Assembly: GCA_018242005.1 (NCBI GenBank) | Contig: JAFECU010000098.1 | Span: 1-38,053 of the forward strand | Direction: 5' to 3' | Length of the DNA: 38,053 nucleotides | Source: Pseudomonadota bacterium | Lineage (GTDB): Bacteria; Pseudomonadota; Gammaproteobacteria; Burkholderiales; Burkholderiaceae_C | Shown: positions 1 through 38,053 of the stretch, piece by piece | Layout of the letters: each line of letters starts with the position of its first letter | Position numbering within the stretch: the first letter of the stretch is position 1 | Notes under the pieces: generated by a model | Seen by the model: only the letters and a program-made list of their open reading frames with translations | Database searches by the model: none | Told to the model about the DNA's origin: nothing | Translations under genes and position numbers: made by a program

Positions 1-24
1 AGAGACTGGGATGCAGTGGACCGT

Positions 25-837
25 ATGACTCAACAATCGCGAAAAATCGACGGCAGTGCAGGCGACGCAGACTATGGCCGTATCGGGACTGTCTATCGCA
101 ACTATCGGGTGGCCGACCCCGAGATTGCGGCAGCCGTGCATGCCGCACTCGGGAACGCACGGACCGTGCTCAACATTGGCGCCGGCACAGGATCCTACGA
201 ACCAGTTGACCGGACCGTCACGCCAGTCGAGCCATCCGCCACTATGCGCGAGAGGCGTCCGGCGCACCTTCCGGTCGCGGTCGATGCCTACGCCGAACAG
301 CTGCCGTTCGCGGACGGCGCCTTCGATGCCGCGATGGGAACGTTCACTGTGCATCAATGGGCAAACTTGTCGGCGGGCCTTTCAGAAGTTCGGCGCGTAA
401 CCCGAGGCCCTGTCGTTTTCCTCACCTGCGATCCCGAACGCTTGAGCACATACTGGCTTCATGAGTACGCGCCCGAGGTCATTGCAACCGAGGCTTCGCG
501 TTATCCTGAACTCTCGGCCCTGGCGGCTGGGCTCGGTGGAGAAATAGCGATCACGCCGGTCCCCATCCCGCTCAACTGCACCGATGGATTCAATGATGCG
601 TATTACGGCCGTCCGGAGATGCTGCTCGACCCGGCCGCACGCTTGGCCTGTTCCTCATGGAGCTTCGTCGATCTCGCAGCGGTTTCGCGCTTCGATACCG
701 AACTGGCACGCGAACTTGAGAACGGGGAGTGGGACAGAAAACACGGCCACCTGCGGAGGCAAGCGTATCTGCGTGGGGCTCTCGTACTGGTGATCTCGAA
801 GCCCCCAATCGACCACATTACAGTGGATGCGGCCTAA
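25..837 (+). CDS. class I SAM-dependent methyltransferase
   Basis: Predicted methyltransferase of about 270 residues with a class I (Rossmann) fold. A motif I-like glycine loop (LNIGAGTGSYEP) lies about 50 residues in. It is followed by a motif resembling the UbiE/Methyltransf_11 type (AEQLPFADGAFDAAMGTFTVHQW), where the post-motif II region would lie. The C-terminal third is a helical cap with no recognised domain, and the substrate cannot be told from sequence. The ATG at 25 is used, but the frame is open to the left edge of the window, so a start further upstream (including a GTG at 16) cannot be excluded. The gene looks less GC-rich and less codon-biased than its neighbours, which suggests transfer (impression, not calculated). 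No partner gene lies downstream; about 235 bp of non-coding DNA follow. Confidence 0.8.
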   Translation: MTQQSRKIDGSAGDADYGRIGTVYRNYRVADPEIAAAVHAALGNARTVLNIGAGTGSYEPVDRTVTPVEPSATMRERRPAHLPVAVDAYAEQLPFADGAFDAAMGTFTVHQWANLSAGLSEVRRVTRGPVVFLTCDPERLSTYWLHEYAPEVIATEASRYPELSALAAGLGGEIAITPVPIPLNCTDGFNDAYYGRPEMLLDPAARLACSSWSFVDLAAVSRFDTELARELENGEWDRKHGHLRRQAYLRGALVLVISKPPIDHITVDAA

Positions 838-992
838 GGAAATCCTGCAAAACCTCCCCCCTTGTTTGGTAGGAGTCAGCAGGCAATGGCAACCTCACGG
901 CCATGAAGCAAAGCAGCCTTGATCTGAACCTGAGTACCACATCGTCAAATTGGGTTTTCCCGTTTTGGCCATCGGGTCTGACTTTTCGCTGC

Positions 993-1017
993 AGCCGACC
1001 GTCTACAGCGGTCGGCT
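993..1017 (+). promoter_or_regulatory. 9-bp inverted repeat upstream of the phasin-like gene
   Basis: AGCCGACCG at 993-1001 and CGGTCGGCT at 1009-1017 are perfect complements around a 7-nt loop. The hairpin lies 56 bases before the phasin-like start codon and is followed by TATTTCG, not a clear T-run. It could be a weak terminator for the methyltransferase gene, a leader hairpin or a dyad operator. The remainder of the 838-1073 gap shows nothing else that I can name. Confidence 0.4.
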
Positions 1018-1073
1018 TATTTCGTCAGGCCTCACAATCACCATTTCCCAACTTGGACAAAGGAGAAACCTCC

Positions 1074-1505
1074 ATGCCTTCACGCAAACGATCGAGTTCG
1101 ACCAAAACCACGCGCAAGGCAATGGAAGTTGGCGTTGCCGCTCCGGTGGTCATCGCCCACCGGGTTGCCCGCATGGGCCTGGCGGGCCCTACTCTCTCGG
1201 CCCGCGACCGAAAGGAGTTCACCGGCATGGTGCTGGAGAAGCAGACAGCCTTCACCCAGGCTTGGTTTCTTGCATCTCAACAGGCATTCAAGGCGCAGCA
1301 GGCGCTCGCCATTGCCGCATGGCGCTCCCTTATGGTCGGCGGTTGGCTGACCCCTTCCCGCACGGCTACCCAACTGGCCAAGCAGTGGGAGCATCAAGCC
1401 GCTTCTGTCATGGGCGCTGCGCTTGATCCTGTGCACAAGAAAGTGGTCCACAACGCCAAGCGCCTGTCTCGCACGCCGCTCGTGACTGCCAAGAAAAGGC
1501 GCTGA
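1074..1505 (+). CDS. phasin-like polyhydroxyalkanoate granule-associated protein
   Basis: A 143-residue basic protein. The start at 1074 is chosen because AAAGGAGA lies at 1059-1066, a good Shine-Dalgarno distance; an upstream in-frame start at 903 would add 57 residues unlike any domain. After a Lys/Arg/Ser-rich head come amphipathic helices rich in Ala, Gln and Trp (for example EKQTAFTQAWFLASQQ, then QQALAIAAWRSL), and a basic tail ends in KKRR. This helical pattern, with the 'HRVARMGLAGPTLSARDR' lead-in, resembles the small phasin-type proteins that coat PHA granules in Burkholderiales. The granule role is inferred from family resemblance; a PHA-type thiolase (bktB) lies 4.6 kb downstream but not in the same transcript. 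It could instead be an uncharacterised basic, DNA- or lipid-binding protein. Confidence 0.6.
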   Translation: MPSRKRSSSTKTTRKAMEVGVAAPVVIAHRVARMGLAGPTLSARDRKEFTGMVLEKQTAFTQAWFLASQQAFKAQQALAIAAWRSLMVGGWLTPSRTATQLAKQWEHQAASVMGAALDPVHKKVVHNAKRLSRTPLVTAKKRR

Positions 1506-1555
1506 GGTGTCCTTGGGGCTTTGCCCGCAGGCACTGCGCAGGTTTTCAGCGTTTT

Positions 1556-1727
1556 GGGCTTCACGTCGCGAATCCTGTTGATTGGCCTGGCATGGGTTGC
1601 AAAGCCCGCCAGCCCCGCGAAAGCGGGGATCCCAGTGCCGCTCACGCCGTTGCTTCACGATTTCTGTGGGTCCCCGCTTTCGCGGGGATGACGGCGGTTG
1701 CCTCATCGACACCAATCGATGATTTAG
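1556..1727. repeat. degenerate copy of the MITE-like element (copy 1)
   Basis: The left end (GGGCTTCACGTCGCGAATCC then TGTTGA) aligns with the left end of the intact copy at 11583. The core has the same pair of short hairpins, CCCCGCGAAAGCGGGG and CCCCGCTTTCGCGGGG, separated by about 40 bases that include GCCGTTG. The right terminal repeat is hardly recognisable, and the copy runs into the unrelated intergenic repeat at about 1730. It looks like an old, decayed insertion downstream of the phasin-like gene. Confidence 0.5.
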
Positions 1728-1729
1728 CG

Positions 1730-1781
1730 GCATTTTGGCCTATAAGGCTTTCCCATAAATCGCGAACAGCTATCTTTTTTG
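1730..1781 (-). repeat. Comamonadaceae-type palindromic intergenic repeat, copy A
   Basis: Read on the minus strand this begins AAAAAAGATAGCTGTTCGCG and ends GGCCAAAATGC, with an imperfect palindrome between. Related copies in this window are at 5997-6043, 17675-17729 and 33551-33584. All share the GATAGCTG end and a GC-rich hairpin. I recognise this as a short intergenic repeat common in Comamonadaceae genomes; its function is unknown. Confidence 0.6.
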
Positions 1782-1856
1782 AATCATCCCACCATTTTGG
1801 TGGCGTGCTTCGCCTTCGCGGTTTTTGCGTGATCCAGATCCATGGTCTGCCCGCGC

Positions 1857-1882
1857 AAAGGCCCTACCATCGGGCCTTTGTC
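1857..1882. promoter_or_regulatory. hairpin in the FKBP leader
   Basis: AAAGGCCC and GGGCCTTT form an 8-bp stem with a short loop, about 15 bases before the FKBP start codon. It has A/T-flanked ends but no proper T-run. It may be a terminator for upstream transcription or a leader structure that affects FKBP translation. Confidence 0.35.
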
Positions 1883-1895
1883 GTTTGCGGAATTC

Positions 1896-2297
1896 ATGAT
1901 GCGCTCCACTTTGGCCCTTGCCATTGCCCTGCTGGTTTCCGGCGCTGCATTGGCACAGCCCGCGTCCGTCACCACGGCCAGCGGGGTGATTTACGAATCG
2001 ATCGTTGACGGCACGGGCATCAGCCCCCGTGGCACTGACAGGGTCAAGGTGCATTACCGTGGCATCCTGGCCAGCGGCAAGGAGATCGACAGTTCCTACA
2101 AGCGCGGCGAACCGGCAGAGTTTCCGTTTCAGCGCGTGATTCCCTGCTGGCGCGAGGGCCTCGCACTCATGAAGGTCGGTGGCAAGGCCAGGTTCACCTG
2201 CCCGCCCGCAACGACCTACGGCATGCGGGGATCGACTTCGCTGATTCCATCCAACGAAACGCTGCAGTTCGAAATCGAACTGCTGGACGTGCGCTGA
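1896..2297 (+). CDS. FKBP-type peptidyl-prolyl cis-trans isomerase, exported
   Basis: A 133-residue protein with a signal peptide (MMRSTLALAIALLVSGAALA, cleavage near AQ-PA) followed by a single FKBP domain. The domain shows VKVHYRGILASGKEIDSSY, the PFQRVIPCWREGLALMKVGG core and a C-terminal FEIELLDV strand, all typical FKBP landmarks. It should catalyse X-Pro isomerisation and help protein folding in the periplasm. The start at 1896 (or the adjacent ATG at 1899) is preferred over the upstream in-frame ATG at 1842 because it puts the signal peptide at the N-terminus. A Cys sits in the loop where many family members have IPG (VIPCW rather than VIPGW), so activity may differ. The sensor kinase gene follows directly. 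Confidence 0.9.
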   Translation: MMRSTLALAIALLVSGAALAQPASVTTASGVIYESIVDGTGISPRGTDRVKVHYRGILASGKEIDSSYKRGEPAEFPFQRVIPCWREGLALMKVGGKARFTCPPATTYGMRGSTSLIPSNETLQFEIELLDVR

Positions 2298-2318
2298 GTG
2301 CCGCTGCGCACGATCGCC

Positions 2319-4502
2319 ATGGAACAACAACCGGATCTGTCCTACCTGCTGCGTGGCGCTGACGAGGCTCCCCAGGCGCCCGCCCCTGCACACCCCCCGA
2401 TCGGCGTACCCGAGCGCCGCAGCCCCGATCGCGCCAGCGGCGCCGTGGCCCAGTTGATTGCCGAGCTGCGCGCCTCGCAGGCCGAGCTGGAGGCGCAGAA
2501 CAAGGTGCTGCGCTACAGCCAGGCCGCGGCCGAGAGTGCTTCGGAGCGCTTCGAGGCGCTGTTCTCCAACGTGCCCTTGTCGCTCATGGTGCTGGATGAG
2601 CACGATGTGGTGGTGCAGGCCAATTCGATGGCGCAGCGCTCCTTTCAGCCCGGTGAGCGCGACCGGCCCCTGACGGCGCTGATGCCCTTCGTCAGCGCCA
2701 GGCATGCGGCGCGCGTGCGTGCCACGTTCGCCGCCGCGCTGGAGCATGGCACGGCCGAGGCCAACGAGGTGGTCTTCGAGATCGACGAACACCGGCACAT
2801 CACCGGCGACCTGCATATTGCGCGCATCGAGTCGCACACCGACGACGAGGCGCCGATCACCCAGTACCTGTGCGCCGTGATCGATCAGGGCCCGCTGCTG
2901 GCCGAGCGCCAGGCCCTGCAGCGCAGCGCCCGCGAACTGAAGGAGCGCAACGCGCAGCTGCACGCCGGCGAGCGCCGCCTGGAGGCGGTGATCAACTCGG
3001 CGCTGGACGCGATCATCTGTGTCGATCAAAGCGAGCGCATCACCGTCTTCAACCCCACGGCCGCCATGCTGTTTCAGTGCGCGCCGGGCGATGCGCTCGG
3101 CAGTCCGCTGAGCCAGTTTCTGCCCGACGCGCACCAGGTGCTGGCGTTTGCCCAGGTGACGACCCAGGCCGCGCTGGGCGAGATGACGGCCCTCACCGCC
3201 TCGGGGCGCGAGCTGGCGGTGGAGATCAGTGTCTCCTTCGAGCGCCACGCCGAGGGCGAGACGACCACCGTCTTTGCGCGCGACCTCACTGGCAGGAAGC
3301 GCGAGGAGGCGCGCCGCAGCGCGCTGGAAGCGCAGCTGCGCGAATCGCACAAGATGCAGGCCGTGGGCACCATGGCCGGCGGCATAGCGCACGACTTCAA
3401 CAACATCCTGCATGCCATTTTGGGCAATGTGGAGCTGGCCAAGGCGGACTGCCAGCCCGGCACGCCGCTGCACGACAGCCTGCTGGAGATCGACAAGGCC
3501 GGGCGCCGGGCGCGCGACCTGGTGCGCCAGATTCTGACCTTCAGTCGCAACGAGGCGCCCAAGCGCAGCGCGGTGGCGCTGCCCGAGGTGGCGCATGACA
3601 CCGAGCGCCTGCTGCGCGTCACGCTGCCGCCCGAGATCGAGCTGGGCATGCACCTGCCGCCCGACCTGCCCCCGGTACTGGCCGACGCCACGCAGGTCGA
3701 GCAGGCGCTGCTGAACCTGTGCACCAACGCCGTCCACGCCATTGGCAGCCAGCGCGGGCGTATCAACGTGGATGCCACCCTGGTGCAGCCCGAGCAGCGC
3801 CTGCGCGAAAACCTGGGCCTGGCCGTGGGCGACTATGTCGCACTGCGCGTGCAGGACAACGGCCCTGGCATCGACGAGGCCACCCTGCCCCGCATCTTCG
3901 AGCCCTTCTTCACCACCAAGCCCGTGGGCCAGGGCACGGGGCTGGGCCTGGCCGTGGTGCATGGCGTCATGCGCACGCACGGTGGCGGCATCGACGTGCA
4001 AAGCACGCCGGGCCGGGGCAGCAGCTTCACGCTGTACTTTCCCGTGGCCACGGCCGCAGCCGGCGACATGCCGCCGCCCGCTGCCGACACGCAGCGCGAC
4101 AGCGCGCCGCCCGCGCCGACGGCGGGTGAACGCAAGCGCCATGTGATGTATGTGGACGACGATGCGGCCCTGGTGTTTCTGGTGCAGCGCCTGCTGCGCC
4201 GCAGGGGCTACGAGGTCAGCGGCTTCACCGACCCCCATGAGGCCACGGATGCGCTGCGCGCCGCGCCGGATCGCTATGACCTGCTGGTCACCGACTACAA
4301 CATGCCCGGCTATTCGGGCCTGGATCTGCTGCGCGCGGCGCGTGCCATCTGCCCGGGCCTTCCGGTGGCGCTGGCCTCGGGCTACGTCACCGCAGAGATC
4401 GAGCAGGCGGCGCTGGCCGAAGGCGCGCGCGCCCTGATCCACAAGCCCAACGACGTGCAGGAGCTGTGCGCCACCGTCGATCGCCTTGCCCATGAGCGCT
4501 GA
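2319..4502 (+). CDS. soluble hybrid sensor histidine kinase / response regulator with two PAS domains
   Basis: About 727 residues without signal peptide or membrane segments, so a cytoplasmic sensor. The order is: coiled-coil-like N-terminal region (AELRASQAELEAQNKV); PAS 1 at about residues 78-193; a linker; PAS 2 at about 221-328 (LDAIICVDQSERITVFNP); HisKA with the phospho-acceptor in GGIAHDFNNIL (His358); HATPase_c with DNGPGID and a TGLGLAVVHGV G-box; and a C-terminal receiver with the DDD acidic pocket and phospho-Asp659 (VTDYNMPG). An HPt domain is absent, so phosphoryl flow is either internal feedback or to an unlinked partner. The signal is unknown. The ATG at 2319 is used; a GTG at 2298, abutting the FKBP stop, would add 7 residues. 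Its end overlaps the next gene. Confidence 0.88.
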   Translation: MEQQPDLSYLLRGADEAPQAPAPAHPPIGVPERRSPDRASGAVAQLIAELRASQAELEAQNKVLRYSQAAAESASERFEALFSNVPLSLMVLDEHDVVVQANSMAQRSFQPGERDRPLTALMPFVSARHAARVRATFAAALEHGTAEANEVVFEIDEHRHITGDLHIARIESHTDDEAPITQYLCAVIDQGPLLAERQALQRSARELKERNAQLHAGERRLEAVINSALDAIICVDQSERITVFNPTAAMLFQCAPGDALGSPLSQFLPDAHQVLAFAQVTTQAALGEMTALTASGRELAVEISVSFERHAEGETTTVFARDLTGRKREEARRSALEAQLRESHKMQAVGTMAGGIAHDFNNILHAILGNVELAKADCQPGTPLHDSLLEIDKAGRRARDLVRQILTFSRNEAPKRSAVALPEVAHDTERLLRVTLPPEIELGMHLPPDLPPVLADATQVEQALLNLCTNAVHAIGSQRGRINVDATLVQPEQRLRENLGLAVGDYVALRVQDNGPGIDEATLPRIFEPFFTTKPVGQGTGLGLAVVHGVMRTHGGGIDVQSTPGRGSSFTLYFPVATAAAGDMPPPAADTQRDSAPPAPTAGERKRHVMYVDDDAALVFLVQRLLRRRGYEVSGFTDPHEATDALRAAPDRYDLLVTDYNMPGYSGLDLLRAARAICPGLPVALASGYVTAEIEQAALAEGARALIHKPNDVQELCATVDRLAHER

Positions 4503-5145
4503 GGTCGACTGCCTGCATGCCGACGGCACGCTGCTGGTGCTGAACAAGCCCGCAGGCCTGCTGTGCGTGCCCGGCCGCGGGCCGGACAAGCAGGACTGCC
4601 TGAGCGCCCGGGTCCAGGCCTTGTGGGCCGATGCGCTCATCGTCCACCGGCTGGACCAGGCCACCTCGGGCCTGGTGCTCATGGCGCGCGGCGCCGAGAT
4701 GCAGCGCACGCTCAGCCACGCCTTTGCCCAGCGCCGCGTGCACAAGCGCTACCAGGCCGTGGTGGCGGGCCGTCTGCTTGCGGATCAGGGCGGCGGCGAC
4801 GGCTGGGGCGAGATCCACCTGCCCATCGCCGCCGACTGGGAGCGCCGCCCCCTGCGCGTGGTGGACGCCGGGCGCGGCAAGCCCAGCCTCACGCGCTGGC
4901 GTGTGCTGGCGCACGATGAGGTTCAGAACACCACGCGTGTGGAGCTTGAACCCATCACCGGCCGCACACACCAGCTGCGCGTGCACCTGGCGGCCCTGGG
5001 GCATCCAATTCTGGGCGACACGCTGTACGCCGACGCAGCAAGCCAGGCGCGCGCGCCGCGCCTGCTGCTGCATGCCTGCGCGCTGGGCTTTGCGCATCCG
5101 CTGCATGGCGGCTGGTGCGCCTACGTTTCAGAACCCGAGTTTTGA
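4492..5145 (+). CDS. RluA-family RNA pseudouridine synthase
   Basis: A 217-residue pseudouridine synthase, close to the length of E. coli RluA. The signature HRLDQATSG contains the catalytic Asp55. Other family blocks are LLVLNKPAGLLCVPG at the N-terminus, KRYQAVVAG in the middle, and GRTHQLRVHLAALGHPILGD near the C-terminus. No S4 domain is present, which favours an RluA-like enzyme (23S rRNA and/or tRNA target) over RluC/D; the exact target is inferred only. The ATG overlaps the last 11 bases of the kinase gene, so the two are translationally coupled; the linkage to a sensor kinase is probably only organisational. Confidence 0.9.
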   Translation: MSAEVDCLHADGTLLVLNKPAGLLCVPGRGPDKQDCLSARVQALWADALIVHRLDQATSGLVLMARGAEMQRTLSHAFAQRRVHKRYQAVVAGRLLADQGGGDGWGEIHLPIAADWERRPLRVVDAGRGKPSLTRWRVLAHDEVQNTTRVELEPITGRTHQLRVHLAALGHPILGDTLYADAASQARAPRLLLHACALGFAHPLHGGWCAYVSEPEF

Positions 5146-5189
5146 CCAACGGCAGGCCGGCCGCCGCCACGGGCGGCTACCATGGCGGC

Positions 5190-5972
5190 ATGACACAACG
5201 GCTTTTCATCGTCACGGGTGCCTCGCGCGGCATGGGCCTGGCCATGGCCCGCCAGCTGCTGCAGCCGGGCCACGCGCTGATCTGCATGGCGCGCCACAGC
5301 CAGCCTGAGCTGGCCGCCAGCGTGCCCGAAGGCGCGATGCTGGAGCAGTGGACGGTGGACCTGTCCCAGCCCACGCAGGCGGCGCAGCGCCTGCACGCCT
5401 GGCTGGCGGCGCAGCCCGCGGGCCGCTACGCCAGCGCCACGCTGATCAACAACGCGGGCGTGATCCCCCGCATCGCGCCGCTGTCGGCCTGCACCAGCGC
5501 CCAGGACATGGCCGACCAAGCCAACGCACTGCGCGTGGGGCTTGAGGCGCCCATGCTGCTCACCGCGGCCTTTCTGGGGGCCACCGAGCACTGGGGCCAT
5601 TCAGCCAACGCGGTGACGCGCAAGGTGCTCAACATCTCCTCGGGCCTGGGCCGGCGCGCCATGGCATCGCAGGCGGCCTACTGCGCGGCCAAGGCGGGCC
5701 TGGACCACTTCACGCGCTGCCTGGCGCTGGACGAGGCGACCAAACCCCATGGCGCCAGGGTATGCTCGCTGGCACCCGGTGTGATCGACACCGACATGCA
5801 GATCCAGTTGCGCGGCGCCAACCCGGCCGACTTTCCGGATCAGCAGAGCTTTGCCGCCCTCAAGACGGGAGACAAGCTCACGGCCCCGCAAGCCGCGGCC
5901 GCGCGCGTGCTGGCATGGCTTGACCGGGCGGACTTCGGCTGCAATCCTGTGGCCGACGTGCGCGAGCCCTGA
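5190..5972 (+). CDS. short-chain dehydrogenase/reductase
   Basis: A 260-residue classical SDR. It has the cofactor motif TGASRGMG at residues 9-16, the NNAG strand, a catalytic serine in NISSGLGRR, and the YCAAK motif (Tyr164, Lys168). The 'ARHSQPEL' after beta-2 suggests NADP(H) preference (inference). The C-terminal region (APGVIDTDMQIQLRG) resembles sepiapterin- or benzil-reductase-like SDRs, but the substrate cannot be assigned. The ATG at 5190 is chosen because it places the Rossmann glycine motif right at the N-terminus; an earlier in-frame start would overlap the synthase gene. It lies 44 bp downstream of the synthase gene on the same strand, so probably in one transcript. Confidence 0.9.
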   Translation: MTQRLFIVTGASRGMGLAMARQLLQPGHALICMARHSQPELAASVPEGAMLEQWTVDLSQPTQAAQRLHAWLAAQPAGRYASATLINNAGVIPRIAPLSACTSAQDMADQANALRVGLEAPMLLTAAFLGATEHWGHSANAVTRKVLNISSGLGRRAMASQAAYCAAKAGLDHFTRCLALDEATKPHGARVCSLAPGVIDTDMQIQLRGANPADFPDQQSFAALKTGDKLTAPQAAAARVLAWLDRADFGCNPVADVREP

Positions 5973-5996
5973 CGTCAATGCCGCGATAACCACATA

Positions 5997-6043
5997 TTTG
6001 ATAGCTGTTCACGCTTACCCACCGGGCGTTAGAGCCCAATTTT
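5997..6043 (+). repeat. Comamonadaceae-type palindromic intergenic repeat, copy B
   Basis: TTTGATAGCTGTTCACGC, then an imperfect palindrome (ACCGGGCGTTAGAGCCC) and a T-run. It fills most of the 100-bp gap between the SDR gene and bktB and is in the opposite orientation to copies A, C and D. Its T-rich right end could serve as a weak terminator for the SDR transcript. Confidence 0.6.
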
Positions 6044-6072
6044 CTTGAAACCACCTCGTACAGGAGAGAACC

Positions 6073-7257
6073 ATGACCCGTGAAGTCGTCGTCGTCAGCG
6101 GTGTGCGCACCGCCATCGGAACCTTTGGCGGCAGCCTGAAGGACACGCCCACCGTCGACCTGGCAGCGCTGGTCGTCAAGGAAGCGCTGGCGCGCGCCAG
6201 CGTGGAGGGCAAGGACGTTGGCCATGTGGTGTTCGGCCACGTCGTGAACACCGAACCGCGCGACATGTACCTGTCGCGCGTGGCAGCCATCAACGGTGGC
6301 TGCACCAAGGAAACGCCGGCCATGAACGTCAACCGCCTGTGCGGCTCGGGCCTGCAGGCCATCGTCAGCGCCAGCCAGGGCATCCTGCTGGGCGAGTACG
6401 ACATCGCCATCGGCGGCGGTGCCGAGAACATGAGCCGCGCGCCCTACGCATCGCAGGCCACGCGCTTTGGCGCACGCATGGGCGACACCAAGATGGTGGA
6501 CATGATGGTCGGCGCTCTGCACGACCCCTTCCACACCATCCACATGGGCGTGACGGCCGAGAACGTGGCCGCCGAGCACGGCATCACCCGCGAGGCGCAG
6601 GACGCGCTGGCGCTCGAGAGCCACCGCCGCGCCGAGGCTGCATGGGCCGAGGGGCGCTTCAAGGATCAGATCGTCCCGGTCATGCTCAAGTCCCGCAAGG
6701 GCGAGGTGGCGTTCGACAAGGACGAGCATTTCCGCCCCGGCGCCAAGCTGGAGGACTTCCAGAAGATGAAGGCTGTGTTCCTGAAGGAAAACGGCACCGT
6801 CACGGCCGGCAACGCGAGCGGCATCAACGACGCCGCCGCCGCCGTGCTGCTGATGGAGGCCGGTGTCGCCAAGGCACGTGGCGCCAAGCCGCTCGCGCGC
6901 CTGGTGGGCTACGCGCACGCGGGCGTCGAGCCCAAGACCATGGGCATCGGCCCCGTGCCGGCGACGCAGATCCTGCTGAAGAAGCTGGGCATGAAGATCG
7001 ACCAGATGGACGTGATCGAGGCCAACGAGGCCTTTGCGGCCCAGGCCTGCGCCGTCACCAAGGGCCTGGGTGCCGACCCGGCCAAGGTCAACCCCAATGG
7101 CTCTGGCATCTCGCTGGGCCACCCCATTGGTGCCACGGGCGCGCTGATTACCGTCAAGGCGCTGTATGAGCTGCAGCGCATCCAGGGCCGCTACGCGCTG
7201 GTGACCATGTGCATCGGCGGCGGCCAGGGCATTGCCGCGATCTTCGAGCGCATGTAA
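6073..7257 (+). CDS. bktB: beta-ketothiolase (acetyl-CoA C-acyltransferase) BktB
   Basis: A 394-residue thiolase that condenses or cleaves acyl-CoA units, supplying 3-ketoacyl-CoA for polyhydroxyalkanoate synthesis and running in reverse for degradation. From its first residues (MTREVVVVSGVRTAIG) to its last (CIGGGQGIAAIFER) it matches the Cupriavidus necator BktB type, which accepts longer acyl chains than PhaA. Catalytic residues are visible: acyl-accepting Cys90 (NRLCGSG), His350 (GHPIGATGA) and Cys380 (TMCIGGG). CAGGAGAG sits 5 bases before the ATG. The gene stands alone between a repeat and its own terminator. The phaC/phaB genes are not in the window; the phasin-like gene at 1074 is the only other PHA-linked gene. 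Confidence 0.93.
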   Translation: MTREVVVVSGVRTAIGTFGGSLKDTPTVDLAALVVKEALARASVEGKDVGHVVFGHVVNTEPRDMYLSRVAAINGGCTKETPAMNVNRLCGSGLQAIVSASQGILLGEYDIAIGGGAENMSRAPYASQATRFGARMGDTKMVDMMVGALHDPFHTIHMGVTAENVAAEHGITREAQDALALESHRRAEAAWAEGRFKDQIVPVMLKSRKGEVAFDKDEHFRPGAKLEDFQKMKAVFLKENGTVTAGNASGINDAAAAVLLMEAGVAKARGAKPLARLVGYAHAGVEPKTMGIGPVPATQILLKKLGMKIDQMDVIEANEAFAAQACAVTKGLGADPAKVNPNGSGISLGHPIGATGALITVKALYELQRIQGRYALVTMCIGGGQGIAAIFERM

Positions 7258-7264
7258 GCCACCG

Positions 7265-7302
7265 GGCGCGGCCGCCGCGCTGGCGGCTGCGCCTGTTTTT
7301 TT
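7265..7302 (+). terminator. intrinsic terminator of bktB
   Basis: A 12-bp GC-rich stem (7265-7276 with 7282-7293, one G-T pair) with a 5-nt loop is followed by seven T residues at 7296-7302. It starts 8 bases after the bktB stop codon. The T-run is immediately followed by the MITE-like element. Confidence 0.85.
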
Positions 7303-7484
7303 GGCTCAGGTAGCGATATCCATTGATTCGCCCTTTCAGGGCACGCGATCTACGCGCAGCCTGTCATCCCCGCAAAGGCGGGGATGACAGGCGCTACAGA
7401 CGCCGTTGATTCGTTGTTGCTGTGGATCCCCGCCGTCGCGGGGATTCCGGCGGTTAACTCATCATCAGAAATCGCTGCTTGAGC
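7303..7484. mobile_element. MITE-like element, copy 2 (about 182 bp)
   Basis: Imperfect terminal inverted repeats bound the element: GGCTCAGGTAGCGATATC at the left and, on the reverse strand of the right end, GCTCAAGCAGCGATTTC. The interior has two short perfect hairpins (about 7367-7383 and 7427-7443, of the CCCCGC-GCGGGG type). It has no coding capacity. The element is flanked by T7 on the left (the bktB terminator tract) and T6 on the right, consistent with target duplication of a homopolymer run. Its right end is only 28 bases from the start codon of the next gene. Confidence 0.7.
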
Positions 7485-7512
7485 TTTTTTGCCCCCCACA
7501 GAACTTCTGCTG

Positions 7513-8496
7513 ATGCTTCGTAGACATATCCTTTCGTTTGCCGCCCTTGCCTGCGCTTTTGGCGCGACCACGGTTCACGCACAAGGCGCAGCCCCCGCCT
7601 ATCCAAGCAAGCCCATCCGCATGATCGTGCCCTTCCCACCTGGTGGCGGCACGGACATCCTGGCACGCCTGGTGTCCTCCAAGCTCGCCGAAACCCTCAA
7701 ATGGACCGTGGTGGCCGACAACCGGCCCGGCGCGGGCGGCACCATCGGCATCAGCGAGGCCGTGAAGGCCGCCCCCACGGGCTACGAGCTGGTCATGGGC
7801 CAGAAGGACAACCTGGTCATCGGTCCGTGGCTGTACAAGAACCTACCCTGGGACCCGACCCGGGACCTGACGGCCGTGGCCCATGTGGCCTGGACACCGG
7901 TGATCATCGCCACCAGTGCCAATTCCCGGTACAAGACCCTGGCCGACGTGGTGGCCGCCGCCAAGGCAGCGCCCGGCACCATCACCTATGGATCGCCTGG
8001 CAACGGCACGTCCATCCACCTGGCGGGCGACCTGTTCGGGAAGGCCGCCGGCATCACGCTGAGTCATGTGCCCTACAAGGGCTCAAACCCGGCGCTCATG
8101 GACGCGCTGGCCGGCAACGTGGACCTGCTGGTGTCCTCCCTGCCATCCGCCATGGGGCAGATCAAGTCCGGCAAGCTGCACCCGCTGGCCGTCACCTCGG
8201 CCAAGCGCAGCTCGTCGTTGCCCGACGTGCCCACGGTTGCCGAGTCGGGCTTCAAGGGCTTTGACGTGAGTACCTGGTATGGCGTTCTCGCACCCGCCGG
8301 CACGCCGGCAGCCGTGGTGCATACGCTCAACACCGAGATCAACAAGCTGCTGGCCCAGCCCGATGTGAAGGCCGCCATCCATGGCCAGGGTGCCGAGCCG
8401 CAGGCCATGACCCCCGAGCAGTTCGCCGCGCTGATCAAGACGGAGTACCAGCAGTGGAAGGGGATCGTCGAGGCGTCCGGCGCCAAGATCGAGTAA
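7513..8496 (+). CDS. tripartite tricarboxylate transporter substrate-binding protein (TctC/Bug family)
   Basis: A 327-residue periplasmic receptor. A signal peptide (MLRRHILSFAALACAFGATTVHAQ) is followed by the Bug-family opening YPSKPIRMIVPFPPGGGTDILARL. The family's conserved ADNRPGAGGTIG and the SHVPYKGSNPALMDALAGNVD ligand-cradle segments follow. These proteins bind carboxylates or other small acids for TctAB-type transporters, but Burkholderiales encode many orphans and no tctA/tctB is nearby. The ATG at 7513 is chosen for the signal peptide; a TTG at 7489 would add 8 residues. No good Shine-Dalgarno is visible. The upstream 200 bp is the MITE-like element, so promoter and leader must lie in or through it. 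Confidence 0.9.
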   Translation: MLRRHILSFAALACAFGATTVHAQGAAPAYPSKPIRMIVPFPPGGGTDILARLVSSKLAETLKWTVVADNRPGAGGTIGISEAVKAAPTGYELVMGQKDNLVIGPWLYKNLPWDPTRDLTAVAHVAWTPVIIATSANSRYKTLADVVAAAKAAPGTITYGSPGNGTSIHLAGDLFGKAAGITLSHVPYKGSNPALMDALAGNVDLLVSSLPSAMGQIKSGKLHPLAVTSAKRSSSLPDVPTVAESGFKGFDVSTWYGVLAPAGTPAAVVHTLNTEINKLLAQPDVKAAIHGQGAEPQAMTPEQFAALIKTEYQQWKGIVEASGAKIE

Positions 8497-8528
8497 GCAC
8501 GGGCCTTGCACGGCCTGCTGCTTCAGCA

Positions 8529-8554
8529 AAAACGGCTCCCGCGGGAGCCGTTTT
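8529..8554. terminator. bidirectional intrinsic terminator between tctC-type and uspA-type genes
   Basis: A perfect 26-bp palindrome (AAAACGGCTCCC-GC-GGGAGCCGTTTT) gives a 12-bp stem with A- and T-runs on both sides. It lies between the convergent receptor gene (stop 8496) and the universal stress gene (stop 8572) and can end both transcripts. Confidence 0.9.
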
Positions 8555-8571
8555 CTATTGCGCTGCGAACA

Positions 8572-9012
8572 TCATTCACGCACCACGAGCACGGGCACAT
8601 GGGCCACGCCCAGCACCTTCTGCGTCACGCTGCCGAGCACGAGTCTCTCAATGCCGCGCCGGCCATGCGAGCCGATGACGATGAGGTCGGCGCCGGTGCT
8701 CTCGACCGCGCGCTGTATGCCGTCATGCACGGCATGGCCCTCGCCCACCATGGTGTTCACCGTGCCCACACCGGCCTGCAGGATCGCCGCCTTGGCCGCG
8801 TCGAGCGCGGCATTGGCCTCGGCCGTGGCGGCGCTCAGGTACTGCGCCTGGCCGTACGCAAAATCGGCACCGACGCCCGTGAACGGATACGGGTCGATCA
8901 CATAAAGCGCCGTCACGGCACTGCCAAAGGCCTTGGCCAGCCCCGAGGCCTTGGCCACGGCCTTCATCGAAGTTTCCGAACCATCGACGGGAACCAGAAT
9001 ATGTTTGAACAT
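8572..9012 (-). CDS. universal stress protein, UspA family
   Basis: A 146-residue single Usp domain. It begins MFKHILVPVDGSETS with the adenine-binding Asp, and ends with the ATP-binding loop pattern G-x2-G-x-(R)G...GS (GSHGRRGIERLVLGSVTQKVL) and VPVLVV. This arrangement predicts a nucleotide-binding (UspFG/MJ0577-like) member, cytoplasmic and stress- or starvation-linked. The start is fixed by AGGAGG at about 9017-9022, 4-5 bases upstream; a longer frame to 9090 has no support. It is monocistronic: the terminator at 8529-8554 lies downstream and the oxygenase gene ends 92 bp upstream. Confidence 0.92.
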   Translation of the reverse strand: MFKHILVPVDGSETSMKAVAKASGLAKAFGSAVTALYVIDPYPFTGVGADFAYGQAQYLSAATAEANAALDAAKAAILQAGVGTVNTMVGEGHAVHDGIQRAVESTGADLIVIGSHGRRGIERLVLGSVTQKVLGVAHVPVLVVRE

Positions 9013-9104
9013 GGAACCTCCTGCTGAGTTGTTGCGCGGCCTTCGGCCAATGAACCAAGCCAAGTGTGGCGCCATACCGCGCCGCGCCACTTGATGCTCA
9101 TCAA

Positions 9105-9857
9105 TTATCGGCCTTCATCCTCCTGGAAACCGCCGCGCCGGCAGGTCAGTACCAGCGTGTCGCGCCAGCCGCCCTCGCCATCGGGCTGTATGGGCGTGGT
9201 TTCGTGGATCATGCGTGCGTCGTCGAGCAGCATCACGGACCAGGGTTCGCTGAGCGTAAAGCGCTGCCCATTGGGGCCGGCGGCCTCGAAGATGCGGGTC
9301 TCGCCACCCTTCACCGCCTTGCGGCCGACCATGAACACCGCCACCAGATCCACGCCGTCGCGATGCGCGCCCTCGGGCGTGGGGCGCCCTATGCCGCCCT
9401 CGGTGTCGATACGAAACTGGTGCGCCTCGATGAACCAGCGCTCGGGCCGCGTGGCCAGCGCCGCCTGTGCTGCGCCCGCTACGGCGCGCATCAGCCGTCC
9501 CCACACGGGGGTCGCGACGGTGGCATCGTGCATGGGGGCAAACCAGCGCTGCATGCCGCCATGCAAGGCGTTGTATTCCACGGGCTGCCAGTGCGCGCGG
9601 TGCGGCGTCTGGCTCAGCTGCGCGCCATCGACGACGAAGCAGGAATGCCTGCGGCGACGATAGCGCCCGCCATCCTTGAGAAACTCATCGGGCGGCAGGT
9701 CGGCCCAGTCGGGGCTCAAGGCCTCCAGCTCCGACAATTGGCAGCCCAGCCATTCGGCCGTGTCGCGTGGCTGCAGCACGGCATAGCCCCGGTCGCGCAG
9801 CTGCTGCACGATCTGGCAGGGTGGGACGTAGGGCGGGGAAAAGCTCAGTTGCGCCAT
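9105..9857 (-). CDS. 2OG-Fe(II) dioxygenase family protein
   Basis: A 250-residue protein with the jelly-roll iron triad typical of the 2OG-Fe oxygenase family: HRD (His165, Asp167), distal His218 (DDARMIHETTP) and a 2OG-binding Arg232 (WRDTLVLTCRR). It resembles the BsmA/2OG-Fe_Oxy_2 group, some of which hydroxylate free amino acids; the substrate is not predictable here. The ATG at 9857 is preferred because the longer frame runs into the upstream gene. It starts 10 bases after the stop codon of the histidine-rich exported protein, so the two are probably co-transcribed. No signal peptide is present, so it acts in the cytoplasm. Confidence 0.82.
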   Translation of the reverse strand: MAQLSFSPPYVPPCQIVQQLRDRGYAVLQPRDTAEWLGCQLSELEALSPDWADLPPDEFLKDGGRYRRRRHSCFVVDGAQLSQTPHRAHWQPVEYNALHGGMQRWFAPMHDATVATPVWGRLMRAVAGAAQAALATRPERWFIEAHQFRIDTEGGIGRPTPEGAHRDGVDLVAVFMVGRKAVKGGETRIFEAAGPNGQRFTLSEPWSVMLLDDARMIHETTPIQPDGEGGWRDTLVLTCRRGGFQEDEGR

Positions 9858-9867
9858 GCCACACCCA

Positions 9868-10371
9868 TCAATGCTCGTGACGACCATGCCTGTGGCCATG
9901 GTCACCACCGCGGTGCTCGTCGCCGCGGCCATGTCCGCGCTCATGCCCGCGCCTGCCCTCGCCGCGGCGCCATTCATGGTGGTCGCGGTGTCCGTGGAAA
10001 TGATCCGGGCGTCTTGGCGGCGCGCTCAGGAAGTACACCGGCTGATTGCAGGCCGCATAGCGTGCGCAATACCTGGCCCAATGCTTGGCATGGCCTGGCG
10101 GGACGTACATGTAGATCGGCGCACGCGGCGCATAGATTGGCGGGGGAGCCACCACCACGGGCTGCGCAAACAGCAGTGTGGGGGCCGGTCCATTGCCGAT
10201 ATCGACGCGGCCATAGACCCCAGGAGCAAGCTGCCCGCCCACCGTCGCGTTCACATAGGCCTGCGCATGCGCCGAGCCGCTGACCACGGCGGCGGCCAGG
10301 CCAAGGCCTGCCAACCAGCGACCGCGATACCCAGCCGCTGCAAAATAACCAAGTGGGTTCCAGATTTTCAT
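9868..10371 (-). CDS. exported histidine/arginine/glycine-rich protein, function unknown
   Basis: A 167-residue protein. Residues 1-36 form a long signal peptide ending SAHAQA. A conserved-looking middle follows (NATVGGQLAPGVYGRVDIG, then a Pro-rich stretch PVVVAPPPIYAP and VPPGHAKHWARYCARY with paired Cys). The last ~45 residues are a His/Gly/Arg/Asp repeat region (HGHRDHHEW...HGHRHGRHEH). Similar short proteins occur as hypotheticals in Burkholderiales. The tail could bind metal ions (Ni, Zn, Cu) in the periplasm; this is inference from composition. The ATG at 10371 is chosen for the signal peptide; the frame extends 17 codons further. It is the first gene of a two-gene unit with the 2OG-Fe oxygenase. 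Confidence 0.75.
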   Translation of the reverse strand: MKIWNPLGYFAAAGYRGRWLAGLGLAAAVVSGSAHAQAYVNATVGGQLAPGVYGRVDIGNGPAPTLLFAQPVVVAPPPIYAPRAPIYMYVPPGHAKHWARYCARYAACNQPVYFLSAPPRRPDHFHGHRDHHEWRRGEGRRGHERGHGRGDEHRGGDHGHRHGRHEH

Positions 10372-10440
10372 GCCTTGGAAGTGCGATATTGCCGTAGTGA
10401 CTGACCGAGGGGATGATGGCACAGCAGAGGGCTTATGAAA

Positions 10441-10464
10441 GTTACACCCCCGTGAGGTTGTAAC
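10441..10464. promoter_or_regulatory. dyad GTTACA-N12-TGTAAC in a divergent intergenic region
   Basis: Perfect 6-bp arms (GTTACA / TGTAAC) spaced by 12 bases, with further near-symmetry inside (MCC...GGK). It is 70 bp upstream of the histidine-rich protein gene and 105 bp upstream of the divergent dehydrogenase gene. Its position and form fit an operator for a dimeric or tandem-binding regulator. The rest of the 10372-10568 gap shows nothing clear. Confidence 0.4.
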
Positions 10465-10568
10465 GCGCGCCGACCCATGCCGCCACCATCGTCATCAACG
10501 ACAATGGCCGATTGGCGCGGCGCGAAGGCCAACGGCCGGGGCCGCCGTGAAAATTTGCCGATGAAAAC

Positions 10569-11576
10569 ATGAACATCGTAATACTCGACGATTACCAGGA
10601 TGCAGTGCGCAAGCTCCACTGCGCCGAGCGACTCGATCCCTACGCCGCCAAGGTCTACACCAATACCGTCAAGGGGCTGGGGCAATTGTCGGTGCGCCTG
10701 CGGGACGCAGATGTCATTGTCCTGATCCGCGACCGCACGCAGATCACGCGCCAGTTGGTGGAGAAGCTGCCGCGGCTCAAGCTCATCGCGCAGACGGGGC
10801 GCATCGGTGCGCACATCGACCTCGCGGCCTGCACCGAGCGCGGGATTGCGGTGGCCGAGGGCGTAAGCTCGCCCGTGGCGCCCGCCGAGCTGACATGGGC
10901 ACTCATCATGGCCGCCATGCGCCGGCTGCCGCAATACATCTCCAATCTCAAGCACGGCGCCTGGCAGCAGTCGGGACTGCGTACCGCCTCCATGCCACCC
11001 AACTTCGGGCTGGGCAACGTGCTGCGTGGCAAGACCCTGGGCATCTGGGGCTATGGACGCATCGGGCAGATCGTTGCGGGCTATGGCCGTGCCTTCGGCA
11101 TGAATGTCCGCGTCTGGGGCCGGGAGGCCTCGCGCGCGCAGGCGCTCAGCGACGGACTGCAGGTGGCCAGCACGCGGGCGGAGTTTTTTTCCCAATGCGA
11201 CGTGGTGTCACTGCACATCCGGCTCACGGAGGAGACGCGTGGCCTGGTGACGCTCGATGATCTGTCGTGCATGAAGCCCACGTCGCTGCTCGTGAATACC
11301 TCGCGCGCGGAGCTCATTGAAAACGATGCCCTGATCGCCGGTCTCAACCGTGGGCGCCCGGGCATGGCCGCCGTGGACGTTTTCGAAAGCGAGCCGATCT
11401 TGCAGGGCCATGCCCTGCTGCGGCTGGAAAACTGCGTCTGCACTCCCCATATCGGCTATGTGGAGCAGGACAGCTACGAACTGTACTTCGGCGCCGCCTT
11501 TGACAACGTGGTGAACTACATCAGGGGCACACCCACCAACATCGTCAATCCAGGATCATTGCAGGTGCGCCGCTGA
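10569..11576 (+). CDS. D-2-hydroxyacid dehydrogenase family protein
   Basis: A 335-residue NAD(P)-dependent oxidoreductase of the D-isomer-specific 2-hydroxyacid dehydrogenase family. It shows the nucleotide-binding GYGRIG at 161-166 preceded by LRGKTLGIW. The catalytic Arg lies in LLVNTSRAELIE, the Glu in VDVFESEP and His294 in CTPHIGYVE. It interconverts a 2-keto acid and a D-2-hydroxy acid or acts on a related substrate such as a phosphoglycerate-like acid; the exact one is unclear. The domain order and length are normal. It stands alone; a MITE-like element begins six bases after the stop codon, so its own terminator, if any, was replaced or displaced. Confidence 0.9.
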   Translation: MNIVILDDYQDAVRKLHCAERLDPYAAKVYTNTVKGLGQLSVRLRDADVIVLIRDRTQITRQLVEKLPRLKLIAQTGRIGAHIDLAACTERGIAVAEGVSSPVAPAELTWALIMAAMRRLPQYISNLKHGAWQQSGLRTASMPPNFGLGNVLRGKTLGIWGYGRIGQIVAGYGRAFGMNVRVWGREASRAQALSDGLQVASTRAEFFSQCDVVSLHIRLTEETRGLVTLDDLSCMKPTSLLVNTSRAELIENDALIAGLNRGRPGMAAVDVFESEPILQGHALLRLENCVCTPHIGYVEQDSYELYFGAAFDNVVNYIRGTPTNIVNPGSLQVRR

Positions 11577-11582
11577 AAAAAA

Positions 11583-11767
11583 GGGCTCAAGGTAGCGATA
11601 TCTGTTGACTCGTCCTTCCAGCGTCCGCGATCTACGCGCAGCCCGTCATCCCCGCGAAGGCGGGGATCCAAGCGCTGCAGACGCCGTCGATTCCCTGTTG
11701 CTGTGGATCCCCGCCTTCGCGGGGATGGCGGCGGTTTGCTGCTCAACAGGATTTGCTACTTGAGCCC
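11583..11767. mobile_element. MITE-like element, copy 3 (about 185 bp, best preserved ends)
   Basis: Terminal inverted repeats are clear. The left is GGGCTCAAGGTAGCGATATC then TGTTGA; the reverse strand of the right end is GGGCTCAAGTAGCAAATCC then TGTTGA. Two internal hairpins (CCCCGCGAAGGCGGGG at about 11650 and CCCCGCCTTCGCGGGG at about 11709) match those of copies 1 and 2. It is flanked by A7 (11576-11582) and A8 (11768-11775). There is no open reading frame. The right-hand A-run is the T-run of the livK-type gene's terminator on the minus strand. Confidence 0.75.
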
Positions 11768-11792
11768 AAAAAAAAGGGCTTCAGCGAAGCCC
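11768..11792 (-). terminator. intrinsic terminator of the LivK-type receptor gene
   Basis: Read on the minus strand: GGGGCTTC, a 3-nt loop, GAAGCCC (11776-11792), then eight T residues (A-run at 11768-11775). It lies 23 bases after the receptor gene's stop codon. The T-tract abuts the MITE-like element. Confidence 0.88.
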
Positions 11793-11814
11793 CTTTTCGT
11801 CGCGTCAGCGCCGA

Positions 11815-12942
11815 TCAGTTCAGCGGCGTCTTCTTGCCGTCCTTGTACTCATACAAGGTGATGGCGGGGTTCTTCAGCTCGCCGTTGGGTTCAAAGGCGA
11901 TATTTGCCGTCACGCCCTTGTAGTTGGACTTTTGCAGTTCGGGGATGTACACCTTGGGATCCCAGGAGCCGGCACGTTTCATGGCATCAACCAGAAGCAT
12001 GGTGGCATCGTAGGTATAGGGGCTGTAGATCTGGAACTGGCCTGGGAAGCGGGCATCGTACTTGGCCTTCCAGGCCATGCCGCCGGGCATCTTGGCCAGC
12101 GACGAACCGCCCTCGGCGCACACCACATTTGACAGGGTCTTGGCGCCACCGGCGAGCTTGGCGATTTCGGTCGTGCACACGCCGTCACCGCCAAAGTACT
12201 TCACATTGGTCATGCCCAGCTGCTCCATCTGGCGCAGCATGGGGCCAGCCTGGGGATCCATGCCGCCGAAGAAGATGGCGTCGGGGTTCTTGGCCTTGAT
12301 GGCCGTCAGGATGGCCATGAAGTCCGTGGCCTTGTCGGTGGTGAACTGCTCGTCCACGACCTTCATGCCCTTCTCGGCGGCCACGCGCTTGAACACGTTG
12401 GCCACACCCTGGCCATAGGCCGTGCGGTCGTCCACCACAGCCACAGTCTTGAGCTTGAGCGTATCCGCGGCGTAGACGGCCAGGCCCGCGCCCAGTGCGT
12501 TGTCGTTGGCAATGATGCGGAACGTGGTCTTGTAGCCGGGGCGCGTCAGGTTGGGGTTGGTGGCGGCGCCGGTCACATGCGGGATGCCGCAGTCGTTGTA
12601 GATCTTCGAGGCCGGAATCGTGGTGCCGGAATTGAGGTGGCCCACGACGCCGGCAGCGTGGGCATCGCACAGCTTCTGCGCGGCTGCCGTGCCCTGCTTG
12701 GGATCGGCCGCATCATCTTCTGCCAGCAGTTCCAGCTTGACCTTCTTGCCGCCGATGACCACGCCCTGCGCGTTCATCTCCTCGATGGCCATGCGCGCGC
12801 CGTTTTCGTTGTCCTTGCCGTAGTGTGCCTGGGCGCCGGAAATCGGTGCCACGTGACCAATCTTTACCACTTCTTGAGCGGTGGCCAGGCCGGCAACGGC
12901 CGCGATTGCGGCGGCTACGGTCAGTTTCAACTTCAGTTGCAT
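11815..12942 (-). CDS. branched-chain amino acid ABC transporter substrate-binding protein (LivK/LivJ type)
   Basis: A 375-residue periplasmic receptor with a signal peptide (MQLKLKLTVAAAIAAVAGLATAQ). The type I periplasmic-binding fold opens EVVKIGHVAPISGAQAHYGKD, and the ligand-cradle residues lie in GHLNSGTTIPASKIYND and GAATNP. It delivers Leu/Ile/Val or related amino acids to a Liv permease. No livHMGF genes are adjacent, as is common for this group in Burkholderiales, so it either serves a distant permease or another ligand. The ATG at 12942 has GGAGA 6 bases upstream; a TTG four codons earlier is less likely. The 142 bp upstream (12943-13084) must hold its promoter; I see no clear operator there. 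Confidence 0.92.
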   Translation of the reverse strand: MQLKLKLTVAAAIAAVAGLATAQEVVKIGHVAPISGAQAHYGKDNENGARMAIEEMNAQGVVIGGKKVKLELLAEDDAADPKQGTAAAQKLCDAHAAGVVGHLNSGTTIPASKIYNDCGIPHVTGAATNPNLTRPGYKTTFRIIANDNALGAGLAVYAADTLKLKTVAVVDDRTAYGQGVANVFKRVAAEKGMKVVDEQFTTDKATDFMAILTAIKAKNPDAIFFGGMDPQAGPMLRQMEQLGMTNVKYFGGDGVCTTEIAKLAGGAKTLSNVVCAEGGSSLAKMPGGMAWKAKYDARFPGQFQIYSPYTYDATMLLVDAMKRAGSWDPKVYIPELQKSNYKGVTANIAFEPNGELKNPAITLYEYKDGKKTPLN

Positions 12943-13084
12943 GTAGTTCTCCAATTCAGAAAAAATACTGGTAATAGGGTTTCGAACCAGCGTCGAGGAA
13001 CTTAGCGCAATTCATGCGCCTCTCCACTAGGGAACACGCGATATCTTTCAAAGAAACGACATCCGTGAATACCCGAGCCAGGCG

Positions 13085-13489
13085 TCAGCGCTCCCGGCCA
13101 TCATCGGCCAGTTCTTGTGCCACGGCCTCGTCGACGGCATGGCGCACCACCGACTCGACCTCTTCGCGCAGGCGCGGCACCAGGAAACGGGTCTGCTCCT
13201 GCACGACCTGGGCGATGGCCTCGCGCAGGCGCTGGTCCAGCGCCACGTCCACGCGCTGCATGACACGGTGCACGAGGTATTCCTCAAAGTCGCGCGGCAG
13301 TTCTTCGAGGTGCCGGCCATCGCGCATGGGCGGCGTCGGCTGCACCACCGGGCTCGGTTGCGGCTGTGCCTGCGCAAGCGCCGGCGTGGCTAGCGCCGAC
13401 GCCGCCATGGGCCTGCCGTCATCTGGCAGACGGACCACGTCCGTGAGCGTGGGCACGAACCTCGGTGGTGACTTGGGTGGCCCGTTCAT
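13085..13489 (-). CDS. conserved hypothetical protein (DUF2486-like)
   Basis: A 134-residue acidic protein. The first half is low-complexity and Pro/Ala/Gln-rich (PALAQAQPQPSPVVQPTPP). The second half is predicted helical (RDFEEYLVHRVMQRVDVALDQ, then VQEQTRFLVPRLREEVESVV). This layout resembles small Burkholderiales proteins grouped as DUF2486; the resemblance is from memory and not certain. The ATG directly follows the holC TAG (TAGATG), so it is the last gene of a pepA-holC-orf unit. No enzyme motif is visible. The role is unknown; position suggests a minor accessory to holC or simple co-transcription. Confidence 0.7.
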   Translation of the reverse strand: MNGPPKSPPRFVPTLTDVVRLPDDGRPMAASALATPALAQAQPQPSPVVQPTPPMRDGRHLEELPRDFEEYLVHRVMQRVDVALDQRLREAIAQVVQEQTRFLVPRLREEVESVVRHAVDEAVAQELADDGRER

Positions 13490-13927
13490 CTATGTGCCCT
13501 CTCGCAAAACCAGGTCGTGGCGCACTATGACATGGCCGAGCGCGGCGTAATGCCGCCAGCGCTCCCGGGCCCGGCCGCGATCCTCGGGGTCGGATTGGCT
13601 CACCACCTCGACCAGCCTGGCGAACGCTTCGAAGCCCTCGGGCACGGCGTCGCCCACGTTGACCAGCAGGTCGCGCTGCTCGCAGGCCAGCGCATGGGTG
13701 GCCAGCACGACCGGGGACACCCGCAGCATCTCTGCGCCCGCATCTTCAAGGCAATGGGCGACAAAGTCGGTAGGGCCCAGGGCCCACAGCATGCGGTCAA
13801 GCCGCCGCAGGTCTTCGGCGCCGCCGGTGATCACCACGCGCGCATCGCGGCGCATTGCCTTGCGCGCCAGACGGCAGACATAGGCCAGCTTGTCGGGCGC
13901 ATTGAAGTGAAACGCCACCTCGGTCAT
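13490..13927 (-). CDS. holC: DNA polymerase III subunit chi
   Basis: A 145-residue protein beginning MTEVAFHFNAPDKLAYVCRLARKA, the typical HolC opening, with VVITGGAEDLRRLDRMLWA and FVAHCLEDAG in the middle. Chi links the clamp-loader (via psi) to single-stranded DNA-binding protein at the replication fork. The ATG at 13927 is used; nine further codons upstream are open but would reach the pepA stop. It follows pepA with a 26-base gap. The pepA-holC pair, divergent from lptFG, is also the E. coli arrangement, which supports the identification. Confidence 0.88.
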   Translation of the reverse strand: MTEVAFHFNAPDKLAYVCRLARKAMRRDARVVITGGAEDLRRLDRMLWALGPTDFVAHCLEDAGAEMLRVSPVVLATHALACEQRDLLVNVGDAVPEGFEAFARLVEVVSQSDPEDRGRARERWRHYAALGHVIVRHDLVLREGT

Positions 13928-13953
13928 GTCAGCCGCAGCCGTTGGCGTGCCCA

Positions 13954-15450
13954 TCAGGCAGCACGCGCACGCCTTGGCGCCGTCGGCTTGCGCTGTTTCG
14001 CGGCCGGTGCGCCGGCCATGGCCAGCAGGAAGTGCAGCAGCAAGCCCACGGGTCGGCCCGTCGCCCCCTTGGCGGCTCCGCTCTTCCAGGCGGTGCCGGC
14101 GATGTCCAGGTGGGCCCAGGGAATGTCGCCCACGAAACTCTGGAGGAACTTGGCTGCCGTGATGGCGCCAGCGGCACGCCCGGCCACGTTGGCCAGGTCG
14201 GCAAAATTGCTCTTGAGCCCTTCGCCATATTCATCATCGAGGGGCATGCGCCAGCACGGGTCCTGCGCCGCATCGCCGGCTGCGAGCAGCTTGCCGGCCA
14301 ATTCGTCGTCGGCGGAGAACAAGCCGCTGCGCAGGCCGCCAAGCGCCACCACGCAGGCGCCGGTCAGTGTCGCGATGTCGATCATGGCCGCCGGCTTGAA
14401 GCGCGCGGCGTAGCTCAACGCGTCGCAGAGCACCAGGCGGCCCTCGGCATCGGTGTTCAGGATCTCTATGGTCTGCCCGCTCATGCTGGTCACCACGTCG
14501 CCCGGTTTCACGGCCCTGCCATCGGGCATGTTTTCAGTTGCCGGAATGAGACCCACCACGTTGATGGCGGGCTTGAGCTCGGCCAGGGCCCGGAACACGC
14601 CAAGCACGCTGGCAGCACCGCCCATGTCGAACTTCATTTCATCCATCTCGGCGGCGGGTTTGAGCGAAATGCCGCCCGTGTCGAAGGTGATGCCCTTGCC
14701 GACCAACACCACGGGCGCATGCGAACGCGCCGCACCGTCGTAGCGCAGCTCGATGAAGCGCAGCGGCTGCTCCGAGCCTTGGGCCACTGCCAGAAACGCG
14801 CCCATGCCCAGCTTGGCGACCTGGGCTGGGCCATGCAGCTTGCACTCTATGCCCGCATGCTTGGCGAGTGCCCTGGCCGCCTCCCCCACCAGCGTGGGCG
14901 TGGCATGGTTGGCCGGACGGTTAGCCCACTCGCGCGCGTATTCGATGCCCGCGACCAGTGCCACTGCGGTCGCAAACTCGGGCTGCAGGTCGGCGCGCTC
15001 GCCAGGCACGCACAGCGTCACGCGCGACAGGGCGCGCGCCTCGGCCTTGGGCTTGGTGGTGGTGAAAACGTAGCTGGCGTCGGCCAGGGCACGTACCGCG
15101 GCGGCGACGCTGCCGGCCTGGGCAGCCGCGGCAAACACCAACCCCACATGCTTGACGGCAGGCGCCTTCAGCGTCGAGGCCAGTGCCTGCACGGCCTGGC
15201 GCACAGCCTGCGCGCTGGCGCTGCCGCAGCCCAGCAGAACCAGCCGGCGCGCGGCAATGCCGGGCACGGCATACAGCGACAAAAGCTTGCCGGGCTTGGG
15301 CTCCAGGTCTTGAGCCTTGAGCGCGCGCGCGACCAGAACCGACAGGGCGTCTGCCTCCGGCTTGAAGCCCTCTGGCACCAGCAGCACCAGCAAATCACAT
15401 TTGTGCGCTGCGGCGGCAGGCAGCGAAAGCGTCTTCAGTTCGAAGTTCAT
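13954..15450 (-). CDS. pepA: leucyl aminopeptidase (cytosol aminopeptidase, M17)
   Basis: A 498-residue M17 peptidase that removes N-terminal residues from peptides in the cytoplasm; in E. coli it also binds DNA. The two-metal active-site blocks are present: GKGITFDTGGISLKP (metal Lys/Asp), DMGGAASVLG, the signature NTDAEGRLVL, and the catalytic Arg within the signature. The N-terminal macrodomain-like half starts MNFELKTLSLPAAA. The start at 15450 is preferred over the 20-codon longer frame for homology and because GAAGGA lies upstream. Its ATG is only 23 bases from that of lptF on the other strand, so promoters of the two genes must overlap each other's 5' regions. Confidence 0.95.
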   Translation of the reverse strand: MNFELKTLSLPAAAAHKCDLLVLLVPEGFKPEADALSVLVARALKAQDLEPKPGKLLSLYAVPGIAARRLVLLGCGSASAQAVRQAVQALASTLKAPAVKHVGLVFAAAAQAGSVAAAVRALADASYVFTTTKPKAEARALSRVTLCVPGERADLQPEFATAVALVAGIEYAREWANRPANHATPTLVGEAARALAKHAGIECKLHGPAQVAKLGMGAFLAVAQGSEQPLRFIELRYDGAARSHAPVVLVGKGITFDTGGISLKPAAEMDEMKFDMGGAASVLGVFRALAELKPAINVVGLIPATENMPDGRAVKPGDVVTSMSGQTIEILNTDAEGRLVLCDALSYAARFKPAAMIDIATLTGACVVALGGLRSGLFSADDELAGKLLAAGDAAQDPCWRMPLDDEYGEGLKSNFADLANVAGRAAGAITAAKFLQSFVGDIPWAHLDIAGTAWKSGAAKGATGRPVGLLLHFLLAMAGAPAAKQRKPTAPRRARAA

Positions 15451-15473
15451 AATCGGCGTTTTCCTTCGAGCCA

Positions 15474-16568
15474 ATGTTATTCGATTCATCCATTCGCAAG
15501 GAGCTGGCACGCAGCTTCGGCGCGACCCTGGTGGTGTTGATCACCGTGGTCATGACCATGATGCTGATCCGCGTGCTGGGGCAGGCGTCGCGCGGCAGCG
15601 TTGCCCCCTCCGACGTGATGCTGGTCATGGGCTTCACCGTGCTGGGCCAGCTTTCCACCATTTTGAGCCTGAGCCTGTTCATCACCGTGGTCGGCACCCT
15701 GTCGCGCATGTACCGCGACAGCGAGATGGTCATCTGGTTCTCAGCCGGACGCGGCCTCATGAGCCTGCTGGGGCCGCTGCTGCGCTTTTCCTGGCCCATC
15801 ATGCTGACCATCGCCGCGGTGTCGCTCGTCGTCTGGCCCTGGGCCAACCGGCAGATCCAGGAGCTCAGGACCCAGTATGAGCAGCGCAGCGACGTGGACC
15901 GCATTGCGCCAGGCGAGTTTCAGGAGTCTTCCAATGGCTCGCGCGTGTTCTTCATCGACAAGGACACACCGGACGCCAACGCCGCCACCAACGTCTTCAT
16001 CGCCACCAATGAGGGCCACCGCGAGACGGTCACGTCGGCGCAGAGCGCGCGCCTTGAGCTGCGCGACGGCGAGCGCCTGGCTCTGCTGTTCAAGGGCCAG
16101 CGGCTTGAAACCATGCTGGACAAACCCGGGCTGCGCATCAGTGAATTCGCCGAGTACGGCACCGTCATCGACACCGTGGCTCAGGGCGACGCCGGCGCCG
16201 GGGAGGTGAAGGCACGCGATACTTGGGAGCTGGCGCGCAACCCGGCTCCCGCCCAGCAGGCGGAACTGGGCTGGCGCCTGGGACTGGCCTTTGCCGCGCT
16301 GAACTTCGTTGTACTCGGCCTGGCCGTGGCGATCGTCAACCCGCGCGCCGGCCGCAGCACCAGCCTGGTGCTCTCGCTGTTCGCGTTCATGGTGTATTAC
16401 AACCTCATGACCCTGGGCCAGGCGTGGGTGGCATCGGGGCGGCTCGGCCTGCTGACCTTCATGCTGGCCCTGCATGGCGGCACCCTTCTGATCGGACTGC
16501 TGATGCTGACGGCGCGCCACAACCGCTGGTCGCTGCGCGCCCTGCTGTCACGCGGAGCGCGCGCATGA
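15474..16568 (+). CDS. lptF: LPS export ABC transporter permease LptF
   Basis: A 364-residue inner-membrane permease. There are N-terminal membrane helices (ELARSFGATLVVLITVVMTMMLIRVLG and two more by residue 125), a large periplasmic beta-jellyroll-like domain at about 130-260, and three C-terminal helices (from LGLAFAALNFVVLGLAVAI). This is the LptF/YjgP plan. With LptG and the LptB ATPase it extracts LPS from the inner membrane and passes it to LptC/A/D. It overlaps lptG by an ATGA, so the pair is translationally coupled. The 'ELARSFGATL' coupling-helix region is intact. Confidence 0.95.
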   Translation: MLFDSSIRKELARSFGATLVVLITVVMTMMLIRVLGQASRGSVAPSDVMLVMGFTVLGQLSTILSLSLFITVVGTLSRMYRDSEMVIWFSAGRGLMSLLGPLLRFSWPIMLTIAAVSLVVWPWANRQIQELRTQYEQRSDVDRIAPGEFQESSNGSRVFFIDKDTPDANAATNVFIATNEGHRETVTSAQSARLELRDGERLALLFKGQRLETMLDKPGLRISEFAEYGTVIDTVAQGDAGAGEVKARDTWELARNPAPAQQAELGWRLGLAFAALNFVVLGLAVAIVNPRAGRSTSLVLSLFAFMVYYNLMTLGQAWVASGRLGLLTFMLALHGGTLLIGLLMLTARHNRWSLRALLSRGARA

Positions 16569-17668
16569 AGACCATACGCCGCTTCATCTATGCGGAAGTC
16601 CTGGTCGCCGTGGCCTTCGTCACGCTGGCCTTCCTCGCCCTGTTTTTCTTCTTCGACATGGTCGATGAGCTGCGCTGGGTTGGTGGCAGCAACGGCTATC
16701 CCCTGTCGCACGCCCTGCTGTTCGTGGCGCTGAGCCTGCCTCAGCACCTGTACGAGCTGCTGCCCATCACGGTGCTCATAGGCACCATCTTCGTCATGGC
16801 GCGCCTGGCGCAGAGTTCCGAATTCACCATCATGCGCACCAGCGGACTGGGACCATGGCGCGCGCTGAGCACGCTGCTCCTGCTCGGTTGCGCCTTCGTG
16901 GTCCTGACATTCGCCGTGGGCGACTACCTGGCGCCGGCCAGCGAGCGCGCAGCCACCCTGGTGAAGGCGAGGCGGTTGGGGCAGATCAGCATCGGCGCCA
17001 CCGGTGCCTGGCTCAAGGAACGCCAGGACGACCATTCCTTCGCCGTGAACGTGCGCGCCATCGACCCCGATGGCCACATGCGCGGCGTGCGCGTGTTCGA
17101 GTTCGATGCCAGCGGACGCGTGGCCTCCACCACCGAGGCCGCGCAGGGCGAGTTTGACAAGAGCGGCGAGGCCTGGGACCTGCAGCAGGTCAGGCGCAGC
17201 GTCTTCGAGCAGCAAGCCAATGGCGACATTCAGGTGAAGCGCCTGCAGGAGCCTGCCTGGCAGCTGCGCACGCGCATCAGCCCGGACATGGTGGCAGCCG
17301 CGCTGCTCAAGCCCGACAAGATGGCCACCATCGACCTGTTCCACTACATCCGCCACCTGGAGGCCAACGGCCAGTCGGCCCAGCGCTACGAGATCGAGTT
17401 CTGGCGCAAGGTGTTCTACCCCCTCTCCTGCCTGGTGATGGTGGTGCTCTCGCTGCCCTTCGCCTACCTGCACTTCCGCTCGGGCGGCATCGCGGGCTAC
17501 GTGTTCGGCGGCGTCATGGCAGGCATCAGCTTCTTCCTGCTCAACAACGTCTTCGGCTTCGCCGGCAACCTGCAGAACTGGTCGCCCTGGCTCACCGCGG
17601 CTGCGCCGGGATTGATCTACTCCCTGCTCTCGCTGGCGGCCTTCGGCTGGCTGGTGCTGAGACGCTAG
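16565..17668 (+). CDS. lptG: LPS export ABC transporter permease LptG
   Basis: A 367-residue partner of LptF: an N-terminal helix (TIRRFIYAEVLVAVAFVTLAFLALFFFFD), further helices to about residue 125, a periplasmic domain, and C-terminal helices beginning KVFYPLSCLVMVVLSLPFAYLHFRSGG, the typical LptG block. It acts in the inner-membrane LptB2FG complex in LPS export. The ATG at 16565 overlaps the lptF stop (ATGA); a longer in-frame extension inside lptF is not used. The stop at 17668 is followed by an intergenic repeat. Confidence 0.95.
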   Translation: MKTIRRFIYAEVLVAVAFVTLAFLALFFFFDMVDELRWVGGSNGYPLSHALLFVALSLPQHLYELLPITVLIGTIFVMARLAQSSEFTIMRTSGLGPWRALSTLLLLGCAFVVLTFAVGDYLAPASERAATLVKARRLGQISIGATGAWLKERQDDHSFAVNVRAIDPDGHMRGVRVFEFDASGRVASTTEAAQGEFDKSGEAWDLQQVRRSVFEQQANGDIQVKRLQEPAWQLRTRISPDMVAAALLKPDKMATIDLFHYIRHLEANGQSAQRYEIEFWRKVFYPLSCLVMVVLSLPFAYLHFRSGGIAGYVFGGVMAGISFFLLNNVFGFAGNLQNWSPWLTAAAPGLIYSLLSLAAFGWLVLRR

Positions 17669-17674
17669 CAGTCT

Positions 17675-17729
17675 TTCAGTGTTTTGGCATCCATTGCTTA
17701 TGCAGCAAGCGCAGGCAGCTATCATTTTA
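17675..17729 (-). repeat. Comamonadaceae-type palindromic intergenic repeat, copy C
   Basis: Read on the minus strand: AAAATGATAGCTGCCTGCGC, then the imperfect palindrome GCTTGCTGCATAAGC and CAATGGATGCCAAAACAC. It spans the junction between lptG and the chelatase-like gene and contains the latter's start codon (ATG at 17700 lies in the palindrome loop). Confidence 0.6.
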
Positions 17730-18077
17730 TTGGCACACGGCTCGCGTGACCCGCTGTGGCGCCGGCCCATCGAGGCCGTGGCCGCGCGCATCCGGGCCAG
17801 CCAGCCGGGTCTGGCCGTGCGCTGCGCCTATCTGGAGCTGTGCGAACCCGGCCTGCCCGCGGCGCTGGACGAGCTGACGGCCCTGGGCGCCTTGCGCATC
17901 AGCATCGTGCCCCTGTTCGTGGGCGCAGGCCGCCATGTGCGCGACGACCTGCCGCTCCAGGTGCAGGCACTGGCCGAGGCGCACCCGCAGGTCGAGCTGC
18001 GCCTGCAGCCTCCCATCGGCGAGAACGATCGTGTCACCGCGTTGATGGCAGACATTGCGGCCGACACCGTTAGATGA
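17700..18077 (+). CDS. CbiX/SirB-type sirohydrochlorin chelatase-like protein
   Basis: A 125-residue single-domain class II chelatase relative. It opens AIILLAHGSRDPLWRRPIE, with the metal-binding/catalytic His in HGSRD, and carries LRISIVPLFVGAGRHVRDDLP, where GRHVRDDLP supplies the second conserved His. This is the short CbiX type that acts as a homodimer and inserts Fe or Co into sirohydrochlorin. With cysB next door it plausibly makes siroheme for sulfite reduction, and siroheme is also the precursor of heme d1 made by the nir cluster 6 kb away (inference). The ATG at 17700 and first nine codons lie inside repeat copy C. TTG 17694 and GTG 17679 are alternatives; nothing later would preserve the first beta-strand. 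Confidence 0.85.
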   Translation: MQQAQAAIILLAHGSRDPLWRRPIEAVAARIRASQPGLAVRCAYLELCEPGLPAALDELTALGALRISIVPLFVGAGRHVRDDLPLQVQALAEAHPQVELRLQPPIGENDRVTALMADIAADTVR

Positions 18078-18086
18078 ATGCGACAT

Positions 18087-18112
18087 AATAACGGCACTTT
18101 TTAGCCGTTATT
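18087..18112 (+). promoter_or_regulatory. hairpin/dyad directly upstream of cysB
   Basis: AATAACGGC and GCCGTTATT form a 9-bp perfect stem around an 8-nt T-rich loop, ending four bases before the cysB start codon and 9 bases after the chelatase gene stop. There is no separate Shine-Dalgarno between it and the ATG, so the structure could control translation. Alternatively it is an operator for autoregulation by CysB, or a partial terminator. Confidence 0.45.
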
Positions 18113-18116
18113 TGAC

Positions 18117-19058
18117 ATGAACCTGCACCAATTCCGCTTCGTGCAAGAGGCTGCGCGCCGCAACCTCAACCTGACCGAGGCCGCCAAGTCGCTGCATACC
18201 TCGCAGCCCGGCGTCTCCAAGGCCATCATCGAACTGGAAGACGAGCTGGGCGTGGACATCTTCGCGCGCCACGGCAAGCGGCTCAAGCGCGTGACCGAGC
18301 CGGGCCTGCATGTGCTCAAAAGCATTGAAATCATCATGCGCGAGGTGGGCAACCTGAAGCGCATCGGCGAGCAGTACAGCGCGCAGGACAGTGGCACCCT
18401 GTCCATTGCCACCACCCACACCCAGGCACGCTACGTGCTGCCCATGCCCGTGGCCAGGCTGCGCGAGGCCTACCCCAAGGTCAACGTCAGCCTGCACCAG
18501 GCGACGCCGCACGAGGTCGCGCGCATGGTGATAGACGAGGTGGCCGAGATCGGCATGGCCACCGAGTCGCTGGCCGACTACCCCGACCTCGTCACCCTGC
18601 CCTGCTATGAATGGCAGCACGTGCTGGTGCTGCCCACGGGCCACCCGCTGGCGCAGAAGGAGCGCATAGGCCTGGAAGACATTGCGCACGAATCGCTGAT
18701 CACCTACCACCCCTCTTTCACCGGGCGCGGCAAGATCGACCAGGCCTTTGCCACGCGCAAGCTGCAGCCGCGCATCGTGCTCGAAGCCATCGACTCGGAC
18801 GTCATCAAGACCTACGTGCGCCTGGGGCTGGGCATTGGCATCGTCGCCGAGATGGCCATGCGCGAGGACCCGCTGGGCGACCTGGCGGTGCGCCCCGTGG
18901 GCCACCTGTTCGGCCAGAGCGTGGCGCGCGTGGCCTTCAAGCGCGGCGCCTACCTGCGCAACTTCGTCTACAAATTTGCCGAGCTGCTCAGCGACCGCCT
19001 GAGCCGCGACCTCATCGCCCGCGCCATGACCGGCCACGTCAACGACTACGAGCTATGA
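18117..19058 (+). CDS. cysB: CysB-family LysR-type transcriptional regulator
   Basis: A 313-residue LysR-type regulator of the CysB/Cbl branch. It has an N-terminal winged HTH (MNLHQFRFVQEAARRNLNLTEA, then HTSQPGVSKAIIELEDELG) and a coinducer-binding domain from about 90, with the family's TTHTQARYVLP and HPSFTGRGKID segments. CysB activates sulfate uptake/assimilation genes when N- or O-acetylserine accumulates; Cbl responds to sulfonate metabolism. Which of the two this is cannot be settled, but the absence of a second copy in the window and the typical start (MNLHQFRF) fit CysB. The neighbouring chelatase-like gene and methionine-type aminotransferase also point to sulfur metabolism. The stop overlaps the next ATG. 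Confidence 0.92.
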   Translation: MNLHQFRFVQEAARRNLNLTEAAKSLHTSQPGVSKAIIELEDELGVDIFARHGKRLKRVTEPGLHVLKSIEIIMREVGNLKRIGEQYSAQDSGTLSIATTHTQARYVLPMPVARLREAYPKVNVSLHQATPHEVARMVIDEVAEIGMATESLADYPDLVTLPCYEWQHVLVLPTGHPLAQKERIGLEDIAHESLITYHPSFTGRGKIDQAFATRKLQPRIVLEAIDSDVIKTYVRLGLGIGIVAEMAMREDPLGDLAVRPVGHLFGQSVARVAFKRGAYLRNFVYKFAELLSDRLSRDLIARAMTGHVNDYEL

Positions 19059-20206
19059 CCACTCCCGCCTTCCCGAGTCGCCTGCCCCAGGTGGGCACCA
19101 CCATCTTCACCGTCATGTCGGCCCTGGCGCACGAGCACCAGGCCGTGAACCTGGGCCAGGGCTTCCCGGACTTTGGCTGCGACGCGAGGCTGGTGGATGC
19201 CGTCACGCACGCCATGCAGGCCGGCCACAACCAGTACCCGCCGATGGCCGGCATTCCCGCCCTGCGCCAGGCGGTCGCTTCAAAAATTGAAGCACTCCAC
19301 GCCCGCCAGTACGACGCCAACACCGAAATCACCATCACGGCCGGCGCGACCCAGGCGATACTCACCGCCATCCTGGCCTGCGTGCATCCGGGCGACGAGG
19401 TCATCGTGCTCGAACCCTGCTATGACAGCTACGTGCCCAACATCGAGCTGGCCGGAGGCGTGGTGGTGCGCGTTGCGCTCACACCGGGCAGCTTCCGGCC
19501 CGACTTCGACCGGATCGCCGCGGCCATCACGCCGCGCACGCGCCTGTTGATCATCAACAGTCCGCACAACCCCAGCGCCACCATCTGGACGGCCGAGGAC
19601 ATGCGCCGGCTGGAGGAGCTGCTCGCGCCCACCAAGGTGCTGCTCATCAGCGACGAGGTCTACGAGCACATGGTCTTCGACGGCGCCGAGCACCAGAGCG
19701 CCGCGCGCTTTGCCGGGCTGGCCGAGCGCGCCTTCATCGTCTCCAGCTTTGGCAAGACCTTCCACGTGACGGGTTGGAAGGTGGGCACGGTGGCCGCGCC
19801 CGCCGCCATGACGGCTGAGTTCCGCAAGGTGCACCAGTTCAACGTGTTCACCGTCAACACGCCCATGCAGCACGGCCTGGCCGAGTACCTGCAAGACCCC
19901 GCGCCCTACCTGCAGCTGCCCGCCTTCTACCAGGCCAAGCGCGACCTGTTCCGCGCCGGCCTGGAGGGCTCGCGCCTCAAGCTCCTGCCCAGCACCGGCA
20001 GCTACTTCCAGTGCGTGGACATCTCGGCCGTGAGTGACCTGAGCGAGGCCGACTTCTGCCAATGGCTCACACGCGAGATCGGCGTGGCCGCCATCCCGCT
20101 GTCGGCCTTCTACGGCGACGGCTTCGACCAGCGAGTGGTGCGCTTTTGCTTTGCCAAGAGGGACGATACGCTGCGCGCGGCCATTGAACGGCTGCGCCGG
20201 CTGTAG
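19055..20206 (+). CDS. PLP-dependent class I/II aminotransferase, methionine aminotransferase-like
   Basis: A 383-residue fold-type I aminotransferase. The substrate-binding N-terminus (AVNLGQGFPDF) is followed by ITITAGATQAIL, the NSPHNPSATIW block (PLP-ring Asn), ISDEVYEHMVFD (Asp and Tyr of the cofactor site), and the Schiff-base Lys in SSFGKTFHVTGWKVG. The FGKTFHVTGWK variant and the overall plan resemble YbdL/methionine aminotransferase, which converts methionine to 2-oxo-4-methylthiobutyrate or the reverse in methionine salvage. The substrate is inferred. The ATG overlaps the cysB stop (ATGA), so it is co-translated with the sulfur regulator, which fits the methionine link. A longer in-frame extension within cysB is rejected. 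Confidence 0.9.
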   Translation: MTTPAFPSRLPQVGTTIFTVMSALAHEHQAVNLGQGFPDFGCDARLVDAVTHAMQAGHNQYPPMAGIPALRQAVASKIEALHARQYDANTEITITAGATQAILTAILACVHPGDEVIVLEPCYDSYVPNIELAGGVVVRVALTPGSFRPDFDRIAAAITPRTRLLIINSPHNPSATIWTAEDMRRLEELLAPTKVLLISDEVYEHMVFDGAEHQSAARFAGLAERAFIVSSFGKTFHVTGWKVGTVAAPAAMTAEFRKVHQFNVFTVNTPMQHGLAEYLQDPAPYLQLPAFYQAKRDLFRAGLEGSRLKLLPSTGSYFQCVDISAVSDLSEADFCQWLTREIGVAAIPLSAFYGDGFDQRVVRFCFAKRDDTLRAAIERLRRL

Positions 20207-20221
20207 TCACCACCCGCGCGC

Positions 20222-21400
20222 ATGCCAAGATCGCCGCAGCCAAGGCACATGCGCGCTCTGTTGCTGTTGATTGCCATACTGATTGGCTACGGATCGCTGT
20301 ATCCGTTCGACTTCACGGCCAATGGCCAATGGCCACGCCAGATGGCGGCGCTGTTCTCCCGGCCCGATCTGCACATGAGCCGCGGCGACCTGGTCGGCAA
20401 CCTGCTGCTGTTCGCCCCCTATGGCTTCGTCGCCAGCCTGATCGGCAATGGCCGCGCCGCAGGCGCAGCGGCCAGGCTCGCTTCATGGCTGGCACTGGGG
20501 CTGGTGCTGGCCCTCGTCTTGCAACTGGCCCAACTATGGCTGCCGAGCCGGGTGGCTGCGATGAGCGATGTACTCGCCAACCTGGGTGGCATGCTGCTCG
20601 GCGTCGCGGCCGCACTGCCAGTGCCCAGGGTCCTGCGCATCACTGCCGGCCGTCCTATCCTCGACGCGGCAGGTCAGACCTCGCAACGCAATCATGTGCC
20701 GCTGGTGTTGATGGCCGTCTGGCTGGGCTACCAGTGGTTCCCGCTGGTGCCGACGCTGGACCTGCAGAACATCATCAATGCGCTCAAGCCGCTGCTGCGC
20801 ACGCCCCGGTTCGACGGCGTGAACGCCTGGCACACGGCGCTGGCCTGGTGTGCCTTCTTCAAGCTGTGGGAGCTCTCTGCCCTCAGGCGGGTGTCGGGTC
20901 GGACGCTGGCCACCGTGGCACTCCTTGCCATAGCCGCCAAGCCGCTGATCAACGGCGCCAGCATTTCCCTGAACAACGTGACCGGCCTGGGCCTGGCGCT
21001 GGCCGCTCTTCCCTGGCGTTTGCACAGGGCCAGCCTGCCGGTCCTGATAGGGGCCATGTTTGTCGGCCTGCTGACCTCGGGGCTCGCCCCATTGGGCAGT
21101 CTCGGTCCGGCGCAGCCGTTCCACTGGATTCCGTTTTCCGGCTTCCTCGAGGGCAGCATGGGCATGAACCTGCTGAGCCTGCTCGAAAAAACCTATTTCT
21201 ACGGCGCGTTGATACTGCTGATCACCGCCCGGAGCGGCAGGCCGCTCGCCGCCGCCTCCTTGGTGGCGGCCTGCCTGGCCTTGATCGAGGCGGCGCAGGT
21301 GTTCATCCCGACGCGGACTGCCGAATCCACCGACCCCATCCTGGCCCTCATCATTGGCATGGCGATAAAAATGGGGGTACCCCGCGCCGAGCGGACGTGA
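20222..21400 (+). CDS. VanZ-family integral membrane protein
   Basis: A 392-residue polytopic membrane protein with about ten predicted helices. The N-terminal part has the VanZ pattern: IAILIGYGSLYPFDF, then the polar loop DLVGNLLLFAPYGF and SDVLANLGGMLLG. The second half has more helices and a loop with HWIPFSGFLEGSMGMN and a final IPTRTAESTDPILALIIG that repeats the VanZ-like 'R..ES-D' motif. So it may contain two VanZ-like halves (inference). Function is unknown in Gram-negatives; VanZ gives low teicoplanin resistance in enterococci. It lies 15 bp after the aminotransferase gene and converges with rng, leaving 12 bp between. Confidence 0.85.
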   Translation: MPRSPQPRHMRALLLLIAILIGYGSLYPFDFTANGQWPRQMAALFSRPDLHMSRGDLVGNLLLFAPYGFVASLIGNGRAAGAAARLASWLALGLVLALVLQLAQLWLPSRVAAMSDVLANLGGMLLGVAAALPVPRVLRITAGRPILDAAGQTSQRNHVPLVLMAVWLGYQWFPLVPTLDLQNIINALKPLLRTPRFDGVNAWHTALAWCAFFKLWELSALRRVSGRTLATVALLAIAAKPLINGASISLNNVTGLGLALAALPWRLHRASLPVLIGAMFVGLLTSGLAPLGSLGPAQPFHWIPFSGFLEGSMGMNLLSLLEKTYFYGALILLITARSGRPLAAASLVAACLALIEAAQVFIPTRTAESTDPILALIIGMAIKMGVPRAERT

Positions 21401-21412
21401 AAGCCCCTGGCA

Positions 21413-22900
<1,488 letters not shown>

Positions 22901-22936
22901 GGGCTCTGCCTGATGAGGCGCCCATGATGCCTGAAA

Positions 22937-22956
22937 CCGGCCCCTCCTCGGGCCGG
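22937..22956 (-). terminator. hairpin between cobA/nirE and rng
   Basis: CCGGCCC and GGGCCGG (7-bp stem, 6-nt loop) lie just after the cobA stop codon. Read on the minus strand, TTTC follows, so it is at best a weak terminator that would partly separate cobA from rng. Confidence 0.4.
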
Positions 22957-22961
22957 CCGCC

Positions 22962-23786
22962 TTACATGACCGTGGCCTGCATGCCCCGCATCAACCGTGG
23001 CTGTAGTGCCACCACCTCGCCCACCACGATGAGCGCCGGCGGTCGCACCCGGTGCTGCTGCGCCAGCTGCGGCAAGTCCTGCAGCGTGCCGGTAATGCAG
23101 CGCTGGCCCGGCAGCGATGCCTGCTCCACCAGGGCCGCGGGCATGCTGGCCGGCAGGCCGTGGCGCATGAGCTGATCGCAGATCACGGGCAGCGTGCCCA
23201 TGCCCATGTAGATCACCACGGTCTGGTGCGGGCGCGCCAAGGCCTCCCAGTCAAGTGCCACCTCGTTGTCGCCGCGCAGGTGGCCGGTGGCAAACACCAG
23301 CGTGGCCGCATGGTCGCGGTGCGTCAGTGGAATGCCCGCGCAGGCCCCAGCGCCCTGGGCTGCCGTGATGCCAGGCACCACGTCGAAGGAAATGCCGGCC
23401 TCGGCCAGGGCCAGTGCTTCCTCGCCGCCGCGGCCGAAAATGAAACCGTCGCCCCCCTTGAGCCGCACCAGGTTGCGCCCGCTGCGCGCCAGACGCACCA
23501 TGAGGTCGATGATGGATTCCTGCGGCAGCGTGTGGTGCGAGGACTCCTTGCCCACGTAGATCAGGTCGGCGTCCTCGGCAACATAGCGCAGCACCTCCTT
23601 GCCCACAAGGTGGTCGTAGAGCACCAGGCGGGCGCCGCGCAGGGCCTTGACGGCGCGCAGGGTGAGCAACTCGGGATCGCCTGGGCCAGCGCCCACCAGT
23701 GTCACTCGCCCCGGCGTGGCGGGCATGCCGGTAGCACCTGGTGCGGGTGTGGCGGTGAACCAGCGTGCATCTTCTATGAAACTCAT
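22962..23786 (-). CDS. cobA: uroporphyrinogen-III C-methyltransferase (NirE/CobA type)
   Basis: A 274-residue SUMT. The tetrapyrrole methylase fold opens VTLVGAGPGDPELLTLRA, followed by YDHLVG, the KGGDGFIFGRGGEE core, and GITAAQGAGACAGIPLTHR. It transfers two methyl groups from SAM to uroporphyrinogen III, giving precorrin-2, the first committed step to siroheme, cobalamin and heme d1. There is no CysG-type dehydrogenase/chelatase half. Being divergent from nirS with a shared DNR-type site, it is the nirE of this cluster (inference from position). AAGGAAAGG precedes the ATG at 23786; the 15-codon longer frame is not used. The start has a ~20-residue Pro/Gly extension before the domain. Confidence 0.92.
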   Translation of the reverse strand: MSFIEDARWFTATPAPGATGMPATPGRVTLVGAGPGDPELLTLRAVKALRGARLVLYDHLVGKEVLRYVAEDADLIYVGKESSHHTLPQESIIDLMVRLARSGRNLVRLKGGDGFIFGRGGEEALALAEAGISFDVVPGITAAQGAGACAGIPLTHRDHAATLVFATGHLRGDNEVALDWEALARPHQTVVIYMGMGTLPVICDQLMRHGLPASMPAALVEQASLPGQRCITGTLQDLPQLAQQHRVRPPALIVVGEVVALQPRLMRGMQATVM

Positions 23787-23851
23787 GTCGGCCTTTCCTT
23801 GGCGGATCGTGGTGTGGGCTCCATTGTTCAAAAACCACGCCGCTGCCGTCC

Positions 23852-25724
<1,873 letters not shown>

Positions 25725-25745
25725 TGACGTAATCCGAGACCTGTC

Positions 25746-26096
25746 ATGGCACGCAACGCAGTTCTTTCCCTCACCCTGGCGCTCGCGGCGACAGCGGCTG
25801 GCGCGCAGGCGCCCGACGCGCCCACGCCCGAGCGCAGCGCACAGCTTGTGCGCATGGTGCGCCAGGATTGCGGGTCGTGCCATGGCATGCGACTCACCGG
25901 AGGCCTGGGGCCGGCGCTCACGCGCCAGGCCCTGGCCGCCAAGCCTCCCGAATACCTGGCCGCCGTCATCATCCACGGCATACCCGGCACGCCCATGCCG
26001 CCCTGGAGCGCCTTGCTCAGTGGCGCCGAGGCCCGCTGGATCGCCGAGCAGTTGGCCAGCGGTTTTCCAGAAGAATTGAGGAGCCAGACCCCATGA
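25746..26096 (+). CDS. nirC: c-type cytochrome NirC
   Basis: A 116-residue periplasmic monoheme cytochrome. Signal peptide to about residue 20 (TAAGAQA), CGSCH at 42-46 (heme thioethers to Cys42/Cys45, His46 axial) and Met84 (GTPMPPW) as likely sixth ligand. In Pseudomonas, NirC can donate electrons to NirS and is implicated in the last steps of heme d1 maturation. It begins 21 bases after nirS and overlaps nirF by ATGA. The short length is normal for the family. No nirM (cytochrome c551) gene is present, so this may be the only dedicated electron carrier in the cluster. Confidence 0.9.
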   Translation: MARNAVLSLTLALAATAAGAQAPDAPTPERSAQLVRMVRQDCGSCHGMRLTGGLGPALTRQALAAKPPEYLAAVIIHGIPGTPMPPWSALLSGAEARWIAEQLASGFPEELRSQTP

Positions 26097-27301
26097 AAAG
26101 GCGCTCCCTGCTGTCGCTCGCCGCCACAGCGCCATTGCTGGCCGGCGGTTGCGCGGCCACCCCCGCATCCTCCGCCGCGTCCAAGTCCGTCACCGTGCAG
26201 GGCACGGGCGACCTGGGCGTGGTCATAGAGCGCGCCCAGGGCGCGCTCACACTCGTCAACACCAGTCGGCGCGAGTCCATGGCCCGCGTCGAAGGCCTGG
26301 GCGACCTCTCCCACGCCTCCGTGGTGTTCTCGCGCGACGAGCGCTTCGCCTATGTCTTTGGCCGCGACGGCGGCCTGACCCGCGTGGACATCCTCACGCA
26401 GCGCATCACCCATCGCGTGATGCAGGCGGGCAACTCGATAGGCGGCGCCATCAGTGCCGACGGCAGCCTGGTCGTGGCGCAGAACTACACGCCTGGCGGC
26501 ATCAAGGTGTTCGACGCCGCCACGCTGGAGCTGCTCGCCGACCTGCCCGCCCTCATGCCCAACGGCGAGCGCTCGCGCGTCGTGGGCCTGGCCGACCTGC
26601 CCCAGCGCCGCTTCGTCTACAGCCTGTTCGACGCCGAGGCCATCTGCATCGCCGACTGCAGCGACCCGCGCCGGCCGCAGGTCACCTCGCTTGCCGGCAT
26701 TGGTCGCCAGCCCTACGACGCGCTGCTCTCGCCCAATGGCCGCCACTACATCGCCGGCCTGTTTGGCGAAGATGGCCTGGCCATGGTCGACCTGTGGGAC
26801 GCGCAGCCGCGCGCCCGCCGCATCCTGGCGGGCTACGGGCGCGGCGAAAAGCCCCTGCCCGTCTACAAGATGCCGCACCTGCGCGGCTGGGCCATGGCCG
26901 CAGGGCGAGCCTTCCTGCCCGCCATCGGCCGCCACGAGGTGCTGGTCGTCGACACCACCACCTGGGCCGAGGTCGGCCGCATTCCCGTCGCCGGCCAGCC
27001 CGTGTTCGTCATGGCGCGCCCCGATGGCCGCCAGGTGTGGGTGAATTTTTCTGTGCCCGACTACAACCGCGTGCAGGTCATAGACACGCCAAGCCAGCAG
27101 GTGGTCGATACCATCTCGCCTGGCAAGGCCGTGCTGCACATGGAGTTCACGCCGCGCGGCGAATCGGTGTGGATCAGCTGCCGCGACGACAACCGGGTGC
27201 AGGTGTACGACACGCATACCAGGCAGCTTCAGGCCAGTCTGGCTGTCGATGCGCCCAGCGGCATTTTCTTCACCGCACGCGCCCAGCGCATGGGCTTTTG
27301 A
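26093..27301 (+). CDS. nirF: heme d1 biosynthesis protein NirF
   Basis: A 402-residue d1-type beta-propeller without heme c motif, related to the d1 domain of NirS. NirF acts in the periplasm on a late dihydro-heme d1 intermediate. The N-terminus MKRRSLLSLAATAPLLAGGC looks like a lipoprotein signal with lipid-anchor Cys20, consistent with what is known for Pseudomonas NirF; the RR pair is too weak to call Tat. Repeated blade motifs include SRDERFAYVFGRDGGLTRVD and SPNGRHYIAGLFGEDGLAMVD. The start at 26093 overlaps the nirC stop (ATGA). A longer frame within nirC is rejected. nirDLG follows after 3 bases. Confidence 0.93.
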   Translation: MKRRSLLSLAATAPLLAGGCAATPASSAASKSVTVQGTGDLGVVIERAQGALTLVNTSRRESMARVEGLGDLSHASVVFSRDERFAYVFGRDGGLTRVDILTQRITHRVMQAGNSIGGAISADGSLVVAQNYTPGGIKVFDAATLELLADLPALMPNGERSRVVGLADLPQRRFVYSLFDAEAICIADCSDPRRPQVTSLAGIGRQPYDALLSPNGRHYIAGLFGEDGLAMVDLWDAQPRARRILAGYGRGEKPLPVYKMPHLRGWAMAAGRAFLPAIGRHEVLVVDTTTWAEVGRIPVAGQPVFVMARPDGRQVWVNFSVPDYNRVQVIDTPSQQVVDTISPGKAVLHMEFTPRGESVWISCRDDNRVQVYDTHTRQLQASLAVDAPSGIFFTARAQRMGF

Positions 27302-27304
27302 GCC

Positions 27305-28804
27305 ATGCAGACCGTGCAGCCCCCGCTCGACCTGGCCCTGCTCAACCCCTGGCAGCGCGGCTTTCCCCTGTGCCGTGAACCCTTCGCCCAGATCGGCCTG
27401 CAGCTGGGACTGGACGCCGCGACGGTGCTGGCCCACTATCAGCGCCTGCAGGACCAGGGCAGCCTGAGCCGCATCGGGGCGGTCTTTGCGCCCGGCGCGG
27501 GCGGCGCCTCGCTGCTCGCCGCCATGGCGGTGCCGCCCGAGCGGCTGGAGGCCGTAGCCGCCATCGTCTCCGGCCACGCGGGCGTCAACCACAACTACGA
27601 GCGCGAGCACCGCACCAACCTCTGGTTCGTCGCCACCGGGGCAGACGCCGTGCAGGTTGAACAACTGCTTCGCAGCATCGAAACCGATACCGGCCTGACC
27701 GTACAGCGCCTGCCCATGCTGCGGCCCTACCGCATCGACACCGGGTTCGACCTGCGCGCCAGCCAGTCGCTCGCCAGTGGCGCCACCCACTGGGCACAAA
27801 CCCCGCTGCGGATACAGGACCAACCGCTGGCGGCCCTGGCCGAGCGCGGCCTGCCCCTGGTCGAGCGGCCCTACGACCTATGGGCCGAACAACTGGAGCA
27901 GCCCGTGGACGCCGTGCTGGATACCCTGGAGCGCTGGCTGGACGAGCGTACCGTAAGCCGTTTTGGCGTGGTGGTGCGCCACCACGAGCTGGGCTTCACC
28001 GCCAACGCCATGACGGTCTTCGACGTGCCAGAGCACGAGGTGGACGCCTGCGGCGAGGCCCTGGCAAGGGTGCCGGGCGTGACCCTGGCCTACCAGCGCG
28101 CACGCACTCGGGACTGGCCCTACAACCTGTACTGCATGGTCCACGGGCGCGACCGCGACAGCGTGCACGCCACCGTCGCACGCGCGGTGGCCCAGGCCGG
28201 CCTGGCGGACAAACCGCAGGCCATGCTGTTCTCGCTGCGCCGCTTCAAGCAGACCGGTGCACGCCGTTTCACGCCGCCCGTGCCCGCCATGCCCCGCACC
28301 CCGCCCACCCATGAGAAGGAGCGCTGCATGCTCACGCCCGAAGATGCCCGCCTGATCGATCACCTGCACGGCGGCTTTCCGCTCGTCGACCGGCCGTTCG
28401 CCGCGGTGGGCCAGCAACTGGGCTGGAGCGAGGAGCGCGTGATAGAACGTCTGCACCAGCTGCTGGCCCAGGGGGTGTTAACCCGCTTTGGCCCGCTGTT
28501 CCAGATCGAACGCGCGGGCGGCCAGTTCGTCTTGGCGGCGATTGCCGTGCCGGAGGAGCGCTTTGACGTGGTCAACGCCGTGGTCAACAGCTTCCCAGAG
28601 GTGGCACACAACTACCGTCGCACGCACACGCTCAACATGTGGTTCGTCGTGGCCGCCGAATCGCCGGTGCGTGCGCAAGACGCCATCGCCCGTATCGAGG
28701 AAGCAGTGGGCCTGCCGGTGCTGGCCTTTCCCAAGGAAGAAGAGTATTTCGTCGAGCTGCGCCTGCCGGCCCTGACGGCCGCCGGAGGTGCCCATGGCGC
28801 TTGA
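27305..28804 (+). CDS. siroheme decarboxylase NirD-NirL-NirG fusion
   Basis: A 499-residue protein with three consecutive AsnC-like siroheme decarboxylase modules, each opening with a G(F/L)PL motif. Module 1, NirD-type, is at about 10-155 (Gly19; NHNYEREH with His96). Module 2, NirL-type, is at about 175-322 (Gly182; YQRARTRDWPYNLY). Module 3, NirG-type, is at 342-495 (Gly357; AHNYRRTH with His435). Together with NirH these proteins decarboxylate siroheme at C12 and C18 to 12,18-didecarboxysiroheme. NirD-NirL fusions are known; adding NirG in the same frame is unusual to me. Residues 323-341 are a Pro-rich linker. A strong Shine-Dalgarno and ATG sit at the module 3 boundary, so NirG may also be made separately. 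Confidence 0.88.
   Translation: MQTVQPPLDLALLNPWQRGFPLCREPFAQIGLQLGLDAATVLAHYQRLQDQGSLSRIGAVFAPGAGGASLLAAMAVPPERLEAVAAIVSGHAGVNHNYEREHRTNLWFVATGADAVQVEQLLRSIETDTGLTVQRLPMLRPYRIDTGFDLRASQSLASGATHWAQTPLRIQDQPLAALAERGLPLVERPYDLWAEQLEQPVDAVLDTLERWLDERTVSRFGVVVRHHELGFTANAMTVFDVPEHEVDACGEALARVPGVTLAYQRARTRDWPYNLYCMVHGRDRDSVHATVARAVAQAGLADKPQAMLFSLRRFKQTGARRFTPPVPAMPRTPPTHEKERCMLTPEDARLIDHLHGGFPLVDRPFAAVGQQLGWSEERVIERLHQLLAQGVLTRFGPLFQIERAGGQFVLAAIAVPEERFDVVNAVVNSFPEVAHNYRRTHTLNMWFVVAAESPVRAQDAIARIEEAVGLPVLAFPKEEEYFVELRLPALTAAGGAHGA
28316..28330 (+). promoter_or_regulatory. internal ribosome binding site and start codon for a separate NirG
   Basis: AAGGAG at 28316-28321 is followed after 6 bases by an in-frame ATG at 28328 (Met342 of the fusion), exactly where NirG homology starts. 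The -1 frame has a TGA at 28312-28314, just before this site, where a separate NirDL would be expected to stop. The site could yield a 158-residue NirG. Confidence 0.65.
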
Positions 28805-29273
28805 TGCATTCGACCGCGCACTGATTGCCGCCACGCAAGGTGGCCTGCCCCTGGTGGCCCGCCCCTACGAGGCCGTGGGCGCCATGCTCGGCGTCCCCGG
28901 CGAACTGGTGCGCGAACGCCTGGCACAGATGCTGGCCCAGGGCCTGATCCGGCGCATCGGCGCCGTGCCCAACCACTACCGCCTGGGCTACACCGCCAAC
29001 GGCATGAGCGTGTGGGACGTGGCCGATGAGCAGGTCGCCGAACTCGGCCGGCGCGTGGCCGAGCTGCCCGGCGTCTCCCACTGCTACCGCCGCCCGCGCC
29101 ACCTGCCGGGCTGGCCCTACAACCTGTTTGCCATGCTGCACGGCACCAGCCGCGAAGCCGTGGAGCGACAGGCTCAGGACATCGTGGCCCTGCTGGGCAC
29201 CGCCTGCCGCAGCCACGATATCCTGTACTCCACGGCCATCTTGAAGAAAACCGGCCTGCGCCTGAAGGATTGA
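28794..29273 (+). CDS. nirH: siroheme decarboxylase subunit NirH
   Basis: A 159-residue AsnC-like protein of the siroheme decarboxylase family. It carries the same GLPLVARPYEAVG opening as the fused modules, an HTH-like segment (VRERLAQMLAQGLIRRIG) and the NirL/NirH-type active block SHCYRRPRHLPGWPYNLF. It pairs with NirG, as NirD does with NirL, in making 12,18-didecarboxysiroheme. GGAGG lies 6 bases before the ATG at 28794, and the gene overlaps the last 11 bases of nirDLG. NirJ follows 4 bases after the stop. It is not a DNA-binding regulator despite the Lrp-like fold. Confidence 0.93.
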   Translation: MALDAFDRALIAATQGGLPLVARPYEAVGAMLGVPGELVRERLAQMLAQGLIRRIGAVPNHYRLGYTANGMSVWDVADEQVAELGRRVAELPGVSHCYRRPRHLPGWPYNLFAMLHGTSREAVERQAQDIVALLGTACRSHDILYSTAILKKTGLRLKD

Positions 29274-29277
29274 CCCC

Positions 29278-30489
29278 ATGTTTCGTATCAGCCAGTACAT
29301 GCGCGAACTCGCGCAGGCACAAGCCACGGGCAGCTACCCCGTCAGCCGCGACCGCAAGGCACGTGGCCCGGTCGTCATCTGGAACCTGATCCGCCGCTGC
29401 AACCTGACCTGCAAGCATTGCTACGCGCTCTCGGCCGACCACGACTACGCCGGCGAGCTGCTGCTGCCCGAGGTCTTTACGGTCATGAACGATCTCAAGG
29501 CCTTTGGCGTGCCCGCGCTCATTCTCTCGGGCGGCGAACCGCTCTTGCGCCCCGATATTTTTGAAATTTCCGCCCGTGCGCGGGAGATGGGCTTCTACAC
29601 CGGGCTCTCCACCAACGGCACGCTGATCGACGCCCCCATGGCGCAGCGCATCGCCGACGCCGGCTTCGACTACGTGGGCATCAGCCTGGACGGCCTCAAG
29701 GCCACACACGACAAATTCCGCCGGCTGGAGGGCGCGTTCGACCGCAGCCTCGCCGCCATCGGCCACCTCGACAAGGTGGGCGTCAAAGTGGGCCTGCGCT
29801 ACACCATGACGGCCATGAACGGCCACGACCTGCCCGCACTGCTGGATTTGATGCAGGAAGTCGGCGCGCACAAGTTCTACTTCTCGCATCTGAACTACGC
29901 CGGGCGCGGCAACATCCACCGCGATAAAGACGCCCACCACCAGGCCACGCGCGCCGCCATGGACATGCTGTTCGACCGCGCCTGGGCCGCCGCCCAGGCC
30001 GGCAGCATGGACGACTACGTGAGCGGCAACAACGACGCCGACGGGCCGTATTTGCTGCAATGGGTGCGCTCGCACCTGCCGCAATGGGAAGAGGCGCTGC
30101 ACGCGCGCCTCGTCGCCTGGGGCGGCAACGCGAGCGGCCAGCAGATTGCCAACATCGACAACCTGGGCCATGTGCACCCCGACACCATGTGGTGGCACCA
30201 CGACCTGGGCTGCGTGAGAGATCGCCCCTTCTCCGAGATCTGGAACGACGTGAGCGACCCGCTCATGGCCGGACTCAAGCAGCGCCCACGCCCGGTCGAG
30301 GGCCGCTGCGGCGGCTGCAAGCACCTGGCGATCTGCAATGGCAACACCCGCGTGCGCGCCCAGCAGCTCACCGGCAACTTCTGGTTTGAAGACCCGGGCT
30401 GCTACCTGACGGACACCGAAGTGGGCGCCGCCAGCACTCCGTTTGAACCCGCCAGACCCAAGCGCCGCATTGAAATCGCCCATGCCTGA
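29278..30489 (+). CDS. nirJ: heme d1 biosynthesis radical SAM protein NirJ
   Basis: A 403-residue radical SAM enzyme that, after siroheme decarboxylation, removes propionate side chains on the way to the C3/C8 oxo groups of heme d1. The 4Fe-4S motif CNLTCKHC (Cys41, Cys45, Cys48) is followed by SGGEPLL and the SAM-binding strands. C-terminal Cys residues at 312, 344, 347, 353 and 375 (CGGCKHLAIC) form the SPASM-like auxiliary cluster region. The start at 29278 lies 4 bases after nirH, and the end overlaps nirN by 8 bases. The length and order are standard for NirJ. Confidence 0.95.
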   Translation: MFRISQYMRELAQAQATGSYPVSRDRKARGPVVIWNLIRRCNLTCKHCYALSADHDYAGELLLPEVFTVMNDLKAFGVPALILSGGEPLLRPDIFEISARAREMGFYTGLSTNGTLIDAPMAQRIADAGFDYVGISLDGLKATHDKFRRLEGAFDRSLAAIGHLDKVGVKVGLRYTMTAMNGHDLPALLDLMQEVGAHKFYFSHLNYAGRGNIHRDKDAHHQATRAAMDMLFDRAWAAAQAGSMDDYVSGNNDADGPYLLQWVRSHLPQWEEALHARLVAWGGNASGQQIANIDNLGHVHPDTMWWHHDLGCVRDRPFSEIWNDVSDPLMAGLKQRPRPVEGRCGGCKHLAICNGNTRVRAQQLTGNFWFEDPGCYLTDTEVGAASTPFEPARPKRRIEIAHA

Positions 30490-32065
30490 ACTGCTTCGCC
30501 CCGCCCTGCTCGCCCTGGCACTGGCGTTGGTCGCCCCGTTGCACGCCCAAACCGCCGCCGCCATCAACGCCCCCGCCCTGTACCAACAGCACTGCGCCAG
30601 CTGCCACGGCGCGCAGCGCACCGGCCTGATGGGCCCGGCGCTGCTGCCCGAAAGCCTGGAGCGCACACGCGCGGCCGAGGTGCTGCGCGTCATCAAGGAA
30701 GGCCGGCAGGCGACGCAGATGGCGGGCTATGCCGATCGGCTCTCGGGCGCCGAGATTCAGGCCATTGCCGACTGGATACGCACCCCGGTGGTGCCCGCAC
30801 CGCGCTGGAGCGACTCCGAAATCCGGGCCTCGCGCATTGCCACGCCGCTGCCGCAGGACGAGCCCGTCAAGCCGAAATGGAGCGCCGACCCCATGAACCT
30901 CTTCGTGGTCGTCGAGGGCGGCGATCACCATGTCTCGCTGCTCGACGGAGACCGGTTCGAGGTCATCACCCGCTTTGCCAGCCGCTACGCGCTGCACGGC
31001 GGCCCCAAATTCACGCCCGACGGGCGCTACGTGTTCTTCGGCTCGCGCGACGGCTGGATCACCAAGTACGACCTGTGGCGCCTGGCCGTGGTGGCCGAGG
31101 TGCGCGCCGGCCTCAACATGCGCAACGTGGCCGTGAGCGGCGACGGGCGCTGGGTCATGGCCGCCAACTACCTGCCGCACAGCCTGGCGTTGTTCGACGC
31201 CGACCTTTACCTCGTCAAGACCTATGAGGCCGCCACGCTCGACGGCAAGGCAAGCTCACGCGTCTCTGCCGTCTACGACGCCACGCCCAGGAACAGCTTC
31301 GTCGTGGCGCTCAAGGACATCCCGGAAATCTGGGAAATCTCCTACGACAAAAAGGCCGCCCCCATCTACGACGGCCTGGTGCATGACTACAAGATGGGCG
31401 AGGCGATTGCCAAGCCAGGCTACCTGGGCGTGCGCCGCACGCCGCTGTCCGAGCCGCTGGATGACTTTTTCTTCGACCAGAGCTACCGCCATGTGCTCGG
31501 CGCCACGCGCCCCAAGGCGGGCAAGTCCGAGGCTGCCAGCGCCCAGGTCGTGAACCTGGATGTGCGCCGCAAGATCGCCGACCTGCCCATTGCCGGCATG
31601 CCCCACCTGGGCTCCGGCATCACGTTTGCGTGGAACGGCACGACCGTGCTCGCCAGCCCCAACCTGGGCGGCACGGGCGTGGACGTGATCGACATGCAAA
31701 ACTGGAAGAACCTGCGCACCATTCCCACGCCCGGCGCAGGTTTCTTCATGCGCAGCCATGAGAACACGCCCTACGCCTGGACCGACTCCATGATGAGCAA
31801 GGACGCCAAGGACCGCCTGACCATTATCGACAAGCGCAGCCTGGAGCCCGTGGCCGAGGTGCGCGAGCCGGGCAAGACCCTGGCCCATATCGAATTCACG
31901 CGCGACGGCCGCTACGCTCTGGCCAGCCTGTGGGAGATGGACGGCGCCCTCATCGTCTACGACGCCGCCACCTTCCGGGAGGTCAAGCGCCTGCCCATGT
32001 CCAAGCCCGTGGGCAAGTACAACGTCTGGAACAAGATCACGCGCAGCGAAGGCACATCACATTGA
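30482..32065 (+). CDS. nirN: dihydro-heme d1 dehydrogenase NirN
   Basis: A 527-residue NirS paralogue. A signal peptide (LALALALVAPLHAQ) is followed by a cytochrome c domain with CASCH (Cys38, Cys41, His42), possible axial Met80 (QATQMAGY), and a d1-type propeller ending KPVGKYNVWNKI. NirN introduces the last acrylate double bond of heme d1 and helps hand the cofactor to NirS; it is not itself a nitrite reductase of note. The NirS-type FLHDGG pocket is replaced by FFFDQSY, in keeping with a non-reductase. The ATG at 30482 overlaps nirJ. It ends the nir operon; a 123-bp gap with regulatory-looking palindromes follows. Confidence 0.93.
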   Translation: MPELLRPALLALALALVAPLHAQTAAAINAPALYQQHCASCHGAQRTGLMGPALLPESLERTRAAEVLRVIKEGRQATQMAGYADRLSGAEIQAIADWIRTPVVPAPRWSDSEIRASRIATPLPQDEPVKPKWSADPMNLFVVVEGGDHHVSLLDGDRFEVITRFASRYALHGGPKFTPDGRYVFFGSRDGWITKYDLWRLAVVAEVRAGLNMRNVAVSGDGRWVMAANYLPHSLALFDADLYLVKTYEAATLDGKASSRVSAVYDATPRNSFVVALKDIPEIWEISYDKKAAPIYDGLVHDYKMGEAIAKPGYLGVRRTPLSEPLDDFFFDQSYRHVLGATRPKAGKSEAASAQVVNLDVRRKIADLPIAGMPHLGSGITFAWNGTTVLASPNLGGTGVDVIDMQNWKNLRTIPTPGAGFFMRSHENTPYAWTDSMMSKDAKDRLTIIDKRSLEPVAEVREPGKTLAHIEFTRDGRYALASLWEMDGALIVYDAATFREVKRLPMSKPVGKYNVWNKITRSEGTSH

Positions 32066-32120
32066 CGCGGCACGGCCTGCGCCGCCACATCAGCGGTTGG
32101 GAAGCAAACCTCCAGCACAA

Positions 32121-32134
32121 TTGATGCACGTCAC
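32121..32134 (+). promoter_or_regulatory. FNR/DNR-type half-conserved box upstream of the Crp/Fnr gene
   Basis: TTGAT-GCAC-GTCAC matches the left arm of the FNR/DNR consensus fully and the right arm partly (8 of 10 would require ATCAA; GTCAC matches at 3). It lies 55 bp before the regulator start codon and 55 bp after nirN. It suggests control by an FNR-like protein, perhaps autoregulation. Confidence 0.4.
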
Positions 32135-32141
32135 GAAATTG

Positions 32142-32183
32142 CGTAAATATTTACCCGCACGGGTTATTGCCCACAATAATCCC
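32142..32183 (+). promoter_or_regulatory. two palindromes immediately upstream of the Crp/Fnr gene
   Basis: GTAAATATTTAC (32142-32153) is a perfect 12-bp palindrome, and TTATTG-CCCA-CAATAA (32164-32179) is a perfect 6+4+6 dyad flanked by GGG/CCC. The second contains a -10-like CAATAAT ending 9 bases before the ATG at 32189, and no Shine-Dalgarno is present, so the message may be leaderless. The first palindrome would then be centred near -41. Confidence 0.5.
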
Positions 32184-32188
32184 GCGCC

Positions 32189-32920
32189 ATGGACATCCAG
32201 CAATTCGACATTCCGCGCTATCTTGCAGCCCTGCCGCTGTTCCAGGAAATGACGCCTGCCGAATTGCAGCGCCTGGCCACGGGCTGCCGCCTGCGACGCT
32301 ACGCGCGTGGTGAATGCATCTTCCGCGTGGGCATGCCATGCGAGGAATTCCATGTCACGGTAACCGGCCAGGTCAAGCTGTTCGCGATCTCGCCCACCGG
32401 CCAGGAAAAGGTCATCGAACTCGCCGGCCCCGGTGTGAGCTTTGCCGAGGCGCTGATGTTCACCGACAAGCCCTACATCATCAATGCCCAGGCGCTGGCC
32501 GACGCCCTGGTACTCAACGTGGGCAAGGCGGCCGTGGTGCGCGAGATCGAGGACGACCCGCGCTTTGCCATGCACATGCTGGCGGGCATTTCGCGGCGCC
32601 TGCACGGCCTAGTGCACGACGTGCAGGCCTACTCGCTGCACAGCGGCATGCAACGCGTGATCGGCTATCTGCTGCACTCGCTGCCGGAGGACGGGCCCGG
32701 TTCCAACAACACGGCCTGCGCCCCCGCCTGCAAGGACGCAGTCGCACTCAATGTCTCGTTGCCCGTGAGCAAGGCCACCATCGCCTCGCGCCTGTCCATC
32801 ACGCCCGAGTATTTCTCCCGCGTGCTGCACGAGCTCGAAGTCGCCGGCCTGATCCGCATCGACAAGCGCGACATCCACATCCCCAATGCGGCGCGGCTCG
32901 CCAGCCACACCTTGCAATAG
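32189..32920 (+). CDS. Crp/Fnr-family regulator, DNR-like
   Basis: A 243-residue regulator. A cyclic-nucleotide-binding-like sensor domain (LPLFQEMTPAELQRL to about 120) is followed by the long dimer helix and a winged HTH near 180-235. The recognition helix ITPEYFSRVLHEL keeps the E-x2-SR residues that read TTGAT half-sites. There is no N-terminal Cys cluster, so it is not an oxygen-sensing FNR. This fits the DNR/NNR group, which respond to NO (via heme in DNR) and activate nir/nor/nos genes. Its position next to the nir operon supports that; the NO role is inference. It converges with maf, leaving 3 bases between stops. Two Cys residues (ACAPACKD) sit in a loop before the HTH, an oddity for the group. 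Confidence 0.87.
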   Translation: MDIQQFDIPRYLAALPLFQEMTPAELQRLATGCRLRRYARGECIFRVGMPCEEFHVTVTGQVKLFAISPTGQEKVIELAGPGVSFAEALMFTDKPYIINAQALADALVLNVGKAAVVREIEDDPRFAMHMLAGISRRLHGLVHDVQAYSLHSGMQRVIGYLLHSLPEDGPGSNNTACAPACKDAVALNVSLPVSKATIASRLSITPEYFSRVLHELEVAGLIRIDKRDIHIPNAARLASHTLQ

Positions 32921-32923
32921 CCG

Positions 32924-33529
32924 TCAGTCGCGCAGCACCCCGGCCGCGCGCAGCAGGCCGGCCGTCTCGAACAGCGGCAGGCCCATGATGCCGGTGTAGC
33001 TACCACTGAGGTTTTCCACATACTGCGCCACCGGCCCCTGGATGGCGTAGGCACCGGCCTTGCCCATGGGCTCGCCGCTGGCCACGTAGGCGGCGATCTG
33101 TGCCGGCGTCATGGCGGCAAAGCGCACGTGCGAGACCGACAGTGCCGCCAGACGCCGCGCGCCGGCCTGCAGCGCCACGGCGGTGAGCACCTGATGCTCA
33201 TGGCCCGATAGTTCCGAGAGCATGCGCGCGGCATCCTGCTCGTCCGCGGGCTTGCCATAGATGCGCTGGCTCAGCGCCACCGTGGTGTCCGAACAGAGTA
33301 TGGGCGCGGGCGCCAGGCCGCGGCGCGCATGGCGTTCCACGGCGGCATCGAGCTTGAGGGCCGTGACGCGCTGCACGTAGACGGCGGGGTCCTCGCCCGC
33401 CAGCAGCGCCTCCAGCCCTTCCGCGTCCTCGTCGGCGCCGGGCAGCAGCAGCTCATGGCGCACGCCGATCTGCTCGAGCAGCTGGCGCCGGCGCGGGCTC
33501 TGCGAAGCAAGGTAGATAAAGTCAGGCAT
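32924..33529 (-). CDS. maf: Maf-family nucleoside triphosphate pyrophosphatase
   Basis: A 201-residue Maf protein, likely the YhdE type that hydrolyses dTTP/UTP and modified nucleotides. Family landmarks are YLASQSPRRRQLLEQIGV at the N-terminus, the acidic metal/catalytic block LCSDTTVAL, HEVLTAVAL-type strand (HEHQVLTAVAL) and GEPMGKAGAYAIQG near the C-terminus. It is the last gene of the yebC...maf run. rng, its usual downstream neighbour, is displaced by the nir cluster. Its stop is 3 bases from that of the convergent Crp/Fnr gene. Confidence 0.92.
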   Translation of the reverse strand: MPDFIYLASQSPRRRQLLEQIGVRHELLLPGADEDAEGLEALLAGEDPAVYVQRVTALKLDAAVERHARRGLAPAPILCSDTTVALSQRIYGKPADEQDAARMLSELSGHEHQVLTAVALQAGARRLAALSVSHVRFAAMTPAQIAAYVASGEPMGKAGAYAIQGPVAQYVENLSGSYTGIMGLPLFETAGLLRAAGVLRD

Positions 33530-33550
33530 TTTGCGTCAAATCAGGCTCTG

Positions 33551-33584
33551 GAGCCTGTCCATCAACTGCAGGCAGCTATCAAAA
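33551..33584 (-). repeat. Comamonadaceae-type palindromic intergenic repeat, copy D (short)
   Basis: Read on the minus strand: TTTTGATAGCTGCCTGCAGTTGATGGACAGGC-type sequence, with the shared GATAGCTGCCTG end. It lies in the 60-bp gap between rlmH and maf; the palindromic part is shortened compared with copies A-C. Confidence 0.5.
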
Positions 33585-33589
33585 CAGGA

Positions 33590-34057
33590 TCAATCACGGT
33601 GGTAGGGGTGGCCTGCATTCACCGACCAGGCGCGGTACAGCTGCTCGATCAGCAGCACGCGCACCATGGCGTGCGGCAGCGTCAGGTCCGACAGGCGTAT
33701 GCGCTCATGTGCGGCCTGCCGGAACGCGGGATCCAGCCCATCGGGCCCGCCAATGACCAGTGCCACGTCGTCTCCGCCGAGTTGCCAGTCCTTGAGGCGC
33801 TGTGCCAGGGCACGGGTCGAAAGGCTGGTGCCACGTTCGTCCAGCACCACGACGCGCGTGCCGCGCGGGATGGCCGCCTCGATGCGCTCACGCTCGGCGG
33901 CGTACAGGCTCTCCAGCGTCTTGGAGCCGCGCGGCTCGGTCTTGACGGCCTTGAGCTCCACCTTGAGCTCGGGCGGAAAGCGCTTGGCGTAGTCGTCATA
34001 GGCGGTCTGCGCCCAGTCGGGCACCCGCTGGCCTACGGCCACGATGAGCAGCTTCAT
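33590..34057 (-). CDS. rlmH: 23S rRNA (pseudouridine-1915-N3)-methyltransferase RlmH
   Basis: A 155-residue SPOUT methyltransferase that modifies pseudouridine 1915 of 23S rRNA in the assembled ribosome. [26 protein letters not shown] is the standard opening. The knot region [15 protein letters not shown] and [20 protein letters not shown], with the terminal GHPYHRD, are diagnostic. The length equals that of E. coli RlmH. It lies 107 bp downstream of rsfS, an old linkage; the gap contains only a short hairpin-like CAAAGGTTG region and no gene. Confidence 0.96.
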
Positions 34058-34164
34058 GCCTCAGGCCCTCAACGAAATCATTTGACGAACGCCGCCTTCA
34101 CAACCAAAGGTTGATTTCCTTCAGGGACACCTGGCCCGCACGCGGGGTTGGGTTGCCCTGCCTC

Positions 34165-34884
34165 TCAGGCCTTCTTGCGTGCGGGGCCCTTTTTGGCCGC
34201 AGGCTTGCTGGCGGGCCTGCGCACCGCGGTCTTGGCTGCGGCCTTGGCCGGTGACTTCTTGGCTGCCGGTTTGTTCACGAGCACCGTCTTGGGGGCGCTC
34301 CTGGCCGCGCTCTTGCTTGCCGGCTTTTTCGTGGCGGCTGGCTTGGCCGCCGTCTTTGCCGCCACCTTTTTGGCCGCGGTCTTGCCGGCGGGTTTGGTGG
34401 CCGCGGACTTGCCCGCGGACTTGGCCGGAGGTTTTTTGGCAGCCGGTTTGCGCGCAGCCGCCTCGCTGGCGCCCTCTGACGCCGAGATCTTGCGCGGCTT
34501 GGCAGCGCCGAGCTTCATGCGCACGGGCTTGTCGCCCCAGATTTCTTCGAGGCGGTAGTACTGGCGGATGGCGGGCTGCATCACGTGCACCACGGCCTGG
34601 CCGCAGTCCACGATGATCCACTCGCCGTTTTCCTCGCCCTCGGTTCGGGGCTTGGCAAAGCCGGCGTCGCGCACGGCGTCGCGCACGCTCGCGGCCAGGG
34701 CCTTGGTCTGGCGGTTGGAGCTGCCGGTGGCGACGATGACGCGCTCGAACAGCGGCGAGAGATGCTCGGTGTTGAAGACCTGGATGTCTTGCGCCTTGAC
34801 GTCCTCCAGGCCATCGACGATGGCGCGCTGAAGCTTGGTGACGTCTTTTTTGGCGGCGGTATCCGATTTGGGGGAGGTGGTCAT
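34165..34884 (-). CDS. rsfS: ribosome silencing factor RsfS with a histone H1-like C-terminal tail
   Basis: A 239-residue protein. Residues about 15-123 form the RsfS/Iojap domain (LQRAIVDGLEDVKAQDIQVF, VIVATGSSNRQTKAL, GEWIIVDCGQAVVHVMQP, REYYxLE-like RQYYRLEEIWGD), which binds L14 and blocks subunit joining in starved cells. From about 129 to the end it is a Lys/Ala/Pro tail with repeated AAKK, PAAKK and AKTA units, ending KKGPARKKA, resembling histone H1 or AlgP-type tails. Typical RsfS is about 105-140 residues, so the tail almost doubles the protein. The start at 34884 is chosen because the longer frame has no homology. nadD is not found upstream; only 47 bases separate it from hemF. Confidence 0.92.
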   Translation of the reverse strand: MTTSPKSDTAAKKDVTKLQRAIVDGLEDVKAQDIQVFNTEHLSPLFERVIVATGSSNRQTKALAASVRDAVRDAGFAKPRTEGEENGEWIIVDCGQAVVHVMQPAIRQYYRLEEIWGDKPVRMKLGAAKPRKISASEGASEAAARKPAAKKPPAKSAGKSAATKPAGKTAAKKVAAKTAAKPAATKKPASKSAARSAPKTVLVNKPAAKKSPAKAAAKTAVRRPASKPAAKKGPARKKA

Positions 34885-34931
34885 CGAGGGGTCTTCAAAG
34901 AATAGATGGGGGCAATATAGCTGGTCGGTGC

Positions 34932-35852
34932 TCACAGCCAGTCGCGGCGCTGCAGAAAGCGTTCGGTCAGCTCGGCCTCGGGCGTGCCCGGGGCGTCCTC
35001 GCGCTGGTAAACCCAAGCCGCCTGCGGGGGCATGGACAGCAGGATGGACTCGGTACGCCCGCCCGACTGCAGGCCGAAATGCGTGCCGCGGTCCCAGACC
35101 AGGTTGAACTCCACATAGCGCCCGCGGCGGTAGAGCTGGAACTCGCGCTCGCGCTCGCCGTGCGGCATGTCCATACGCCGGTGCACGATGGGCAGGTAGG
35201 CATTCAGGAAGGCATCGCCCACGCTCTGCGTCATGGCCAGGCTGCGCTCGAGGCCGAGCTCGGAAAAATCGTCGAAGAAGATGCCGCCCACGCCACGCTG
35301 TTCGTTGCGGTGCTTCAGATAGAAGTATTCATCGCACCAGGCCTTGAAGCGCGGGTACAGGCCCGCGCCAAACGGCGCCAGCGCGTCACGGCAGCTGCGG
35401 TGAAAGTGCACCGCGTCTTCCTCGAAGCCATAGTAGGGCGTCAGATCCATGCCGCCGCCGAACCAGCAGGTGGGTTCATGCCCGGGCCGGTGCGCGGCAA
35501 TCATGCGCACGTTCATGTGCACCGTGGGCACATAGGGGTTCTGCGGGTGAAAAACGAGCGACACGCCCATGGCCTCGAACGGCGCGCCGGCCAGCTCGGG
35601 CCGGTGCTGCGTGGCCGAGGGTGGCAACTGCGGCCCGCGCACATGCGAGAAGCCGCAGCCGGCACGCTCGAACACGCGCCCGCCTTCCAGGATGCGCGTG
35701 ATGCCATCGCCCTGCAGGGGCGAACCGGGTTCGCGCTGCCAGGCGTCGGAACGAAAGCGCGCCCCGCCCTGCTCCTGCGGTCCTTCCACATCCTCCAGCG
35801 CCGCCGTTATGCGCGACTGCAGGCCTTCGAGGTAATTTCGAAAGTCACCCAT
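34932..35852 (-). CDS. hemF: oxygen-dependent coproporphyrinogen III oxidase
   Basis: A 306-residue cytoplasmic enzyme that decarboxylates two propionates of coproporphyrinogen III using O2, in heme synthesis. Conserved blocks include [12 protein letters not shown], the [22 protein letters not shown] signature region, [10 protein letters not shown] and the C-terminal [15 protein letters not shown]. The start [15 protein letters not shown] is typical. It lies in the purD-hemF-rsfS order on the minus strand. As an aerobic enzyme it cannot supply heme for anaerobic denitrification, so an anaerobic HemN is expected elsewhere (inference). Confidence 0.96.
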
Positions 35853-35940
35853 GGTTCAACTGTCTGTGCTGCTGCGCAAAAATAAGCGCAACCCAGGCGA
35901 GGGCAGCCGCGCAATGGCCGCCCCGCCGCGCTGGCTGCGG

Positions 35941-35990
35941 CCCCCTTCCCACGCGCAGCGCGAGAGAAGGGGGAAGCCGCGAAGCGGCTC
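35941..35990. repeat. pair of GC-rich hairpins between purD and hemF
   Basis: CCCCCTTC with GAAGGGGG (35941-35973, inner CGCG stem) and AGCCGC-GAA-GCGGCT (35975-35990) occur in the 152-bp gap. Such 'AGCCGCTTCGCGGCT'-like hairpins are common in Burkholderiales intergenic DNA. No T-run follows on either strand, so this is more likely a repeat or processing structure than a terminator. Confidence 0.5.
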
Positions 35991-36004
35991 AGGGGGTTGT
36001 CGCC

Positions 36005-37285
36005 TCATTTGACGGCGCGGTAGCCGATGTCGCGGCGGTACTGCGCGCCGTCGAAGTAGATGCCGCGGGCCACGTCATACACGCGCTGCTGCGCCTGTTT
36101 CACGTTGTCGGCCAGGGCCGTCACGCACAGCACGCGCCCGCCGCTGGTGCGCACCACGCCGTCATCGTCAAGCTGGGTGCCGGCATGGAACACCATGGCA
36201 TCGTCCTCGTCATGCGGCAGGCCGGTGATGGCGTCACCCTTGCGCGGAGCCTCGGGGTAGCCATGCGCGGCCATGACCACACCGAGCGCCGTGCGGCGGT
36301 CCCACTGCAGCTCAACCTGGTCCAGCCTGCCGTCCACGGCCGCACCCAGCACCTCGACCAGGTCGCTTTTCAAGCGCATCAGAATGGGCTGGGTCTCGGG
36401 GTCGCCCATGCGGCAGTTGAATTCCAGCGTCTTGGGGTGGCCCGTGGCGTCGATCATCAGGCCGGCGTACAGAAAGCCCGTGTAAGGGATGCCGTCCTTT
36501 TCCATGCCGCGCACGGTGGGCAGGATGACCTCGCGCATGGCGCGCGCATGCACGTCGGCCGTGACCACGGGTGCGGGCGAATACGCGCCCATGCCGCCGG
36601 TGTTGGGGCCCTGGTCGCCGTCCTTGAGGCGCTTGTGGTCCTGGCTCGTGGCCAGGGCGACGACGTTCTTGCCGTCACACAGGACGATGAAGGAGGCCTC
36701 CTCGCCCTCGAGGAATGCCTCGATCACCACGCGTGCGCCGCCTTCGTTGTGCGCCACGCCGTACTTGTTGTCCACCAGCATGAAGTCCACGGCGTCGTGG
36801 GCTTCCCTAGCAGTGGTGGCCACCACCACGCCCTTGCCCGCGGCCAGACCGTCGGCCTTGATGACGATGGGCGCGCCCAGCCGGTCCACGAAGGCGTGGG
36901 CCGCAGCCGGGTCGGTGAAGGTGTCGTAGTCCGCCGTGGGAATGCCGTGGCGGCGCATGAAGGCCTTGGAGAAGGCCTTGGAGCTCTCGAGCTGTGCGGC
37001 CGCCTTGGTGGGCCCGAAGATGCGCAGGCCGTGGGCGCGGAACTCGTCGACCACGCCCGCGGCCAGCGGTGCCTCGGGGCCGACCACCGTCAGCCCAATC
37101 TTCTGCGCCTGCGCCCATTCGCGCAGCGCCACCGGGTCGGTGATGGGCAGGTTCTCGTAGCGGGGCGACAGGGCCGTGCCGCCGTTGCCCGGCGCCACGT
37201 AGACCTTGGTGGTCCTGGGGGACTGGCTCAGCTTCCAGGCCAGTGCGTGTTCCCGGCCGCCGCCGCCAATGACTAGGATTTTCAT
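36005..37285 (-). CDS. purD: phosphoribosylamine--glycine ligase (GAR synthetase)
   Basis: A 426-residue ATP-grasp enzyme of purine synthesis that joins phosphoribosylamine and glycine. It starts MKILVIGGGGREHALAWKLSQS, the PurD opening, with APGNGGTA. The ATP-binding region is PIVIKADGLAAGKGV, and catalytic acidic residues lie in YTGFLYAGLMI and LEFNCRMGDPETQ. The length is normal. It lies 18 bp downstream of yebC, so probably the same transcript. Confidence 0.97.
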   Translation of the reverse strand: MKILVIGGGGREHALAWKLSQSPRTTKVYVAPGNGGTALSPRYENLPITDPVALREWAQAQKIGLTVVGPEAPLAAGVVDEFRAHGLRIFGPTKAAAQLESSKAFSKAFMRRHGIPTADYDTFTDPAAAHAFVDRLGAPIVIKADGLAAGKGVVVATTAREAHDAVDFMLVDNKYGVAHNEGGARVVIEAFLEGEEASFIVLCDGKNVVALATSQDHKRLKDGDQGPNTGGMGAYSPAPVVTADVHARAMREVILPTVRGMEKDGIPYTGFLYAGLMIDATGHPKTLEFNCRMGDPETQPILMRLKSDLVEVLGAAVDGRLDQVELQWDRRTALGVVMAAHGYPEAPRKGDAITGLPHDEDDAMVFHAGTQLDDDGVVRTSGGRVLCVTALADNVKQAQQRVYDVARGIYFDGAQYRRDIGYRAVK

Positions 37286-37303
37286 AAGTTGTGGCCGGGG
37301 CTC

Positions 37304-38023
37304 CTAGAGCTCAGCGTTGTGGTAGACCTCTTGCACGTCGTCGAGGTCTTCGATCATGTCCAGCAGCTTCTGCATGCGCGCGGCGTCGTCGCCCTCGAGG
37401 GCAATGGTGCTCTCGGGGCGCATGGTGACCTCGGCCACTTCGGGCTTGAGGCCCGCGGCCTCCAGCGCATCGCGCACGGCCTCGAAGTCGGCGGGTGTGG
37501 TCAGCACTTCGATGGCGCCTTCGTCATCGGTGATCACATCCTCGGCGCCGGCCTCCAGCGCCACCTCCATGACCTTGTCCTCGCTGGTGCCTGGAGCATA
37601 GATCAGCTGGCCCACGTTCTTGAATTGAAAGGCCACCGAGCCTTCCGTGCCCATGTTGCCGCCGTACTTGCTGAAGGCATGGCGCACCTCGGCCACGGTG
37701 CGAACACGGTTGTCGGTCATGGTGTCCACGATGATCGCGGCGCCGCCAATGCCGTAGCCTTCATAGCGGATTTCCTCGTAGTTGATGCCTTCGAGGTTGC
37801 CCGACGCCTTGTCGATATTGTACTTGATACGCTCCGCCGGCATGTTGGCGGCCTTGGCCTTGTCGACCGCGAGCCGCAGCCGCGGGTTCATCGACAGGTC
37901 GCCGCCGCCCTGGCGCGCCGCGACCACGATCTCACGGATGATGCGGGTCCAGACCTTGCCGCGCTTTTCGTCCTGGCGGCCCTTGCGGTGCTGGATGTTG
38001 GCCCACTTGGAATGCCCGGCCAT
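37304..38023 (-). CDS. YebC/PmpR-family protein
   Basis: A 239-residue protein of the TACO1/YebC/PmpR family. It opens [23 protein letters not shown], the family signature, with [17 protein letters not shown] and [18 protein letters not shown]. It is annotated as a transcriptional regulator, while other work connects the family with translation of proline-rich stretches; which applies here is not known. AGGAGA lies 7 bases before the ATG at 38023. It is the first gene of the yebC-purD-hemF-rsfS-rlmH-maf series within the window. Nothing more is visible in the last 30 bases. Confidence 0.95.
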
Positions 38024-38053
38024 GGAACGGATCTCCTGCGCCGCCCGGCGGCA

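Follow-up and report, generated by a model that had tools for sequence, protein, structure and literature searches.

A nirD-nirL-nirG reading frame shared by three congeneric bacterial species, with the nirG start sequence retained

The siroheme decarboxylase NirD/L/G/H is part of the synthesis of the heme d1 cofactor for denitrification. The stretch of DNA analysed here (the window, 38,053 nucleotides) holds nirD, nirL and nirG in one open frame, and this locus raises the question of whether the three genes are truly joined, how they came to be so, and whether NirG is also still made from its old start. The genes and modules concerned are the following.

27305..28804, plus strand: nirDLG fusion ORF, 499 aa; the same frame is open in genomes G001 (L004) and G006 (L003/L032)
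27326..27754, plus strand: NirD module, alpha, AhbA-like, with His96/Arg100 of the HxYxR motif
27821..28282, plus strand: NirL module, beta, AhbB-like, with Leu261-x-Tyr263-x-Arg265 (LxYxR)
28328..28780, plus strand: NirG module, alpha, with His435/Arg439; its first codon is the retained nirG ATG (28328)
28794..29273, plus strand: nirH, separate, beta, HxYxR; its start is probably ATG 28794, within the last bases of the fusion ORF; SD GGAGGT
29278..30489, plus strand: nirJ, TIGR04051 at 612.5 bits against a cut-off of 515.45

Three siroheme decarboxylase modules in a single frame, with NirH encoded apart, had been proposed in a first-pass annotation, and this reading is borne out by the open ORF (no internal stop across the 499 amino acids) and by the domain matches. 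Pfam finds AsnC_trans_reg2 (AsnC-like ligand-binding) and NirdL-like_HTH three times each in NirDLG and once each in NirH. The best family is AhbA/alpha for modules 1 and 3, and AhbB/beta for module 2 and for the separate NirH. With the NCBIfam models, the beta modules NirL and NirH score above the cut-off of 125 (167.3 and 168.1, respectively), whereas the alpha modules NirD and NirG, scored alone, remain below their cut-off of 140 (102.1 and 98.7), with AhbA still their best match. The surroundings are those of a heme d1 (nir) operon, nirH adjoining nirD-L-G and nirJ lying downstream with a score above its cut-off. A Crp/Fnr-type regulator (cNMP-binding plus HTH_Crp_2) is encoded at 32189-32920, just downstream of the nir cluster. 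A tetrapyrrole methylase gene at 22962-23831, on the minus strand, is divergent from the nir operon, and its family would make it nirE/cobA-like. The genome paper of Alicycliphilus denitrificans K601 mentions seven consecutive nir loci (PMC3692508); if these correspond to nirS to nirN, they would fit a fused nirDLG.

AhbA and AhbB have a conserved HxYxR motif, in which His115 of AhbA is on the iron, and His98, Tyr100 and Arg102 of AhbB have been proposed to act in catalysis, Arg102 by mutation (Palmer and co-workers, PMC4145669). Motif residues were assigned here by alignment with the solved structures, the numbering of the B chain being assumed to be offset by 20. HxYxR was found in D, in G and in NirH (His-Tyr-Arg). 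Both its His and its Arg are kept by NirD and NirG in all 118 loci compared, the window included, and the motif is present in NirH in 115 of the 118, the other three being unreadable. NirL, by contrast, reads LxYxR in every one of the 118, with leucine in place of the histidine. Because NirL lacks the histidine that NirH keeps, NirDLGH probably contains two alpha-beta pairs that are not equivalent; we found no statement on this leucine in the text consulted here of papers on siroheme decarboxylases. The fusion ties both alpha modules to the His-less beta module, and since the fully equipped beta module (NirH) is left outside, NirDLG should need NirH.

The spread of the open frame was followed through samples of increasing breadth. 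In the genus sample, three of the eight genomes give a single stop-free match spanning all 499 amino acids (residues 2-499 in one of them), four carry nirDL and nirG apart, and one (78% complete) gave no match. The two fused genomes other than the window are 89% identical to it in protein and 87-89% in nucleotide sequence, and in one of them (G001) the locus sits in a 4,995,263-bp contig. Matches were obtained in 71 of the 299 genomes of the family sample (62 of them better than 1e-40), and among the matches listed a single stop-free full match was confined to the same three fused genomes; in G171 the single match has two TGAs inside. In the phylum sample, 51 of 398 genomes match, and among the matches listed the stop-free full match belongs only to the window genome, with full-length matches interrupted by stops in five others. 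Plasmid records gave 26 matches, all below 60% identity and each broken into one to three pieces at its best place. Finally, the frames of 118 distinct loci were checked by script. This set left out ten duplicates identical over the junction, L031 (without nirG) and the repeats L002 and L112-L123, and it still holds near-identical loci of different genomes. D, L and G share one frame in four of its loci, those of the three fused genomes of the genus and L069.

L069 (4776-6470) lies on a contig of a Bdellovibrionales MAG. Its D, L and G modules share a single open frame, its NirH is separate, and its fusion protein is 41% identical to that of the window. Its region 5973-6050, where the nirG start would be expected, has no in-frame ATG, GTG or TTG, and the nearest upstream in-frame ATG (5970) is in the linker. 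Being present in one MAG only, this fusion may be an assembly error or come from a mislabelled bin. If it is true, a DLG chain works without the usual NirG start, and so distant a second case suggests that the DLG chain recurs.

How the two reading frames came to be one can be followed at the junction, where the relevant features of the window are these.

28271..28327, plus strand: fusion linker, 57 nt (aa 323-341), the putative site of a net one-base change
28312..28314, plus strand: TGA in the former nirDL frame, present only in the window genome of the three fused
28316..28321, plus strand: AAGGAG, the retained nirG ribosome-binding site, followed by a 6-base spacer and ATG (28328-28330)
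28339..28341, plus strand: CGA at the site of the nirDL stop TGA of the unfused congeners

In the four unfused congeners, nirDL extends 14 bases into nirG and ends at a TGA overlapping nirG codons 4-5. L126 (G166), an unfused locus from another genus of the family, likewise has its nirDL stop, a TGA, at +11 in nirG, and the nirDL frame past the nirG start reads CAT-GCT-CAC in L126 as in the four congeners. At this +11 site the unfused loci have CCT-GA or CTT-GA and the fused species CCC-GA, so that the nirDL stop is gone. The first-pass annotation had pointed instead to a TGA in the -1 frame just before the nirG start. This triplet is present as described at 28312-28314, in the frame in which the nirG start reads (C)AT, but its interpretation as the lost nirDL stop fails: since both other fused genomes have CAG in its place, it is not the ancestral stop, and the stop of the congeners is the TGA at +11.

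Linker length was taken as the number of nucleotides separating a conserved NirL anchor from the nirG ATG. The three fused loci measure 90, 90 and 84 nt (0 mod 3), thus varying in frame, by 6 nt, among the fused species, and all seven unfused junctions chosen for comparison are 1 mod 3. The nearest unfused junction, that of L126, is one base longer than that of the fused L004 (85 versus 84 nt). Linker lengths of 0 versus 1 mod 3 indicate a net loss of one base that put nirDL in the nirG frame. The frame offset, determined for 114 distinct unfused loci, was 1 in 79, 0 in 23 and 2 in 12, the offsets of distant loci being extrapolated from the alignment and less sure. The nirDL stop falls at +11 in 17 of these loci, at +14 in 16, and at or beyond the nirG start in 45. 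In the near relatives L034, L125, L133, L038 and L040 it precedes the nirG position by 49-115 bases, with an offset of 2 or 1. The linker has no repeats of 8 bases or more able to explain an indel. Alignment of the linkers is poor except with L126, which places the loss within the linker but not on a particular base, and the stop may have gone either earlier or later. The one-base linker deletion suggested in the first-pass annotation therefore stands as to linker length modulo 3, but it is not private to the window strain. The extra base that the annotation had envisaged in relatives is found in L126; however, nirDL stops inside nirG there and not at the position of 28312, and the fusion is real.

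Taken together, these comparisons make it very probable that a net change of one base in the linker fused nirDL to nirG, giving a NirDLG chain alongside a separate NirH. The ancestor would have had nirDL and nirG as overlapping neighbours, and the change in the linker would have brought nirDL into the frame of nirG. This is the pattern of a fusion of overlapping neighbours, the genes being separate and overlapping in close relatives and in one frame in the derived group; overlapping coupled genes are a known class of frame transitions (PMC3711429). Because a ribosome starting at nirD meets no stop before 28802, the main product should be NirDLG, a single alpha-beta-alpha chain with the D:L:G ratio presumably fixed at 1:1:1. 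Together with NirH, made from its own gene, this chain is expected to form the siroheme decarboxylase NirDLGH, which would convert siroheme into 12,18-didecarboxysiroheme for heme d1.

The old nirG start sequence is intact in all three fused species. The AAGGAG, the 6 bases that follow and an in-frame ATG at 28328, already noted in the first-pass annotation, were confirmed (28316-28321 and 28328-28330); the ATG is in frame with the fusion ORF (28328-27305 = 3 x 341), and the AAGGAG-ATG position is that of the nirG start of close relatives. Translation could have a dual output, NirDLG and a separate NirG of 158 amino acids begun at the ATG at 28328, both in useful amounts, the extra NirG pairing with NirH. 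Such an output would be an addition to the fusion and is compatible with it. We regard it as plausible, although it falls somewhat short of probable, for the following reasons.

The SD and the ATG are unchanged in the three fused genomes, within a run of 31 identical nucleotides (28314-28344); only one identical run in the gene is longer. Several of the linker codons immediately before this run, by contrast, encode different amino acids in the fused species. Runs of at least nine identical codons number four in 502 columns: KERCMLTPE at the nirG start, and LALLNPWQR, GVNHNYEREH and QRLPMLRPYR, all in the NirD part. With 65% of 406 invariant degenerate columns having identical codons, eight in a row would arise by chance with a probability of about 0.03, a figure that is uncorrected and comes from three related species. 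The background for the signal consisted of 1848 internal in-frame ATGs from script-called genes of the window and of 400 kb of a fused congener, and it replaced, with a better gene filter, an earlier set of 973 internal ATGs, 4 of which had a 6-base core. A 6-base SD core at a spacing of 4-10 precedes nine of the 1848, two of these being the nirG site itself (window and congener), which leaves 7 of 1846 (0.4%) when that site is excluded. AAGGAG is also stronger than the AAAGAG of L126 in anti-SD duplex energy (-8.0 versus -2.1 kcal/mol).

Against this, the SD is inherited, so that finding it in place is no independent sign that it is used. Its duplex energy is unremarkable, 127 of the 1848 internal ATGs (6.9%) being at or below -8.0 kcal/mol, and the unfused congeners measured, three in number, fall on both sides of it, at -9.4 (stronger) and at -5.8 and -6.5 (weaker). 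This comparison covered 18 loci, with rows L130, L010 and L048 (nirG start unlocated) and L052 (wrong ATG taken by the script) left out; within the window operon, the SD of nirD is poor (-2.7) and that of nirH strong (-13.2). Moreover, the nirG start is now embedded in a frame that is itself translated, and with the nearby stop a possible source of coupling has gone. Predicted local folding does not set the start apart in openness from those of unfused genes (unpaired 0.34-0.39 in the three fused against 0.30-0.44 in five unfused), and the L069 fusion does without a start codon at that place. The stronger proposal, that all three species make two products, a NirDLG scaffold and a free NirG pairing with NirH, appears rather unlikely. 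If it were true, D-L would be a non-canonical pair within the scaffold, to which a fully equipped G-H pair would dock, and the internal start would set the number of G-H sites; the pairs are so described because the beta-subunit histidine is missing from NirL in every locus read and kept by NirH.

Returning to the fusion itself, its history was examined in trees of 21 chosen rows. With D+L and with D+L+G the fused loci form one group (100/99). In the tree of nirG only, a short protein, the fused rows are broken up (3 changes) and are grouped in 0% of 200 bootstrap trees, although no starred branch forces the break-up; in that of nirH only, also a short protein, they are grouped at only 72/0. 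A spread of the fusion within the genus, the nir operon passing between species by transfer or recombination and not by descent alone, would account for the split nirG tree and for the weak nirH grouping, but it sits poorly with the firm group in the D+L and D+L+G trees and we consider it distinctly unlikely. The junction of the unfused L126 nearly matches that of the fused group, more closely than do those of the unfused congeners; together with the splitting of the fused rows in the nirG tree, this makes local recombination worth considering. A single origin, in an ancestor shared by the three congeneric species, is the simplest account, supported but not fully by the trees, and with only three fused species ancestry and selection are not well separated.

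A one-base sequencing or assembly error merging two genes in the window genome, an option that the first-pass annotation had left standing and that the C-rich linker and the one-base difference modulo 3 from the unfused junctions might favour, is highly improbable and is refuted by the frame open across the junction in three genomes, two of them at 87-89% nucleotide identity to the window and one of these in a contig of nearly 5 Mb, with linker lengths differing among them by a multiple of 3.

Fusions among siroheme decarboxylase genes are already known. Alpha-beta fusions, NirDL and archaeal AhbAB, have been published (PMC4835899, PMC3942049, PMC3004389, PMC11237513, PMC3403918). NirDL of Hydrogenobacter thermophilus (PDB 4ch7 and 4czc; organism of 4czc from PMC4835899) aligns to window residues 13-323 (E 5.2e-42), but it has two modules only against three here, and its beta half has SHCYQR, with the histidine, where the window NirL has TLAYQR. 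For AhbA/AhbB of Desulfovibrio desulfuricans (PDB 4czd and 4un1), chain A matches module 3 and chain B module 2, and the HxYxR motif recurs in D, G and NirH of the window (PMC4145669); these are two separate chains in one heterodimer, whereas the window system has four modules. In Pseudomonas aeruginosa, NirD, NirL, NirG and NirH together convert siroheme into didecarboxysiroheme, and the same four modules are named as four genes, three of which are fused in the window (PMC3942049). Among archaea, ahbA-ahbB fusions and an ahbAB-ahbD fusion have been published (PMC3004389, PMC11237513), so that fusion and fission of siroheme-pathway genes are a known theme, but the accessible text of these papers does not describe an alpha-beta-alpha chain with a separate beta protein. 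No description of a D-L-G fusion, or of the name nirDLG, was found in the accessible open-licence literature, and within it the D-L-G form is new.

The solved relatives found by sequence are two-part versions only. A natural alpha-beta-alpha chain, tying D, L and G 1:1:1, constrains the build of the four-part siroheme decarboxylase. The locus also offers a clean example of overlapping neighbours fused through a one-base change with the old start signal kept. Its practical worth is modest, as a ready-made natural construct for structural work on the NirDLGH complex.

Other candidates for a D-L-G fusion were also read. None of nine loci in which nirD and nirG had been given the same open-frame length proved to be one, all being separate genes or GH fusions, and equal open-frame length was therefore not used for calling fusions. 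Of eight further candidates from the phylum sample none was D-L-G fused, and at least two were contigs already counted. G and H lie in one open frame in 21 of the 118 loci (for example L011, L037, L062, L073 and L110); in this set G-H fusion is common and D-L-G fusion rare.
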